Shown: one piece after another, positions 1 to 59,162 of the stretch
Layout: each line of letters begins with the position of its first letter
Position numbering within the stretch: the first letter of the stretch is position 1
NCBI GenBank assembly: GCA_020848615.1
Contig: JADLHW010000019.1
Span: 1-59,162 of the forward strand
Reading direction: 5' to 3'
Length of the DNA: 59,162 nucleotides
From: Thermoleophilia bacterium
GTDB lineage: Bacteria; Actinomycetota; Thermoleophilia; Miltoncostaeales; Miltoncostaeaceae
Notes under the pieces: model-generated
What the model saw: only the letters and a program-made list of their open reading frames with translations
Databases searched by the model: none
Told to the model about the DNA's origin: nothing
Position numbers and translations under genes: made by a program

Positions 1-397
1 CCGAGTAGGCGAGGCGCTCGAAGGGCTCCGGGCACATGGCCTGGCGCAGCTCGTCCCGCGCGACGAACCTCCGGGCGCCGGGGAAGTGCCGGTTGCCGCC
101 GACGTGGTCGAAGTGCAGGTGCGAGTTGACCAGGTGCGTCACGTCACCGGGCGCGAAGCCGCACAGCGCGAGCTGCTCCACGACGCCCTGCCGGGGTTCC
201 TGGCGCGGTTCCTCCCTGGGGAAGGTGGCCCGCACGTGCTCCAGGTCGTAGCCGGTGTCGAACAGGAACAGGCCCTCGGGGTGCTCGACCAGCACGGAGT
301 AGACCGGGAAGCGCAGCCGGGTGCCGGGATCCACGTTCCACAGCAGCTGGGAGCGGTCGATCATCATCGTGCCGCCGTCGAGCAGGAACGTCCTCAT
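1..397 (-). CDS. Metallo-beta-lactamase-fold lactonase, partial (4-pyridoxolactonase / AHL-lactonase-like)
   Basis: Only the N-terminal ~132 residues are present; the gene runs off the left edge. The protein opens MRTFLLDGG and carries the zinc motif SHLHFDHVGG (HxHxDH) near residue 100, typical of the AttM/AiiA lactonase branch of the metallo-beta-lactamase superfamily. Stretches such as RFPVYS, LFDTGYD and the PEPF-RLAYS region resemble 4-pyridoxolactonase of vitamin B6 degradation as I remember it; an acyl-homoserine lactonase is the main alternative. The ATG overlaps the TGA of the upstream aldehyde dehydrogenase by 4 nt, so the two are translationally coupled. Family is secure; substrate is inference. 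Confidence 0.8.
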   Translation of the reverse strand, partial: MRTFLLDGGTMMIDRSQLLWNVDPGTRLRFPVYSVLVEHPEGLFLFDTGYDLEHVRATFPREEPRQEPRQGVVEQLALCGFAPGDVTHLVNSHLHFDHVGGNRHFPGARRFVARDELRQAMCPEPFERLAYS

Positions 398-1839
398 GCG
401 AACACCACGTTCACGTTCTTCACCTGCGTGTACGAGGCCAGTTCCTCCATGTCCTCCTCCCGGCCCAGGCCGCTGTCCTTCACCCCGCCGAACGGGGCGC
501 CCAGGAAGTGGCGGCCGGTGTCGTTCACCCACACGAAGCCCGCCTCCACGTCACGCGCGAAGGCGTGGGCGATGCCCAGGTCACGGGTGTAGACGCTCGC
601 CGTGAGCCCGAAGCGGCTGTCGTTGGCGATGCGGAGCGCCTCGGCGTCGTCCCGGAACGGCATGACCGCCAGCACCGGCCCGAAGATCTCCTCCTGCGCC
701 AGCCGCATCCGCGGGCTCACCCCGTCGAACAGCGCCGGCCGCACGAAGAACCCGCCGGCGAGCTCGGCGTCGCCGGGCCTCGTGCCGCCCTCCACCAGGC
801 GCGCCCCCTCCGACCGGCCCAGGTCGACGTACCCCAGCACCTTCCGGAACTGGGCCTCGTTCACCAGGGCGCCGGTCTGCGTGGCCTCGTCCTCCGGCAG
901 CCCGATGCGCAGCGCCCGCAGGCGCTCCGCGACGGCCTCCACGAACCGGTCGTGGATCCGCTCGTGGACGATGAGCCGCGAGGTGGAGCCGCACGACTGC
1001 CCCTGGAAGCCCAGGTTCATGCCGCGCACGACGCCGTCGACGGCCGCGTCCATGTCGGCATCGGGGTACACGACGACGGGGTTCTTGCCGCCCAGTTCCA
1101 GGGTGACGGTCTTCACGCCGGCCTCCGCCGCGCGCGCCTGGATGCGCATGCCGGTCTCCGCCTGGCCGATGAACGCGAGGCGCCTCACCCCGGGGTGCGC
1201 GACGAGGGCGTCGCCGGCCTCCGCGCCGTAGCCGGTGATGACGTTCACCACGCCCGGCGGGAAGATGCGCGCGAACTCCTCGGCCAGCGTCAGCGTGGAC
1301 AGCGAGGTGTGCTCCGAGGGCTTCAGCACGATCGTGTTGCCGGCCACCAGCGGCGCGGCGATCTTCATGGTCGAGAACAGGAGCGGGTGGTTGAACGGCA
1401 CCAGCCGGCCCACCACGCCGAACGGCTCGCGCAGCGTGTAGTTGAGGCGTCCGTGGCCCGTCGGGATCGTCTCGCCGCGCTGCTGCAGCGCGAGGCCGGC
1501 GAAGTAGCGCAGCTCCGCGACGCCGATCCGCACGTCGATGCGCAGGTCGCGGATCGGGGAGCCGTTGTCGTGGGCGTCCAGGAGCGCGAGCTCCTCCCCG
1601 CGTGCCGCGAGCGCGTCCGCCAGCCGCAGGACGCACGCCGCCCGCTCCGTCACGTCCGTCGCCCGCCAGCCCGGGAACGCGGCGCGGGCCGCATCGACGG
1701 CCGCCGCCACATCGTCCGCTCCGCAGCGCGGGATGCGGCCCAGCAGCGCTCCCGTGGACGGGCTGGTGGCATCGATCGTCCCACCGGCAGCGGCGAGGCG
1801 GCGCTCGCCCCCGATGAGCACCGGGTGGGTCTCGGTCAA
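394..1839 (-). CDS. Aldehyde dehydrogenase (NAD(P)+), ALDH superfamily
   Basis: 481 residues, normal length for soluble ALDH. It oxidises an aldehyde to the acid with NAD(P)+. The sequence shows Asn150 (VPFNHP), Lys173 (VLKPSEHT), the general-base Glu248 in TLELGGKNP and the nucleophile Cys283 in GQSCGSTS; EEIFGPV and a GLGREE C-terminus complete the family pattern. The start is TTG, chosen because GAAGGGG lies 5 nt upstream and no in-frame ATG fits. It is coupled through a 4-nt overlap to the lactonase that follows, so a small catabolic unit processing an aldehyde and a lactone (possibly pyridoxal-type) is likely. A promoter and a palindrome lie upstream at 1884-1925. The substrate cannot be read from sequence. 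Confidence 0.93.
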   Translation of the reverse strand: MTETHPVLIGGERRLAAAGGTIDATSPSTGALLGRIPRCGADDVAAAVDAARAAFPGWRATDVTERAACVLRLADALAARGEELALLDAHDNGSPIRDLRIDVRIGVAELRYFAGLALQQRGETIPTGHGRLNYTLREPFGVVGRLVPFNHPLLFSTMKIAAPLVAGNTIVLKPSEHTSLSTLTLAEEFARIFPPGVVNVITGYGAEAGDALVAHPGVRRLAFIGQAETGMRIQARAAEAGVKTVTLELGGKNPVVVYPDADMDAAVDGVVRGMNLGFQGQSCGSTSRLIVHERIHDRFVEAVAERLRALRIGLPEDEATQTGALVNEAQFRKVLGYVDLGRSEGARLVEGGTRPGDAELAGGFFVRPALFDGVSPRMRLAQEEIFGPVLAVMPFRDDAEALRIANDSRFGLTASVYTRDLGIAHAFARDVEAGFVWVNDTGRHFLGAPFGGVKDSGLGREEDMEELASYTQVKNVNVVFA

Positions 1840-1883
1840 TCCATCCCCTTCGGCATCGCGACGACGTCACCGCCGCCATGCCG

Positions 1884-1912
1884 ATCAGACTCCGCCGGTT
1901 GTCTGTTGTCAA
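1884..1912 (-). promoter_or_regulatory. Sigma-70-like promoter for the ALDH-lactonase operon
   Basis: On the minus strand a perfect -35 TTGACA (1912-1907) is followed after 17 nt by TCTGAT (1889-1884), a weak -10. It sits about 45-70 nt upstream of the ALDH TTG codon. The -35 hexamer lies inside the palindrome described at 1892-1925. Confidence 0.55.
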
Positions 1913-1925
1913 CAGTCTGCGGCGG
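1892..1925. promoter_or_regulatory. Palindromic operator-like element over the -35 box
   Basis: CTGTTG-T-CAACAG (1903-1915) is a perfect 13-bp odd palindrome flanked by CCGCCG (1892-1897) and CGGCGG (1920-1925), which are also complementary. The inner palindrome resembles operators of GntR-type repressors and covers the TTGACA -35 box, which would suit repression of the ALDH-lactonase operon. The whole element could instead fold as a hairpin that ends transcription of the DUF11 gene stopping at 1966. No regulator gene is adjacent. Confidence 0.45.
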
Positions 1926-1965
1926 TGGGGCGCGGCTCACCGCACCCTGCGGCGCCCTGCTGCGG

Positions 1966-3477
1966 TCAGTCCGTCGCCCGCCGCTTCACGATGCGCACGC
2001 AGGCGACGTCGCCGTGCGAGGCCGCCTTGCGCGCCGACGCCCGAGCGCTGTTGCACACCACGCCGCGCCGCAGCCGGCGCAGGGCCTCGTCCCGCTCCTT
2101 GGCGACGGCGATCCTCCGGGTCCGCGCCACGGCGGCCGGGGTGGGCGCCGGGCGGCCGGTCACACGGGTGGTGAGCGTGACCACGCGCTCCTGCCCCGGC
2201 GCGAGGGCGCCGATCGCGGTGCCGGCGCTCCTCGACGCCTCGGTGGTCACGAGCACCAGCTGGCGGGGCAGCACGTCGGCGAGCCGCACGCCGTACAGCT
2301 CCGCGGTGCCCGTGTTCCGCACCGAGATGCGCCACGTGATGAGGTCGCCCACGGCGGCCCGGGTGCGGTCGGCCGACGTGGCGACCAGCAGCCGCCCCTT
2401 GGAGCGGTCGTCCTTCACCACCGGCGCCCTCGGGTTGTCCGCCGGGACGACCGGAACGGGATCGGTGGCCGTGGCGCCGGGACCGGTGACCTCCACCTTC
2501 GGCGGCTGCGGGTCGGTCTTGGCCTTCTCCGGCGTGGGCGGCGGGCACACCTTCACGCTCGCCGTCGCGGTCCTCACCCACTCGGACGCCGTGACGTCCG
2601 GTGCCTGCAGCGCGGCGGGAGCCGCCGCGGGCTCCACCGGCACGACCGCGGGCGTGATCTTGGCGACGTTGGCCCAGGTGCGGCAGGCCTTCTTCATGCG
2701 CCAGAAGCTCAGGTACCGGCGGTACCGGAAGGTCCTGCCCTCCTGCAGCGCGTCGGCCAGCGGGCGCGTCTGGTCGCCGTCGAGGGTGTCGGTGACCTTC
2801 ACCGCCGGGTCGACATCGACGTGCGGGGCGTTCGCGAGGTCCACGGGCACGGTCGTGGAGGCCGAGCCGGGCAGCGGGGACGGCGCGGCGATGCCGAGCG
2901 CAGTCGTGTCGGGCGCCGCGGCGGCGGTCGCCCCCGGCGCCTGCGGCGCGAACTTCACGGTCACCGTGTCGTAGATGACCTCCTTCGGCAGCGCCTCGAG
3001 CGTGCACGTCCAGGTCCACTCCGCCGTGGCGCCGCCGGCGATCACCGGCGTCTCGGGCAGCACCTCGCCCGCCGCCGCCGGCGACTCCTGGGCGTGCGTC
3101 CGGACCACCTGGCACTCGCCGCCCGGCAGGGCGTCGGACACGCTGTAGGTGAACGGGGTCGTGGCGTTGGGGTTCGTGATCACGATCGACCCGGTGGCCG
3201 TGACGTCCGTGGCCTTCGACCGCTTCGCGACCTTCACCGTGTAGTCCACGGCCACGGACTGGTCCTTCTTGTCCCAGCCCGCCCGCGGGGCCGCCCACCT
3301 GTCCACGCGCCAGGTGTTCACCAGGGTGTACCGCCCGGCGGCGGGCTTCGCCTCGACGGTGAGGGGCTGCAGATCGCCCGGTGCGCCGGCCGCGGTACCC
3401 GCCAGGGCCGCGGGCACGGCGAGCGCCGCCGCGCCGAGCGCGAGCCGGATGCGGGAACTGCGTGGGCGTGCTGGCAC
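1966..3477 (-). CDS. Secreted DUF11-type repeat protein, paralog 1
   Basis: 503 residues from a GTG start with GGAGG 10 nt upstream. The N-terminus has basic residues, then a hydrophobic signal peptide (ALGAAALAVPAALAGTAAGA). A core block contains GWDKKDQSVAVDY, TDTLDGDQTR and YRRYLSFWR-KK-CRTW. A C-terminal DUF11-like beta-sandwich (GDLITWRISVRNTGTAELYG ... RLADVLP) precedes an Arg-rich tail with VCN-ARA. All these blocks, and six cysteines, recur in the neighbouring paralog (3740-5377), so three disulfides in an exported protein are plausible. DUF11 domains are usually cell-surface or secreted; no enzyme motif is visible. An in-frame ATG at 3525 was rejected because the matching ATG of the paralog is out of frame. 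Function unknown. Confidence 0.8.
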   Translation of the reverse strand: MPARPRSSRIRLALGAAALAVPAALAGTAAGAPGDLQPLTVEAKPAAGRYTLVNTWRVDRWAAPRAGWDKKDQSVAVDYTVKVAKRSKATDVTATGSIVITNPNATTPFTYSVSDALPGGECQVVRTHAQESPAAAGEVLPETPVIAGGATAEWTWTCTLEALPKEVIYDTVTVKFAPQAPGATAAAAPDTTALGIAAPSPLPGSASTTVPVDLANAPHVDVDPAVKVTDTLDGDQTRPLADALQEGRTFRYRRYLSFWRMKKACRTWANVAKITPAVVPVEPAAAPAALQAPDVTASEWVRTATASVKVCPPPTPEKAKTDPQPPKVEVTGPGATATDPVPVVPADNPRAPVVKDDRSKGRLLVATSADRTRAAVGDLITWRISVRNTGTAELYGVRLADVLPRQLVLVTTEASRSAGTAIGALAPGQERVVTLTTRVTGRPAPTPAAVARTRRIAVAKERDEALRRLRRGVVCNSARASARKAASHGDVACVRIVKRRATD

Positions 3478-3596
3478 TGGGGTGATGCCTCCGCTGGTGC
3501 GGCGTCCGTACCGGTGGAATGACATCGGGGGTGGGTCGGGACCTCGCGGCCCCGTGCCGGAATGAGATCGCAGGACCCGCGGGGACGAACCCTGCG
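3478..3596 (-). promoter_or_regulatory. Conserved 5' leader of DUF11 paralog 1 (candidate structured RNA)
   Basis: Shared with the leader of paralog 2. Common pieces in minus-strand order: CGCAGGGTTCG (3596-3586), CCCCCGATGTCAT, an invariant 14-mer CGGTACGGACGCCG (3513-3500), then GGAGGCATC containing the ribosome-binding site. GATGTC (3526-3521) can pair with GGCATC (3489-3484) around a 31-nt loop holding CGGT-ACGGAC-GCCG, itself able to form a 4-bp stem. Pairing would partly mask the ribosome-binding site. I do not recognise it as a known riboswitch class. Confidence 0.5.
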
Positions 3597-3682
3597 GATG
3601 GGGAGTCCGGGGGCTCCCCCGGGGTCCAGGCCCGGGATCCGCGCCCGGCGTCGCGGGCGCGGATCCCGGCCTCCTGAAACGG

Positions 3683-3712
3683 CGGAGGGGGCGCCGTGCG
3701 GCGCCCCCTCCG
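3683..3712 (-). terminator. Strong hairpin after DUF11 paralog 2
   Basis: A perfect 13-bp stem CGGAGGGGGCGCC / GGCGCCCCCTCCG with a GTGC loop lies 28 nt past the stop of the gene ending at 3740. There is no clear U tract, which is usual in very GC-rich genomes. It separates paralog 2 from the leader of paralog 1. Confidence 0.7.
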
Positions 3713-3739
3713 GTCCTGCGGTCGAACGCCTCACCCGCC

Positions 3740-5377
3740 TCAGGTGGTGGTGGGCGGCGCCTCCTTCCTCACGATCCTGATGCACGCGATGTCGCTGTCC
3801 GACGGGCCCTTCTTCGTCGTGGCACGCGCGACGTTGCACACCAGTCCGCGGCGGAGGCGTCGCACGGCCTCGTCACGGTCCTTCGAGGTCTTCAGCTTCC
3901 GGGCCTGGGCCATCTCCCGGGGCGTCGGGGCGGGCTTGCCCTTGACGATGGTGGTCACCACGATCTGCTCGGACTTGCCCGGGCCCAGCTCCCTGATGGT
4001 CGCCAGGACCTTTCCGCCCTTGTCGTTCGCCTCGCTCGGGGCGGGGACGAGGTGCTTGGGCAGGATGTCGGTGACCCTGATGCCGTACAGCTCGGCCTTG
4101 CCGATGTTCTTCACCCGGATGACCCAGACGACGGTGTCGCCGATGCCGGCGGTCTTCACGCGGGACCACTTCGACACGAGCAGGCGGCCCTTGGACGTGT
4201 TGTCCTTCACCACGGGGCCCTTCGGGTTGTCCGTCGGCTTCACCACGACCGGGTCGGCCTTGGAGTTGCCGGGGCCGGTGACCTCGACCACCGGCGGCTT
4301 CGGGTCCTCACCCTTCACCGGGGGCGGCGGCGGGCAGATCTTCACGGTCGCGGAGTCCGTCTTGCTCCAGTCCTCCGCCGGCCACTCGGGTGCGATCTCC
4401 GGCAGGTCCGGGAGCAGCCGCATCTCGGGCGCCTCGCCCACGTTCGGCAGGAGCACGTCCCGCGGGGCCGGGGCGACCTTCGCGATGTTGTCCCACGTCC
4501 GGCAGATCTTCTTCGAGCGCCAGAAGCTCAGGTACCGGCGGTACGTGAACGTCTTGCTGTCGGTGAGGTGATCGTCGAGCAGGCGCGTCTGGTCGCCGTC
4601 GAGCGTGTCGATGACCTTCACCGCGCCGTTGACCTCGCGGTACCGCGCCGCCGAGGCGACGACGTCCGCGGTGCCCTTCGCGTTCCCGGTCCACTTCGGC
4701 GTCTCACCCTGGTCCAGGGCGGTGGCGTCGATCGCGTCGGCCCTGAGGGGCAGCCACTTGATCCACGCGGTGTTCACGATCTTGCGCTTGGGCAGCCTGT
4801 CGAGCGAGCAGACGTACCGCAGCACCGTCGTGCCATGCGGCGCGACGGTCGCGACGGGGTTCGTGCCGGGGGCCAGGGCCGCATCGGCCGTGGCGGTGGC
4901 GTCCATCACCCGCGGCGCCCGGATCGCGCACGTCCCGCCGGGCAGCTCGTCACCGACCAGCACCCAGTAGCGGCCCTCGTTGGGGTTGGTCACGGTGATC
5001 TCGCCGAAGACCTTGATGTTCACGGCCTTCCACGACTTCGTGACCTTCACGGAGTAGTCGACCGCGACGGACTGGTCCTTCTTGTCCCAGCCGGCCTGCG
5101 GCGACGCCCACTTGTCGATGTCCCAGCTGTTCACGCGCGTGTAGAACAGATAGGCCGACTTCTCGACGGTGAGCGGCTGCTCGATCGGGGGCGGGGGCGG
5201 GGGCGGGGGCGGCGCGCTGGTCGTGGTGGTCACGGTGATGGTCGTGCCGTCGGTCAGCACGGTGGCGGGTTCCACCCCTGCCGCCGCCGTGACGGCGGTG
5301 GCCAGGACGACGCCGCCGCCGACGGCCAGGGCCGCCAGCGCCGCGCGCCCCCGGGGGGTGCGTGGGGTTCCTCTCAC
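3740..5377 (-). CDS. Secreted DUF11-type repeat protein, paralog 2
   Basis: 545 residues from GTG, with GGAGG 9 nt upstream. Basic residues (RGTPRTPRGR) lead into a hydrophobic signal peptide, then a Thr-rich and poly-Pro stretch. Next come the conserved blocks GWDKKDQSVAVDY, IDTLDGDQTR, YRRYLSFWR-KK-CRTW, a DUF11-like domain (GDTVVWVIRVKNIGKAELYG) and the tail LRRGLVCNVARA. It is co-oriented with paralog 1 but has its own leader and terminator, so each copy is probably transcribed on its own. Short stretches are identical to paralog 1 at DNA level (for example around 4519-4546 and 5053-5078), suggesting gene conversion or selection. The pair may be envelope or adhesin-like proteins; no activity can be assigned. 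Confidence 0.8.
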   Translation of the reverse strand: MRGTPRTPRGRAALAALAVGGGVVLATAVTAAAGVEPATVLTDGTTITVTTTTSAPPPPPPPPPIEQPLTVEKSAYLFYTRVNSWDIDKWASPQAGWDKKDQSVAVDYSVKVTKSWKAVNIKVFGEITVTNPNEGRYWVLVGDELPGGTCAIRAPRVMDATATADAALAPGTNPVATVAPHGTTVLRYVCSLDRLPKRKIVNTAWIKWLPLRADAIDATALDQGETPKWTGNAKGTADVVASAARYREVNGAVKVIDTLDGDQTRLLDDHLTDSKTFTYRRYLSFWRSKKICRTWDNIAKVAPAPRDVLLPNVGEAPEMRLLPDLPEIAPEWPAEDWSKTDSATVKICPPPPPVKGEDPKPPVVEVTGPGNSKADPVVVKPTDNPKGPVVKDNTSKGRLLVSKWSRVKTAGIGDTVVWVIRVKNIGKAELYGIRVTDILPKHLVPAPSEANDKGGKVLATIRELGPGKSEQIVVTTIVKGKPAPTPREMAQARKLKTSKDRDEAVRRLRRGLVCNVARATTKKGPSDSDIACIRIVRKEAPPTTT

Positions 5378-5493
5378 TTGAAGATGCCTCCATGGGTAAC
5401 GGCGTCCGTACCGAGGGATGACATCGGGGGTGTGCAGCCCATCCCGACTGCACCGCGATCGAACCGCACGTGACGGATCCCGCGAACCCTGCG
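5378..5493 (-). promoter_or_regulatory. Conserved 5' leader of DUF11 paralog 2 (candidate structured RNA)
   Basis: It carries the same ordered elements as 3478-3596: CGCAGGGTTCG (5493-5483), CCCCCGATGTCAT, CGGTACGGACGCCG (5413-5400) and GGAGGCATC. GATGTC (5425-5420) and GGCATC (5388-5383) are again separated by exactly 31 nt, although the linkers on either side of the 14-mer differ in length (6+8 here, 7+7 in the other copy). An ATG at 5424 opens a 16-codon frame ending in TGA that overlaps the GTG start, but that frame is not shared by the other copy. Confidence 0.5.
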
Positions 5494-5595
5494 CACGGGG
5501 GGTTTGTGTCCTCGACCCCGGTCCAGCCCGTAGGAGGTTCTCGCAGCCTTCCGGGGGGCGTGGCCGTCCCCCTGCGCCGGGGCGCCGCCCCCGGC

Positions 5596-5601
5596 TACGC
5601 T
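5596..5601 (+). promoter_or_regulatory. -10 box of leaderless-type promoter (protease gene)
   Basis: TACGCT lies 6 nt before the ATG at 5608. There is no Shine-Dalgarno sequence, so transcription probably begins at or next to the start codon. Confidence 0.5.
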
Positions 5602-5607
5602 CGCCCC

Positions 5608-6822
5608 ATGCCGTCGCTCCCGCGTCTCGCGGTCCTCCCCGCCGCCCTGGCGGCCGCCGCACCGGCCGCCGCGGCGGTGGACGACACGCCCCTGGACCGC
5701 GGGTCGGCGCAGGCGCTCGCGTCGGTGTACCGCGTCCAGGTGCGGTACGAGATGGACGGGCTGCGCGTGGGCGGCACGGGCCGCGTGATCCCGCTGCAGG
5801 AGGGCGCGCGGGTGGTCGAGGAGATGGGCACGGCGTTCGCCGTGTCCCCGCACGGGTACCTGGTCACGGCCGCCCACGTGGCGGCCCCGGACGGGGCGGC
5901 GCTCGCCCGCTACGCGGCCCCCGCGGCACTCGCCGCGAGGCGGGGGGGCGGTGGGCCCGTCGACCAAGCGTACGTGCGGGACTGGGTGGCGCTCAACGAC
6001 GTGCGCCCGGTGAACGCCCGGCTCACCGAGCTGCGGGTGTTGCAGGCCACGCCGGACGGGGCGGGACGGCCGGTGTCGTGGCCCGCCGCGATCGTGGCGG
6101 GCGGCCGCTCCGCGGTGGACGACCTGGTGCTGCTGCGGATCCCCGCCCGCGGCGTGCCGGCGCTGGAGCTCGACGAGTCGATGACCACCGGCACGCCGGT
6201 GAGCACCATCGGGTTCGGCACGCCCGATCCCCTGGCCGTCGCGGGCACGGGGCCCGCGGTACCGGCCATCCGTCCCGGGACCCTCGGCGCGACGGGCCGC
6301 GTCGCGGCGGTCCCCGGGCAGCGGTTCACCGTGGTGACCGCGCCCGTGGAACAGGGGGACTCCGGGGGGCCCGCGGTGGACGCCGCCGGCCGGGTGCACG
6401 GCGTGGTGCGGTGGCGCTACCGGGGCGGCGGCGTGCTGGTGCGCGCCGCCCGGGTGCGGGCGCTGCTGACGCGCGTGGGCGTGGCGGCGGATGCCGGGCC
6501 GTCGGCCGCCGCGTTCCGCAGCGGGCTTCAGCGGCTGTGGCGGGCGGACCTGGCGGGCGCCGCGGCGGACCTGCGCGCCGCGCAGGCCGCGTACCCACGG
6601 CACGCCCTGGCCGGGCCGGAGATCGCCCGCGTGGGCCGGCTTCGGGACGGCGGGCCCGCCGTGCGCGCCCCGTCGTGGGACCGCGAGCTGTGGCTCGCCC
6701 TGGCGACGGCCTTCCTGCTGGCGGCCGCCGGGTGCCTGGCCGGGGCGTTCCCGCGGCGCCTGCGGCGCGTGCCGCCGGGCGGCGCCGAGCGCGGCCTGCA
6801 CGCCTCCCGCGGGCGCCGCTGA
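5608..6822 (+). CDS. Trypsin-like serine protease with C-terminal membrane anchor
   Basis: 404 residues. A signal peptide (residues 1-23, Ala-rich) precedes a chymotrypsin-fold catalytic domain with His90 (VTAAHVAAP), an Asp at 171/172 (SAVDDLVLL) and the nucleophile Ser252 in EQGDSGGPAV. After the protease domain comes an Ala-rich, possibly helical stretch (about 295-345), then a hydrophobic segment at about 361-380 (LWLALATAFLLAAAGCLAGA) followed by arginines, which would anchor the protein with its catalytic domain outside the cell. The start was set at the ATG that begins the signal peptide; a TACGCT box sits just upstream. No PDZ domain is visible, so this is not a standard DegP/HtrA. 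It may process exported proteins; the neighbouring secreted DUF11 pair is divergent and no link is shown. Confidence 0.85.
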   Translation: MPSLPRLAVLPAALAAAAPAAAAVDDTPLDRGSAQALASVYRVQVRYEMDGLRVGGTGRVIPLQEGARVVEEMGTAFAVSPHGYLVTAAHVAAPDGAALARYAAPAALAARRGGGGPVDQAYVRDWVALNDVRPVNARLTELRVLQATPDGAGRPVSWPAAIVAGGRSAVDDLVLLRIPARGVPALELDESMTTGTPVSTIGFGTPDPLAVAGTGPAVPAIRPGTLGATGRVAAVPGQRFTVVTAPVEQGDSGGPAVDAAGRVHGVVRWRYRGGGVLVRAARVRALLTRVGVAADAGPSAAAFRSGLQRLWRADLAGAAADLRAAQAAYPRHALAGPEIARVGRLRDGGPAVRAPSWDRELWLALATAFLLAAAGCLAGAFPRRLRRVPPGGAERGLHASRGRR

Positions 6823-6846
6823 ATCGACCCGCGCCGCCGCCCCCCG

Positions 6847-6852
6847 TACACT
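6847..6852 (+). promoter_or_regulatory. Possible -10 box upstream of ald
   Basis: TACACT lies about 71 nt before the ald start. It is the best TAnnnT match in this gap; no convincing -35 is seen. Confidence 0.3.
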
Positions 6853-6923
6853 TGCGGGACCCGGACGCGCCCCATGCCCGCCAGGGCCGGGGGGCCAGCC
6901 CAGCCGGGTGATCAGGAGGTCGG

Positions 6924-8003
6924 ATGCGGGTCGGCGTTCCAGCCGAGGTCAAGAGCGACGAGTACCGGGTCGCGCTGACGCCTGCCGGCGCACTCGAGCT
7001 GGTGCGCCGGGGACACGAGGTGTGGGTGCAGTCCGGGGCCGGCGCCGGAGCCAGCTACACGGACGAGGCGTACGAGCGCGTGGGCGCCCGGGTGGGCGAC
7101 GCGGCGGCCTGCTGGGGCTCCGACCTGGTGCTGAAGGTCAAGGAGCCGATGCCCTCGGAGTTCGGCTTCCTGCGCGACGGCCAGATCCTGTTCACGTACC
7201 TGCACCTGGCGGCGAACCCCGGGGTCGCCGACGCCCTGTGCCGGGCCGGTACCACCGCGCTCGCGTACGAGACGGTGGAGGACGCCAAGGGGCGCCTCCC
7301 GCTGCTCGCCCCCATGAGCGAGGTCGCCGGCCGCCTGGCGGTGCAGGCCGGCGCCCGGTACCTCGAGATGCCGCGCGGCGGGCGCGGCGTGCTGCTGGGC
7401 GGGGTCGCCGGCGTGCCGCCCGGGAACGTGGTGATCATCGGCGCCGGCATCGTGGGGCGGAACGCCGCGGTGGTCGCCACCGGCATGCAGGCGCACGTCA
7501 CGGTGCTGGACACCGACGTCGAGCGCATGCGCGACCTGGAGCTCATGATGGGCGGCCGGGTCACGTTCCAGTACTCCACGCGCCTGGCGATCGAGGAGCT
7601 CATCGTCACCGCCGACCTCGTGGTGGGGGCCGTCCTGCTGCCCGGCGCCCGCGCCCCGCGCCTGGTGACCCGGGAGATGATCGGCACCATGCGCAAGGGG
7701 TCGGTGATCGTGGACGTCTCGGTGGACCAGGGCGGCTGCATCGAGACCGCCCGCCCCACGACCCACTCCGACCCGGTGTACGAGGTGGACGGCGTCGTCC
7801 ACTACTGCGTCTCCAACATGCCGGGCGCCGTGCCGGTCACCTCGACGCCGGCGCTCGCGAACGCCACGCTTCCCTCCGTGCTGCGCATCGCCGACCAGGG
7901 CCTCACCGCGGCGCTCCGCGCCGACACGGGGCTGCGCCCCGGCGTGAACGTGCGCGACGGCAAGATCGCGAACGCGGCGGTGGCCGCGGCCCTCGGCGCA
8001 TGA
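6924..8003 (+). CDS. ald: Alanine dehydrogenase
   Basis: 359 residues, close to the family norm of about 370. It catalyses reversible NAD-dependent deamination of L-alanine to pyruvate and ammonium. The N-terminus ([20 protein letters not shown]) holds the substrate-binding Arg15; Lys73 in VKEP and His94 in TYLHLA match the known catalytic pair, and GAGIVG at 173-178 is the Rossmann nucleotide loop. AGGAGG is 5 nt upstream of the ATG, a strong ribosome-binding site. Its TGA overlaps the ATG of the sensor kinase. In mycobacteria Ald is induced at low oxygen, so linkage to a GAF sensor kinase and stress proteins fits a redox or starvation role; that link is inference. Confidence 0.95.
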
Positions 8004-10069
8004 GCAGCGCGCCCGGCACCGACCCCGCCGAGGGCATGCTCGACCGCCTCATGGACCTGTGCGACGTGGCACGGGAGGACGTGACCGCCGCCGGCAGCCG
8101 CCGCGCGGTGGTCGAGACCGCCGCCCGCGTGCCGTGCCTGGAGTCCGGTCTGCTGGTGGCGGTGGAGCCGTCCGGTGCGCGGGTGCTGGCCTCGACCCGC
8201 CCGGGCATGGCGGAGGGCGTGCAGATCCCGGACGACCTGGTGTCCGCCGCCGCACGCGGGGTGGCGACGGGCCGCCTGGGCAGCGGTGAGCGCGTGGCCC
8301 TCACGCGCGTCGCGGGGCGCTGGGAGCCGCAGCTGCTGGTGGGCGGGCTGCTGGCCGACGACCCCGCCCCCTGCGACGAGTGGCTGCTGCGGTCGCTGGC
8401 CCTCGCCGCGGGCGCCGCGCTGCGCATCGCCGAGGAGCGCCACACGGGCGACCGGGCGCGCATCACCGCGGAGCGCCTCATCGAGGCGGGCATGGCGATG
8501 GCCAGCCACCTGTCCATCGACGAGGTCCTCAACCGGCTGGTCACCGTCGCGCGGGAGGTGCTGGGATCCCGCTATGCCGCCCTCGGCGTCCTCAACCCGG
8601 CGCACACCGGGCTGGAACGGTTCGTGACCTCCGGCCTCACCCCGGAGGAGATCCAGGGGATCGGCCCGCCGCCGCGCGGCAAGGGCATGCTGGGCCTGCT
8701 CATCCGCGATCCGCGCCCCGTGCGGATCGCCGTGATGTCCGAGGATCCCCGCTCGTACGGCTTCCCGCCGGGCCACCCGCCCATGCGGTCGTTCCTGGGT
8801 GTGCCCGTCATGCTGCGCGGCGAGGTGTTCGGGAACCTGTACGTCACCGAGAAGGAGACCGCGGACGAGTTCTCGGAGGAGGACGAGCGCCTCGCCCAGA
8901 CCCTCGCCGCCCAGGCGGCGGTGGCCGTGGACAACGCCCGCCGGTACGAGAGCGAACGGTTGCGCGTGGGCGAGCTGCGCAGCGTGCAGGAGGTCGCCCG
9001 GGCGATCCTCTCCACCCTGGACCTCGAGGAGCTCCTGCCCCTCATCGCGCGACGGGCTCGCCGGCTCACCGGCGCCGACACCGTCGGCATCGCGCTGGGC
9101 GTCGACGGGCCGCTGCGGTTCCGCATCGCGCACGGCGTGGACGCCCTGGCGATGGAGTCCGTGGAGTGCCCGGACGACCTCGACGCCGTGCCGGAGGTCC
9201 TGTGCGCCGCGCTCGCCGCCACGACCGCCGTGGTGGAGCCGCTGGAGGTGGACGGCGACCGGGTGGGCGCCCTCGCGGCCGTGGCCCGCAGCCCCATGGA
9301 CGCCCGGGCCCGCCGCCTGCTGGCGACCCTGGCCAGCCAGGCGTCGATCGCCGTCGCGAACGCCGAGACCTTCGCAGCGGAACGGCGCCGCCTGCGCGAG
9401 TCCGCCCAGGTGCAGGCCGCCGAGGCACGTGCCAGCGCCGCCGCGGAGGGGCTGCGCCAGGCGATCGAGGCACAGGAGGCCGAGCGCGCACGCGTCGCAC
9501 GCGAGCTGCACGACGAGGCCGGCCAGTCGCTCACCGCCCTGGCGCTGAACCTCCGCATGCTCGACGAGCACCTGGACACCGAGGGCCAGCGCCGCCTCGC
9601 GGAGCTGCGCCAGATGGTGAACGGCATCAGCGGCAGCCTCAGGAACCTCGCGACCGACCTGCGGCCCTCGGGGCTGCGGGAGCACGGGCTGTCCAGCGCG
9701 ATCGAGCGGCAGGCCGCGCGCCTGCGCGAGGCCACGGGCATGGCCGTGGACGTGCTGGTGAACGACCTCCCGGACGACCTGCCCGAGGAGGTGCAGATCG
9801 CGCTGTTCCGGGTGGTGCAGGAGGCGCTCACCAACGTCGCGCGCCACAGCGGCGCCGGGCAGGCGAGCGTCGTGGTGAGCCGCCACGGCGGGCACATCCG
9901 CGTGGTGGTGGAGGATGACGGCCGCGGCTTCGACCCCGCCGCCCCCAGCAACCGCCTGGGCATCCCCGGTATCCGGGAGCGCGTCGAGCTCATCGGCGGC
10001 TCGCTCCGCATCGAGAGCGCCGTGGGCGCCGGGACCGCCCTCATCGTCGACCTGGAGGACCCGCGTTGA
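8000..10069 (+). CDS. GAF-GAF sensor histidine kinase (HisKA_3 / NarL-partner type)
   Basis: 689 residues, no transmembrane segments, so a cytosolic sensor. Order: an N-terminal ~150-residue region, a GAF domain (about 155-315, ending in AQTLAAQAAVAVDNARRYE), a second GAF (about 325-455), a helical linker (RESAQVQAAEARASAAAEG), a HisKA_3 dimerisation domain with phospho-acceptor His504 in ARELHDEAGQSL, and an HATPase domain with an N box (EALTNVARHS) and G box (DDGRGFD). The architecture resembles mycobacterial DevS/DosS, although haem ligands cannot be assigned from sequence alone. The ATG overlaps the ald stop, and the TGA overlaps the response-regulator start, so ald, kinase and regulator are translated as a block. 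Confidence 0.92.
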   Translation: MSSAPGTDPAEGMLDRLMDLCDVAREDVTAAGSRRAVVETAARVPCLESGLLVAVEPSGARVLASTRPGMAEGVQIPDDLVSAAARGVATGRLGSGERVALTRVAGRWEPQLLVGGLLADDPAPCDEWLLRSLALAAGAALRIAEERHTGDRARITAERLIEAGMAMASHLSIDEVLNRLVTVAREVLGSRYAALGVLNPAHTGLERFVTSGLTPEEIQGIGPPPRGKGMLGLLIRDPRPVRIAVMSEDPRSYGFPPGHPPMRSFLGVPVMLRGEVFGNLYVTEKETADEFSEEDERLAQTLAAQAAVAVDNARRYESERLRVGELRSVQEVARAILSTLDLEELLPLIARRARRLTGADTVGIALGVDGPLRFRIAHGVDALAMESVECPDDLDAVPEVLCAALAATTAVVEPLEVDGDRVGALAAVARSPMDARARRLLATLASQASIAVANAETFAAERRRLRESAQVQAAEARASAAAEGLRQAIEAQEAERARVARELHDEAGQSLTALALNLRMLDEHLDTEGQRRLAELRQMVNGISGSLRNLATDLRPSGLREHGLSSAIERQAARLREATGMAVDVLVNDLPDDLPEEVQIALFRVVQEALTNVARHSGAGQASVVVSRHGGHIRVVVEDDGRGFDPAAPSNRLGIPGIRERVELIGGSLRIESAVGAGTALIVDLEDPR

Positions 10070-10707
10070 GCAGCGACATCGTCCGAGTGCTGGTCGTCGA
10101 CGACCATGCCGTCCTGCGGTCCGGCCTGCGGCTGCTGCTGGAGCGCGAGCCCGGCCTGGAGTTCGCGGGGGAGGCCGCCAGCGCGGAGGAGGCGCTGCGG
10201 AGCCTGGAGCGCACGCAGCCCGACATCGTGCTGCTCGACCTGCAGATGCCCGGGATGGGCGGCCTGGAGGGCGCCAAGCGCATCCGCGACCGGCGGCCCG
10301 GCGTGCGGGTGCTGGTGCTGTCGATGCACGACGAGGCCGACGACGTGCGCCGCGCGTTCGCGTCCGGGGCCGACGGCTACCTGGTGAAGACCGCCGCCGA
10401 CGAGGAACTGGTTCGCGCCCTGCGCGCCGTGTCGGACGGCGAGCGGTATCTGCACCCCAGCCTCGGCGCGAAGCTCGCCCAGCCCATCGCCCCCACCGGC
10501 CCCGTGGACGAGCTGTCACCGCGGGAACGCGAGGTCCTGAGGCTCCTGGCCCTGGGCTACACCAACCAGGAGATCGCCCAGGAGCTGGTGGTGTCGGTGC
10601 GGACGGTGGAGAGCCACCGGGCCCACGTGATGACCAAGCTGCGCGCCGAGTCGCGGGCGGCGATGGTGAAGCACGCCCTCGACGCGGGCCTGCTGGACGC
10701 CCGCTGA
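10066..10707 (+). CDS. NarL/FixJ-family response regulator
   Basis: 213 residues. The receiver domain has acidic residues DD at 12-13, phospho-acceptor Asp58 in IVLLDLQMPG, a Ser in VLSMHDE and Lys in YLVKTAA. The C-terminal LuxR-type helix-turn-helix starts at LSPREREVLRLLALGYTNQE and contains VSVRTVESHRAHVMTKL. It is the cognate partner of the kinase directly upstream; its TTG start overlaps that gene's TGA (TTGA). Likely targets are its own operon and the stress cluster downstream, but no clear DosR-type box was found. Confidence 0.93.
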   Translation: MSSDIVRVLVVDDHAVLRSGLRLLLEREPGLEFAGEAASAEEALRSLERTQPDIVLLDLQMPGMGGLEGAKRIRDRRPGVRVLVLSMHDEADDVRRAFASGADGYLVKTAADEELVRALRAVSDGERYLHPSLGAKLAQPIAPTGPVDELSPREREVLRLLALGYTNQEIAQELVVSVRTVESHRAHVMTKLRAESRAAMVKHALDAGLLDAR

Positions 10708-10853
10708 CGCCACCGGCGGCCGCCCGGGGGCCGTTCGGGAAAGCACGGATCAGCAAGCCGCGTTTGGCCCGTTACCGCGCGAGGCGGGCCGGACCACGAT
10801 TGAGCACCGCCCCACCCGAGGCCCATCTTCCCTTCCCGGACGTGACCGACCCA

Positions 10854-11357
10854 ATGGCAACCGCCCTCGACAGTGATCGCGCCGCCTGGGCCGGCAAGGC
10901 CCCCGTGCGCATCCGGACGGCCCGCCCCGAGGATGCCGACGCCATCGGGATGCTGGTCGCCCAGCTCAACGCCGAGCGTTCCCGCACCCGGTACCACGCC
11001 GATGCCCTGGTGCCCCGCGCCGACGAGGTGGGCGACGCCAACGGCATCGGCCGCAAGGTGGTGGCCGTCACGCCCAGCACGTCCGGCGACCGCGTGGTGG
11101 GGCTCGCCTCCTGGGCACCCGGCGACGGCGACACCGGCCACGCGATGCTCGCCGTCGCCGAGGGCTGGCGGCTCACCGACATCGGCCAGCGCCTCCTCGC
11201 GGAGGTGGGACACCGCGCGACGCTGCAGGGCATCCGGAGCTTCGTGGCGGAGATCGTCCCGCGGAACGCCGCACTGCGGGCGGCAGCCCGGGCCCTGGGC
11301 CTGCCCGAGCACCGGCACGGCGTGTCGGTCGAGATCGACGTGTCCCGCCTGGCCTGA
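10854..11357 (+). CDS. GNAT-family N-acetyltransferase
   Basis: 167 residues. After a short N-terminal extension, VRIRTARPEDADAIGMLVAQ begins a GNAT fold. The acetyl-CoA-binding region is AEGWRLTDIGQRLLAEVGH, less glycine-rich than the consensus R/QxxGxG/A, followed by AEIVPRNAALRAAARALGL, the usual beta5-alpha region. The sequence is reminiscent of the acetyltransferase domain of protein-lysine acetyltransferases of the Pat type. Context matters: two universal stress proteins follow, and mycobacterial Pat is known to acetylate a universal stress protein. That this enzyme acts on its neighbours is inference. An in-frame GTG at 10842 is an alternative start; neither has a ribosome-binding site. 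The 146-nt gap before it shows only a weak hairpin. Confidence 0.75.
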   Translation: MATALDSDRAAWAGKAPVRIRTARPEDADAIGMLVAQLNAERSRTRYHADALVPRADEVGDANGIGRKVVAVTPSTSGDRVVGLASWAPGDGDTGHAMLAVAEGWRLTDIGQRLLAEVGHRATLQGIRSFVAEIVPRNAALRAAARALGLPEHRHGVSVEIDVSRLA

Positions 11358-11371
11358 GCGACCCGGACGGC

Positions 11372-11797
11372 GTGTCGGTGCCGTACGACCACATCGCGGT
11401 GTGCCTGGACGCCTCCCCTGCGGCGGGCGAGGCGGCGCTGCGCGAGGCGGCCGCCCTGCGGGCCCCGGCGCCCGGCAGGCTCAGCCTGGTGCACGTGGCC
11501 GTCCCGCCGCGATTCGCGGGGTACGCCCGGTGGGAGCCGCCGTCGCGGCAGACGTTCGTCGTGGAGGCCGGCGAGTGGCTCCGCGGGCTGGCGGAGACCG
11601 TGCCCGGCGCCGAGGCGGTGCTGCTGCACGGCGACCGTCCCGCCCACCGGGTGGTGGAGTGGGCGCGGGACGCCGGCTGCGACCTCATCGTCGCCGCCTC
11701 CCACGACGACGCCGCCGAGCGACTGGGACTGGGCGGCTTCGCGCGGTACCTCGCGCACCACGCGCCCTGCCCGGTGCTGCTCGCCCGCCCCGGGTGA
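11372..11797 (+). CDS. Universal stress protein, degenerate ATP motif
   Basis: 141 residues from a GTG start 14 nt after the acetyltransferase stop. It shows the Usp fold pattern: a YDHIAVCLD opening strand, a helix, AGCDLIVAASHDD, and the closing HHAPCPVLLARPG. The ATP-binding loop Gx2Gx9G(S/T) is eroded (ASHDDAAERLGLGGF), so nucleotide binding is doubtful. It is a paralog of the next gene (opening strand, AGCDLIV versus SGCDLLI, and HAPCPVLL endings). Probably part of a stress operon under the upstream two-component system. Confidence 0.85.
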   Translation: MSVPYDHIAVCLDASPAAGEAALREAAALRAPAPGRLSLVHVAVPPRFAGYARWEPPSRQTFVVEAGEWLRGLAETVPGAEAVLLHGDRPAHRVVEWARDAGCDLIVAASHDDAAERLGLGGFARYLAHHAPCPVLLARPG

Positions 11798-11844
11798 CCG
11801 GGGCGCCCCGGATGGACTCCGGCCGGGAGGGGGTTCACCATTGA

Positions 11845-11858
11845 GGGGACGGACCCCC
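11845..11858. promoter_or_regulatory. Short inverted repeat between the two usp genes
   Basis: GGGG-N6-CCCC (GGGGACGGACCCCC) lies about 15-28 nt upstream of the second usp. It is loosely similar to the GGGAC/GTCCC half-sites of DosR-type operators but lacks the A/T-rich centre. Weak evidence. Confidence 0.2.
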
Positions 11859-11872
11859 ACCCACGAACGGGA

Positions 11873-12313
11873 GTGAGCATGCCGGCGCCGTACGCCCACA
11901 TCGCCTGCTGCATCGACGATTCGGACGTCGCCCGGCGCGTCGTCGACGAGGGCCTGCGCCTGCGCGCACTGGGCCCCGGACGGCTGTCGCTGGTCTTCGC
12001 GGCGCCCCAGCCGCTGGTCTACACCGGGATGGCCGGGGACTGGGTCCCGGACCCGGCCGACATCAACCAGGCGGCCCAGCGGTGGCTGGCGGAGCGCGCC
12101 GCCGAGGTGGAGGGCGCCGAGTCGGTGCTGCTCACCGGGTACGCCCCCGTGGCGGTGTGCGACTGGGCCGCCGAATCCGGATGCGACCTCCTCATCGCCG
12201 GCTCGCACCGGGGCGCGGTGCAGCGGATGCTGCTGGGCAGCTTCGCGAGCTACCTGGCGTACCACGCCCCGTGCCCGGTGCTGCTGGTGCGGCCCCGCGG
12301 GGGTGCGGCATGA
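11873..12313 (+). CDS. Universal stress protein (UspA family)
   Basis: 146 residues. The domain opens YAHIACCIDDS and closes YHAPCPVLLVRPRG. The nucleotide loop is largely kept: AGSHRGAVQRMLLGSFA matches Gx2Gx9GS with one shift, so ATP binding is more likely than in the preceding paralog. Start: GTG at 11873 gives V-S-M; the ATG at 11879 with ACGGGAG upstream is equally good and would shorten it by two residues. The stop overlaps the ATG of the CBS/GTPase fusion by 4 nt, so the two proteins are made together. Confidence 0.9.
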   Translation: MSMPAPYAHIACCIDDSDVARRVVDEGLRLRALGPGRLSLVFAAPQPLVYTGMAGDWVPDPADINQAAQRWLAERAAEVEGAESVLLTGYAPVAVCDWAAESGCDLLIAGSHRGAVQRMLLGSFASYLAYHAPCPVLLVRPRGGAA

Positions 12314-13212
12314 GGCTCCGCGACATCATGACCCGCCGCCCCCTCACCGTGGGCCGCGACGCCTCCCCGGAGGACCTCGCCCGGCTCGTGGAGACCGCCA
12401 GGGTGCGGCACCTGCCGCTCATGGACGGCGACCGCCTGGCCGGCCTGTGGATCGCCACCGACGACGGCCCGCTGGTGCTGCTGGGCCCCGAGTCCGTGCA
12501 CGCCGCCTCCCCGGACGACGACGCCGAGGACGCGGTGGCCGCCCTGCTGAAGGACCGGGAGGCCGCGGTGGTGGTGGAGGACGGCCGGGCCGTGGGCATG
12601 CTCACCCGCTCCGACGTGCTCGGCATCGTGCGCGCCGCCCTGGCCCGCGGCATCGACCGCCCCTCGAACCGGGCGCTGGTGGTGCTGTTGGTGGGGCCCG
12701 CGGACGCCGGCAAGTCCACCCTCCTCATGCGCACCATCCCGCTGCTGCGGGAGTGCGAGGCCGGCGTGGTGCGGGCCGACGCCGAGCCCGGGTCGGCGCC
12801 CGTGAGCGAGACCGTGGACGGCACCACCACCATCACCGACCCGCGCGCCCACTGGCGCGCCGGCCTGCGTGACGCCGTTCGCGCCCTCGGGGACGTGCAG
12901 GTGGTGCTGGTGGAGGACCGCGATCGCGCCCCGGAGGCGCGGGGCGGACCGGGCGGCGACCTGCAGGTGCTGGTGGTGCCCGTCGCCGGTGCCGCGTCCC
13001 TGCCGCCCGAGGCGGTCCGCGAGGCGCAGGCCGTGGTGCTCACCAAGGCCGACCTGGCGTCCGCCGCGGACGTGGATGCCGCCCGTGAGCGGCTGCGCGA
13101 GTGCTGCCCCGACGTCGGCGTCTTCGCCGTGTCGGCCGAGCAGTCCGACCAGGGCCTCGCCGAGTGGCGCGACTGGCTGCTGGGGCACATCCTGCCGCGC
13201 GGGCACCGCTGA
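12310..13212 (+). CDS. CBS-pair protein fused to a HypB-like SIMIBI GTPase domain
   Basis: 300 residues. Residues 1-112 form a CBS pair (LRDIMTRRPLTVGRDASPED; then AVVVEDGRAVGMLTRSDVLG). Residues 121-300 resemble a HypB/UreG-type P-loop GTPase: Walker A GPADAGKST at 129-137, a beta strand VQVVLVEDRDR where HypB has its switch strand, and the guanine-specificity motif TKAD at 245-248 followed by a HypB-like end (VFAVSAEQSDQGLAEWRDWL). No Cys/His metal cluster of classical HypB is evident and no hydrogenase genes are near. CBS pairs sense adenine nucleotides, so the fusion may couple energy charge to a GTPase switch. It is translationally coupled to a universal stress protein. Domain calls are fairly secure; role unknown. 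Confidence 0.72.
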   Translation: MRLRDIMTRRPLTVGRDASPEDLARLVETARVRHLPLMDGDRLAGLWIATDDGPLVLLGPESVHAASPDDDAEDAVAALLKDREAAVVVEDGRAVGMLTRSDVLGIVRAALARGIDRPSNRALVVLLVGPADAGKSTLLMRTIPLLRECEAGVVRADAEPGSAPVSETVDGTTTITDPRAHWRAGLRDAVRALGDVQVVLVEDRDRAPEARGGPGGDLQVLVVPVAGAASLPPEAVREAQAVVLTKADLASAADVDAARERLRECCPDVGVFAVSAEQSDQGLAEWRDWLLGHILPRGHR

Positions 13213-13217
13213 GGGTC

Positions 13218-13260
13218 CGGCCGGAGGCGCCCCGGGACGGTCCCGAGACACCTCCGGCCG
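13218..13260. terminator. Bidirectional terminator hairpin
   Basis: CGGCCGGAGG (13218-13227) pairs perfectly with CCTCCGGCCG (13251-13260); the loop contains a further GGGAC/GTCCC stem. It lies between convergent genes ending at 13212 and 13266 and can serve both. Confidence 0.7.
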
Positions 13261-13265
13261 CCGTG

Positions 13266-13979
13266 CTACTGCTTCGCGGCGGCGGCGTCCAGGTTGGTCG
13301 AGAACACCGAGTAGTCCTCGCTCTCGCTGAAGCTCTTTGTGCCGCCCGGGCCGGTGGCGACGAACCACGGGGTGCCGGTGTAGTTCGCGGCGGTCGCGTC
13401 GGCCTCGTTGGCGAACATCTCGTCCACCACCGAGTCCTGGGCGTAGTCGGACTTCCACTCGTCCACGTCGGCTCCGGACGCCTTCACGATGTCCTCGACG
13501 ATCGAGTCCGTGATCCACTCGGTGCTCTCGTCGCCCTGGTGGGCGTAGAGGATCTCCGTGAACTGCCACATCTTGTCCTGCTCGGCGGCCGCCAGGCCCG
13601 CCAGCGCCCCGCGCTCGGAGTCCGGGCCCAGGCGGCTGCCCTGCCCCGCCGAGGCGCCCAGCCGGATGGGCTTGAGCACGACCTTGACCTTGCCCGTCTT
13701 CACGTAGTCGGTGATCACCCGCTTCATGGGCCCGAGCGCCGCGTCACGGCAGAACGGGCACTTGAAGTCGACGAACTCGGTGAGCGTGACCGGCGCGTTG
13801 GCCCTGCCGAGCGTGGCCCCGTCCTGGGGGATGCCCTTCAGCTGCGCCTCCACCTCCGTGGCGCTCTGGGCGAACTGGTCCGCGGTGGGGCCGTCGCTCC
13901 CGGACAGCTGCACCACGACCAGCACGGCGACGACCGCGACGGCGGCCGCCACGATCACACCGATGAGCTTCTTCGACAC
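13266..13979 (-). CDS. Membrane-anchored DsbA-like thioredoxin
   Basis: 237 residues from GTG, with AGGAGG 5 nt upstream; longer in-frame starts lack a ribosome-binding site. An N-terminal anchor (about residues 5-25, IGVIVAAAVAVVAVLVVVQL) places the rest outside the membrane. The thioredoxin fold begins at APVTLTEFVDFKCPFCRDAA with redox motif Cys74-Pro-Phe-Cys77, and the cis-Pro loop is TGTPWFV. This is the DSBA-like family (Thioredoxin_4), which forms or isomerises disulfides in exported proteins. Cysteine-bearing secreted proteins such as the DUF11 pair could be clients, but no linkage exists. Monocistronic. Confidence 0.9.
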   Translation of the reverse strand: MSKKLIGVIVAAAVAVVAVLVVVQLSGSDGPTADQFAQSATEVEAQLKGIPQDGATLGRANAPVTLTEFVDFKCPFCRDAALGPMKRVITDYVKTGKVKVVLKPIRLGASAGQGSRLGPDSERGALAGLAAAEQDKMWQFTEILYAHQGDESTEWITDSIVEDIVKASGADVDEWKSDYAQDSVVDEMFANEADATAANYTGTPWFVATGPGGTKSFSESEDYSVFSTNLDAAAAKQ

Positions 13980-14143
13980 CCGGTCCTCCTGTCGTCCCTC
14001 GGCTGCGACGGCCCCATCGGGCGTCACGGGGCCCGTTCTGAGGCGGGAGGATGCCAGCCGCCCCGGCGCACGGTGCGGACGCGGGTCCGCCACGACCAGG
14101 ATCGGCGATTCCGGCGATTCGTCGGCCCGTCCGCGCGGCGGAC

Positions 14144-14149
14144 TACAGT
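14144..14149 (+). promoter_or_regulatory. -10 box of leaderless-type promoter (NurA-HerA-SbcDC operon)
   Basis: TACAGT lies 6 nt upstream of the ATG at 14156. No Shine-Dalgarno sequence is present. It is probably the promoter for the whole four-gene operon. Confidence 0.55.
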
Positions 14150-14155
14150 GGACCG

Positions 14156-15150
14156 ATGCCGGACCCCTCCTCCAGGCTGTCGATCCACGTCGCGGACCCG
14201 GGTTACGGCCCCGGCCTCGACGCCTCCGAGATGGACGCCGCCGACGTGCGCACCGACGTCGAGCCGGTGGCCTGGGCGCCCCTGCGCCCGCGGGCCCGCC
14301 CGGCGGGCGAGCTGCTGTTCATCGACGGCGCCCAGCAGATCGAGGCGTGGCTCACCGTGTCGCAGGCCGACGACCCGCGGCCGCTGGCGGGCGTGGCGTT
14401 CGCGGTGGCCGCCGGTGCGGTGCGGGCCGGACACGGCGACCGCGCCGAGGTGGTCGACCTGCACGTGCGGCGCGCGGCGATCTGCGAGGGCGACCGCTGC
14501 CTGCACCTCCCGCCCGCCGGGGCGTTCCGGTGGGACCCGCGGGCCGGCTCCGGCCGCGACCCGTTCGCCCTGGCCCGCCGCGTCGGGCAGATGCGCGGCG
14601 AGCTGGAGCTGCAGCTCGCCGAGCGGTGGGCCTCCCCGGAGCGGCTCATCGTGCTCGACGGGCGCCTCAGCTTCGTGCGCGACACGCACGGCCCCGTGGT
14701 GGGCGCCGTGAAGTCGCACCACCGCATCTACCTGGAGGGCGAGTACGGCATGGTGGTGTCGCGCTTGGCGGTGGGCGAGCGCACCCCGCTGTTCGCGATC
14801 GGCGAGGACCGGTTGTCCTGGTACCAGCGCCTGCCCGGTGTGGGCGAGGGCGGCTGGGCCGGCATCCTGCGCGGCGAGGCGCCGCGCGCCCTGGGCCTGG
14901 AGGCCGCCCGCACGCTGGCCGACCGCGCCACGGCGGAGCTGCCCCGGTACGCCGGCCGCCCGCACCGCGACCCGCGGGCCCCGCAGAACATGGTGCCCAT
15001 CATGACCCTCGAGGGCCGGTTGCGGCACCGCATGGGCGACCGCAAGCTCGCGCTGCGCGCCGTGCGCCAGGCCGCGGCGGGAGCATGGCTGGAGGACGCG
15101 GCGCCCGACGCCGCACCGCTGCCCGTCCCGGCGGCCCTCACCGCCGCCGC

Positions 15151-15154
<4 letters not shown>
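14156..15154 (+). CDS. nurA: NurA-domain nuclease
   Basis: 332 residues. NurA is the 5'-3' nuclease that works with HerA in DNA end resection. Visible motifs: Asp57 in LLFIDGAQQ (first metal-binding Asp), Asp168 in ERLIVLDGRLSF (second), GAVKSHHRIYL after it, and a C-terminal region with RDPRAPQNMVPI and LEGRLRHRMGD that I associate with bacterial NurA proteins. The neighbouring HerA, SbcD and SbcC genes support the assignment strongly. Start: the ATG directly after a TACAGT box; an upstream in-frame ATG at 14051 would run through the promoter. The stop overlaps the HerA ATG (ATGA). Confidence 0.82.
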
Positions 15155-16908
<1,754 letters not shown>

Positions 16909-18078
16909 GTGAAGCTCCTCCACACCGGCGACTGGCACCTGGGCAAGCGCCTGCACGGGCTGGACCGGCGGGAGGAGGCCCGGGCCGCCCTGGAGGAGAT
17001 CACCGAGGTGGGCCGCGCCCACGAGGTGGACGCGGTGCTGGTGGCCGGCGACCTGCTCAACCGCCGCCACGTGGACCCCGTCGCCCTGGGCGACTGCCTG
17101 GCCGTGCTGGAGGGCCTGGCCCGTCTGGGGCCGGTACTCGTCGCGGTGGGCAACCACGACGACCCCGACCTGTGGAACGCCCTGCGCCCGTATCTCGTGG
17201 CCCGCGGCATCCACATCGCCGGCCGGGTCCAGAACGCCGGCGAGGCGGTGGTGAGCGTGGAGACCCGGGCCGGGCTCCTGCACGCCGCCCTGCTGCCGTG
17301 GCCGGAGCCCGCGCGCCTGCGGACAGAGCTCGGGACGTCGGCGCAGCTGTCGAAGGCCACGTACGCCGACCTGTGCCGGGCGGTGCTGGACGACTACGCG
17401 CGGGAGCTGCGCGACCGGCGGCAGCGCGAGGGGGGCGCCGCGGTGCTGGTGGGGCACCTCATGGTGGACGGTGCCGTGGCGGGCGGCGGCGAGCGCGAGA
17501 TGACGATGGGCATCACCTACGCGGTGTCCCCGCACGCCCTGCCCACCGACCTGGACTACGTCGCGCTCGGCCACGTCCACCGGCCGCAGGCGATTCGCTC
17601 CGGCGGGGCCGCGCGGTACGCGGGCAGCCCGCTGGCGCTGGACTTCAGCGAGGACAACCACGACAAGACCGCCTGCGTGGTGGAGATCTCCGGGCAGCGC
17701 ACCACGTTCCGGGAGGTGCCGCTGGTCGCGGCGCGGCCGCTGGCCCGCATCCGGGGGCCCATCGACCGGCTGGCCGAGCTCGCCGCCGCGCACCCGCGCG
17801 CCTGGCTGCTGTGCGAGGTGGAGCTGGAGCACGCGGTGCTGGACCTGGTGCGGCAGGTGCGGACGGAGGTGCCCGACGCCCTGCGCATCGAACCGCGGTA
17901 TCCCGCGGCGGTGCCCGGAGCCGGCGGCGCCGACGGGGGCGGTGACGCCCCGGTGCGGCCGCTCCCCGAGCTGTACGAGGAGTGGTACCGGGAGCAGGAC
18001 CGCGCCCTGTCGCCGCGCCTGCGGAAGGCGTTCGAGCAGGCCCTCGCCGACGCCGACGCCAACGCGGCCGACACATGA
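16909..18078 (+). CDS. sbcD: Exonuclease subunit SbcD (Mre11 family)
   Basis: 389 residues, similar to E. coli SbcD. Calcineurin-type metallophosphoesterase motifs are intact: GDWH (Asp8, His10), GDLLN (Asp48), GNHD (82-84), VGHLM and GHVHRP. Beyond about residue 270 lies a capping and SbcC-binding region ending with helix YEEWYREQDRALSPRL. Together with SbcC it forms an Mn-dependent nuclease that opens hairpins and processes DNA ends. The GTG start lies directly after the HerA TAA with no spacer; the TGA overlaps the sbcC ATG. Confidence 0.95.
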   Translation: MKLLHTGDWHLGKRLHGLDRREEARAALEEITEVGRAHEVDAVLVAGDLLNRRHVDPVALGDCLAVLEGLARLGPVLVAVGNHDDPDLWNALRPYLVARGIHIAGRVQNAGEAVVSVETRAGLLHAALLPWPEPARLRTELGTSAQLSKATYADLCRAVLDDYARELRDRRQREGGAAVLVGHLMVDGAVAGGGEREMTMGITYAVSPHALPTDLDYVALGHVHRPQAIRSGGAARYAGSPLALDFSEDNHDKTACVVEISGQRTTFREVPLVAARPLARIRGPIDRLAELAAAHPRAWLLCEVELEHAVLDLVRQVRTEVPDALRIEPRYPAAVPGAGGADGGGDAPVRPLPELYEEWYREQDRALSPRLRKAFEQALADADANAADT

Positions 18079-20792
18079 GGCCGCTGGAGCTGGAGCTGGT
18101 CGCGTTCCGCTCGTACGAGCACGAGGTGGTGGACTGGCGCCCCCATGACCTGGTGGTGATCGCCGGGGACACCGGGGCCGGCAAGACCTCGCTGCTGGAC
18201 GCCATCGCGTTCGTCCTATTCGGTAAGACCCCCGAGCACGGACGCCCCCGCGACCTGCTCACCCTGGGGCACACCCACGGCGAGGTGCGGCTCACGTTCG
18301 CCCTGCGGGACCAGGTGTGGCGCGCCACCCGGCGGTACGGCAAGGACGCGCCGGACCCCGCCCAGCTGCTGGAGCGGCTCGAACGGGACGGCGGGGACGT
18401 CACCGAGACGCACGCCGACCGCGTGGACGAGCGCCTGCGGGAGCTGGTGGGCATGAGCTTCGAGGCGTTCACCAGCGCCGTCCTGCTGGCCCAGGGGCGG
18501 TTCGCCCAGTTCCTGGGCGCCCAGCCGCGCGACCGGGACGGCATCCTGCGGGAGCTGTTCTCGGTGGCGTCGATGGACGGCGCCCGGCAGGCGGCGCAGC
18601 GGCGCCAGAGCACGCTGGAGGGCGAGGCCCAGGGCGTCGCGCAGGCCGCCGCCGGACTGCCCGGCCACGCCCCGGCCGTCCGGGCCGCGGCGGCGCGGGC
18701 GGCGCGGTCGGCGGCGGCCGCGGCCGCGGTCCTCCGGGCGCTGCGCCCGCTGGCGGAACGGGCCGAGGCGCTGCGCGAGGCCGCCGCGCGTGCGGCGGCG
18801 ACGGCGGAGGCCACGCGGCGCGCCGCGGCCACGCTGCCCGCGGCGGCCGACCGGGACGCGCTGCGCACCCGCCTGGGGTCCGCGCGCGCGGCGGTCGCCG
18901 CGGCCGAGGCCGAGCGCGACGCCGCGACGCGCGACCGGGACACGGCGGCGGCGGGACGCGAGATGCTCCGGATGCGCCACGGCGGAGCGGCCGCCGACCT
19001 GGCCGCCCTGGGCGAGGTCGCCGCCCGGATCCGGGAGATCGAGGCCGAGCTGCCGGAACGCCGGCGTGCCGCCGGGGCCGCCGGCGCGGAGATCGCGGGC
19101 CGACGCGAGGGACTGGAGCGCCTGGTCGCGGAGGGCACCGAGACCGCCGCCGGGCTCGCGACCGCCGCCGCGGAGCTCGAGGGCCTGCGCGGCGCGAGGT
19201 CCGCGGCGTCCGCCGCGGAGGCGGCGCGGGACGCCGTCGAGGCGGCCGACGCCGCTCGCGACACGGCGATCGCCGCCCACGACGCCGCGGCGGCCCAGCG
19301 ACGGGAGGCGCAGGCCGCCCTGGAGGCCGCGATGCGCCGCGACGCGGCACTGGCCGTGCGCGCCGGGCTGGCACCCGGCGACCCGTGCCCGGTGTGCGGC
19401 GGCGCGGTGGGCGACCACCCGCCGGAGGAGGCGGGCGACCTCCTCGCCCTCCGCGCGGCCGCCGACGCCGCCGCCTCGCGGGAGCGGGGCACCGGCGGCG
19501 CCCGTGCCGCGGCGGTGGCCGACGCCGACCGGGCCCGTGCCGCCCTGCACGACGCCGATGCCGCGCTGGCACGGGCCGGCGCCGTGCCGGACGACGCCGC
19601 GCTGAGCGCCGCACAGGAGCGGGTGACGGCCCTGCAGGCCCACCTCGACGAGCAGCGGGCCCTGCACCAGGCGGAGGCCACGGCCATCGCGGGACGGGAG
19701 GGCGCGCTGGGCGAGGAGCTGCGCCGCATCGACGGCGACGGGGCCCGCCTGGAGGACGACCGTCGCCGCCTCGGGGCGTGGGGGGCCGAGGCCGACGCCG
19801 GTGCCGCGCTCTCCGCCGCGGTCTCGGAGCTGCGGGAGGCCGAGGGCGACGCGGACGCCGCCGCGGGGCGCGCCGCAACGGCCGATCGGCGCGCCGCCGA
19901 GGCCCTTCAGGCGGTGCACGCGGTGGAGGCGGGCGAGGTCGGCGCGCTGCGCTCCGCGACGGCCCGCGTCGCCGCCGCGACGGGGCTGCCGGCGCCCGCA
20001 GACGACCTGGACGCGGAGGGCCTGCTGGACGCGTGCGGCGCCCTCGCCGCGGCGGCCGACCGGGCCGCGGCGGACCTCGACGATGCCACGGTCGCCGCCG
20101 TCGCGGCCACCGGGGAGACAGAGGACGAGCTGGTCGCGCGCGGCGGGGTCCTGGGTGTCACCGACGCGGCGTCGCTGCCCGCCGCGCTGCGCGCCTCTGA
20201 GCGCGCCCGCGGCGAGGCCCGCCAGCACCTGGCCGCCGTGGAGGCGGCGGCGGGCGAGGCGTCCCGGCTGCGCGCCATCGAGGCGTCCGCGCGCGCCGAG
20301 GCGGGGCTGTTCGCCACCGTCGCCAGGGACCTGCAGGCCAACGGCTTCCCGCGCTACCTGCTGGGGCGCTACCGGGAGCGGCTGGCCGCCGGGGCATCCG
20401 CCCGCTTGCAGGAGCTGTCGGCGGGCGCGTACCGCTTCTCCGGCAAGGAGCCCGACCCCCTGGCGGTGCTCGACCTGCGCCGCGGGGAACGCGCCCGATC
20501 GGCGTCCACGCTCAGCGGCGGCGAGCGCTTCCTGGCGAGCCTGGCGTTGGCCCTGGGCCTGTCGGACATCGCCGCCGAATCCGGCGGCCGACTGGATTGC
20601 CTGTTCCTGGACGAGGGCTTCTCCACCCTCGACGCGGAGTCCCTGGAGCAGGCCCTCGCCGGCGTGGAGCGCCTCGCCGGGGAGGGGCGGCTCATCGCCG
20701 TCATCACCCACCTGCCCGGCGTCGCGGAACGCCTGGGGTCGGTGATCCGCGTCGCCAAGGACGCGTCCGGGGCGAGCCGCGTCGTGGACTAG
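18075..20792 (+). CDS. sbcC: Exonuclease subunit SbcC (Rad50 family ATPase)
   Basis: 905 residues, shorter than E. coli SbcC (about 1050). N-terminal ABC half with Walker A AGDTGAGKTSLLDAI near residue 35 and Q-loop region VLLAQGRFAQFL; long Ala/Arg/Glu-rich coiled coil; zinc hook Cys438-Pro-Val-Cys441; second coiled coil; C-terminal half with ABC signature LSGGERFLASLAL and Walker B CLFLDEGFSTLD. All functional elements of an SMC-like Rad50 are present. Unusually high Ala content of the coil reflects base composition. Last gene of the nurA-herA-sbcD-sbcC operon, coupled to sbcD by ATGA. Confidence 0.95.
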   Translation: MRPLELELVAFRSYEHEVVDWRPHDLVVIAGDTGAGKTSLLDAIAFVLFGKTPEHGRPRDLLTLGHTHGEVRLTFALRDQVWRATRRYGKDAPDPAQLLERLERDGGDVTETHADRVDERLRELVGMSFEAFTSAVLLAQGRFAQFLGAQPRDRDGILRELFSVASMDGARQAAQRRQSTLEGEAQGVAQAAAGLPGHAPAVRAAAARAARSAAAAAAVLRALRPLAERAEALREAAARAAATAEATRRAAATLPAAADRDALRTRLGSARAAVAAAEAERDAATRDRDTAAAGREMLRMRHGGAAADLAALGEVAARIREIEAELPERRRAAGAAGAEIAGRREGLERLVAEGTETAAGLATAAAELEGLRGARSAASAAEAARDAVEAADAARDTAIAAHDAAAAQRREAQAALEAAMRRDAALAVRAGLAPGDPCPVCGGAVGDHPPEEAGDLLALRAAADAAASRERGTGGARAAAVADADRARAALHDADAALARAGAVPDDAALSAAQERVTALQAHLDEQRALHQAEATAIAGREGALGEELRRIDGDGARLEDDRRRLGAWGAEADAGAALSAAVSELREAEGDADAAAGRAATADRRAAEALQAVHAVEAGEVGALRSATARVAAATGLPAPADDLDAEGLLDACGALAAAADRAAADLDDATVAAVAATGETEDELVARGGVLGVTDAASLPAALRASERARGEARQHLAAVEAAAGEASRLRAIEASARAEAGLFATVARDLQANGFPRYLLGRYRERLAAGASARLQELSAGAYRFSGKEPDPLAVLDLRRGERARSASTLSGGERFLASLALALGLSDIAAESGGRLDCLFLDEGFSTLDAESLEQALAGVERLAGEGRLIAVITHLPGVAERLGSVIRVAKDASGASRVVD

Positions 20793-20796
20793 ATTG

Positions 20797-20845
20797 CCTG
20801 GGCTTCTTGTCGCCTGGTCGACCTGGCTTCTCATGGCCTGGTCGA
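20797..20845 (+). repeat. Imperfect tandem repeat, 25 + 24 bp
   Basis: Unit 1 (20797-20821) and unit 2 (20822-20845) share CCTGG-CTTCT and GCCTGGTCGA, differing by one indel and a few substitutions. It lies just after the sbcC stop in the 205-nt gap 20793-20997. The rest of that gap shows no gene; a clear terminator is not evident. Confidence 0.6.
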
Positions 20846-20997
20846 CTCGCGCAAGCGCCGCCCGTGCGCGCGTTCGGAGCCGTTGGCCTCAGGAACCACG
20901 GCTTGCGCCCGCCTGGAACTGATCTGAGGTCGCCGTCGGTGGCTCCCGGATCCCGACCCTCGCCATCCACAATGGGCCGCTCTGCGCCTGAACGGGA

Positions 20998-21525
20998 TCA
21001 GCGTCCTCGCCGGTACCGAGAGTTGCTTCCTGCGGTGTCGACTCGGCTGTCGGGGTGCGGTTCGCCGACGATATGGGCGACGGTTGCGGCGGCCGCCTCG
21101 ACCAGGTCGCCCGGTGCGAGTTCCACCAGGACGCCGCGCTGGCCGGCGTTCACCAGGATGGTGGGGTGGTTCATCAGCCGGGCCTCCACCAGCACCGGCA
21201 GCTCCTTGCGGCTGCCGAACGGGGAGATGCCGCCGGTGACATAGCCGGTGAGGCGCTCCGCGGCGGCGGGCTGCGCCATCGCGGCGGACCTGGCCCCCAG
21301 GGCCCGGGCCGCGGCCTTCAGGGACAGCTCCACGTCGCCCGGCAGGACCGCGAACGCCGGGGCCCCGTCGGCCTCGATGACCAGGGTCTTCGCGACACGG
21401 GCCGGATCCATCCCCAGCGCCTCCGCGGCGGGGATCGCCCCCTTCGCGGTGTGCCGGTACGTGTGGACGGTGAACGCCACCCCCGAGGCGCGAAGCGCCC
21501 GTGTTCCGCGTGTCTCCGCCGCCAC
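20998..21525 (-). CDS. ybaK: YbaK/EbsC-type aminoacyl-tRNA deacylase (Cys-tRNA(Pro))
   Basis: 175 residues from a GTG at 21525; in-frame ATGs at 21537 and 21546 are alternatives and would overlap the divergent promoter. The editing domain shows FTVHTYRH, the key Lys in VAKTLVIE, LPGDVELSLKAAA, and GYVTGGISPFGSRKELP with NAGQRGVLVELAPGDL near the end. These match the YbaK branch, which hydrolyses Cys-tRNA(Pro) formed by proline-tRNA synthetase errors, rather than ProX or the INS domain. The last residues (DSRVDTAGSNSRYRRGR) are a non-conserved tail. Convergent with sbcC, divergent from 21545. Confidence 0.9.
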   Translation of the reverse strand: MAAETRGTRALRASGVAFTVHTYRHTAKGAIPAAEALGMDPARVAKTLVIEADGAPAFAVLPGDVELSLKAAARALGARSAAMAQPAAAERLTGYVTGGISPFGSRKELPVLVEARLMNHPTILVNAGQRGVLVELAPGDLVEAAAATVAHIVGEPHPDSRVDTAGSNSRYRRGR

Positions 21526-21531
21526 GTTTCC

Positions 21532-21537
21532 TATCAT
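21532..21537 (+). promoter_or_regulatory. -10 box of leaderless-type promoter
   Basis: TATCAT lies 7 nt before the ATG at 21545, with no ribosome-binding site between. It also sits within the region upstream of the divergent ybaK start. Confidence 0.5.
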
Positions 21538-21544
21538 CGCCCAC

Positions 21545-21928
21545 ATGGCATGGCTGGAGTTGCTCATCGCGCTGCTGGTGGGCCTGGGCGGCGGGTGGCT
21601 GGCGTACCGGTCGTCACGGCGGTGGGCGACGGAGGAACGGCGGCGCGTCCAGCGGGCGGTGCCCACGCATGCGACGGTCCTGCACGTCCACCGGGGCGCG
21701 ATGCGTCACCACCGCGACGGCGTCCCGCTGCGGCTGCGCCTGGAGGTGGAGCCACCGAGCTACCAGGGCCCCAACCGCACCGTCGAGGTGGGGTGGGAGG
21801 TGCCGGAGGACCGCGTCGGCGAGGTCGCGGTGGGCCGCCGGCTGGAGGTGAAGGTGGACCGGTACGACGAGCGCCGCATCTACCCGGTCATCGCGGGCGC
21901 CGAATGGTGGGACACCGAACCCGCGTGA
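21545..21928 (+). CDS. Small membrane-anchored protein of unknown function
   Basis: 127 residues. A single N-terminal hydrophobic segment (WLELLIALLVGLGGGWLAY, about 3-21) is followed by a basic stretch (RSSRR, EERRRVQR) and a compact, likely beta-rich domain with RLRLEVEPPSYQGPNRTVEV and an acidic-aromatic end (GAEWWDTEPA). I do not recognise a named family; general form resembles small actinobacterial membrane proteins with an SHOCT-less cytosolic or outer beta domain. The ATG follows a TATCAT box by 7 nt. Confidence 0.7.
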   Translation: MAWLELLIALLVGLGGGWLAYRSSRRWATEERRRVQRAVPTHATVLHVHRGAMRHHRDGVPLRLRLEVEPPSYQGPNRTVEVGWEVPEDRVGEVAVGRRLEVKVDRYDERRIYPVIAGAEWWDTEPA

Positions 21929-22026
21929 CCCGCCGGGCACGGGTCCCCGAGGGTCCTCGCCGCGAGGTGTGGGCACATGCTCTACGTGGGACGGCGCACC
22001 CACGGGGCACGGCCGATACGGTGGGC

Positions 22027-22488
22027 ATGCCGATCACCGCCGAGACCCACGTCCGCCTCACCGACACCGCCCACCACCTCGCCCTGCGCGGAGGTGGCCG
22101 CCTCGCCTCCGACGTCAGCCGCACCGCCCTGCGGGCCCGCGACGTGATGGACGAGCGCGCGACCATGCCCCTGGGCGACCTCATGCGCACCGGGGGATTC
22201 CAGAGCCACGAGATCGCCGCGCTCATGCGGGAGGGCGGCCTGGAGCTCGTGGAGAACGAGATCCGCGGGTGGACGTGCGACCGGTGCAACGGCCCGGCGG
22301 AGGCCGGCACGGCGCTGTGTCCCGAATGCCGCCGGTACCTGGGGTGGGCACGGCTGCTGGGGGAGGACGCCCCCCGCGAGGCACCGCGGTTCCAGGCGCC
22401 CCGCCTCGTCGCCCGGCCCCGCCCCGTGTCCGTCACGCCGCAGCGCCCGGGCGGGATGCGGCGCCTCGGAGACCGCGGCATCGCCTGA
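22027..22488 (+). CDS. Zinc-ribbon protein of unknown function
   Basis: 153 residues. The N-terminal half (to about residue 80) is helical-looking and hydrophilic, including PLGDLMRTGGFQSHEIAALM. A four-cysteine zinc ribbon follows: Cys84-x2-Cys87 and Cys98-x2-Cys101 (TCDRCNGP ... LCPECRRYLG). The tail is Pro/Arg-rich. A TACGGT box ends 4 nt before the ATG. Zinc binding is a confident prediction; a nucleic-acid-binding or regulatory role is only a guess. I do not recognise the family. Confidence 0.65.
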   Translation: MPITAETHVRLTDTAHHLALRGGGRLASDVSRTALRARDVMDERATMPLGDLMRTGGFQSHEIAALMREGGLELVENEIRGWTCDRCNGPAEAGTALCPECRRYLGWARLLGEDAPREAPRFQAPRLVARPRPVSVTPQRPGGMRRLGDRGIA

Positions 22489-22495
22489 CGGACGC

Positions 22496-22509
22496 GGCCC
22501 GGCCGGGCC
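22496..22509. terminator. Possible short bidirectional hairpin
   Basis: GGCCCGGCCGGGCC is a perfect 14-bp palindrome in the 23-nt gap between convergent genes ending at 22488 and 22512. The loop would be minimal, so this is weak. Confidence 0.3.
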
Positions 22510-22511
22510 GG

Positions 22512-23696
22512 TCAGGCGCCCTCGACCGCGGTGGCGGGCGCGCCGGACGGCATGGGCGGCCCGGCGGCGCGGCGGCGGTTCAGCCGGTCGGCGCGCACCA
22601 GCACCAGGCCACCCGCCGCGGGGAACGCCGCCAGGGCGGCGAACGCCAGGGTCCACGGCACGTCGCCGGCGACCAGGCCGAACACGGCCGGGGCGACGGA
22701 GACCACCACGATGAGCACCGTGGCGTACAGGCCCAGGGCGGCGCCCGTACGGTCGGGCGCGACCTCCGCCACCGCCGCGTACGCCACCCCGTTGCCCGCC
22801 ATGGTGAGGACCGCGGCGCCCAGCAGCAGCAGGGCGGCTACCACCGAGGGCAGGCCCAGGAGCAGCCCGGTCCCCAGCAGCAGGGCGCCCGCCCCCAGGG
22901 CCTGGCCGCGCAGCACCGCGATGCGGTTGCCGTGGCGGTCGCTCACCATCCCCGCGACCACGCGGGCGCCGGCCGCCGCCAGGAGCGTGGCCGACAGCAT
23001 CGCCGCCGCGGCACCCTCCGACCACCCGCGCTCGTCGTGCAGGTACGAGGGCTGGAACCGCAGCAGCACGGCCTGACCCACGATCACCAGGGCGCCCCCG
23101 GCCGCGAGCAGCCACACCAGCCGGTCGCCCGCCGGGTGGCCGCGCACCGCGCCGCGCGGCCCCGGCTCCCCGCCGCCCGGCGGTTCCGGGACGCCCCACG
23201 ACGCCAGCGCCCCGACACCCGCCATGCAGGCCAGCGCCACCATCGCCCCCGCGGTGCCCGCCACCGCGGCGGCCGCGGGCAGCACCACGGCGCCGATCGC
23301 CCCACCGGCCATGGGCGCGGTGTGCCGCAGGCCCAGGGCCCGGCCGCGCTCGGCCACCGGGAACCACGCCACCACGGCACGCCCGCTCGCCACCGGCGCG
23401 CACGCCCCGAGGGCCGCGGCGCCCACGAGCATCACCCCCAGCACCACCGGCGAGCCGGCCGCCGACGCGGCCACGAGCACCGCCCCGCATCCGGCGAGGC
23501 CGCCCACCAGCACCGGTCGCTCACCGAACCGGTCGGCCAGCGCGCCCCACGCGAACATGGTGAGGGCGTAGCCGATGGTGGGCGTCGCCAGGAGCACGCC
23601 CAGCCAGGCCAGTGACAGCCCGAACTCCCCGCGCAGGTGCGGGCCCAGGGCCGGCAGCCCCAAGGGGAGGGACGACGCCCCCGCCTGGGCCACCAT
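22512..23696 (-). CDS. Major facilitator superfamily transporter
   Basis: 394 residues with about 12 hydrophobic segments. The cytoplasmic loop after TM2 has the MFS signature GALADRFGERPVLVGG, and its counterpart after TM8 is GMVSDRHGNRIAVLRG. The first helix begins almost at the start codon (MVAQAGASSLPLGLP). The frame upstream (RRWAVLACA) would extend a normal first helix but has no ATG, GTG or TTG within it, so the start is slightly uncertain. It follows the S9 peptidase by 37 nt and is probably co-transcribed with it. Substrate unknown; a nitrate/formate- or drug-type MFS cannot be told apart here. Confidence 0.88.
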   Translation of the reverse strand: MVAQAGASSLPLGLPALGPHLRGEFGLSLAWLGVLLATPTIGYALTMFAWGALADRFGERPVLVGGLAGCGAVLVAASAAGSPVVLGVMLVGAAALGACAPVASGRAVVAWFPVAERGRALGLRHTAPMAGGAIGAVVLPAAAAVAGTAGAMVALACMAGVGALASWGVPEPPGGGEPGPRGAVRGHPAGDRLVWLLAAGGALVIVGQAVLLRFQPSYLHDERGWSEGAAAAMLSATLLAAAGARVVAGMVSDRHGNRIAVLRGQALGAGALLLGTGLLLGLPSVVAALLLLGAAVLTMAGNGVAYAAVAEVAPDRTGAALGLYATVLIVVVSVAPAVFGLVAGDVPWTLAFAALAAFPAAGGLVLVRADRLNRRRAAGPPMPSGAPATAVEGA

Positions 23697-23733
23697 CGCG
23701 CAGGCGAGGACGGCCCAGCGCCGTTGGGGCGCG

Positions 23734-25584
23734 TCAGGCGGGCTCGAGCGCCCGCCCTCCCAGGTGCTTGGCGAAGAACCGCTCCATCGCCCCGTACGCC
23801 TCCATGCGGTTCTCGGGCTTCACGAAGCCGTGGCCCTCCCCCTCCTTGCAGATGTACTCCACGTCCACGCCGCGCTCCCTGAGGGCCGCGACGATCTGGT
23901 CGCTCTCCTGCTTGGTCACGCGGGGATCGTTCGCACCCTGGATGACCATGAGCGGTGTGGTGATGCGGTCCACGAAGTTCAGCGGGGAGCGGCGCTCCAT
24001 GTCGGCCAGGTCGTCGGGGTCGTCCGGGTCGCCCACGTACCGGAACCACGTGCTGGCGAGCAGCGGCCGCCAGTACGCCGGGAAGGACCTCGCCAGCGTC
24101 ACCAGGCTCGACGGCCCCACGAAGCTCACCGCCGCGGCGAACACGTCGGGGGTGAACGTGACCCCCACCAGCGCCGCGTACCCGCCGTAGCTCCCGCCGT
24201 AGATCCCGACGCGTGCCGGGTCGGCGATGCCCTGCTGCACCGCCCAGTCCACGCCGTCGATGAGGTCGTCGTGCATCTTCCCGGCGAACTCCCGCTCGGC
24301 CGCATGGGTGAAGCGCTTCCCGAACCCCGTGGACCCGCGGTAGTTCACCTGCAGCACGGCGTACCCGCGGTTCGCCAGGAACTGGGCGATGGGGTCGTAT
24401 CCCCAGGCGTCGCGCGCCCAGGGGCCGCCGTGCACGTACAGCACCGTCGGCAGCAGGTGCGCCCGCGCGCCGACCGGCAGGGTGAGGTAGCTCGGCAGGC
24501 TCAGGCCGTCCCGGGACGGGATCCGCACCGGTTCCATGGGTGCCAGCGCCGCCGGGTCGAGCCACGGCCGCGGGCGGAACAGGAACCGGGACTCCCGCGT
24601 GCGCCGGTCGAACAGGAACGTGGCGCCCGGGTCGCGGTCGTCGTCGAACGACACGATCCACGAGGTCTCCTCGGCGTCCTGCCCGGTGACCCCGGGGTCG
24701 CCGTGATGCAGGGCCCGCACGGCCTCCCAGTCGTCCCGGAAGTCGTCGTCGTACGCCTTCACCACCGTGCGGTCGCGCAGGTAGAACGTGGCGAGCAGCT
24801 CGCCGGTGCGGTCCGACACCCAGGGGCCGGACAGGTCGGCCTCCTCGTCACCGTCGACCACGCGCTCCGCGCCGGTCGCCGGGTCGAGCTCCACCAGCCG
24901 CAGCAGGTCGGTGCCCCTGGCGGAGCCCACCCACAGCCGGGCGCCGTCCGGGGTGAACCCGAACACGTACCCCTTGTCCTCATTGGAGTACGCCGCGACG
25001 GTGCGCCACTCGGCGGCCTCGTCGTCCCGCACCCAGACCTCGTAGTCGCCCTCCGGGGTCTGCGCATGGGCCGCCCGCAGCGCACCCGTCCGGTCCGCGG
25101 TCCAGCCGATCACGTTGCCCGGGTTCCGGGCGACCATGCGCAGCCGCCCGGTGGCGATGGTGAGGCGGTACACGTCGAACACCGTCGCGTCGCGCAGGTT
25201 GAGTGACACCAGCATGTGCCGCGGCGTGTCGCGGGGAGCGGCCACGATCCCGGCGCGCACCCCCTCGAACGGCGTGAGGTCGCGCACCCTGTCCGGGTCC
25301 TGCGGGTCCACCGCGTACACCCGGTAGTTCTCGTTGCCGCCCTGGTCCTGCACGTAGACGATCCAGCGGCCGTCCCGCGACCAGAAGTAGCTGCGCACCC
25401 CGCGGTCCCGGTCATCGGTGACGGGCCGGTCTCCCCCGCCGTTCCGGTGCGACACCCACACGTTGAGGATTCCGTCGCGGGGGGCGATGTAGGAGATCGT
25501 CAGGCCATCGGGCGACAGGCGCGCGGCGGCCCGTTCCGGGTTGTCGAAGAACTGCCCGAGGGGGATGAGGGGTGCGGTCGTCAT
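23734..25584 (-). CDS. S9 family peptidase (prolyl oligopeptidase / acylaminoacyl-peptidase type)
   Basis: 616 residues, no signal peptide. An N-terminal beta-propeller (about 15-350, repeats such as FWSRDGRWIVYV and FTPDGARLWVG) gates an alpha/beta-hydrolase domain. The catalytic triad is Ser465 in GIYGGSYGGY, Asp553 in VIQGANDPR and His585 in GEGHGFVK; HGGPWARD gives the oxyanion loop. It cleaves short peptides or acylated N-termini in the cytosol. TACGAT lies 8 nt upstream of the ATG, a leaderless-type promoter in a divergent region shared with the Ser/Thr kinase. The MFS gene downstream might export or import a related substrate; inference only. Confidence 0.94.
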   Translation of the reverse strand: MTTAPLIPLGQFFDNPERAAARLSPDGLTISYIAPRDGILNVWVSHRNGGGDRPVTDDRDRGVRSYFWSRDGRWIVYVQDQGGNENYRVYAVDPQDPDRVRDLTPFEGVRAGIVAAPRDTPRHMLVSLNLRDATVFDVYRLTIATGRLRMVARNPGNVIGWTADRTGALRAAHAQTPEGDYEVWVRDDEAAEWRTVAAYSNEDKGYVFGFTPDGARLWVGSARGTDLLRLVELDPATGAERVVDGDEEADLSGPWVSDRTGELLATFYLRDRTVVKAYDDDFRDDWEAVRALHHGDPGVTGQDAEETSWIVSFDDDRDPGATFLFDRRTRESRFLFRPRPWLDPAALAPMEPVRIPSRDGLSLPSYLTLPVGARAHLLPTVLYVHGGPWARDAWGYDPIAQFLANRGYAVLQVNYRGSTGFGKRFTHAAEREFAGKMHDDLIDGVDWAVQQGIADPARVGIYGGSYGGYAALVGVTFTPDVFAAAVSFVGPSSLVTLARSFPAYWRPLLASTWFRYVGDPDDPDDLADMERRSPLNFVDRITTPLMVIQGANDPRVTKQESDQIVAALRERGVDVEYICKEGEGHGFVKPENRMEAYGAMERFFAKHLGGRALEPA

Positions 25585-25592
25585 GGCCCCGA

Positions 25593-25598
25593 ATCGTA
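25593..25598 (-). promoter_or_regulatory. -10 box upstream of the S9 peptidase
   Basis: TACGAT on the minus strand ends 8 nt before the ATG at 25584. Part of a 51-nt divergent promoter region between the peptidase and the Ser/Thr kinase. Confidence 0.45.
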
Positions 25599-25635
25599 GT
25601 GTTAGTGTGCCGCCGAAGCCCGAGGGGGAGCCGGA

Positions 25636-26820
25636 TTGAGCGACATGATCGGCCGCATCCTCGAGGGGTATCGCATCGAGTCGGAGCTGGGACGCGGCGG
25701 CCAGGCCGTCGTGTACCGGGCGACCCAGCTGGCGCTCCAGCGGCAGGTCGCCCTGAAGATCGTGTCCCACCAGCTCTCCGCGGACCCCTCGTTCCTGGAG
25801 CGGTTCAAGCGCGAGGGCATCGCCGCCGCCAACCTCGACCACCCGCACGTCATCCCCGTGTACGAGGCCGGGGAGGCCGACGGCCTGGCGTTCCTGTCGA
25901 TGAAGTTCGTCGACGGCCCCAGCCTGGACGGCGTGATCCGCAGCGGGCAGGGCCTGTCCGCGCAGCGCGCCATGTCGATCCTGCGGCAGGTCGCCGAGGC
26001 CCTCGACTACGCGCACGGCACCGGCCTCGTGCACCGGGACATCAAGCCCGCGAACATCCTGCTGGGCCCCGGCGACCACGCGTACCTGTCGGACTTCGGG
26101 CTCACCCGCGCCATCGAGGGCAGCAAGCTCACCAGCAGCGGCGTGTGGATGGGCACCCTCGAGTACGTCGCGCCGGAGCAGATCAAGGGCTCCGCGCTCA
26201 CGGCCGCCGCCGACCGCTACGCCCTCGCGGTGGTGGCGTACGAGACGCTCACCGGCCGGTCGGTCTTCGACCAGGCCGACCGCACCGCGCTGCTCTACGC
26301 CCACCTGCACGAACCGCACGTGCCGCCCAGCCGGCGCCGCCCGGAGCTGGGACCCGGCGTGGACGAGGTGTTCGCCCGGGCGCTGGCGAAGGACCCGGCC
26401 CACCGGCCCGCCACGTCCGTGGGCTTCGTGGAGGAGCTCACCGGCGCGCTGCAGCACAGCCCCGCCTGGACGATGGCGACGGCCCCCACGTTGGTGAGCC
26501 AGCCGCCGCCCCAGCAGGTCGCCCCCACCGCGGGCAGCAGCACCCCGCCCCCGCCCCCGCCGCCTCCGCCGCCGTCCCCGGGCGCCGGGTCGCAGCCGCC
26601 GCCGCCGGTGTCGCCCCCGGCGGGGTCCCCGCCGCCGCCACAGGCCGCGCCGCCGCCCCGGCGGGGCGCCGCATCCGGCCCCTCCCGGAGCGCCATCCCC
26701 CCGTGGATGCTGCTGGGCGGGGGCGGGGTCGCGCTCGTCGCGATCGTGGTGGTGGTGATGCTGCTCGCGAGCGGCGGCGACTCCACGATCACCCAGACCG
26801 TGACGACGTTCGTCCCGTGA
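25636..26820 (+). CDS. Membrane Ser/Thr protein kinase (PknB-like)
   Basis: 394 residues from a TTG start (GGGGGAG 5 nt upstream; an in-frame ATG lies 9 nt later). The kinase domain spans about 10-275: Gly loop GRGGQAVVYRA, Lys41 (VALKIV), catalytic Asp135 in HRDIKPANIL, DFG Asp153, activation segment to APEQIKGS. A Pro-rich linker (about 290-350, long poly-Pro runs) leads to one transmembrane helix (WMLLGGGGVALVAIVVVVML, about 356-376). Only some 17 residues lie outside (SGGDSTITQTVTTFVP), so no PASTA or other sensor domain is present. Cytosolic kinase, membrane-tethered; signal unknown. Confidence 0.95.
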   Translation: MSDMIGRILEGYRIESELGRGGQAVVYRATQLALQRQVALKIVSHQLSADPSFLERFKREGIAAANLDHPHVIPVYEAGEADGLAFLSMKFVDGPSLDGVIRSGQGLSAQRAMSILRQVAEALDYAHGTGLVHRDIKPANILLGPGDHAYLSDFGLTRAIEGSKLTSSGVWMGTLEYVAPEQIKGSALTAAADRYALAVVAYETLTGRSVFDQADRTALLYAHLHEPHVPPSRRRPELGPGVDEVFARALAKDPAHRPATSVGFVEELTGALQHSPAWTMATAPTLVSQPPPQQVAPTAGSSTPPPPPPPPPPSPGAGSQPPPPVSPPAGSPPPPQAAPPPRRGAASGPSRSAIPPWMLLGGGGVALVAIVVVVMLLASGGDSTITQTVTTFVP

Positions 26821-26874
26821 TGTCGCCCGGGATTGGCGCGGACCACGGATTCCCGCGTAGAATCGCTGGCTGAC

Positions 26875-27819
26875 GTGGGAGACGCTCAGCCAAAACGCGG
26901 CAAGATCGCGCTCATGTTCCCCGGGCAGGGATCCCAGCAGGTCGGCATGGGCGCCGAGCTGTCGCGGGTGTTCCCCGTCGCCCGCCGCACGTTCGAGGAG
27001 GCCAACGACCTCCTCGGCTACGACCTGGCGCGGATCTGCTTCGAGGGTCCGAAGGACTCCCTCATGCGCACCGACCACTGCCAGCCGGCGGTGCTCACCA
27101 ACTCGGTGGCCGCCTGGCGCGTCGCGGCCGAGCACGGCGTCACGGGCGACCTCACCATGGGCCACTCCCTGGGCGAGTACGGCGCGCTGGTGGCCTCGGG
27201 GTCGCTGGACTTCGCCGAGGCGCTGCGACTGGTCCAGGAGCGCGTGAACGCCACCACCGAGGTGGCGGAGCGGGTGCCGGGCCGGATGGCCGCCCTGCTG
27301 GGCGCCAGCGACGAGGAGGCCGAGGCCCTCTGCGCCGAGGCAGGCGACGTGTGGCCCGCCAACTACAACTGCCCGGGCCAGATCGTGGCGAGCGGCCTGC
27401 ACCGCGGCATGGAGCGCCTGCAGGAGATCGCCCGCGCCCGCAACATCAAGATCCGGCTGCTGGACGTGGACGGCGCCTTCCACTCCAGCGTCATGGCCCC
27501 CGCCGCGGAGCGCCTGCGCGAGGCGCTGTCCGGCGTGCGGGTGAACGCGCCGAACATGCCGTTCCTCTCCGCCACCACCGCGGCCCTGGAGGCGGGGACC
27601 GAGCGGGTCCGCACCATCCTCACCCAGCAGCTCACCGCCCCGGTCCGGTTCACCCAGTCCGTGCGCACCGCGCTGGACATGGGCGTGGACCGGTTCGTGG
27701 AGTTCGGGCCGCGCAGCGTCCTGGTGGGCCTGGTCCGCCGCGTGCGCAGCGACGTGCACGGGCTGCACCTGGGCACTCCCGACGACCTCCCGGGGATCGC
27801 CGCGCTCACGAGCCGGTGA
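26875..27819 (+). CDS. fabD: Malonyl-CoA:ACP transacylase
   Basis: 314 residues. FabD loads malonyl groups on acyl carrier protein for type II fatty-acid synthesis. Motifs: MFPGQGSQQVGMG, nucleophile Ser98 in MGHSLGEYGAL, Arg in RLVQERV and His203 in DGAFHSSVM. The start is the GTG at 26875, 11 nt after a TAGAAT box; an upstream in-frame ATG (26833) precedes that box and is unlikely. First gene of a compact fab operon; fabG follows after 7 nt. Confidence 0.94.
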   Translation: MGDAQPKRGKIALMFPGQGSQQVGMGAELSRVFPVARRTFEEANDLLGYDLARICFEGPKDSLMRTDHCQPAVLTNSVAAWRVAAEHGVTGDLTMGHSLGEYGALVASGSLDFAEALRLVQERVNATTEVAERVPGRMAALLGASDEEAEALCAEAGDVWPANYNCPGQIVASGLHRGMERLQEIARARNIKIRLLDVDGAFHSSVMAPAAERLREALSGVRVNAPNMPFLSATTAALEAGTERVRTILTQQLTAPVRFTQSVRTALDMGVDRFVEFGPRSVLVGLVRRVRSDVHGLHLGTPDDLPGIAALTSR

Positions 27820-27826
27820 CGCACTG

Positions 27827-28558
27827 GTGCCCACCGCGATCGTGACCGGCGCCAGCCGGGGCATCGGCGCCGCCTGCGCGGTGGCGCTCGCCGAGGCCGG
27901 CTGGGACGTGGGGCTCACCTACGCGGCGGACCGGGCGTCCTGCGAGGACACCGCGGCCCGCGTCGCGAAGGCGGGCCGGCGGGCCGCGGTGCGCCGCGCC
28001 GAGGCGCGCGAGCCCGCGACCGTCGCCGCGGCGATGGGGGAGCTGGAGGAGGAGTTGGGTCTCCCGGACGCCCTGGTGGTGAACGCCGGCACCACCCGCG
28101 ACGGCCTCGCCCTGCGCATGAGCGCCGAGGACTGGCGGGCGCCCATCGCCGTGAACCTGGACGGCACGTTCGCGACCATCCGGGCGGTGGCGCCCGGCAT
28201 GGCGCAGCGCGGCCGGGGCAGCATCGTGGCGCTCACCTCCGTGGTGGGCGTCCACGGCAACGCGGGGCAGGTGAACTACGCGGCATCCAAGGCGGGCATC
28301 ATCGGCCTGGTGCGCAGCCTCGCCGACGAGCTCGGGCCCTCGGGGGTCCGCGTGAACGCGGTGGCCCCGGGCTTCATCCGCACGCGCCTCACCGATGTGC
28401 TGCCGGAGCCCCAGCAGCGGGAGCTGCGGGACCGCACCGCCCTCGGGCGGCTCGGGGAACCGGAGGACATCGCCGGGCCGGTGGCCTTCCTCTGCTCCGA
28501 GCGCTCGGCGTTCGTCACGGGTACCGTGGTCATGGTCGACGGGGGACTGAATCTGTGA
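27827..28558 (+). CDS. fabG: 3-oxoacyl-ACP reductase (SDR family)
   Basis: 243 residues. NADPH-dependent reduction of 3-oxoacyl-ACP. TGASRGIGAACA is the cofactor-binding glycine motif, ALTSVVG carries the active-site Ser, and Tyr151/Lys155 lie in NYAASKAG. A C-terminal ITG-like segment (SAFVTGTVVMVDGGL) ends the protein as in most FabG. GTG start 7 nt after fabD. The stop overlaps the GTG of the first ketosynthase. Confidence 0.95.
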   Translation: MPTAIVTGASRGIGAACAVALAEAGWDVGLTYAADRASCEDTAARVAKAGRRAAVRRAEAREPATVAAAMGELEEELGLPDALVVNAGTTRDGLALRMSAEDWRAPIAVNLDGTFATIRAVAPGMAQRGRGSIVALTSVVGVHGNAGQVNYAASKAGIIGLVRSLADELGPSGVRVNAVAPGFIRTRLTDVLPEPQQRELRDRTALGRLGEPEDIAGPVAFLCSERSAFVTGTVVMVDGGLNL

Positions 28559-29811
28559 GCGGACGACCGCTGGAGCAACGTGTCGCGGTGACGGGCATCG
28601 GCCTGGTGTGCCCGCTGGGCATCGGCCGGGAGGCCGTGTGGGCCGCCGCTCGCGAGGGCCGGTCGGGCGCGGGCCCCATCACCCGGTTCGACGCCTCCGG
28701 GCACGGCGCGAGGATCGCCTGCGAGGTGAAGGACTTCGAGCCGCTGGACTTCATCGACCGGCGGGCGGCGCGGCGCATGGACCGCAGCAGCCAGTTCGCG
28801 GTCGCGGCCGGCCGGATGGCCCTGGACGACGCCGGCCTCACGGTGGGAGACGACCCGGAGCGCATCGGCGCGGTCATCTCCACCGGGAACGGCGGCAACG
28901 AGACCTACGAGGAGCAGCACCGCATCTTCCTGGAGCGCGGGCCGGACCGGGTGTCGCCCGTGGCCGTGCCCACGATCATCGCGAACATGGCCGCCGGGCA
29001 GGTGTCGATCCAGCTGGGCCTGCAGGGCCCGCTGTCCTGCGTGCTCACCGCATGCGCGAGCAGCCTGCACGCCATCGGGGAGGCCGCCGACGTGATCCGC
29101 CGGGGCGCCGCCGAGGTCATGCTCGCCGGCGGCTCGGAGGCCGCGGTGTCGCCGTTCGCGCTGGGCATGCTCGACGCGTCCCGCGCGATGTCGCACCGCA
29201 ACGACGACCCGGAGGGCGCGAGCCGGCCCTTCGACCGCGACCGGGACGGCTTCGTGCTCGGCGAGGCCGGCGCGGTGCTGGTGCTGGAGCGCATGGACCT
29301 GGCGGTCGCCCGTGGCGCGGACATCCTCTGCGAGCTCGCGGGGTACGGCGCCACCTCCGACGCCCACCACATCACCGAGCCGGAGCCCAACGGCCGGGAG
29401 CAGGCCCGCGCGATGCGCATCGCCATCGAGCGCGGCGGCATCGATCCGGACACCGTCGATCACGTCAACGCGCACGCCACGTCCACCTCGGTGGGCGACA
29501 TCGCCGAGGTGCGCGGCATCATCGCCGCGCTCGGCGCCGACCGGGCCCGGCGCGTGGCGGTGTCGGCGACCAAGTCGATGCACGGGCACTGCGTCGGCGG
29601 AACCGGTGCCCTGGAGGCGGCGCTCACCGCGCTCGCCATCCGCGACCGCACCGTGCCGGGCACGATCAACCTGCGGCACCTGGACCCCGACTGCGAGGGC
29701 GTGGACCACGTGACCGCGACCCGCGAGCAGCACGTGCGCGCGGCGCTGTGCAGCGGGTTCGGGTTCGGCGGCCACAACGCGGTGCTCGCGATGACCGAGG
29801 TGAACGGGTGA
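28555..29811 (+). CDS. fabF: 3-oxoacyl-ACP synthase II, copy 1
   Basis: 418 residues. Condensing enzyme of fatty-acid elongation. Active-site Cys167 in LTACASSLHAIG, His in VNAHATSTSVGD and the second His in SATKSMHGHCVGG give a full Cys-His-His triad. The N-terminus reads VAVTGIGLVCPLG. It overlaps fabG upstream and copy 2 downstream (GTGA both times). It shares the blocks LAGYG, DAHHIT-P-P, SATKSMHGHC and NAAV-type end with copy 2, a clear tandem duplicate. Confidence 0.93.
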   Translation: MSGRPLEQRVAVTGIGLVCPLGIGREAVWAAAREGRSGAGPITRFDASGHGARIACEVKDFEPLDFIDRRAARRMDRSSQFAVAAGRMALDDAGLTVGDDPERIGAVISTGNGGNETYEEQHRIFLERGPDRVSPVAVPTIIANMAAGQVSIQLGLQGPLSCVLTACASSLHAIGEAADVIRRGAAEVMLAGGSEAAVSPFALGMLDASRAMSHRNDDPEGASRPFDRDRDGFVLGEAGAVLVLERMDLAVARGADILCELAGYGATSDAHHITEPEPNGREQARAMRIAIERGGIDPDTVDHVNAHATSTSVGDIAEVRGIIAALGADRARRVAVSATKSMHGHCVGGTGALEAALTALAIRDRTVPGTINLRHLDPDCEGVDHVTATREQHVRAALCSGFGFGGHNAVLAMTEVNG

Positions 29812-31064
29812 GGGACGGCCCCCGGAGGGTGGTGGTGACCGGCATCGGGGTGGTGTGCGCCCTGGGCGTCGGCCGGCAGGAGGTGTGGGCGAACGCCCTG
29901 GCGGGCACTCCCGGCGGCGGGCCCATCCGGGCGTTCGACACCGGCGGATTCGACGTCACGATGGCATGCGAGGCCACCTCGTTCGACGCGGAGCGGTTCG
30001 TCGACCGGCGCGTCGCGCGCCGGGCGGACCGCGCGACGCTGTTCGCCCTGGCCGCCGCGCACATGGCCGCCGAGGACGCGGACTTCCGGGTGGAGGGCGA
30101 CGGCCACGAGGTGGGCAGCGTGTTCGCCACCGGCACGGGCGGCAACACCGTGCGCGACGAGAACCACCGCACGATGCTGGAGCGTTCCCCCGACCGCATC
30201 TCCCCGTTCGCGATCCCCCACTCCATGGGGAACGTCCCGGCCGCACAGATCGCCATGGACATGGGGATCCGCGGACCGGTGTTCGCCCCCGTCACCGCCT
30301 GCGCGGCGGGCACCGACGCCATCGGCACGGCGGCCGCCGTCATCCGCCGCGGCGACGCCGACGTGATCGTGGCCGGCGGCACCGACGCCATGGTCACCCC
30401 GTTCTGGCTCGCCGCCTTCACCGCGCTGCGGGTGCTGTCGCACCGCAACGAGGACCCCGCGCACGCCGCCCGGCCGTTCGACGCCCACCGCGACGGCTTC
30501 CTCATCGGGGAGGGCTCCGCGGCCCTCATCCTGGAGGACGCCGACCGGGCCCGCGCACGGGGCGCCACCATCATCTGCGAGCTCGCCGGGTACGGCTCCA
30601 GCGCCGACGCCCACCACATCACCGACCCGGACCCCACCGGCCGCTCGCAGGCCCGGGCGATGCGATGGGCCATCCGGGAGGCCGGCATCGAGCCGTCGGA
30701 GATCGACTACGTGAACGCCCACGGCGGCGCCAGCCAACCGGGTGACCCCAGCGAGATCACCGCCATCCGGCTCGCCCTGGGCGACGACGTGGCGGCCCGC
30801 ACCGCGGTGTCGGCCACAAAGTCGATGCACGGTCACTGCATGGGCGCCACCGGCGCCATCGAGGGCGCCCTCACCGCGATGGCCGTGCAGGCCGGGCGCG
30901 TGCCGCCCACCATCAGCCTCACCGAGGTCGACCCGGAGTGCGAGGGCGTGGACCACGTGCGGGACGCCGCCCGGGATGTCCCGCTGCGGGCGGCCCTGTC
31001 CACGAACAACGGCCTGGGCGGCCACAACGCCGCGGTGGTGTTCCGGGCATGGGAGGACGCATGA
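29808..31064 (+). CDS. fabF: 3-oxoacyl-ACP synthase II, copy 2
   Basis: 418 residues, exactly the length of copy 1. Cys165 in VTACAAGTDAIG and both histidines (VNAHGGASQPGD, SATKSMHGHCMG) are retained, so this is an active ketosynthase and not a chain-length factor lacking Cys. Divergence from copy 1 around the active site (ACAAGTD against ACASSLH) suggests a different acyl-chain preference, such as one copy for elongation beyond a given length or for branched chains. GTG start overlaps copy 1; stop overlaps the ATG of a small membrane protein. Confidence 0.92.
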   Translation: MRDGPRRVVVTGIGVVCALGVGRQEVWANALAGTPGGGPIRAFDTGGFDVTMACEATSFDAERFVDRRVARRADRATLFALAAAHMAAEDADFRVEGDGHEVGSVFATGTGGNTVRDENHRTMLERSPDRISPFAIPHSMGNVPAAQIAMDMGIRGPVFAPVTACAAGTDAIGTAAAVIRRGDADVIVAGGTDAMVTPFWLAAFTALRVLSHRNEDPAHAARPFDAHRDGFLIGEGSAALILEDADRARARGATIICELAGYGSSADAHHITDPDPTGRSQARAMRWAIREAGIEPSEIDYVNAHGGASQPGDPSEITAIRLALGDDVAARTAVSATKSMHGHCMGATGAIEGALTAMAVQAGRVPPTISLTEVDPECEGVDHVRDAARDVPLRAALSTNNGLGGHNAAVVFRAWEDA

Positions 31065-31267
31065 CGGCCGCCGCGCCGCGCAAGCGCATGTCGGACCGCG
31101 CCGAGAAGGCCACGCGCCTCGCCACGGCGTCGGTGGTGAGTGCCATCCCCGGCCTGACCGGCATCGTCACGGGCACCCCGTGGCTGGGCTACACGTCCAC
31201 CGGCATCGTCCTGGCGGCGATCCTCGCCGGCCCGGTCGTGGAGCGCATCCGCCACCGGGGCGACTGA
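31061..31267 (+). CDS. Small membrane protein, last gene of the fab operon
   Basis: 68 residues. A basic N-terminus (APRKRMSDRAEKATR) precedes two hydrophobic stretches (about 22-36 and 42-60), giving a hairpin membrane topology with a basic end (ERIRHRGD). The ATG overlaps the fabF copy 2 TGA, so the protein is translated with the ketosynthase. I do not recognise the family; a role near membrane lipid synthesis is suggested only by position. Confidence 0.6.
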   Translation: MTAAAPRKRMSDRAEKATRLATASVVSAIPGLTGIVTGTPWLGYTSTGIVLAAILAGPVVERIRHRGD

Positions 31268-31271
31268 GCCC

Positions 31272-31688
31272 TCAGGCCTCCAGGGGCGGCACCGGGATGG
31301 GGTTCCCGGCGTCGTCGATCGCGACGAACACGAAGCGGCCCGTCCCGCACAGGCGCCGCTCGCCGGACAAGAGCTCCTCGCTCACCATGCTCACCCGCAC
31401 GGTCATCGAGGTGCGGCCCGTCGCGACGACCCGTGCCAGGACCTCCACGATCTCGCCGTGGCGGACGGGGGCGACGTAGTCGACCTGGTCGACGGCGATC
31501 GTGACGGCCTCGCTGCGGCAGTGGCGGGTGGCGGCCACGAACGCGGCGCGGTCCATCATCGACAGCGCCTCCCCGCCGAACAGCGTGCCGTGGTGGTTGA
31601 GCTGCTGGGGGAACACGACCTCGGTCATCCGCGTCTCCGGCGGCGGCGCGAGGGCGGGGGCGTGCAGGGCGATGTCGTCGCCGCTCAC
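31272..31688 (-). CDS. Acyl-CoA thioesterase (hotdog fold, YciA/BACH type)
   Basis: 138 residues. After a short Pro/Ala leader, MTEVVFPQQLNHHGTLFGGEALSMMDRAAFVAA contains the hotdog signature (N-x-H-G-T-x-F-G-G, helix with Asp). VDQVDYVAPVRHGEIVEV and the final strand GTGRFVFVAID fit acyl-CoA thioesterases. It hydrolyses acyl-CoA to free acid and CoA. GTG start overlapping the HAD stop (GTGA). Convergent with the fab operon, which may or may not matter. Confidence 0.9.
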   Translation of the reverse strand: MSGDDIALHAPALAPPPETRMTEVVFPQQLNHHGTLFGGEALSMMDRAAFVAATRHCRSEAVTIAVDQVDYVAPVRHGEIVEVLARVVATGRTSMTVRVSMVSEELLSGERRLCGTGRFVFVAIDDAGNPIPVPPLEA

Positions 31689-32362
31689 TGAGACTCCGGG
31701 TCGATGACGCTGCGGGCGGCCTGGGTGAGGTTCGCCGCGACGACGTCGGCCCCTCGCAGGGCGTCCGCCGGGAATGCGCCGGTCGTGACGGCCACCACCC
31801 GGCATCCCGCGCCCCGGGCGGCGGCGATGTCGCGCGGCGTGTCGCCGATGATCACCCCGTCGGCCGGTGCGGCGCCCGCCCGGGCGAGCGCGATGCGCAC
31901 CACCTCGGCGCGCTCCACCGCATCCCCGCCATAGCCGCCCTCCCCGCGCCGGAAGATCCCGCCCAGGCCGGCGAGCTCCAGCTTGTGGTGGGCGATCTCC
32001 TCGAGGTTGCCGGTGACCAGCGCCGTCCGGACGCCGGCGGCGGCCAGCAGATCCATGGCGTCCCGGGCGTCGGCGGCGGCGCTCGGCACCGGGTGGTCCC
32101 CCGCGATCTCCAGGTACCGGGCGACGGTGCGCTCGCACCACTCGGCGAGGCCCGCCACGGCGTCGGCCTCCGGCACGCCGGCGGCGGTGAGCATCCGCAG
32201 GCCGATCTCCAGGTCCGTGCGGCCGCCCGGCGAGACGGCGACCAGGTCCGCCTCGCCGGCGTGCACGCCGTAGACGTCGCGCATGGCGAGCACCAGCCCC
32301 AGGCCGTGGGCCACGGGACGCCCGTGCAGCAGGGTGCCGTCGATGTCCACCAGGGCGATCAC
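31685..32362 (-). CDS. HAD-family phosphatase (phosphoglycolate phosphatase-like)
   Basis: 225 residues. HAD motif I DIDGTLLHG at the N-terminus, motif II in ALVTGNL, motif III Lys in HHKLELAG, and motif IV GDTPRDIAAAR. The cap region between motifs I and II is helical, as in Gph/PGPase. It removes phosphate from a small substrate; 2-phosphoglycolate, a by-product of oxidative DNA repair, would fit its position directly after a DNA glycosylase, but this is inference. The GTG start overlaps the tag stop and its own stop overlaps the thioesterase start. Confidence 0.9.
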   Translation of the reverse strand: MIALVDIDGTLLHGRPVAHGLGLVLAMRDVYGVHAGEADLVAVSPGGRTDLEIGLRMLTAAGVPEADAVAGLAEWCERTVARYLEIAGDHPVPSAAADARDAMDLLAAAGVRTALVTGNLEEIAHHKLELAGLGGIFRRGEGGYGGDAVERAEVVRIALARAGAAPADGVIIGDTPRDIAAARGAGCRVVAVTTGAFPADALRGADVVAANLTQAARSVIDPESQ

Positions 32363-32904
32363 CCCGGGGAGGGTGCCATCCACGGCGGACGCAGCGCCGC
32401 GATACGCGCGAACGCCGGGCAGTCCTCGCGGTGCGCGCCCGGCAGGTACCCCAGGGACATGAGGAACTCGCCGGTCACCTCGGGTCCCGTGAAGCGGAAC
32501 GTGCGGCGGAACAGGCGCACCCACCCGGCGTGGTCCAGCGGGTGCATCGCGTCGAGCCACCCGGCCAGGCCGCCGTGGGCGGCCGACAGCTCCACCACCA
32601 CGCCGGCGTCGTGGACGATGGCCTCCACCTTGCGGCGGTTGCGGATGATGCGCCCGTCGGCGACCAGGCGCTCCACGTCCGCCGGTCCGTAGGCGGCCAC
32701 CACGGCGGGCGCGAAGCCGCCGAACGCGTCCCGCATGCCCTCCCGGCGGCGCAGCACCAGTTCCCACGACAGGCCCCCCTGCATGATCTCCATCGCCAGG
32801 CGCTCCAGCAGCACGGCGTCGTCCCGCGCCGGCACCCCGTACTCGCGGTCGTGGTACGGGCCGTGGAGGGGATGCCCGGGCGCGACGTCGCAGTAGGTGC
32901 TCAC
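32359..32904 (-). CDS. tag: DNA-3-methyladenine glycosylase I
   Basis: 181 residues, standard Tag length. Excises 3-methyladenine from alkylated DNA. The zinc ligands are in place: Cys5 (TYCDV), His18 (GPYHDREYGVP), His158 and Cys162 (AHREDCPAF). LLERLAMEIMQGGLSWE-VLRRR is the diagnostic helix-hairpin region with the substrate-binding Glu and Trp. First gene of a three-gene overlapping operon tag-HAD-thioesterase. GTG start; it faces a divergent gene whose longest frame overlaps by a few bases. Confidence 0.94.
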   Translation of the reverse strand: MSTYCDVAPGHPLHGPYHDREYGVPARDDAVLLERLAMEIMQGGLSWELVLRRREGMRDAFGGFAPAVVAAYGPADVERLVADGRIIRNRRKVEAIVHDAGVVVELSAAHGGLAGWLDAMHPLDHAGWVRLFRRTFRFTGPEVTGEFLMSLGYLPGAHREDCPAFARIAALRPPWMAPSPG

Positions 32905-34069
32905 GGTGCGGGAACCTGCCAGAAGCCACCACCGGCCGCCGCCGTGTAGGTTCCCGTACCGCCGAAACCGCCGATTCCTCCCACGGAGTCACCTCCTGTC
33001 CGCGTTCCCCCGCCCATCGACGATCACCCTGGCCGCAGCCGCGGCGGCCGCCTCGCTGGCCTGGGCGGGCACCGCCGCCGGCGCCGTGACGGTGAGCTAC
33101 TCCGACGGGGCCGGCGGAGGCCTGGGGGTCACCGCGCCCCGCGGCGAGGCGAACGACGTGACCATCGCCCTGGAGTGCGACGGCGCATGCGCCTTCACGG
33201 TCATGGAACGGCTGACGGTGCTCGCCACCGCCGGGCCGGGATGCACCCTTGCGTCGGTTCAGCCCGCGACGGTGCGCTGCGCGGTGGGCACCGGCCCGCG
33301 GACGGTGCGCGCGGACCTCGGCGACGAGGACGACCACCTCACCCTGGCCTGCGCGGCCCCGGTGCGGGTGGTCGCCGACCTGGGCCCCGGCAACGACCGG
33401 TTCCGCGGCTGCACCGGTGGCGGCGTCTCCGCCGACGACGTGGCGGGCGGCCCGGGGAACGACATCATCGACGGCTTCGGCGGCGACGACGCCCTGGACG
33501 GCGGTCCCGGCCGGGACCGGCTGCGCGGGGGCGGTGGCGCCGACGCCCTGCGCTCCCGTGACGGCGAGGCCGACGAGGTGTCCTGCGGCACCGATCCGGG
33601 CGCGGACGGCCTCGACGCCGTCACCGTGCGGGCGGGCCTGACGGTTGCCGGCACGGATCGCGCGACGGTGGACCCCCTGGACGGGCTGCCGCCCGACTGC
33701 GAGCGCATCGACGCGGCGCGCCCGGGTGAGCGCAACGGCATCCTGCCGCGGGCGGTGGGCGTCGCGCGCGTCGACGCGAAGGGCCGCATCACCCTGCGGT
33801 TCGTGTGCCGCCGGGCGTTCTGCACCGGGCGGGTCCGCGCGGACCTCGCGGCACGCGGCCGCGCGGTGCCCAAGGGGCCGGGCCGCCTGGCCTCCACATT
33901 CACGATGCAGTCGTCGTATCCCCTCGCCGGTGAGGTGACGCTGTCACGCGCCGACGCCCGGGCCCTGCGCCGCGGCGGCGACCGTGTCCGCATCGCGCGG
34001 GTCGCGGCCTTCGAGGGCACCCGCAAGCACCTCAGGATCACCGTGGTCGCGGTCCCCGTGCGCGGCTGA
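32897..34069 (+). CDS. Secreted protein with short RTX-like GGxGxD repeats
   Basis: Up to 390 residues. A hydrophobic export signal ([23 protein letters not shown]) precedes an all-beta domain with cysteines, then a short block of calcium-binding-like nonapeptides ([26 protein letters not shown]), and a C-terminal beta domain with two more cysteines ([10 protein letters not shown]). The start is uncertain: the longest frame begins at a GTG overlapping the tag start region, whereas TAGGTT (32947-32952), GGAG (32985-32988) and an in-frame CTG at 32996 suggest translation starts about 33 codons later, right before the signal peptide. Function unknown; calcium-dependent folding is likely. Confidence 0.7.
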
Positions 34070-34104
34070 TCCGGCGGGGACGGTCCGGCCGCGACGCAGG
34101 GCGA

Positions 34105-34110
34105 TAGCCT
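34105..34110 (+). promoter_or_regulatory. -10 box upstream of metH
   Basis: TAGCCT ends 8 nt before the metH ATG. There is no room or sequence for a cobalamin or SAM riboswitch in the 49-nt gap 34070-34118. Confidence 0.45.
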
Positions 34111-34118
34111 TGCCGGTC

Positions 34119-37100
34119 ATGGCCTCCACACGTCCCGATGCCCGCACCGCCCTGGACGCCGCGCTCGCCGAGCGCGTCGTGATCCTGGACGGCGCGATGG
34201 GCACGCAGATCCAGCGCTTCGGCCTCACGGAGGCCGACTTCCGCGGCGAGCGCTTCGCGGACCACCCCTCGCCCCTCGCGGGCAACAACGACCTGCTGGT
34301 GCTCACGCGCCCCGACGTGATCCGCGAGATCCACGAGTGGTTCCTGGAGGCGGGCGCGGACATCATCGAGACGAACACGTTCAGCTCCACGGCGGTGGCG
34401 CAGGCCGATTACGGCATGCAGCCCGCCGTGCACGACATGAACGTCGTCGCCGCCCGCCTGGCGCGGGAGTCCGCGGATGCGCAGACGGCGCGCACCCCGG
34501 ACCGCCCGCGCTTCGTGGCCGGCGCGGTGGGCCCCATGAACCGCACGCTGTCGATGTCGCCGAAGGTGGAGGACCCCGGGTACCGGGCGGTGAGCTTCGA
34601 CGAGGTGCGCGAGGCGTACGCCGAGCAGGTGCGCGGACTCATCGAGGGCGGCGTCGACCTGCTGCTGGTGGAGACGATCTTCGACACCCTCAACGCGAAG
34701 GCCGCGCTGCTCGCGATCGAGGAGGTCGCGCAGGAGACCGGGGTCCGCCTGCCGGTGATGATCTCGGTGACGATCACCGACGCCTCCGGCCGCACCCTGT
34801 CCGGCCAGACCGTGGAGGCCTTCTGGGTGAGCGTCGCCCATAGCCGGCCCTGGTCGGTGGGCGTGAACTGCGCCCTGGGGGCGGAGGCCATGCGCCCGCA
34901 CGTGGAGGCCCTGGCGCGCATCTCCGACTGCTGGACCAGCTGCTATCCCAACGCCGGCCTGCCGAACGCGTTCGGGGAGTACGACGAGCTGCCCGAGGAC
35001 ACCGCCCGGGTGCTGCGCGACATGGCCGGCGACGGGCTGGTGAACATCCTGGGCGGGTGCTGCGGCACCACCCCGAACCACATCGCGGCGGTCGCCCGCG
35101 CCATGGAGGGCGTGCGGCCCCGTCCGCGGCCCGCGGGGGCCGACCCTTCGCTCACGTGGCTGTCGGGCCTGGAGCCGTACGTCATGCGGCCGGACTCCAC
35201 GTTCACGATGATCGGCGAGCGCACCAACGTGACCGGTTCCCGCCGGTTCGCGCAGCTCATCCTGGGCGGCGACGACACGACGGCGCTCGAGGTGGCGGTG
35301 GAGCAGGTCCGGAGCGGCGCGAACGTCATCGACGTGAACATGGACGAGGGCATGCTCGACTCCGTCGCGGCGATGACCCGGTTCCTGAACCTGGTGGCCT
35401 CCGAGCCGGAGATCGCCCGCGTGCCGATCATGGTCGACTCCTCCCGGTGGGAGGTCATCGAGGCCGGCCTCAAGGGCTGCCAGGGCAAGAGCATCGTGAA
35501 CTCCATCAGCCTGAAGGAGGGCGAGGAGGCGTTCCTGGCGCAGGCCCGGCGGGCCCGCGGGTACGGCGCCGCGATGGTGGTGATGGCCTTCGACGAGGCC
35601 GGCCAGGCCGACACCGAGGACCGCAAGGTCGAGATCTGCACCCGCGCGTACCGGCTCCTCACCGAGGAGGCCGGCGTGCCGCCGCAGGACATCATCTTCG
35701 ACCCGAACATCTTCGCGGTGGCGACGGGGCTGGAGGAGCACGCCCGCTACGCGATGGACTTCATCGGGGCGTGCCGGCGCATCAAGGAGGCCTGCCCGGG
35801 CGTCCGCATCAGCGGCGGCGTGTCGAACCTCAGCTTCAGCTTCCGCGGCAACGACGTGGTGCGCGAGGCCATGCACACGGCGTTCCTGTACCACGCGATC
35901 GCCGCGGGCATGGACATGGGCATCGTCAACGCCGGCCAGCTGGGCGTGTACGAGCAGCTCCCGCCGGACCTGCGGGACCTGGTGGAGGACGTCCTGTTCG
36001 ACCGCCGCCCGGACGCGACGGAGCGGCTGCTGACGTTCGCCGACACCGTGAAGGGCCGGTCCACCAAGAAGGAGCTGGACCTCGCCTGGCGCGAGGGCAC
36101 CGTGGAGGAGCGCCTGGAGCACGCGCTGGTGAACGGCCTGGTCGACTTCATCGAGGACGACACCGAGGAGGCCCGCCTGAAGTACGGCGTGCCGCTGCAG
36201 GTCATCGAGGGCCCCCTCATGGCCGGCATGGGCACGGTGGGCGACCTGTTCGGCGCCGGGAAGATGTTCCTGCCGCAGGTGGTGAAGAGCGCCCGCGTGA
36301 TGAAGCGCGCCGTGGCCCACCTGGAGCCGTTCATGGAGGAGGAGCGGGCCGCCGCGCAGGCCGCGGGTGCCGGCTCGTCGCAGGGGAGGGTCCTGCTCGC
36401 CACCGTGAAGGGAGATGTGCACGACATCGGCAAGAACATCGTCGGGGTCGTGCTGGGCTGCAACAGCTACGAGGTCATCGACCTGGGCGTGATGGTCCCC
36501 ACCCAGACGATCCTCGACGAGGCCGCCGCCCGCGGCGTGGACGTGGTGGGCCTGTCGGGCCTCATCACCCCGTCCCTGGACGAGATGGCGGGCGTGGCCG
36601 CCGAGATGGAGCGCCGCGGCCTGGACCTGCCGCTGCTCATCGGCGGGGCCACCACCTCCAAGCAGCACACCGCCGTGAAGATCGCCCCCCGGTACACCGG
36701 GCCGGTCGTGCACGTGCTGGATGCGTCCCGCGCGGTGGGCGTGGTGTCGAACCTGCTCGACCCGCAGCGCCGGGAGGTGCTGCACGCGCAGGTGCTGGAG
36801 GACCAGGAGCGCCTGCGGGGCATCCACGAGGGCCGCGTCCAGCGGCCGATGCTGAGCATCGGCGAGGCGCGTGACCGGCGGCCGGCGATCGAGTGGCAGT
36901 CGGACGCGCCGCCGTCGCGCCCCGCGTTCACCGGTCCCCGCGCGGTGGAGGTGCCGCTCACCGAGCTGGTGCCGTACATCGACTGGACGTTCTTCTTCCA
37001 CGCCTGGGAGCTGAAGGGCAGGTTCCCGGCGGTGCTGGAGCACCCGGACTACGGGGACGCCGCGAAGGAGCTGTACGCGAACGCCAGGGCGATGCTCGAC

Positions 37101-37832
37101 CGGCTGGTCTCCGAGGGCCGCCTGCGCGCCCGCGGCGTGTACGGGTTCTGGCCGGCCAACGCCGACGGCGACGACATCGTGCTGTACACCGGTGAGGACC
37201 GTGCGCAGGAGCTCGCGCGGTTCCCGATGCTGCGCCAGCAGCGGGCGAAGGCCGACAACAAGCCGCAGTACTGCCTCGCGGACTTCGTCGCGCCCCTCGG
37301 AGCCGGCGTGCCGGACTGGGTGGGCGGCTTCGCCGTGACCGCGGGGCTCGGATCGGCGGACATCGTCGCGGAGTTCGAGGCGGCGCACGACGATTACTCG
37401 GCGATCATGGTGAAGGCCCTCGCCGATCGGCTCGCCGAGGCGTTCGCGGAGATGCTGCACCAGCGCGCCCGCCGGGACTGGGGCCACGAACCGGAGGCCC
37501 TGTCGAACGAGGACCTCGTCGCCGAGAACTACCGCGGCATCCGCCCCGCGTTCGGCTACCCGGCGTGCCCGGACCACACACCCAAGCGCACCCTGTTCCG
37601 GCTGCTCGACGCCCCCGGCATCGGGATGTCCCTGTCGGAGCACCTGGCGATGCTGCCGCCGGCGTCGGTGAGCGGCATCTACCTTGGGCACCCCGAGGCC
37701 CGGTACTTCGCGGTGGGGCCCCTGGGCGCCGACCAGGTGGCCGACTACGCGGAGCGCGCGGGCATGTCGCTGGAGGAGGCCGAGCGCTGGCTCTCCCACA
37801 ACCTGTCGTACGAACCGGAGGCGGTGCGGTGA
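34119..37832 (+). CDS. metH: Cobalamin-dependent methionine synthase
   Basis: 1237 residues, full length with all four modules. Homocysteine domain (1-330): zinc ligands Cys251 (GVNCALG) and Cys314-Cys315 (GGCCGT). Pterin/methyl-THF domain (about 350-620): [25 protein letters not shown]12 domain: cap helices, then [11 protein letters not shown] with cobalamin-binding His768 and [14 protein letters not shown]-terminal AdoMet reactivation domain includes EYWYxxR-like region [16 protein letters not shown]. It methylates homocysteine to methionine. Leaderless-type promoter; the TGA overlaps the GTG of the next gene. Confidence 0.97.
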
Positions 37833-38200
37833 GCTCGAACCCGCTCCCCCAGGCCCAGCCGGCACGGCTGGGCGGGGACCACGAGGCGCGGCCCATGCGC
37901 TTCCACGTGACGTGGCGGGTGTTCGACTCCATCCAGCAGATCGACGACGTCTCCCGGATGCAGCGCACCGTGATCGCGGTGATGGAGCGCTGCGCGGGTT
38001 CGAACGTGGTGATGGGCCACGGGATGTTCGCCGACTGCCGCGGCGGGTTCGTGATCGTCGACGTGGAGTCCCCGGAGCGGCTCATGGAGCTGTTCGCGGG
38101 GCTGTCGGACCTCGCGCACCTGGAGGTCCATCCGCTGGCGCGCACCGACCTGGGCCTGCGCCACCTGCGGGGGATGCTCGCCTCGGAGCAGCTGGGCTGA
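37829..38200 (+). CDS. Small DUF3303-like protein (dimeric alpha/beta barrel), tentative
   Basis: 123 residues from a GTG overlapping the metH stop; an ATG at 37895 ([11 protein letters not shown]) starts the conserved-looking part. The pattern of a short beta strand, helix, [19 protein letters not shown] strand-turn-strand and a final [12 protein letters not shown] strand resembles small DUF3303/ABM-type ferredoxin-like dimers. No catalytic residues can be named. Translational coupling to metH and position before a macrodomain gene are the only functional hints. Confidence 0.55.
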
Positions 38201-38691
38201 TGCCCGGGACGCTCACCCTCGTGGTGGGCGACCTCACCGCGCAGGCGGTGGATGCCGTCGTGAACGCCGCCAACGAGGCCCTCTCGCCGGGCGGCGGGGT
38301 GTGCGGGGCGTTCCTCCGGGCGGGCGGCATGTCGATCTTCGACGAGGCCGCGAGCATCGGCGGGTGTCCCACGGGCGGCGCCGTGGCGACCGGCGGTGGG
38401 AGGCTCCCCGCGCGGCATGTGATCCACGCCGTGGGCCCGGTGTGGCACGGCGGCGCGGAGGGGGAGGAGCGGCTGCTGACGTCCGCGTACCGCAGCGCGC
38501 TGGAGGTCGCCGTGGGGCTGGGGTGCCGCACCGTGGCGTTCCCGGCCATCTCCACCGGCGTCTACGGCTTCCCGGTCGCTCGCGCCGCCCCCGTCGCCGT
38601 CGCCGCCTGCCGTCCGTTCCTGGACCGCATCGACGAGGTGCGCTTCGTGTTCATGGACGACTCCACCCGCGCGGCGTACGCCGCGGCCTGA
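38200..38691 (+). CDS. Macrodomain protein (O-acetyl-ADP-ribose deacetylase type)
   Basis: 163 residues, a single macrodomain. LVVGDLTAQAVDAVVNAANEALSPGGGV gives the nucleotide-binding Asp and the Asn-Ala-Ala-Asn motif, ATGGGRLPARHVIHAVGPVW the second loop, and FPAISTGVYGFP the diphosphate loop, all typical of YmdB/MacroD enzymes. It likely hydrolyses O-acetyl-ADP-ribose or ADP-ribosyl marks. ATG overlaps the stop of the preceding gene by one base. Co-transcription with metH is likely; the biochemical connection is not known. Confidence 0.92.
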   Translation: MPGTLTLVVGDLTAQAVDAVVNAANEALSPGGGVCGAFLRAGGMSIFDEAASIGGCPTGGAVATGGGRLPARHVIHAVGPVWHGGAEGEERLLTSAYRSALEVAVGLGCRTVAFPAISTGVYGFPVARAAPVAVAACRPFLDRIDEVRFVFMDDSTRAAYAAA

Positions 38692-38737
38692 GGCGTCCCA
38701 TGGAACCGGCGGCCGTCCCGCCGTGTCAGGGATGCAG

Positions 38738-39253
38738 ATGAGCGATTCCATCGCAGCCCTGGTGCGGCGGGCCCGCGCCGGTTCCGACGCCGCCGCGGCG
38801 ACGCTGTTCGACCAGGTGTGGCCGGACGTCCTGCGCACCGCGCGGGCGATCGTCGGGAACGGCGGCGCGGCGGAGGACGTCGCGCAGGACGCGATGGTGA
38901 AGGCCTTCGGGCGGCTCGACTCCTACGACGGCCGGGGTCCGTTCGGCGCCTGGGCGCGGCGCATCGTGGTGAACACGGCCATCAACGCCCTTCGCGGGCG
39001 GGGTCGCGTGGTGCCGCTCACCAACGCCGTGGCCGCCGCCGAGGCCCCGGACCCGTCCGGCGCGGGCGCGCTCGCCGCGGCGGTGCGCGACCTGCCGCCC
39101 GACCGGCGCGCGCTGGTGGGCCTGCGCTTCGGCCTGGACCTCACGCCCACCGAGATCGCCGAGGTGCTGGACCTGCCGGTGGGCACCGTGAAGTCCCGCC
39201 TGTCGCGCGTGCTGGAGCAGCTGAGGGAGACCCTGGAGGGGGTGCCGCGGTGA
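38738..39253 (+). CDS. ECF-type RNA polymerase sigma factor
   Basis: 171 residues. Sigma2 region (about 20-85: LFDQVWPDVLRTARAIVGN, AEDVAQDAMVKAFGRL) and sigma4 helix-turn-helix (about 115-165: LPPDRRALVGLRFGLDLTPTEIAEVL, VGTVKSRLSRVLEQLRE). No SnoaL or other C-terminal extension. Start set at the ATG with AGGGA 6 nt upstream; GTG 38723 and ATG 38732 are in-frame alternatives. GTGA overlap with the following membrane protein indicates a sigma/anti-sigma type pair. Confidence 0.93.
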   Translation: MSDSIAALVRRARAGSDAAAATLFDQVWPDVLRTARAIVGNGGAAEDVAQDAMVKAFGRLDSYDGRGPFGAWARRIVVNTAINALRGRGRVVPLTNAVAAAEAPDPSGAGALAAAVRDLPPDRRALVGLRFGLDLTPTEIAEVLDLPVGTVKSRLSRVLEQLRETLEGVPR

Positions 39254-40812
39254 ACGTGGAGGACCTGCTGCGCGACACCGTCACGCCCCGGGCCGGCTCG
39301 GACCCGGCCGTGGAGGAGCGCGTGCGGAGGGAGGCGATGGCCGCCCTGTCCCGGATGCGCCGCCGCCACCGCGTGCGCCGGGCGGTTTCGGTCGGCGCGG
39401 CCGCGGCGGGCGTCGCCGCCATCGCCGCGTTCTTCGTGTTCGCGATGCCGAGGGGCGGGGACGCTCCGGCGCCGGGCTCGGAACCGCCGCTCCCGGTGTC
39501 GCTGCTTCAACGCCCCGAACGGGCGGTCGACCGGCTGCCCGGCGACCCGGCGCGCTACGGGGTGGGCGCCGCCCTCGGGACCGTGCGGTTCGCCGTGGCC
39601 GGCGACCGCCTGCGCTTCTACGCGGTGCGCCCGGCCGACCGCGACGAGATCTGCATCGTGGCGACGACGAACCCCGGGGGGCGACCGCGCGGGGCGGCGT
39701 GCAACACCATCGACACCCTCCGTCGCGTCGGAGCGCTGGCGTTCCTGTACCCCGACGCGACCGGCCGGCAGGACGTCGGGATCATCGTGCCCGACGGGAT
39801 CGACCGGATCGTGCTCAACGGAGCCACCCTCACCGTGAGCGGCAACGCCGCCGCGGGGACGATGCCCCTCTCGGCGTCGCCGACCGTGACGCTGGTGGGG
39901 TCCGGCGCGCCGGACATCACGCCCGATGCCGGCCCGGACTGGCCCCGTTCGGAGGTCGGCGGCGCCCCCGCCGTGACGGTGCCGCTGAGCCGGGGCGGAC
40001 AGCTCACCAACGCCCCGACGCCCCTCGACGACCTCCGGTTGATCGCCCCGGCGTCCGCTCCCGCCGGCACCGTGGTCGCGATCCGGGTCGCGGCGCCCAG
40101 CGGCCTCGTGGACGGGAACGTCAGCTTCGGCGTGCACGCCACGCTGGACCGGCGGGACGGCGCGGCTTGGGTGCCCTCGCATCACCTCACGGTCACGCCA
40201 TCGGCCGATGCCCCGGCGCCCGCCGTCCCGGCGAACACCCCGAACTACGCGTGGGTGGACATCGGCCTGGGTGGCAGTGCGCCGCACCGGGTGTGGCTGC
40301 CCTCGGTGGCCCCGGGGACCTACCGGATTCGCATGACGGTCAACGGGTCGTCCGAGGCCGGGACCCCGGGCTTCCGGGACCTCACCGCCGAGATCGCGAT
40401 CACGCCCGACCCGGTGACGCCGCCCGCGAGCGCCGACGGGCTCATCGACCGTACGACCGCCGAGGTCGTCGCAATGGATTCCGACGGGGCCCGCGTGTGG
40501 CGTGCCCCGGCCCCGCCGGAGGCATCACCCCCCGGCACGGCGGGCGAGCTCACCTGCTGGCTCTTCCTGGGCGGCACCGACTGCACCGGCGCCGCGGATC
40601 TCGCCCGCACCGGGGGGTTCGCAATGACGTACGCGGACGCCGACGGCACCTGGCGCACGGCGGTGGTGGCCGCCCCGGGGGCGACGGCGATCCGCATCGC
40701 CGGGCGGCAGCGCCTCATGGTGAACGGCGTCGCGTTCGCGAGCGGCCTCTCCACCGGACGGCCGGACGTGGAGGTGGTGTTCCGCGGCGGCGCGGTCAAG
40801 CGCCTCCGCTGA
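39250..40812 (+). CDS. Sigma-coupled membrane protein, candidate anti-sigma factor
   Basis: 520 residues. A short cytosolic N-terminus (VNVEDLLRDTVTPRAGSDPAVEERVRR, about 1-44) with no HxxxCxxC zinc motif, one transmembrane helix (about 45-66) and a large extracellular part. The outside region contains two similar beta modules, one near 90-170 (RFYAVRPADRDEICIVATTN) and one near 415-520 (CWLFLGGTDCTGA), plus a middle beta-sandwich with a Tyr-Arg-Ile-Arg strand. Position and 4-nt coupling to the ECF sigma argue for an anti-sigma role; the sequence itself does not prove it. No other domain recognised. Confidence 0.65.
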   Translation: MNVEDLLRDTVTPRAGSDPAVEERVRREAMAALSRMRRRHRVRRAVSVGAAAAGVAAIAAFFVFAMPRGGDAPAPGSEPPLPVSLLQRPERAVDRLPGDPARYGVGAALGTVRFAVAGDRLRFYAVRPADRDEICIVATTNPGGRPRGAACNTIDTLRRVGALAFLYPDATGRQDVGIIVPDGIDRIVLNGATLTVSGNAAAGTMPLSASPTVTLVGSGAPDITPDAGPDWPRSEVGGAPAVTVPLSRGGQLTNAPTPLDDLRLIAPASAPAGTVVAIRVAAPSGLVDGNVSFGVHATLDRRDGAAWVPSHHLTVTPSADAPAPAVPANTPNYAWVDIGLGGSAPHRVWLPSVAPGTYRIRMTVNGSSEAGTPGFRDLTAEIAITPDPVTPPASADGLIDRTTAEVVAMDSDGARVWRAPAPPEASPPGTAGELTCWLFLGGTDCTGAADLARTGGFAMTYADADGTWRTAVVAAPGATAIRIAGRQRLMVNGVAFASGLSTGRPDVEVVFRGGAVKRLR

Positions 40813-40884
40813 AGCGCCACGGCTCCCTCCGAGGTCCGCCGGGAGCGCCTCCCCGTTCACGTCCTTCTCCAGCGCGGCCGATCC

Positions 40885-40902
40885 CGGCCCCCGGCGGGGC
40901 CG
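40885..40902. terminator. Bidirectional terminator hairpin
   Basis: CGGCCCC-CGGC-GGGGCCG forms a 7-bp perfect stem in the 111-nt gap between convergent genes ending at 40812 and 40924. Confidence 0.55.
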
Positions 40903-40923
40903 TCGCGCCGGCGCCCGGGGGCG

Positions 40924-41472
40924 TCAGTCCATCTCGAACTGGATCTTCGCGATGGCCAGGCGCGCCTGGTAGGTCGCCTCGCAGAGGACGCGCAGCTTCG
41001 CCTCGACGACGTTCTCGGGCAGCTCGTGCAGCCCGGGGGTGGCGACCACCCACAGCAGGGCGGGCGGCGTGTCCCGCACGGCCTCCACCACCAGGCGGCC
41101 CACGGCGTTGGGGTCCTCCACCTCCGCCGAGGAACCGTCGACGATCGCGACCATCGCGTCACCGGGCCCCAGCACGTAGGCGCCCGCGGGCGCGGTGACG
41201 TCCCCCTGCAGGAGCTTCGCCCCCGCGGCGGTGAGCGCGGCGGGATCACCCGCGTGCGCCATCACGACGCGGTACGGCGCGGCCTCCGACGCGGCCCGCC
41301 ACGTCTGCGGGGTGTCCTCGGCGGCCCCGCTGGCGATGACGTCGATTCCGATCGCCGCCAGGCGGGCCGCCCACTCCGGCGGCCCGGGCAGGGCGCCCAG
41401 CACCAAGGTGGGCAGGACGGGGAGCTGGATCCCCAGGGCCTCGAGCTCGGATCGGCGCATTCCGCGCGGCAT
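40924..41472 (-). CDS. Conserved-looking protein of unknown function
   Basis: 182 residues, soluble, no signal peptide. Alternating hydrophobic strands (PVLPTLVLGALPG, YRVVMAHAGDPAAL, AMVAIVDGSSAEV, ALLWVVATPGLHELPENVVEAKL) suggest an alpha/beta fold, possibly a TIM-barrel fragment of the MetE or uroporphyrinogen-decarboxylase type, with PGLHELPENVVEAKLRVL the most characteristic stretch. I do not recognise it with confidence. ATG at 41472, with ATG 41460 an alternative. Divergent from the permease gene with only 23 nt between. Confidence 0.6.
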   Translation of the reverse strand: MPRGMRRSELEALGIQLPVLPTLVLGALPGPPEWAARLAAIGIDVIASGAAEDTPQTWRAASEAAPYRVVMAHAGDPAALTAAGAKLLQGDVTAPAGAYVLGPGDAMVAIVDGSSAEVEDPNAVGRLVVEAVRDTPPALLWVVATPGLHELPENVVEAKLRVLCEATYQARLAIAKIQFEMD

Positions 41473-41483
41473 CCTGGCACAGC

Positions 41484-41489
41484 TACGCT
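41484..41489 (+). promoter_or_regulatory. -10 box of leaderless-type promoter (permease gene)
   Basis: TACGCT lies 6 nt before the GTG at 41496. Confidence 0.5.
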
Positions 41490-41495
41490 GGCGCG

Positions 41496-42686
41496 GTGAG
41501 GGCGATCCCGGGTCACGGGTGGCTGCGGCGCGTGGGGCCGTGGGTCGGCATCGGCACCAGCCCCGCCGCGCTCATGGCGGGGGGCGGCGTCGCCGAGGGC
41601 GTCGAGGGCGGGGTGCTGGTGGCCGCCGTCCTCGCAGGCGTGGCCGCGCTCACCACCCTCGCCGTGGGGCAGGGGGTGCTGGGCCAGCGCCTCCGCCTGC
41701 CGCTGGGCGGCGTCGTGGCGGGACCGCTGGGCGTGGAGGGGTCCCGCCGCATCGCGTCGCTGGCGATGCTCGTGATGATGATCGGCTGGTTCGGGGTGAA
41801 CGTCGGCGTGGCCGGCACCGCCACCGGCCGGCTGCTCGGCATCCCCGACGTCGCCGGGATGGTGCTGTTCGCGTTCCTCGCCCTGGCGATGACCTGGCGG
41901 GGCATCGGGTCGCTGTCCTGGGCGGCGCTCGCCGCCGGGGTCGCCACCGTCACGCTCGCCGCCTGGGGCATGCACCTGGCCTCCGGCGCGCACGGCCTCA
42001 CCCTGGAGTCCGCGCACACGGCGACCGACCCCATCTCGCCCGTCGAGGCGGCGTCGCTGATGGTGGGCTACGGGGCGGCGTTCGCCCTCCGCACCCCCGA
42101 CTTCACGATCGACCTGGAGCGCCGCCGGCAGGTGCTGTGGTGCGGCCTGGCCGGCCTGGCGGCCCCTTTGACCGCATTCGCACTTGCGGGCGCCACGCTG
42201 CAGGCCGCCACCGGCACGTGGGACCTCGCGGACGTCATGCGGGCCCTCGGCAGCAGCACCGCCGCCTACCTGTTCATCGCCGTCGGCTTCTTCGGGTCGG
42301 TCATGTCGAACCTGTTCTCCGGGTCGCTGGCGCTGCAGGGCGCGGTGCCCGTCGAACACCGCCGCGGGATGCTCGTGGTCCTCGGGATCGGCCTGGTGCT
42401 CGCGGCCTCGGGGTTCAGCGACCGCATGCCCGCCTACCTGGTGGCCATGGCGATCCTCGCCCCCGGCCTGGCCGTGTTGTGCTGGTGGGCGTGGCCGCGC
42501 CTCGTGGCGCCGCCCCGGGGATGGGTGCGATACGGGCTGGCCGCATGGGGGGCGTCGGTGATCGTGGGGATGGCGCTCTCCCTGTCCGGATCGGGATCTG
42601 GGGCCTTGGCCGCAGTGCTGGTTACGGGGTTTGCCGGGTTGCGGTGGCTTCCGGGGGTCCGTCAGACTCCGGGGTCTCGGCAATGA
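41496..42686 (+). CDS. NCS1-family-like permease (purine/cytosine permease type)
   Basis: 396 residues, about 11-12 transmembrane helices. The first helices contain VGIGTSPAALMAGGG and GQGVLGQRLRLPLGG, then MLVMMIGWFGVNVGVAG, resembling CodB-type NCS1 transporters (TM1, TM2 and TM3 substrate-site regions). It is somewhat shorter than classical NCS1 members. Substrate could be cytosine, a purine, hydantoin or thiamine-like compound; none can be chosen. GTG start 6 nt after a TACGCT box. pckA begins 13 nt after its stop with its own ribosome-binding site. Confidence 0.75.
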   Translation: MRAIPGHGWLRRVGPWVGIGTSPAALMAGGGVAEGVEGGVLVAAVLAGVAALTTLAVGQGVLGQRLRLPLGGVVAGPLGVEGSRRIASLAMLVMMIGWFGVNVGVAGTATGRLLGIPDVAGMVLFAFLALAMTWRGIGSLSWAALAAGVATVTLAAWGMHLASGAHGLTLESAHTATDPISPVEAASLMVGYGAAFALRTPDFTIDLERRRQVLWCGLAGLAAPLTAFALAGATLQAATGTWDLADVMRALGSSTAAYLFIAVGFFGSVMSNLFSGSLALQGAVPVEHRRGMLVVLGIGLVLAASGFSDRMPAYLVAMAILAPGLAVLCWWAWPRLVAPPRGWVRYGLAAWGASVIVGMALSLSGSGSGALAAVLVTGFAGLRWLPGVRQTPGSRQ

Positions 42687-42699
42687 ACTCGGAGGGCAC

Positions 42700-44265
42700 A
42701 TGGCGATCGACGTGGGTGAACGTTCGGCGACCGGTCTCGACGCGCACGGGCTGCGTCCCAGCGGCACCGTGCACTGGAACCTGTCCGCGGCGGCTCTGTA
42801 CGAGCACGCGCTTCGGGCCGGCGACGGCCGCCTCGCCAAGGGCGGGCCGCTCGTGGTGTCCACCGGTCGCCACACCGGACGTGCCCCGAAGGACAAGTTC
42901 GTGGTGCGCGAGCCCAGCAGCGAGGGTCGCGTGTGGTGGGGCGACGTCAACCAGGCGATCTCCCTCGAGCACGCCGAGCTGCTCGGATCGGGCCTGCGGG
43001 CGCACCTGTCCGCCGCCCCCAACCTGTACGTGCTGGACGCCCGCGTCGGCGCCCATCTTACGCACGGCATCAACGTGCGGGTGATCTCCGAGAGCGCCTG
43101 GCACACCCTCTTCGCGCAGACGATGTTCATCGACATCGGCGCGGAGGCCCGGGCGAGCGTCGTCCCCGACGCGCTCATCCTGCACGCCCCGAGCTTCGAG
43201 GCCGACCCGGCCGAGAACGGCACCAACAACACGAACTTCGTGGTCCTGAACCTCGGCACGTCCGAGGTGCTGATCGGCGGCACCCAGTACGCCGGTGAGA
43301 TCAAGAAGTCCGCGTTCAGCCTCATGAACGACATCCTCCCGAGCAACGGCGTCATGTCGATGCACTGCTCGGCGAACGTCGGCAAGGACGGCCGCGTCGC
43401 GGTGTTCTTCGGCCTGTCCGGCACCGGCAAGACCACCCTCTCCACCGACAGCGAGCGGCCCCTCATCGGGGACGACGAGCACGGCTGGGCCGAGGACGGC
43501 GTCTTCAACCTCGAGGGCGGCTGCTACGCGAAGGTCATCGGCCTGTCCGAGAAGGCGGAGCCGGAGATCTACGCCACCACCGGGATGTTCGGGACGGTCC
43601 TCGAGAACGTGATCATGGACGACGTCACCCGTGAGCTCGACCTGGACGACGCGAGCCTCACGGAGAACACCCGCGGGGCGTACCCCCTCACCTCCATCCC
43701 GAACGCCGTCCCGGAGAAGCGCGCCGGGCACCCGTCCGCGATGGTCATGCTCACCGCCGACGCGTTCGGCGTGCTGCCGCCCGTGGCCCGCCTCACCCCC
43801 GAGGAGGCCATGAAGATGTTCCTCGCCGGGTACACGGCGAAGGTGGCGGGCACCGAGGTGGGCGTGAAGGAGCCGCAGGCCACGTTCAGCGCCTGCTTCG
43901 GCGCCGCGTTCCTGCCGCAGCCCCCGAGGGTCTACGGGGAGCTGCTGAAGGAGCTCCTGGAGCAGCACGGCACGTCCACGTTCCTGGTGAACACCGGCTG
44001 GACCGGCGGGCCGTACGGCGTGGGCCACCGCATGCCGATCGCCGCAACCCGCGCGATCGTGCGCGCCGCCCTGTCGGGGGAGCTCGACAAGGCCGAGATG
44101 CGGAAGGACCCGGTCTTCGGCTTCGACGTCCCCGTGGCGATCGACGGCGTCGACAGCGGCCTGCTGGACCCGCGGAGCACGTGGGCGGACCCCTCGGGCT
44201 ACGACGCCACGGCGAAGAAGCTCGCGGACGACATCAACGCCGCAGCCGCCAAGGCCGCGTCGTAA
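42700..44265 (+). CDS. pckA: Phosphoenolpyruvate carboxykinase (ATP)
   Basis: 521 residues, typical of ATP-dependent PEPCK. Converts oxaloacetate plus ATP to PEP, CO2 and ADP, the entry to gluconeogenesis. Kinase-1a P-loop GLSGTGKTTLS (238-248, Lys244), kinase-2 region GDDEHGWAEDGVFNLEGGCY, RHTGRAPKDKF near the N-terminus (substrate Arg), and the late TGWTGGPYGVG loop. GGAGG stands just before the ATG. Many actinobacteria use the GTP-type enzyme, so the ATP type is of taxonomic interest. A 40-bp palindrome right after the stop is the likely terminator. Confidence 0.97.
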   Translation: MAIDVGERSATGLDAHGLRPSGTVHWNLSAAALYEHALRAGDGRLAKGGPLVVSTGRHTGRAPKDKFVVREPSSEGRVWWGDVNQAISLEHAELLGSGLRAHLSAAPNLYVLDARVGAHLTHGINVRVISESAWHTLFAQTMFIDIGAEARASVVPDALILHAPSFEADPAENGTNNTNFVVLNLGTSEVLIGGTQYAGEIKKSAFSLMNDILPSNGVMSMHCSANVGKDGRVAVFFGLSGTGKTTLSTDSERPLIGDDEHGWAEDGVFNLEGGCYAKVIGLSEKAEPEIYATTGMFGTVLENVIMDDVTRELDLDDASLTENTRGAYPLTSIPNAVPEKRAGHPSAMVMLTADAFGVLPPVARLTPEEAMKMFLAGYTAKVAGTEVGVKEPQATFSACFGAAFLPQPPRVYGELLKELLEQHGTSTFLVNTGWTGGPYGVGHRMPIAATRAIVRAALSGELDKAEMRKDPVFGFDVPVAIDGVDSGLLDPRSTWADPSGYDATAKKLADDINAAAAKAAS

Positions 44266-45106
44266 CCGGTCGTCTCACCGCCTCCGGTGGCCCCGCGGGG
44301 CCGCCGGAGGCGGTGAAGCGCGACCAGTCCGGGGACCGCTTGCCGCGGAACGCCGCCAGCCCCTCGGTGAACTCCGGGGACGCGTAGGCGCGCTCGCGCC
44401 AGCCGTCCACCGTGGCCCGCGCCGCCGCGTCCAGGGGACCGGCGATCGCGTCGATGGCGGCGCGCGTGCCCGCCACGGCGGTGGGCCCGGCCATCGCGAT
44501 GTCCCGCGCCTCCTGGAGCGCGGCGGCCCACAGCTCCGCGTGCGGGACGACGCGGTCCACCAGGCCGATCTCCAGGGCCCGGGCGGCGTCCGCGGGACGG
44601 CCGGTGAGGAACAGCTCCCGCGTCCGGGCGGGACCGAGGCACGCCACGAACCGCCGCATGCCCTCGGGGGCGTAGACCACGCCCAGGCGGGCCGCCGGCA
44701 TCGCGAGCCGCGCCGTGTCGGCGGCGAGCCGCCAGTCGCAGGCGATCGCCAGCTCCAGCGCCCCGCCGAACGCGGCACCCCCGATCACCGCGATCACCGG
44801 CACCGGGCACGCGGCGATCGCCGCGGTCGCGATCCCCAGGCGGCGCTCCCCCGAGCGCAGCCGCGCGGCGAGGGCGTCGCCGTCGGCGTCCCCCAGATCG
44901 AGGCCGGCGGAGAAGTGCCGGTCGCCGTCGCCGCCCAGCAGCACGCAGCGCACGCCGGGGGGCGGCGCTTGCACCGCCGCGGTGATGGCGTCCAGGATTC
45001 CGTCGTCGACGGCGTTCGCCCGCGCGGGGTTGCTCATTCGCAGCACCAGGGCGGGGCCGTCGACGGCCGTGACGAGCGCGGGTGCGGGAGGTGGTTCGGC
45101 TGGCAT
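44234..45106 (-). CDS. Enoyl-CoA hydratase/isomerase family protein
   Basis: 290 residues. Crotonase fold: oxyanion hole in HFSAGLDLG and GGAAFGGALELAIACD, where the first catalytic Glu (ALELA) is present. The second acidic residue of hydratases (usually PE in FGQPE) is Ala here (MPAARLGVVY), so classical hydration is doubtful; isomerase, decarboxylase or thioesterase activity is possible. The frame reads on through a 40-bp palindrome and 32 nt into the 3' end of pckA on the other strand, giving an odd Gly/Pro/Arg tail after the natural-looking end RSPDWSRF. ATG at 45106; divergent, overlapping start with the ketopantoate-reductase-like gene. Confidence 0.85.
   Translation of the reverse strand: MPAEPPPAPALVTAVDGPALVLRMSNPARANAVDDGILDAITAAVQAPPPGVRCVLLGGDGDRHFSAGLDLGDADGDALAARLRSGERRLGIATAAIAACPVPVIAVIGGAAFGGALELAIACDWRLAADTARLAMPAARLGVVYAPEGMRRFVACLGPARTRELFLTGRPADAARALEIGLVDRVVPHAELWAAALQEARDIAMAGPTAVAGTRAAIDAIAGPLDAAARATVDGWRERAYASPEFTEGLAAFRGKRSPDWSRFTASGGPAGPPEAVRRPVTTRPWRLRR
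44276..44315. terminator. 40-bp near-perfect palindrome: pckA terminator inside the convergent gene
   Basis: CACCGCCTCCGG (44276-44287) pairs with CCGGAGGCGGTG (44304-44315); the middle GGCCCC-GC-GGGGCC is also self-complementary, with one T-G mismatch position on each side. It starts 10 nt after the pckA stop and lies within the last codons of the convergent crotonase-family gene. Confidence 0.75.
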
Positions 45107-46062
45107 CAATCGTGATGATGGGCGCGGGCGGCGTGGGGTCCTACTACGGGGCGCTGCTGGCGCGGGCCGGGCACGAGGTGACGCTGGTCGCCCGTGGGGA
45201 GCACCTGCAGGCGCTGCGGCGGCGGGGTCATGTGCGGGTGCGTGAGGCCGGCGGCGAGGTGTGGGAGGTCCCGGTGCGGGCCGTCGGGCGGCCGGAGGGA
45301 CCGCCGCCGGACCTCGCGGTGGTGACGGTGAAGTCGCACCAGACCCTACAGGCGGCCCGGGACCTCGCCCCGGCGCTGGGCCCCGGCACGCCGGTGCTGT
45401 CCCTGCAGAACGGCGTGGAGAACGTCACGCGCCTCAACACCGCGCTGGGACGGGACGACGTGCTGGGCGGGCAGTGCTTCGTGGGCCTGCGCGTGAACGA
45501 CCCGGGCACCGTCGACCACCAGGCGGAGGGGCGGGTGAGCCTGGGCGACCCGGCGGGGGCCGTCACCGACCGCGCGCGACGGGTGTTCGCCATCGTCGAC
45601 GGCGCGTGGGACGTCACGCTGAGCGCCGACATCGTGCGCGATCAGTGGGACAAGCTGCTGTGGAACGTCGGCTTCAACGCGCTGTGCGCCGTCACCGGGT
45701 GCACCAGCGGGGAGTCGCTCGCCACGCCGGAGTCCGCCGCCCTGGTGCGGGAGGCGATGGGGGAGCTGGTCGCGGTCGCCAACGCCCGCGGCGTACCGCT
45801 CGGCGCCGCCGACGCGGACCGCATGGCCGCCTTCAACCCGCAGCTGCGCGACTACCGGCCCTCCACCGCCCAGGACATCGCCGCCGGCAAGGCCGTGGAA
45901 CGCGACGCGATCTGCGGGTTCGTCACCCGCCAGGGCGGTGAGCTGGGCATCGACGTGCCGGTCAACCGCGTGCTCGACGGCCTCCTGGCGCTCCAGGAGG
46001 ACCGCGCCACCGGCGCCATCGGGGACCGGCTGCGGGTGCTGGACGCCGCGGCCGGAGCCTGA
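45082..46062 (+). CDS. Ketopantoate reductase family protein (ApbA/PanE)
   Basis: 326 residues from the first GTG; GTG 45091 is equally plausible. Rossmann loop MGAGGVGSYYGALLARAGH at the N-terminus binds NADPH. VVTVKSHQT carries the Lys-containing strand, LSLQNGVEN the conserved Asn, KLLWNVGFNALCAVTGC the catalytic-Lys helix, and RPSTAQDIAAGKAVERDAICG the substrate-binding region of ketopantoate reductases. True PanE makes pantoate for coenzyme A; many ApbA/PanE paralogs have other substrates and no pan genes are nearby, so I leave the symbol empty. Its start region overlaps that of the divergent crotonase gene by about 25 nt. Confidence 0.88.
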   Translation: MREVVRLASIVMMGAGGVGSYYGALLARAGHEVTLVARGEHLQALRRRGHVRVREAGGEVWEVPVRAVGRPEGPPPDLAVVTVKSHQTLQAARDLAPALGPGTPVLSLQNGVENVTRLNTALGRDDVLGGQCFVGLRVNDPGTVDHQAEGRVSLGDPAGAVTDRARRVFAIVDGAWDVTLSADIVRDQWDKLLWNVGFNALCAVTGCTSGESLATPESAALVREAMGELVAVANARGVPLGAADADRMAAFNPQLRDYRPSTAQDIAAGKAVERDAICGFVTRQGGELGIDVPVNRVLDGLLALQEDRATGAIGDRLRVLDAAAGA

Positions 46063-46085
46063 GGTTGGCAGCCCAGAGCGACGCC

Positions 46086-46121
46086 GACCCGACCCCGCGT
46101 CCTGCGGGGCTGCGCCGGGTC
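46086..46121. terminator. Bidirectional terminator hairpin
   Basis: CCCCGC (46093-46098) pairs with GCGGGG (46104-46109) around GTCCT, and GACCCG (46086-46091) with CGGGTC (46116-46121) as an outer stem. It separates convergent genes ending at 46062 and 46120. Confidence 0.6.
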
Positions 46122-47061
46122 AGCCGCCCAGGTCCGCGAGGCCCAGGACCTTGGCGATCATCGCGTCGAAGTCCAGGCCGGAGGCCTCCACCGCTGCGGG
46201 CAGGAGGCTGGTGTCGGTGAGGCCCGGGATGGTGTTGAGCTCCAGCACCCACAGCCTGTGGTCGCGGTCCAGGATCATGTCGACCCGGCCGAAGCCCCGG
46301 CACCCCAGCGCCGCGTAGCAGGCGAGCGCCAGGCGGCTCGCCTCCGCGGCGGTGTCGTCGTCGATCTCCGCCGGGGCGATGAGCTCGGTGGCACCGGGCG
46401 TGTACCGCGCCTCGAAGTCGTAGAAGTCCCCGTCGCGGGGCCGCGCCTCCACCACCGGGAGGGCGCGCGGGTCGTCGGTGCCGATCACCGACACCGCGAT
46501 CTCCCGGCCCCGAACGAAGGCCTCCAGGAGCACGCGGTCGTCGAAGCTGAGGGCGGTCATCAGCCCACGGGGGATCTCACCGGGCTCGTGCGCCACGGTG
46601 ATGCCCAGCGCCGATCCCTGCTTGGCGGGCTTCACGACCAGCGGCAGGCCCAGGCGCTCGCGGATCTCGGGAAGCGTGTCGGCGGCGCCGAGCTCCCGGA
46701 AGGCGTCCTCGCTGAACGCGAACCACGGCGGGGTGAGGATCCCCTCCTGCGCGAAGATCGCCTTGGAGACCACCTTGTCCATCGACCGCTGGCAGGCCAG
46801 CACACCGGAGCCGGTGTACGGGATCCCGAGGATCTCCAGGAGCTCCTGGACGGTGCCGTCCTCGCCGCCCTTGCCGTGCATCGCCACGAACGCGACGTCC
46901 GGGCGCTCGTCGCGCAGCGTCCGGACGAGGTGCTGGTCGGCGTCCACGGGGATGACCTCGTGGCCCAGCCGGCGCAGCGCCGCCTCCACGTTGGTGCCCG
47001 AGCGCAGGCTCACCTCGCGCTCCAGGGAACGGCCGCCCTTGAGCACCGCGACGCGGCTCAC
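46120..47061 (-). CDS. ddl: D-alanine--D-alanine ligase
   Basis: 313 residues, normal for Ddl. ATP-grasp enzyme forming D-Ala-D-Ala for peptidoglycan. VLKGGRSLEREVSLRSG is the N-terminal signature with the substrate Glu, AMHGKGGEDGTVQELLEI the second, LVVKPAKQGSALGI the ATP-binding Lys strand, GRVDMILD-HRLWVLELNTIPGLT the metal-binding Glu/Asn and closing loop. GTG start overlapping the aminotransferase stop (GTGA), so the two form an operon. A D-alanine-supplying racemase is not in the window. Confidence 0.94.
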   Translation of the reverse strand: MSRVAVLKGGRSLEREVSLRSGTNVEAALRRLGHEVIPVDADQHLVRTLRDERPDVAFVAMHGKGGEDGTVQELLEILGIPYTGSGVLACQRSMDKVVSKAIFAQEGILTPPWFAFSEDAFRELGAADTLPEIRERLGLPLVVKPAKQGSALGITVAHEPGEIPRGLMTALSFDDRVLLEAFVRGREIAVSVIGTDDPRALPVVEARPRDGDFYDFEARYTPGATELIAPAEIDDDTAAEASRLALACYAALGCRGFGRVDMILDRDHRLWVLELNTIPGLTDTSLLPAAVEASGLDFDAMIAKVLGLADLGG

Positions 47062-48368
47062 GTCCCGCCTCCCAGCAGCTTCTGCAGCTCCACCATCTCG
47101 TCGATGGCGGCGCCGATGCGTTCCACGCCCTCGCTGATCGTCGCCTCGTTCGCGTAGGAGTAGTTGATGCGCAGGCTGTTGCGCCCGCGGCCGTCCAGGA
47201 ACGCCCCGCGGCCCGGCACGAACGCCACCTGATGCCGCTCGATGGCGCGGGCCAGCAGCTCCGTGGTGTCGATGTAGTTCGGCAGCGTCGCCCACACGAA
47301 CAGACCGCCCCGCGGGCGGGTCCAGTGCGCGTCGGCGGGGAACTCCTCCTCCAGCGCGCGCAGCATCGCGTCACGGCGGGAGCGGTAGATGCCGTTGAGC
47401 CGCGCCACATGCTCGCGCCAGTCGAACCGCCGCAGGTACTCCACGATGAACCGCTGGTTCATCGTGCCGGTGCCGAGGTCCGCGGCCTGCTTGCCCAGGT
47501 TCATCTTCCGCAGCACGGGCGCCGGCGCGGCGGCCCAGCCCACGCGCAGGCCCGGGGCGAGGATCTTCGAGAAGGTGGACAGGTGGATGACCCACCCCGC
47601 CCCGGCGTCCAGCTCCCACAGCGTCGGCAGGGGCTCGCCCTCGAAGCGGATCTGCCCGTACGGGTTGTCCTCCACCACGAGGATCTCGTGTTCGTGGGCG
47701 ATCCGCACCAGGCGCCGGCGGCGCTCCAGCGACATCGTCACGCCGCCGGGGTTGTGGAAGTTCGGGATGGTGTAGATGAGCTTCGGCCGGATCTCCTCCG
47801 CGGCGAGCTCCTCGATGCGCTCCTCCAGCAGGTCCACGCGCATCCCGTCGTCGTCCAGCGGGATGTGGAGGACGCGCGCCTCGTAGGTGGAGAAGCTCGG
47901 CACCGCCCCCGGGTAGGTGGGCCCCTCCGCCAGCACCACGTCGCCGGGGTCCACGAAGGTGCGCACCGACAGGTCGATCGCCTGCTGGCCTCCGGCCGTC
48001 ACGATGATGCCGTCCGGCTGCGCCACCGCGCCGCCCTCGGCCATGATCCCGCAGATCATCTCCCGCAGCTCCAGCAGCCCCTCGGTGGGGCCGTACTGCA
48101 GCGCCGACGCCCGGTGGTCACGCCCGATGGCGTGCCACACCTCGTCGAACACCTCCTGCGGGAACGAGTCGGTGTCCGGCAGCCCGCCGGCCAGGGTGAT
48201 GATCTCCGGCCGTTCGGTGAGCGACATGAGGTCGCGCATCGCCGACGACTTGATGCCCGCCGCGCGGGCGGCGAAGCGCCGGTCGTAGCGCGCGGGATCG
48301 CGCGGGGCGAGGCGGTCGGCCGTGTTCGCTCCCTTCACAGGCTCCATGCTCGGCTCATTCTCGGTCAT
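47058..48368 (-). CDS. PLP-dependent aminotransferase (class I, 2-aminoadipate/LysN-like)
   Basis: 436 residues. Fold-type I aminotransferase: SSAMRDLMSLTERPEIITLAGGLPD near the N-terminus, the PLP-Lys in LSTFSKILAPGLRVGW, TAGGQQAIDL for phosphate binding, and IPNFHNPGG for the Asn/Tyr site. This N-terminal pattern is that of the MocR-linked/2-aminoadipate (KAT II, LysN) subgroup, without the GntR domain. Substrate specificity is unclear; it might supply an amino acid for cell-wall or lysine metabolism given coupling to ddl. The ATG at 48368 was chosen; ATG 48347 is possible. Confidence 0.9.
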   Translation of the reverse strand: MTENEPSMEPVKGANTADRLAPRDPARYDRRFAARAAGIKSSAMRDLMSLTERPEIITLAGGLPDTDSFPQEVFDEVWHAIGRDHRASALQYGPTEGLLELREMICGIMAEGGAVAQPDGIIVTAGGQQAIDLSVRTFVDPGDVVLAEGPTYPGAVPSFSTYEARVLHIPLDDDGMRVDLLEERIEELAAEEIRPKLIYTIPNFHNPGGVTMSLERRRRLVRIAHEHEILVVEDNPYGQIRFEGEPLPTLWELDAGAGWVIHLSTFSKILAPGLRVGWAAAPAPVLRKMNLGKQAADLGTGTMNQRFIVEYLRRFDWREHVARLNGIYRSRRDAMLRALEEEFPADAHWTRPRGGLFVWATLPNYIDTTELLARAIERHQVAFVPGRGAFLDGRGRNSLRINYSYANEATISEGVERIGAAIDEMVELQKLLGGGT

Positions 48369-48440
48369 CGGGGCGGCCCGCCGCCCGCGCGGCCCCCTGC
48401 GGACGACCCGACGCCGGAGCGGCTGGAGCGGGTCGGCTGG

Positions 48441-48446
48441 TAACTT
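48441..48446 (+). promoter_or_regulatory. -10 box upstream of the GtrA/GT87 operon
   Basis: TAACTT ends 9 nt before the ATG at 48456; no ribosome-binding site intervenes. Confidence 0.45.
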
Positions 48447-48455
48447 TGCACGGTC

Positions 48456-48920
48456 ATGGCCACCGGCCAAGTGCCTCGGACCTCCGGCCGGCGCCCCCCG
48501 AGGATGCGGGGCGTCCTCCGCGTCCCACGGATCCATCGAGCCAGCGCATCCGACTGGGCGCAGCTGGTGCGGTTCTGCGTGGTGGGGGCATCCGGGTACG
48601 TCGTGAACCTGCTCGTGTACGTGGCGCTGCTGAACGGCATCGGGCTCCACTACATCGAGTCCGCCATCGGGGCGTTCTGCGTCGCGTGGCTCAACAACTT
48701 CGCCCTCAACCGGCACTGGACCTTCCGCCAAGGCGGGCAGTCCGCGATGTCCCAGGGCCTGCGCTACCTCGCCGTGAGCCTCGTCTCCCTGGGCATCAAC
48801 CTCGTGCTGCTGCACGGCCTGGTCGTGGCGGGGATGCCGGAACTGCCCGCCCAGGCCGTCGCGATCCTGCTGGTGACGCCGGTCGCCTTCCTCCTCAACC
48901 GGCGCTGGGCCTTCCGGTAA
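48456..48920 (+). CDS. GtrA-family membrane protein
   Basis: 154 residues. A basic N-terminus is followed by four transmembrane helices (about 37-57, 64-84, 103-123, 129-149). The blocks LVRFCVVGASGYVVNLLVYVAL, FCVAWLNNFALNRHWTFR and FLLNRRWAFR are diagnostic for GtrA. GtrA proteins help move polyprenyl-phosphate sugars across or along the membrane for envelope glycosylation. Its TAA stop shares bases with the GTA that appears to start the next gene. Two GT87 glycosyltransferases follow, giving a coherent three-gene envelope-sugar operon. Confidence 0.93.
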   Translation: MATGQVPRTSGRRPPRMRGVLRVPRIHRASASDWAQLVRFCVVGASGYVVNLLVYVALLNGIGLHYIESAIGAFCVAWLNNFALNRHWTFRQGGQSAMSQGLRYLAVSLVSLGINLVLLHGLVVAGMPELPAQAVAILLVTPVAFLLNRRWAFR

Positions 48921-50755
48921 CACGGCGCATCCTCGCGGCCCTGGCGATCCTGCTGATCGCCCTGTGCTCCCCTGCCGTGGCCCAGAAGACCGGGGCTGGG
49001 GCCCCTCCCACCACGCCGTCCGAGGCGTCCGACGACGTCCAGGAGCTCCTGGACGCGTTCGCCACCGACGCCGAGCGCCTCCAGAAGGAGGCCGAGCAGG
49101 CGGCGAACCCCATCGCCAACAGCCGGTCGCTGAGCGACGAGGAGGTCCTCGACATCGCCGCCGGCTCCGCGAAGGTGAACGACTGGGTGGACGGCCACCC
49201 GGTCACGCGCACCACGCCGTCGTACGACAAGGACAAGGACGAGCACACCGTCTGGTACGTCGCCAAGGACGCGGCGGGCAAGGAGGTCACCGAGGCCCAG
49301 GTCTTCATCAACGACCAGACCGGTGAGATCCGCGAGGTGCGCACCGGCCCGCAGGTCGCGTGGATGATGGCCCGCGGGTACGAGGGGTCCTTCGGGCGGG
49401 CGGTCAACCGCCCGTCCATCTGGCTCACGCTGTCGGCGCTGTTCCTCGTCCCGCTCATCTCCGTGCGCCGGCTCGTGAGCTGGCGCACCCTGGACCTGCT
49501 GGTGCTCCTGTCGTTCGGGTTCTCGCTGATCTGGTTCAACCGCGGCGAGATCTTCACGTCCGTGCCGCTCGCGTACCCGCCCATGGCGTACCTGGCCCTG
49601 CGCCTGGCGTGGGTGGGCTACACCCGCGGCCGGACCCCGCGCCGGGACGTGCCGGAGCCCGCGTCCCCGCGTCCGCCGCCGCGCCGCCCGGCGTTCACCG
49701 GCTGGGCGCCCACCTGGGTGCTGGTCACCGCCCTCGCCCTGGCGCTGGCGCTGCGGTACGGCCTGAACGCCTTCAACTCGAACGTCATCGACGTGGGGTA
49801 CGCCGGGGTGATCGGCGCGGACCGCATCTCCCACGGCCTGACTCCGTACGGGACCTTCCCCAGCGACTGCGGCAACTGCGACACCTACGGCCCGCTCACG
49901 TACATGGCGTACGTGCCGTTCGAGCTCGCCCAGCCCTGGACCGGCCGGTGGGACGCCCTGCCCGCCGCGCACGGCGCCGCCACCACCTTCGACCTGCTGT
50001 GCGTCGCCGGGATGCTCATGCTGGGCTGGCGGCTGGGCGGCATCCGGCTGGGCGCGGCCCTCGCCCTGGCGTGGGCGGCGTTCCCGTTCACGGCCTACGC
50101 GCTGGAGAGCAACAGCAACGACGCACTGGTCCCCGCGATGCTCATCTGGGGCCTGTTCTTCGCCGCCCGGCCCGTGCTGCGCGGCGCGTCCCTGGGGCTG
50201 TCGGTGGCCGCCAAGTTCGGCGCCGCGATCCTCCTGCCGCTGTGGCTGCGACATCCGTTCGCCCGCGGCGGCGGCCCGCGCGGCGTCCTGCGGTACCTGG
50301 CCGGCCTCGGGATCGCCGCTGTCGCCACCGGCTGGGTGCTGCTGCTGGACGGCTCCGACGGGGTCACCAAGTTCTGGTCGCGCACCATCGGCTACCAGCT
50401 GGACCGGGAGTCGCCGTTCTCGATCTGGGGGCAGTACCCCGGCCTCCATCCGCTGCAGCTCGGCCTCACGGCACTGTTCGCCGTCCTGGCGGTCTCGATG
50501 CTGCGGTGGCCCCGGCGCCTGGACCCGCTGTCGTTCACCGCCCTGTCGGGCCTGCTGATGGTGGGCACCCAGCTCACCCTCACGCACTGGTTCTACCTCT
50601 ACATCCCGTGGTTCCTGCCGTTCGTGCTGGTCGCGCTCGTCCCGCGGTGGCCCGCGGCCACGGCCCGCCTGCGGGCGCCCGCCGCGGAACCCGGCACGCC
50701 GCGCCGCCGCAACGAGCTGCCGTACCCGGCGGCTCCCGTCGCCGGAGGCGTGTGA
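48917..50755 (+). CDS. PepSY-like domain fused to GT87 (DUF2029) membrane glycosyltransferase; GTA start
   Basis: 612 residues if translation begins at GTA. An ideal signal peptide follows that codon (TRRILAALAILLIALCSPAVA-Q), but no ATG, GTG or TTG stands in front of it; the next GTG (48978) would destroy the signal. An exported domain (about 45-140) with HTVWYVAKDAAGKEVTEAQVF and DQTGEIREVRTG resembles PepSY. About ten transmembrane helices follow with a GT87-like pattern: short loop with GLTPYGTFPSDCGNCDTYGPL and ESNSNDALVPAM. Such enzymes use polyprenyl-phosphate sugars, consistent with GtrA just upstream. The stop overlaps the next GT87 gene (GTGA). Confidence 0.78.
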   Translation, partial: VTRRILAALAILLIALCSPAVAQKTGAGAPPTTPSEASDDVQELLDAFATDAERLQKEAEQAANPIANSRSLSDEEVLDIAAGSAKVNDWVDGHPVTRTTPSYDKDKDEHTVWYVAKDAAGKEVTEAQVFINDQTGEIREVRTGPQVAWMMARGYEGSFGRAVNRPSIWLTLSALFLVPLISVRRLVSWRTLDLLVLLSFGFSLIWFNRGEIFTSVPLAYPPMAYLALRLAWVGYTRGRTPRRDVPEPASPRPPPRRPAFTGWAPTWVLVTALALALALRYGLNAFNSNVIDVGYAGVIGADRISHGLTPYGTFPSDCGNCDTYGPLTYMAYVPFELAQPWTGRWDALPAAHGAATTFDLLCVAGMLMLGWRLGGIRLGAALALAWAAFPFTAYALESNSNDALVPAMLIWGLFFAARPVLRGASLGLSVAAKFGAAILLPLWLRHPFARGGGPRGVLRYLAGLGIAAVATGWVLLLDGSDGVTKFWSRTIGYQLDRESPFSIWGQYPGLHPLQLGLTALFAVLAVSMLRWPRRLDPLSFTALSGLLMVGTQLTLTHWFYLYIPWFLPFVLVALVPRWPAATARLRAPAAEPGTPRRRNELPYPAAPVAGGV

Positions 50756-52044
50756 ACCGGGCGCTCGCACCCGTGCTGGCGGCCGCCGCGGCGCTCGCGG
50801 TGTGGCTGGGGCCGTTCTCCTGGTTCTCCCCGTGGACGGACCCGGGGATCACCGACATCCCGGTGTACCAGCGCATCGCGGCGGCCATCGCCTCCGGCCA
50901 GGTCCCGTACCGGGACTTCGACGTGGAGTACCCGCCGCTCGCCACGGCCGTCTTCTGGATCGCCGACCACCTGCCGTTCGCCTACGAGACGTCGTTCCGG
51001 GCGCTCATGTCGACCTGCATGTGCCTCACCGCCGCCGGCGTGGCGGCCACCGCACAGGCGCTCGGCCTGTCGCGCGCCCGGCAGGTCGCCGCCTGCGCGC
51101 TGGTGGCGTGCGCCCCGCTGCTGCTCGGCAACGTGCTCTCCACCCGCTTCGACCTGGCCCTGTCGGCGACGCTCGCCTGGATGCTGTTCGCCGCGGTCAC
51201 CGAGCGGTGGCGGCTCATGTGGTCGCTCATGACCGTCGGCATCCTGCTGAAGCTGGTGCCGCTGCTGCTCATCCCCCTGCTGGTGGTCTGGCAGGCCCAT
51301 CGCGCGGGCCGCACCCCGGCGCTGCGGGGCGCCGCCGCGTCGGCGGGGATGGCCGCCGCCATCGTGGCCCCGTTCTTCATCGCGAACCCCGGCGGCACGT
51401 GGAACATCGTGGGGTACCACCTGGACCGGCCCCCGCAGATCGAGTCGATGGCGTCCACGTACATGCTGGTCCTGCACGCCCTGGCCGGGGTGCCCGTCAC
51501 CGTCGGGTCGTCGTTCGGCAGCCAGGGACTGCCGGAGCACGGCCCCGCCGTGATCGCCGCGTTCGGCACCGCCGCGATGGTCGCCCTCGTGGGGGCCATC
51601 GCCTTCGCCACCGCATCGGGCCTGCGGCGTGCCCGCCGTGGGCCCGACGCCCGCCTGGTGGTGGCGGGAGCCGCCGCCACCATCGCCGCGCTGCTCGCCA
51701 CGGGCAAGGTCCTGTCCCCCCAGTTCATGGTGTGGCTGCTGCCCGCCACGTTCCTGGTGGCCGGACGGTTCGGCCGGGGCGCCGCCGTCACGGGCACGGC
51801 GGCCCTGCTGGCCACCCAGCTGTACTTCCCCGACCGCTACTTCGACCTGGTGGCGCTCGACGAGACGCCAATCTGGATCCTCGCCGTGCGGAACGCCATC
51901 GTCATCGCGCTGGTCGCGATGTGCTGGCCGCGCGCCGCGATCGCCGCTCCCCCGCCGCCGGCGCCGCTGGTGAGCCGCGCGCCGGGCGCCCCCGAGGTGC
52001 ACGGACCGGACCGCGCCCTGAAGGCGCGGTACCTCATGGATTGA
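50752..52044 (+). CDS. GT87 (DUF2029) membrane mannosyltransferase-like protein
   Basis: 430 residues with about ten transmembrane helices. The first outer loop contains TDIPVYQRIAAAIASGQVPYRDFDVEYPPLA, the GT87 signature with acidic residues and YPPL, known from PimE-type polyprenyl-phosphomannose-dependent enzymes. LSTRFDLALSAT and GILLKLVPLLLIPL are further family blocks. The C-terminus is cytosolic and Pro/Ala-rich. Coupled by GTGA to the preceding paralog. The sugar and acceptor are unknown; arabinan or mannan-type envelope glycans are possible. Confidence 0.85.
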   Translation: MNRALAPVLAAAAALAVWLGPFSWFSPWTDPGITDIPVYQRIAAAIASGQVPYRDFDVEYPPLATAVFWIADHLPFAYETSFRALMSTCMCLTAAGVAATAQALGLSRARQVAACALVACAPLLLGNVLSTRFDLALSATLAWMLFAAVTERWRLMWSLMTVGILLKLVPLLLIPLLVVWQAHRAGRTPALRGAAASAGMAAAIVAPFFIANPGGTWNIVGYHLDRPPQIESMASTYMLVLHALAGVPVTVGSSFGSQGLPEHGPAVIAAFGTAAMVALVGAIAFATASGLRRARRGPDARLVVAGAAATIAALLATGKVLSPQFMVWLLPATFLVAGRFGRGAAVTGTAALLATQLYFPDRYFDLVALDETPIWILAVRNAIVIALVAMCWPRAAIAAPPPPAPLVSRAPGAPEVHGPDRALKARYLMD

Positions 52045-52078
52045 CCGCGCCGCGCGCGCGGGTGGGACCCGTGCTCGC

Positions 52079-52084
52079 TAGGGT
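52079..52084 (+). promoter_or_regulatory. -10 box upstream of the aldolase gene
   Basis: TAGGGT lies 45 nt before the ATG at 52130. This gene has a real leader with AGGAG, unlike the leaderless-type promoters elsewhere. Confidence 0.4.
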
Positions 52085-52129
52085 GGGAAGGCCGACCGAC
52101 AGAGCAAACGGACGAACAGGAGCGTGTGC

Positions 52130-53203
52130 ATGGCGACGACGATCGACGGGATCACCGAGCTCCTCGGTGACAGGGCCGACGACCTGCTGGGGCACGCCTG
52201 CGGGACCATCTCCGCGGACCGCCTCTCGCTGCCGGGTCCGGACTTCGTCGACCGCGTGCTGGCCCATTCGGACCGGCCCATCCCGGTGCTCCGGTCCATC
52301 CAGACGATCTTCGGCACCGGCCGCCTGGCGAACACCGGGTACATGTCGATCCTGCCGGTGGACCAGGGCATCGAGCACTCGGCCGGGGCGAGCTTCGCGA
52401 AGAACCCCGACTACTTCGACCCGGTCAAGATCGTGGAGCTGGCGATCGAGGGCGGCTGCAACGCCGTCGCCAGCACCCTCGGCGTGCTCGGGATGTGCGC
52501 CCGCAGGTACGCGCACCGGATCCCGTTCCTGCTGAAGATCAACCACAACGAGTTCCTGTCGTACCCCAACGCGTACGACCAGATCATGTTCGCGTCGATC
52601 AACCAGGCGCGCGAGATGGGGGCCCTCGCGGTGGGCGCCACGATCTACTTCGGCTCCGCCGAGAGCAAGCGGCAGATCCAGGAGGTCTCCCAGGCCTTCG
52701 AGATCGCCCACGAGCTCGGCATGACCACCGTGCTGTGGTGCTACCTCCGCAACTCCGACTTCAACAAGTCCAAGGAGGGCGGCCCGGACTACCACGTGGC
52801 CACCGACCTCACCGGCCAGGCGAACCACCTGGGCGTCACCATCCAGGCGGACATCATCAAGCAGAAGCTGCCGGAGACCCCGGCGCCGGGCTTCGACGAC
52901 CTGAAGTTCGGGAAGTCCGACAAGCGCATGTACTCCGAGCTCATGACCGACCACCCGATCGACATGACCCGGTACCAGATCGCCAACTGCTACATGGGTC
53001 GCTCGCCGCTCATCAACTCCGGCGGCGCGTCCGGCGACAACGACATGCGCGACGCCGTCACCACGGCGGTCATCAACAAGCGCGCCGGCGGGGCGGGCCT
53101 CATCTCCGGCCGCAAGGCGTTCCAGCGTCCCATGGCGGAGGGCGTGGCCCTGCTGAACGCCATCCAGGACGTGTACCTCTGCGACGAGGTCACGATCGCC
53201 TGA
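52130..53203 (+). CDS. Class I fructose-bisphosphate aldolase (DhnA/FbaB type)
   Basis: 357 residues. Interconverts fructose-1,6-bisphosphate with dihydroxyacetone phosphate and glyceraldehyde-3-phosphate by a Schiff base. [15 protein letters not shown] is the DhnA signature, [12 protein letters not shown] a conserved strand, and [14 protein letters not shown] carries the probable Schiff-base Lys; [10 protein letters not shown] and [14 protein letters not shown] form the phosphate site. Strong ribosome-binding site AGGAG before the ATG. Single gene followed by a terminator. Together with pckA it would serve gluconeogenesis, but they are not linked in one operon. Confidence 0.93.
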
Positions 53204-53212
53204 CGGTCCGTG

Positions 53213-53241
53213 CGGCGGGGCCCCGCGCCGGGGCCCCGCCG
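53213..53241. terminator. Bidirectional terminator hairpin
   Basis: CGGCGGGGCCCC pairs with GGGGCCCCGCCG (12 bp) around GCGCC. It fills the gap between the aldolase stop and the end of the convergent MarR gene. Confidence 0.75.
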
Positions 53242-53694
53242 TCACACCCGTTCGGACCGGGGGGCGGTGACCGCCTCCAGCATCCGGCGGAGGGCCTCCA
53301 GGTCCGGCACGTGCCGGGTGAAGTGGGCCTGCACCGCGGCCTCGTAGGCGGGCCGGGCGCGTTCCAGCAGGGCCGCCCCCGCGTCGGTGAGCACCACGAA
53401 CGCCCCGCGGCGGTCGCTGGGGCACGTGCGCCGGGCGACCAGCCCCTCCACCTCGAGGCGGTCGACGACGCGGCTGAGCCAGCTGCGCGTGACGACCACG
53501 CGCGACGCGAGCTCGCGCATGCGCAGCGCCCGGTCCGGTGCGGCGGACAGGGCGTACAGCACGTCGTACCAGGGCAGGTACGCGGGGAGCCCGGCCCGGT
53601 CGAGCTCGGCCTCGACGCGCTCCACCGCGACGGCGTGCGCCAGCTGGAACGCCCGCCAGGCGCCCACGTGGGGCGTGTTCCCGCAATCCGCCAT
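53242..53694 (-). CDS. MarR-family transcriptional regulator
   Basis: 150 residues from ATG 53694; an ATG 39 nt upstream (53733) would place the operator-like repeat inside the coding region and was rejected. Winged helix-turn-helix: RALRMRELASRVVVTRSWLSRVVDRLE (recognition helix) and the wing RRTCPSDRRGAFVVLTDAG with the MarR Asp-Arg pair. The N- and C-terminal helices form the dimer. Divergent from the YceI/FMN-reductase operon with two inverted repeats in the 135-nt gap, so it most likely represses that operon and itself, responding to a phenolic or redox compound. Confidence 0.93.
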   Translation of the reverse strand: MADCGNTPHVGAWRAFQLAHAVAVERVEAELDRAGLPAYLPWYDVLYALSAAPDRALRMRELASRVVVTRSWLSRVVDRLEVEGLVARRTCPSDRRGAFVVLTDAGAALLERARPAYEAAVQAHFTRHVPDLEALRRMLEAVTAPRSERV

Positions 53695-53700
53695 GGGGAA

Positions 53701-53733
53701 ATGTTCGCACACACTTGTTGCGCTCGCAAACAT
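53701..53733. promoter_or_regulatory. Operator-like inverted repeat at the marR start
   Basis: ATGTTCGC (53701-53708) and GCAAACAT (53726-53733) match as an inverted repeat with one mismatch around 17 nt. It would cover the marR promoter region and suits autorepression. Confidence 0.4.
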
Positions 53734-53746
53734 CTGCCGCTAGAGT
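53718..53746 (+). promoter_or_regulatory. Promoter of the YceI operon
   Basis: TAGAGT (53741-53746) as -10 with TTGCGC (53718-53723) 17 nt upstream as a weak -35. Transcription would start at about 53753, directly before the operator at 53756-53777. Confidence 0.45.
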
Positions 53747-53755
53747 CCTCCCGGC

Positions 53756-53777
53756 GATTGGTTCGCACGCACCAATC
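53756..53777. promoter_or_regulatory. Operator: GATTGGT-N8-ACCAATC
   Basis: A perfect 7-bp inverted repeat with an 8-nt spacer (TCGCACGC), 22 bp in all, the size expected for a MarR dimer. It lies just downstream of the predicted YceI promoter, where binding would block transcription. Confidence 0.6.
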
Positions 53778-53829
53778 AATGAGTTGCCAGTTGAGCCGTC
53801 AAGCACACGGACCGCACCGGAGGAACCGC

Positions 53830-54381
53830 ATGAGCACCACCGCGACGCAGCTGCCCTCAGGCACCTGGAACCTCGACACCGTCCACTCCACGGTGGGCTT
53901 CGGGGTGAAGCACCTGGGCATCAACACCTACCGGGGTCAGTTCCCGGGCATCGAGGGTCACGTGCGCACGGAGGACGGGCGCGTCACCGAGATCACCGGG
54001 ACCGCCCGCATCGACAGCCTGGTCACCAAGGACGCCACCCTCACGGGCCACCTTCTGACCGCCGACTTCTTCGACGCCGAGGCCCACCCCACCGGTACGT
54101 TCCGGTCGACGTCGGTCGAGCTGACCGGTGAGGACATCCGCGTCGAGGGCGAGCTCACCCTGCGCGGCGTGACGCGCCCGGTCACCCTCACGGGCACGCT
54201 CGGCCTGGGCCAGGACCCGTACGGCAACACCCGCATCGGCGTCGCCGTGAGCGGTCAGATCAACCGCCTGGACTACGGCATCAGCTGGAACGCCGTGATG
54301 GACAACGGCGTGCCGGCCGTGGCCGAGCGCGTGCGGCTGGACTGGGAGGTCGAGGCGGTGCTGGCGGGGGCCGAGGCGTGA
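53830..54381 (+). CDS. YceI-family lipid-binding-like protein
   Basis: 183 residues, no signal peptide, so cytosolic. YceI lipocalin-like barrel: GTWNLDTVHSTVGFGVKHLGINTYRGQF is the diagnostic N-terminus, and LTLRGVTRPVTLTGTL the conserved late hairpin. Members bind isoprenoid quinones or similar amphiphiles. Good ribosome-binding site (GGAGGAACC) before the ATG. The stop overlaps the FMN reductase start by GTGA. With an NADPH reductase and a MarR regulator, a quinone-stress or quinone-reduction role is likely; that is inference from context. Confidence 0.92.
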   Translation: MSTTATQLPSGTWNLDTVHSTVGFGVKHLGINTYRGQFPGIEGHVRTEDGRVTEITGTARIDSLVTKDATLTGHLLTADFFDAEAHPTGTFRSTSVELTGEDIRVEGELTLRGVTRPVTLTGTLGLGQDPYGNTRIGVAVSGQINRLDYGISWNAVMDNGVPAVAERVRLDWEVEAVLAGAEA

Positions 54382-54965
54382 GCCGCGACCCCTTCCGGGT
54401 GCTCGCCATCCCGGGGAGCCTGCGGTCGGGGTCGCTCAACCGCCGCCTCCTGGAGACGGTGGCCGAGCTGGCTCCGCAGGACGTGGAGATCGTCCTGTAC
54501 GACGGGCTCGGCGGGCTGCCGCACTTCGACGCGGACCTGGACACCCGTCCGGGTCCGGAGGCGGTCGAGGACCTGCGGGCGCGGATGTTCGCGGCCGACG
54601 GCGTCCTCATCGCCACCCCCGAGTACAACTCATCGATCCCCGGTGTGCTGAAGAACGCCCTCGACTGGGCGTCGCGTCCCCTCGGCACCGGCGCCCTGGC
54701 GGGACGGCCGGTGGCGGTGGCGGGCGTGAGCCCCTCCGCGTTCGGCGCGGTGTGGGCGGCCGCGGAGGCGCGCAAGGTGCTCGCCGCGTCGGGCGCCCGC
54801 GTGGTGGAGACCGAGCTGGGCATCAAGAAGGCGGACACCCTGCTCGGCGACGACGACCGCTTCGACGAGGTGACGGTCGCCGCGGTGCTGGTCCTGGTGG
54901 ACGAGCTGCGCGAGGTCGCGGCGGCGGCCGCCGCGGAGGCGGAGGCCGAAGCGGCCCTCGCCTGA
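54378..54965 (+). CDS. NADPH-dependent FMN reductase family protein
   Basis: 195 residues. Flavodoxin-like fold: IPGSLRSGSLNRRLLETVA binds the FMN phosphate and TPEYNSSIPGVLKNALDWASR the isoalloxazine and the dimer partner, as in chromate/quinone reductases (ChrR, YieF) and azoreductases. The C-terminus is an Ala/Glu-rich helix. Two-electron reduction of quinones would protect against redox cycling. GTG start overlapping the yceI stop. Confidence 0.92.
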   Translation: MSRDPFRVLAIPGSLRSGSLNRRLLETVAELAPQDVEIVLYDGLGGLPHFDADLDTRPGPEAVEDLRARMFAADGVLIATPEYNSSIPGVLKNALDWASRPLGTGALAGRPVAVAGVSPSAFGAVWAAAEARKVLAASGARVVETELGIKKADTLLGDDDRFDEVTVAAVLVLVDELREVAAAAAAEAEAEAALA

Positions 54966-54975
54966 CATCCCTCAT

Positions 54976-55010
54976 CGGTCCGGCGCGCCCATGCGCGGCG
55001 CGCCGGACCG
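54976..55010. terminator. Bidirectional terminator hairpin
   Basis: CGGTCCGGCGCGCC and GGCGCGCCGGACCG form a perfect 14-bp stem around a 7-nt loop between convergent genes ending at 54965 and 55017. Confidence 0.8.
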
Positions 55011-55016
55011 GGGGGA

Positions 55017-55295
55017 TCAGGCGACGACCAGCGAGTGCGTGCCGCCCAGCCCGTTGGGCTCGAGGTCGGCGCCCGGGTCGTCGAAGTACTCGTTCTCCGT
55101 GAAGTACCGGAACCGCACGGGGGTGCCCTCGGGCACCACCAGCGACGCGGACCGGGTGCCGTTCGTGCGGCGCATGAGCGGGGTGGCGGCCGGGTCCCAG
55201 TCGTTCCGGTCGCAGACCAGGGACACGGGGCGGTCGGACTCGACGGCGAACGTGAGCCGCACGTACCCGTCCTTCTCGCGGCGCTTCTTGATCAC
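55017..55295 (-). CDS. Stand-alone CBM48 / isoamylase-N-like early-set domain protein
   Basis: 92 residues from GTG with GGAGG 6 nt upstream; the frame extends further upstream without a ribosome-binding site. The sequence DGYVRLTFAVE, VSLVCDRNDWDP and GTPVRFRYFTENEYFDDPGADLE-N matches the E-set glycogen-binding module found at the N-terminus of glycogen branching enzymes and in AMPK beta. Such small stand-alone copies occur in bacteria; they may bind glycogen or act as partners of another enzyme. No glycogen genes are nearby. Confidence 0.8.
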   Translation of the reverse strand: MIKKRREKDGYVRLTFAVESDRPVSLVCDRNDWDPAATPLMRRTNGTRSASLVVPEGTPVRFRYFTENEYFDDPGADLEPNGLGGTHSLVVA

Positions 55296-55457
55296 TCGTT
55301 CCCTCCCGGGGACAGGTGGCGGTGGGCCGGTGGGCGCGCCGGGGATGGACAGGTCGGGACCCGGGGAGGGATGTCCGTCACCGGGTCGCGCGACCGGGTG
55401 GCGAATCCATTGTTCCATGCCCGGCCGCGGACTCCTCCGCCCCCGGTGCCACGCGTG

Positions 55458-55937
55458 TCACGCCCCCGGCGGAAGGGCCTGCTCGGGCACGCGGACGGCC
55501 CCCTGCCACCGTGCCCGGTGACGCCCGGCGCCGTCCCGCCACGCCCATCGCACCTCGACCGTCGCGTCCAGGACGCCCACGGGCCACGGGAACGACGGCC
55601 GGCAGGCGGCGGCGGCCAGGGGCACCCCGGGCCCGCCGCCGAAGAGGGTCACGCCGCGCAGGCCGCCGTCCGTCCGCCGGCCGTCGATGCGGGCCTCCAC
55701 GCGCAGCTGCTGGGCGGGCCACGGTGAGGCGTTCGCCAGGGGCACCACCACGCACAGGCCGCCGTCGGCGCCGGCCGCGAACTCCGGGGGGCGGGGCACG
55801 GGCCGGGCGCCCAGCTGCGCGATGCGTCCCTGACCCAGCGCCCGCAGGACGAGCCATGCCAACAGGAGGACCGCCACGCACACCGCGGCGGCGGAGACGC
55901 CGGTCACGGCGCCCTGATGGCGGTCCAGCCAGTCCAC
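55458..55937 (-). CDS. Membrane-anchored protein of unknown function
   Basis: 159 residues from GTG. A transmembrane segment (about 12-34, AVTGVSAAAVCVAVLLLAWLVL) follows a short N-terminus (DWLDRHQG), then a beta-rich outer or inner domain with GGLCVVVPLANASPWPAQQLRVEARI and VEVRWAWRDGAGRHRARWQG, reminiscent of an immunoglobulin-like fold. I do not recognise the family. Divergent from the helicase gene at 56033. The 162-nt gap 55296-55457 after it holds no gene that I can support, only a palindrome GGTCGCGCGACC. Confidence 0.6.
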   Translation of the reverse strand: MDWLDRHQGAVTGVSAAAVCVAVLLLAWLVLRALGQGRIAQLGARPVPRPPEFAAGADGGLCVVVPLANASPWPAQQLRVEARIDGRRTDGGLRGVTLFGGGPGVPLAAAACRPSFPWPVGVLDATVEVRWAWRDGAGRHRARWQGAVRVPEQALPPGA

Positions 55938-56013
55938 TCGGCCGGACGGTACTCCCGGGGCCGTGTGTCCCCAAACCGGCCGCCCGGGTGTTCGCCGACG
56001 CCGGACGGGCCGC

Positions 56014-56019
56014 TATCCT
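56014..56019 (+). promoter_or_regulatory. -10 box upstream of the helicase gene
   Basis: TATCCT ends 13 nt before the ATG at 56033. Confidence 0.4.
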
Positions 56020-56032
56020 CGGCGGCCGCACG

Positions 56033-57697
56033 ATGGCCCGATCGATCCGCCTGCGGCGCTGGCAGAAGGCCGCCCTCGACGCCTTCAACGCCCGCGAGAC
56101 CCCCGACTTCCTGGCGGTGGCGACCCCGGGGGCGGGGAAGACCACGTTCGCGCTGGCCGCGGCGCGGCAGCGCCTCGCCCAAATGCCCGGCCGGCGGCTG
56201 GTGGTGGTGGCCCCCACCCAGCACCTGAAGACCCAGTGGGCCGATGCCGCGGAGCGCCTGGACCTGCACCTGGACACCGGCTGGACCGCGCAGGACGACA
56301 CCCTGCCACGCGACGTGCACGGCGTGGTCACCACGTACCAGCAGGTCGCCACGAGCGCCGCGGCCCTCGCCCCCATCGCCCGCGACGGCATCGTCGTGCT
56401 GGACGAGGTGCATCACGCCGGCGACGACCGCGCGTGGGGCGACTCGGTGCGGGCGGCGTTCGCGGACGCGGCGGTGCGGTTGTGCCTGTCGGGCACGCCG
56501 TTCCGGTCCGACACCAACGCGATCCCGTTCGTGCGGTACGACCACGAGGCCATGGCCGAGGCCGACGTGGAGTACGGGTACGGGGCGGCCCTGCGCGACG
56601 GCGGCGTGGTGCGGCCCGTGCACTTCCCCCGCATCGACGGCGAGATGGAGTGGATGGACAACGACGGCCTGCTGGCGTCCGCGTCGTTCACGGACCGCCT
56701 CGACCAGGTGCGATCCGCCCAGCGGCTCCGCACCGCGCTGTCGGTGGAGGGCGAGTGGCTGCCCGACGTGCTGGTGCGCGCCCACCGGCAGCTCCTCACG
56801 GTGCGGCGCACCCATCCGGACGCCGGCGGCCTGGTGATCGCGATGGACCAGGAGCACGCGCGCGGCATCGCCCGCATCCTGCGGCTGCGCCTGAACGTCG
56901 ACCCGGTGGTCGCGGTGTCGGAGGACCCCGATGCGGCCCGCAGGATCGCGGCGTTCGGGCGGGGCACCGCACCGTGGATCGTGGCGGTGCGGATGGTCTC
57001 GGAGGGCGTCGACATCCCGCGGCTGCGCGTGGGGGTCCTGGCGACGACGACCACCACCGAGCTGTTCTTCCGCCAGGCGGTGGGGCGCCTGGCCCGGTGG
57101 ATCCGCGGGCTGGGGCCCCAGCCGGCCTACATGTTCATCCCCGACGACCCCCGGCTCCGGGCGCACGCGTTCGCGATCGCCGAGCAGCGCCGGCACTCCC
57201 TGCGCCGCCGGGAGGACGATGCGCGCACGGACGACCCGGACGCCCTCGACGAGGTGCCGCAGCGCGTGCGCGACGAGGAGCAGCTGTCGCTGTTCGCGGC
57301 GATCTCCTCCCGGGCGGTGGGCACGGAGGAGGTCCACGGGCCCGACGCCGAGGGCCTGTTCGTGGCCGAGGAGCCTGACGACGACGAGGGCTTGGTGCTG
57401 GAGCTCATGCCCGCCCCGCACCTGGACGCGCCGGAGCCGGCCGGCGGCGCCCCCGGGAGCGACCTCAGCCCCCGGCAGCGGCGGCGCCTGCTGCGCGACG
57501 CGAACGCCGCGGCCGTCAGCGAGATCGCCCGCCTCACCGGCGGCACCCACGCCCAGGTCAACAGCGAGCTCAACCGCCTGGTGGGCGTGCAGCGCATCGG
57601 GGAGGCCACGCTCGAGCAGCTGGAGCGCCGGCGGGAGCAGGCCCACCGGTGGCTCGCCCGCATCTCGGGGTCCCGCGCGGCCGCCGGGTCGGGTTAG
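56033..57697 (+). CDS. DEAD/DEAH-type SF2 helicase with C-terminal DNA-binding-like region
   Basis: 554 residues. Motif I TPGAGKTTFAL (Lys36), motif Ia VVAPTQHLKTQW, motif II DEVHH (124-128), motif III SGTPFR, motifs IV-VI VIAMDQEHA, VSEGVDIPRLRVGV and FFRQAVGRLARWI: a complete SF2 motor of the Rad25/UvrB-like branch. Following an acidic linker (about 395-470, DDARTDDPDALDE, EEPDDDEG), residues 480-554 (LSPRQRRRLLRDANAAAVSEIARLTGGTHAQVNSELNR) look like a helical nucleic-acid-binding domain common in actinobacterial and phage helicases. No nuclease or methylase partner is adjacent, so a restriction system is not indicated. The role is probably DNA repair or remodelling. Confidence 0.9.
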   Translation: MARSIRLRRWQKAALDAFNARETPDFLAVATPGAGKTTFALAAARQRLAQMPGRRLVVVAPTQHLKTQWADAAERLDLHLDTGWTAQDDTLPRDVHGVVTTYQQVATSAAALAPIARDGIVVLDEVHHAGDDRAWGDSVRAAFADAAVRLCLSGTPFRSDTNAIPFVRYDHEAMAEADVEYGYGAALRDGGVVRPVHFPRIDGEMEWMDNDGLLASASFTDRLDQVRSAQRLRTALSVEGEWLPDVLVRAHRQLLTVRRTHPDAGGLVIAMDQEHARGIARILRLRLNVDPVVAVSEDPDAARRIAAFGRGTAPWIVAVRMVSEGVDIPRLRVGVLATTTTTELFFRQAVGRLARWIRGLGPQPAYMFIPDDPRLRAHAFAIAEQRRHSLRRREDDARTDDPDALDEVPQRVRDEEQLSLFAAISSRAVGTEEVHGPDAEGLFVAEEPDDDEGLVLELMPAPHLDAPEPAGGAPGSDLSPRQRRRLLRDANAAAVSEIARLTGGTHAQVNSELNRLVGVQRIGEATLEQLERRREQAHRWLARISGSRAAAGSG

Positions 57698-57700
57698 GCT
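57695..57700 (+). promoter_or_regulatory. -10 box of leaderless-type promoter
   Basis: TAGGCT lies 6 nt before the ATG at 57707 and overlaps the helicase stop codon (TAG). Confidence 0.5.
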
Positions 57701-57706
57701 CACCCC

Positions 57707-58243
57707 ATGGGCCGCACCGCCGCCGCGTTCGCCGCCATCGCCGTGCTCACCACCGCGCCGGCCGCGCTCGGCACGGTGGAGTCCGGGCAGGTCGTGCCGT
57801 TCCGGGGCATCGCCGGCGCGAAGCTCCACCACTCGCGCGCCCAGGTGATCACCATCCTGGGACGCCCCATCAGCGAGACCGCGTTCGGGGTGATGAGCTA
57901 CTCCGACGACGGCATCATGGACGTGTACCTCACCCGGGCGGGCGCCCGCGGCAGGGTGCGGCAGTTCGTGGCCTCCGGCACCGGGTTCTGCGCGAAGGGC
58001 GTCGTGGGTGCCTGCTCGCTGACCGCGAACAGCGAGATCGCGATGCGGCGCGCGTACCCGCGGCGGTTCCGGCGCGTGGTCGACGTCACCGGCGACACGA
58101 TCTGGTGGTGGTGCGGCCGGGTGGGGGGCCGCGCGATCTCCACCAGCTTCAACACCGACCCGCGACGCCACATGATCCTGACGTGGTACATGGCCGACCA
58201 CGGGCGCAGGTGCCCCACCATCGCCCAGGTGCGCGGCGGCTGA
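57707..58243 (+). CDS. Secreted protein of unknown function
   Basis: 178 residues. A signal peptide (MGRTAAAFAAIAVLTTAPAAL-G) precedes a small domain starting FRGIAGAKLHHSRAQVITILGRP, a pattern similar to the SmpA/BamE-type or DUF fold where a helix ends in LGxP and strands follow (ISETAFGVMSYSDDGIMDVYL). Four cysteines (FCAKGVVGACS, WWWCGRV, RRCPT) may form two disulfides. No enzyme motif recognised. Confidence 0.7.
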   Translation: MGRTAAAFAAIAVLTTAPAALGTVESGQVVPFRGIAGAKLHHSRAQVITILGRPISETAFGVMSYSDDGIMDVYLTRAGARGRVRQFVASGTGFCAKGVVGACSLTANSEIAMRRAYPRRFRRVVDVTGDTIWWWCGRVGGRAISTSFNTDPRRHMILTWYMADHGRRCPTIAQVRGG

Positions 58244-58253
58244 CCCGGGTGGG

Positions 58254-58270
58254 CCTCCCCATCCGGGAGG
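58254..58270 (+). terminator. Possible terminator hairpin
   Basis: CCTCCC pairs with GGGAGG around a 5-nt loop, 10 nt after the stop at 58243. Confidence 0.45.
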
Positions 58271-58342
58271 TGGCGCTCACAGGAAAACCTCAGCCGGGGC
58301 GGGCATGCTGGCGCCGCCCACACCACGACCGGGGAGCGGGGG

Positions 58343-59162
58343 ATGTCCCAGGAGCACGAGGTTCACGACCACGACCGGGGGCTGGCGTTCGACGTCTCCA
58401 CCCTGGTGAGCCGCCGCCGGGCGCTGCAGCTGCTGGCCGTGGGCGGCCTCACCGCCCTCGCGGGCTGCGGTTCCTCCTCGTCCGGCGGAACCACCGCCGC
58501 CGGCACGACCGCGGCGGCCGGCACCACGACGACGACGACATCGGGGGGAACGGCCGCCGTGCCGGCGTCCACGATCCCGGAGGAGACCGCCGGCCCCTAC
58601 CCCGGCGACGGCTCGAACGGCCCGAACGTGCTCACCGAGAGCGGCATCGTCCGGTCGGACCTCACCGCGAGCTTCGCCGGATCGACCGGGTCGGCGGAGG
58701 GCGTGCCGCTCACGATGACGTTCCGGCTGCTCGACATCTCGGAGGGGGGCGTGCCCCTCGCGGGTGCCGCCGTCTACGCGTGGCACTGTGACCGGGAGGG
58801 CCGGTACTCCCTGTACTCGGACGGCGTCACCGACCAGAACTGGCTCCGCGGCGTGCAGGAGACCGGCGCGGACGGGGCGGTCACGTTCACCTCGATCTTC
58901 CCGGGGTGCTACCCGGGCCGATGGCCGCACGTGCACTTCGAGGTCTATCCGAGTCTGGCGGACGCGACGTCCGCCGGGTCGAAGCTGGTCACCTCGCAGC
59001 TGGCGTTCCCGGAGGACGCCTGCGAGGCCGCCTATGCGGCGGACGGCTACGCGCAGAGCCTGGCGAACCTCGGCGGGGTGTCGCTCGACACGGACATGGT
59101 GTTCGCCGACGGGTACGCCACGCAGCTGGGCACCGTGACCGGCGACGCGGCGGGCGGGATGA
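58343..59162 (+). CDS. Lipoprotein intradiol ring-cleavage dioxygenase-like protein, partial
   Basis: At least 273 residues, cut by the right edge. N-terminus with twin Arg (VSRRRALQLLAVGGLTALAGC) and lipobox Cys42, a Tat/lipoprotein signal; then a Ser/Thr/Gly linker. The catalytic domain shows the intradiol Fe(III) ligands: Tyr155 (EGRYSLY), Tyr190 (GCYPGRW), His196 and His198 (PHVHFEVY). VPLAGAAVYAWHCD and WLRGVQETGADGAVTFTSIFPG are protocatechuate-dioxygenase-family blocks. These surface lipoproteins are common in actinobacteria; the substrate is unknown and may be a catechol-type compound outside the cell. GGGGAGCGGGGG precedes the ATG. Confidence 0.88.
   Translation, partial: MSQEHEVHDHDRGLAFDVSTLVSRRRALQLLAVGGLTALAGCGSSSSGGTTAAGTTAAAGTTTTTTSGGTAAVPASTIPEETAGPYPGDGSNGPNVLTESGIVRSDLTASFAGSTGSAEGVPLTMTFRLLDISEGGVPLAGAAVYAWHCDREGRYSLYSDGVTDQNWLRGVQETGADGAVTFTSIFPGCYPGRWPHVHFEVYPSLADATSAGSKLVTSQLAFPEDACEAAYAADGYAQSLANLGGVSLDTDMVFADGYATQLGTVTGDAAGGM

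Follow-up and report, generated by a model that had tools for sequence, protein, structure and literature searches.

The two genes for secreted DUF11 proteins that lie in tandem in the genome of a Thermoleophilia bacterium are preceded by the same set of sequence elements, which raises the question of whether these elements are retained for a function and, if so, at which level of expression they act. The window, by which we mean the whole stretch of DNA that was analyzed, is 59,162 nt long (contig JADLHW010000019.1). Gene 1 occupies positions 1966..3477 and gene 2 positions 3740..5377, both on the minus strand. Translation most credibly begins with GTG in both, at 3477 and 5377; the Shine-Dalgarno (SD) sequence GGAGG lies 9–10 nt on the 5′ side of these starts (10 nt in gene 1), and the encoded proteins comprise 503 and 545 amino acids. 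Both match PF01345, with E values of 1.5e-12 for gene 1, scored on a longer frame with an ATG start, and 7.8e-9 for gene 2. For the gene 2 protein, AlphaFold predicts mostly β strands, at low confidence (pLDDT 56.6). GC-rich long inverted repeats, terminator-like except that a T-run is missing, are found between the genes at 3634–3668 and 3684–3711; they would fit a separate promoter for gene 1.

The two proteins are tandem paralogs with 46% identity over 482 aa. A wider homolog search returned full-length close relatives in a sister species only, the MAG Actinobacteria bacterium Ga0077560 (contig LNFL01000167.1; hereafter G001), which carries one copy of the gene with its leader. A divergent protease gene adjoins the DUF11 gene in both species. 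The gene 2 protein is 61% identical to the G001 ortholog and 46–50% identical to that of gene 1; the duplication is therefore older than the species split, and it follows that the gene 1 leader has been kept since before that split. G001 also encodes a protein with TolB-like repeats fused to a C-terminal DUF11 region (37% identity), and neither this gene nor the more distant DUF11 proteins in a further genome (G011) have the leader islands.

As the earlier note had described, both leaders contain four islands in the same order, CGCAGGGTTCG, CACCCCCGATGTCAT, CGGTACGGACGCCG and GGAGGCATC. All of them are read on the minus strand. The first of these lies at 3586..3596 before gene 1 and at 5483..5493 before gene 2 (the G001 ortholog has CGCAGGGCTCG), and may represent a −35/promoter element or a factor-binding block. 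In the three-copy alignment it is followed by a weaker conserved block, TGCGATCTCAT at 3562..3572, 13 nt past island 1 of gene 1, and TGCGGTTCGAT at 5458..5468, 14 nt past island 1 of gene 2, which might act as the −10 element. From island 1 to CCCCCGATG the gap measures 54 nt in gene 1 and 52 nt in gene 2 (65 and 63 nt from start to start), in place of the 68 and 70 nt given previously for the first and second elements. The second island, CACCCCCGATGTCAT, is located at 3519–3533 and 5418–5432. It is followed by the invariant 14-mer CGGTACGGACGCCG at 3500..3513 and 5400..5413, in which ACGGACG, an instance of ANGGANG, lies between CGGU and GCCG. The last island, GGAGGCATC, spans 3484..3492 and 5383..5391 and contains both the SD and the predicted 3′ arm of a closing helix. 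Allowing at most one mismatch, the 14-mer has just two sites in the window, both in the leaders, where 0.23 would be expected; its exact form occurs twice in the 3.64-Mb genome, in these same two places. The frame that opens at the common ATG runs in frame into gene 1, forms a 16-codon ORF ending at the start of gene 2, and continues out of frame in the G001 ortholog. The proposal that conservation here is not for protein is thereby upheld, and a conserved upstream peptide is ruled out, since the frame is unlike in all three copies.

Comparison of the three copies separates the islands from their surroundings. Identity at fourfold-degenerate positions is 51–53% among the two genes and their sister-species ortholog (51% for gene 1 against gene 2). 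In the islands, agreement among the three copies is 10–11 of 12, 14–15 of 16, 14 of 14 (for the 14-mer, as read from the three-copy alignment) and 9 of 9, and the stretch between islands 1 and 2 agrees at 37–54%. The sister-species ortholog retains all islands in the same order and at near-equal spacing. Because the islands are near-identical against saturated synonymous sites and are kept in a second species, the leader must be under strong selection; we regard it as practically certain that the islands are the selected element. This bears out the earlier suggestion of a conserved cis element, as opposed to a simple duplication.

The question is then whether the islands act in DNA or in RNA. 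In predicted folds, all three copies form a common hairpin that pairs GATGTC with GGCATC, UCC with the GGA of the SD, GGU with ACC, and CGG with CCG, and ends in an ACG triloop. It covers 3484..3526 in gene 1 (MFE −16.5 kcal/mol, z −2.4; pairs of the closing helix P1 at P 0.84–0.99) and 5383..5425 in gene 2 (MFE −17.1 kcal/mol, z −2.3), both on the minus strand. Over the three copies the MFE ranges from −14 to −17 kcal/mol for 42–43 nt, and z is only −1.0 for the third. The SD is paired with a probability of 0.89–1.0 in each copy, so the folds support the claim of the earlier note that the pairing touches the ribosome-binding site, which it is predicted to close. That GATGTC and GGCATC pair across exactly 31 nt is correct for the two leaders and is not a rule, as the G001 copy has 30 nt; the linkers within the loop change length as claimed, 7+7 against 6+8.

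Closure of the SD is unexceptional in this GC-rich genome, where SD inaccessibility places the two genes 19th and 32nd of 180 roughly predicted genes in 460 kb; therefore, a closed SD does not by itself prove regulation. One may then argue that the islands are DNA sites, that is, a multi-part promoter and a transcription-factor operator that were duplicated with the gene, and that the hairpin is a by-product of GC-rich DNA. The commonness of SD closure is consistent with this reading, as are the position of island 1, which is promoter-like and far from the hairpin, and the invariance of the 14-mer and GATGTC, which show no compensatory change. Against it, three of the islands lie within ∼57 nt of the start codon, and one is the SD itself. 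Moreover, the conserved blocks fall in predicted stems, CACCCCC and the triloop excepted, and the linkers vary, a pattern of mostly conserved arms and variable linkers that speaks for the RNA reading. On this evidence the DNA-site explanation seems rather unlikely, and the leader probably exerts translational control.

If the leader acts as RNA, it could belong to a wider class, as the earlier note had raised in proposing a regulatory RNA with compensatory changes and a covariance-model search for it. A covariance model built from the three leaders was searched against 42 family genomes and 399 sampled class genomes. It matches the window's own genome twice and G001 once, and no further copy was found in these genomes, before any other gene or in any other lineage; the weak matches in other family genomes (E 0.09–0.85) are at chance level and were left out. 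Among the three sequences no pair has changed on both sides, and all pairs but one are invariant, although with so few sequences a structure remains compatible with this result. The leader has no relevant match in Rfam even at E 5, and a literature search found no described DUF11-associated RNA. By the criterion that the earlier note itself had set, the proposed RNA class is thus not borne out. On present evidence there is no new riboswitch or RNA class, and the leader is a genus-level feature of one orthologous and paralogous gene set.

The same results bear on the idea that the SD hairpin itself senses a metabolite, an ion or temperature, without CsrA. As in RNA thermometers and other SD-closing leaders, the predicted partner of the SD is an arm on its 5′ side, and the closed hairpin has a U-G wobble, internal loops and invariant unpaired triloop bases that might suit a sensor. 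Unlike those leaders, however, this one has no sequence or Rfam family match, and in the genomes searched it is confined to related genes of a single genus, whereas known ligand-sensing RNA classes are broadly spread; nor do the DUF11 proteins hint at a ligand. We consider such a sensor distinctly improbable. Finally, recent duplication or gene conversion without function, the null of the earlier note and one to which the tandem paralogy of the genes lends itself, is rejected as extremely improbable: proteins only 46% identical, coding regions saturated at fourfold sites (51%) and diverged intervening sequence accompany nearly identical islands, linkers interrupt the islands as they would not in a conversion tract, the islands have survived in the sister species across a split younger than the duplication, and the 61% protein identity of its match excludes same-strain contamination.

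Returning to translational control, we asked what might read the leader. The invariant ACGGACG (3503–3509 and 5403–5409), which the earlier note does not mention, fits in all three copies the ANGGANG core of CsrA/RsmE sites (PMC7652899). A further GGA is part of the SD, where the second site of CsrA-regulated leaders is commonly located; it reads AUGGAGG in gene 2 and G001 and GCGGAGG, which lacks the A of the site, in gene 1. The two GGAs start 15–16 nt apart, and paired CsrA sites are spaced by 10–63 nt (PMC7652899, PMC4894983, PMC7492729). The 14-mer is predicted to be able to refold as a CGGU-ACGGAC-GCCG hexaloop hairpin. The window's minus strand has just two ANGGAN hairpins of at least 4 bp, exactly those of the two DUF11 leaders, and 52 others occur in 920 kb of strand-specific sequence (0.057 per kb), drawn, like all background rates here, from 460 kb of the same genome. 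The chance per 60-nt leader is ∼0.3% for such a hairpin, a figure that overstates its weight because the motif was spotted after the fact, and 0.2% for ANGGANG. Another candidate CsrA target in the window, the GGGG-ACGGAC-CCCC element in the leader of a universal-stress-protein gene (11845–11858), was rejected because the sister species keeps the motif letters and has lost the stem.

The genome also encodes CsrA (PF02599, E 1.3e-23), with L4 and R44 present, and FliW (E 7.1e-33), whose gene lies 3 kb before csrA (20066–20221 on its contig, G000:C165); a flagellin gene follows csrA directly, and csrA is present in the sister species as well. Flagellin leaders across the family (loci L026/L027 on the csrA contig, L033, L041–L046, L049 and L052) contain canonical ANGGAN hexaloop hairpins, one of which encloses the SD, with compensatory stem changes between genera. 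Examples are CCGC-ACGGAU-GCGG and, around the SD, GAUUC-AAGGAG-GAAUC; the SD-enclosing form reads GATTC-A[AC]GGAG-GAATC, and CCATC-AAGGAG-GATGG in L052. The hexaloop sites have P of at least 0.95 in both species of the genus. A CsrA-FliW-flagellin circuit in this actinobacterial family is therefore a clear prediction. The SD of a flgL-like gene (L027:4752) lies within a GAGCC-AGGGAG-GGCTC hairpin, probably a further CsrA site. The flagellin leaders carry GCCGATA-type −10 boxes; a SigD-type promoter for the DUF11 genes was considered and discarded, the DUF11 leaders having no matching −35.

The DUF11 leaders resemble these flagellin leaders, and the CsrA-repressed ones of Campylobacter jejuni flaA and Bacillus subtilis hag, in having GGA motifs both upstream and on the SD of a gene for an exported protein, an ANGGANG motif with complementary flanks, and a genome with CsrA and FliW. 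They differ in their target, a DUF11 protein rather than a flagellar part, and in their fold. GGA hexaloops are the stable fold in flagellin leaders, whereas the stable fold of the DUF11 leaders buries the GGA, which thus does not lie in the loop of a stable predicted hairpin as would be expected of a CsrA-regulated leader: the SD-closing fold is favored over the hexaloop hairpin by 4.5–5.3 kcal/mol, and the hexaloop hairpin has P ∼0, whereas the CGG/CCG stem of the SD-closing fold reaches 0.94 or more. The invariant ACC, too, is explained by the SD-closing fold and not by the CsrA hairpin. A further likeness is to Escherichia coli ymdA, where a CsrA site lies inside the hairpin that closes the SD, and binding opens the SD and activates expression (PMC7492729). 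In both leaders the hairpin that sequesters the SD includes a CsrA-type site as well, a candidate one in the case of DUF11; ymdA, however, requires a second site just upstream, and no upstream GGA is conserved in all three DUF11 copies. We therefore stop short of calling this leader a CsrA target and name CsrA as the likeliest candidate partner, at less than even odds.

Taken together, we lean modestly toward a genus-specific translational-control leader with CsrA as its likeliest partner. Each DUF11 gene would have its own conserved control region, in which the distal island CGCAGGG[TC]TCG, with TGCG.T..AT 13–14 nt further on, is probably a promoter or activator site. Transcription from a promoter there would give a leader of ∼85–90 nt, placing the three proximal islands in the 5′ untranslated region, with the SD in the 3′ arm of the hairpin. 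The mRNA would then be made with its ribosome site closed, and translation would depend on what opens the hairpin or locks it. CsrA, if it binds, could open the SD helix in the manner of E. coli ymdA; alternatively, it could lock the SD in the manner of flagellin mRNA, for which the C. jejuni flaA leader is the precedent (PMC4894983). In either case, CsrA may tie the secreted DUF11 proteins to the CsrA-FliW-flagellin circuit of the genome. A bolder form of this idea, a lineage-specific translational switch outside Gammaproteobacteria in which the actinobacterial CsrA-FliW flagellar circuit governs a secreted protein unrelated to the flagellum and does so by refolding the SD-closing hairpin through an internal GGA, is doubtful.

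To our knowledge, CsrA has been little studied in Actinobacteria. Should it read this leader, it would have a target beyond the flagellum in that phylum, and secreted DUF11 proteins of unknown role would be linked to the motility decision. Should it not, the locus remains a fine illustration of leader islands that strong selection has preserved within a single genus, and the family-wide CsrA hairpins of the flagellin leaders stand as an independent, clear prediction.
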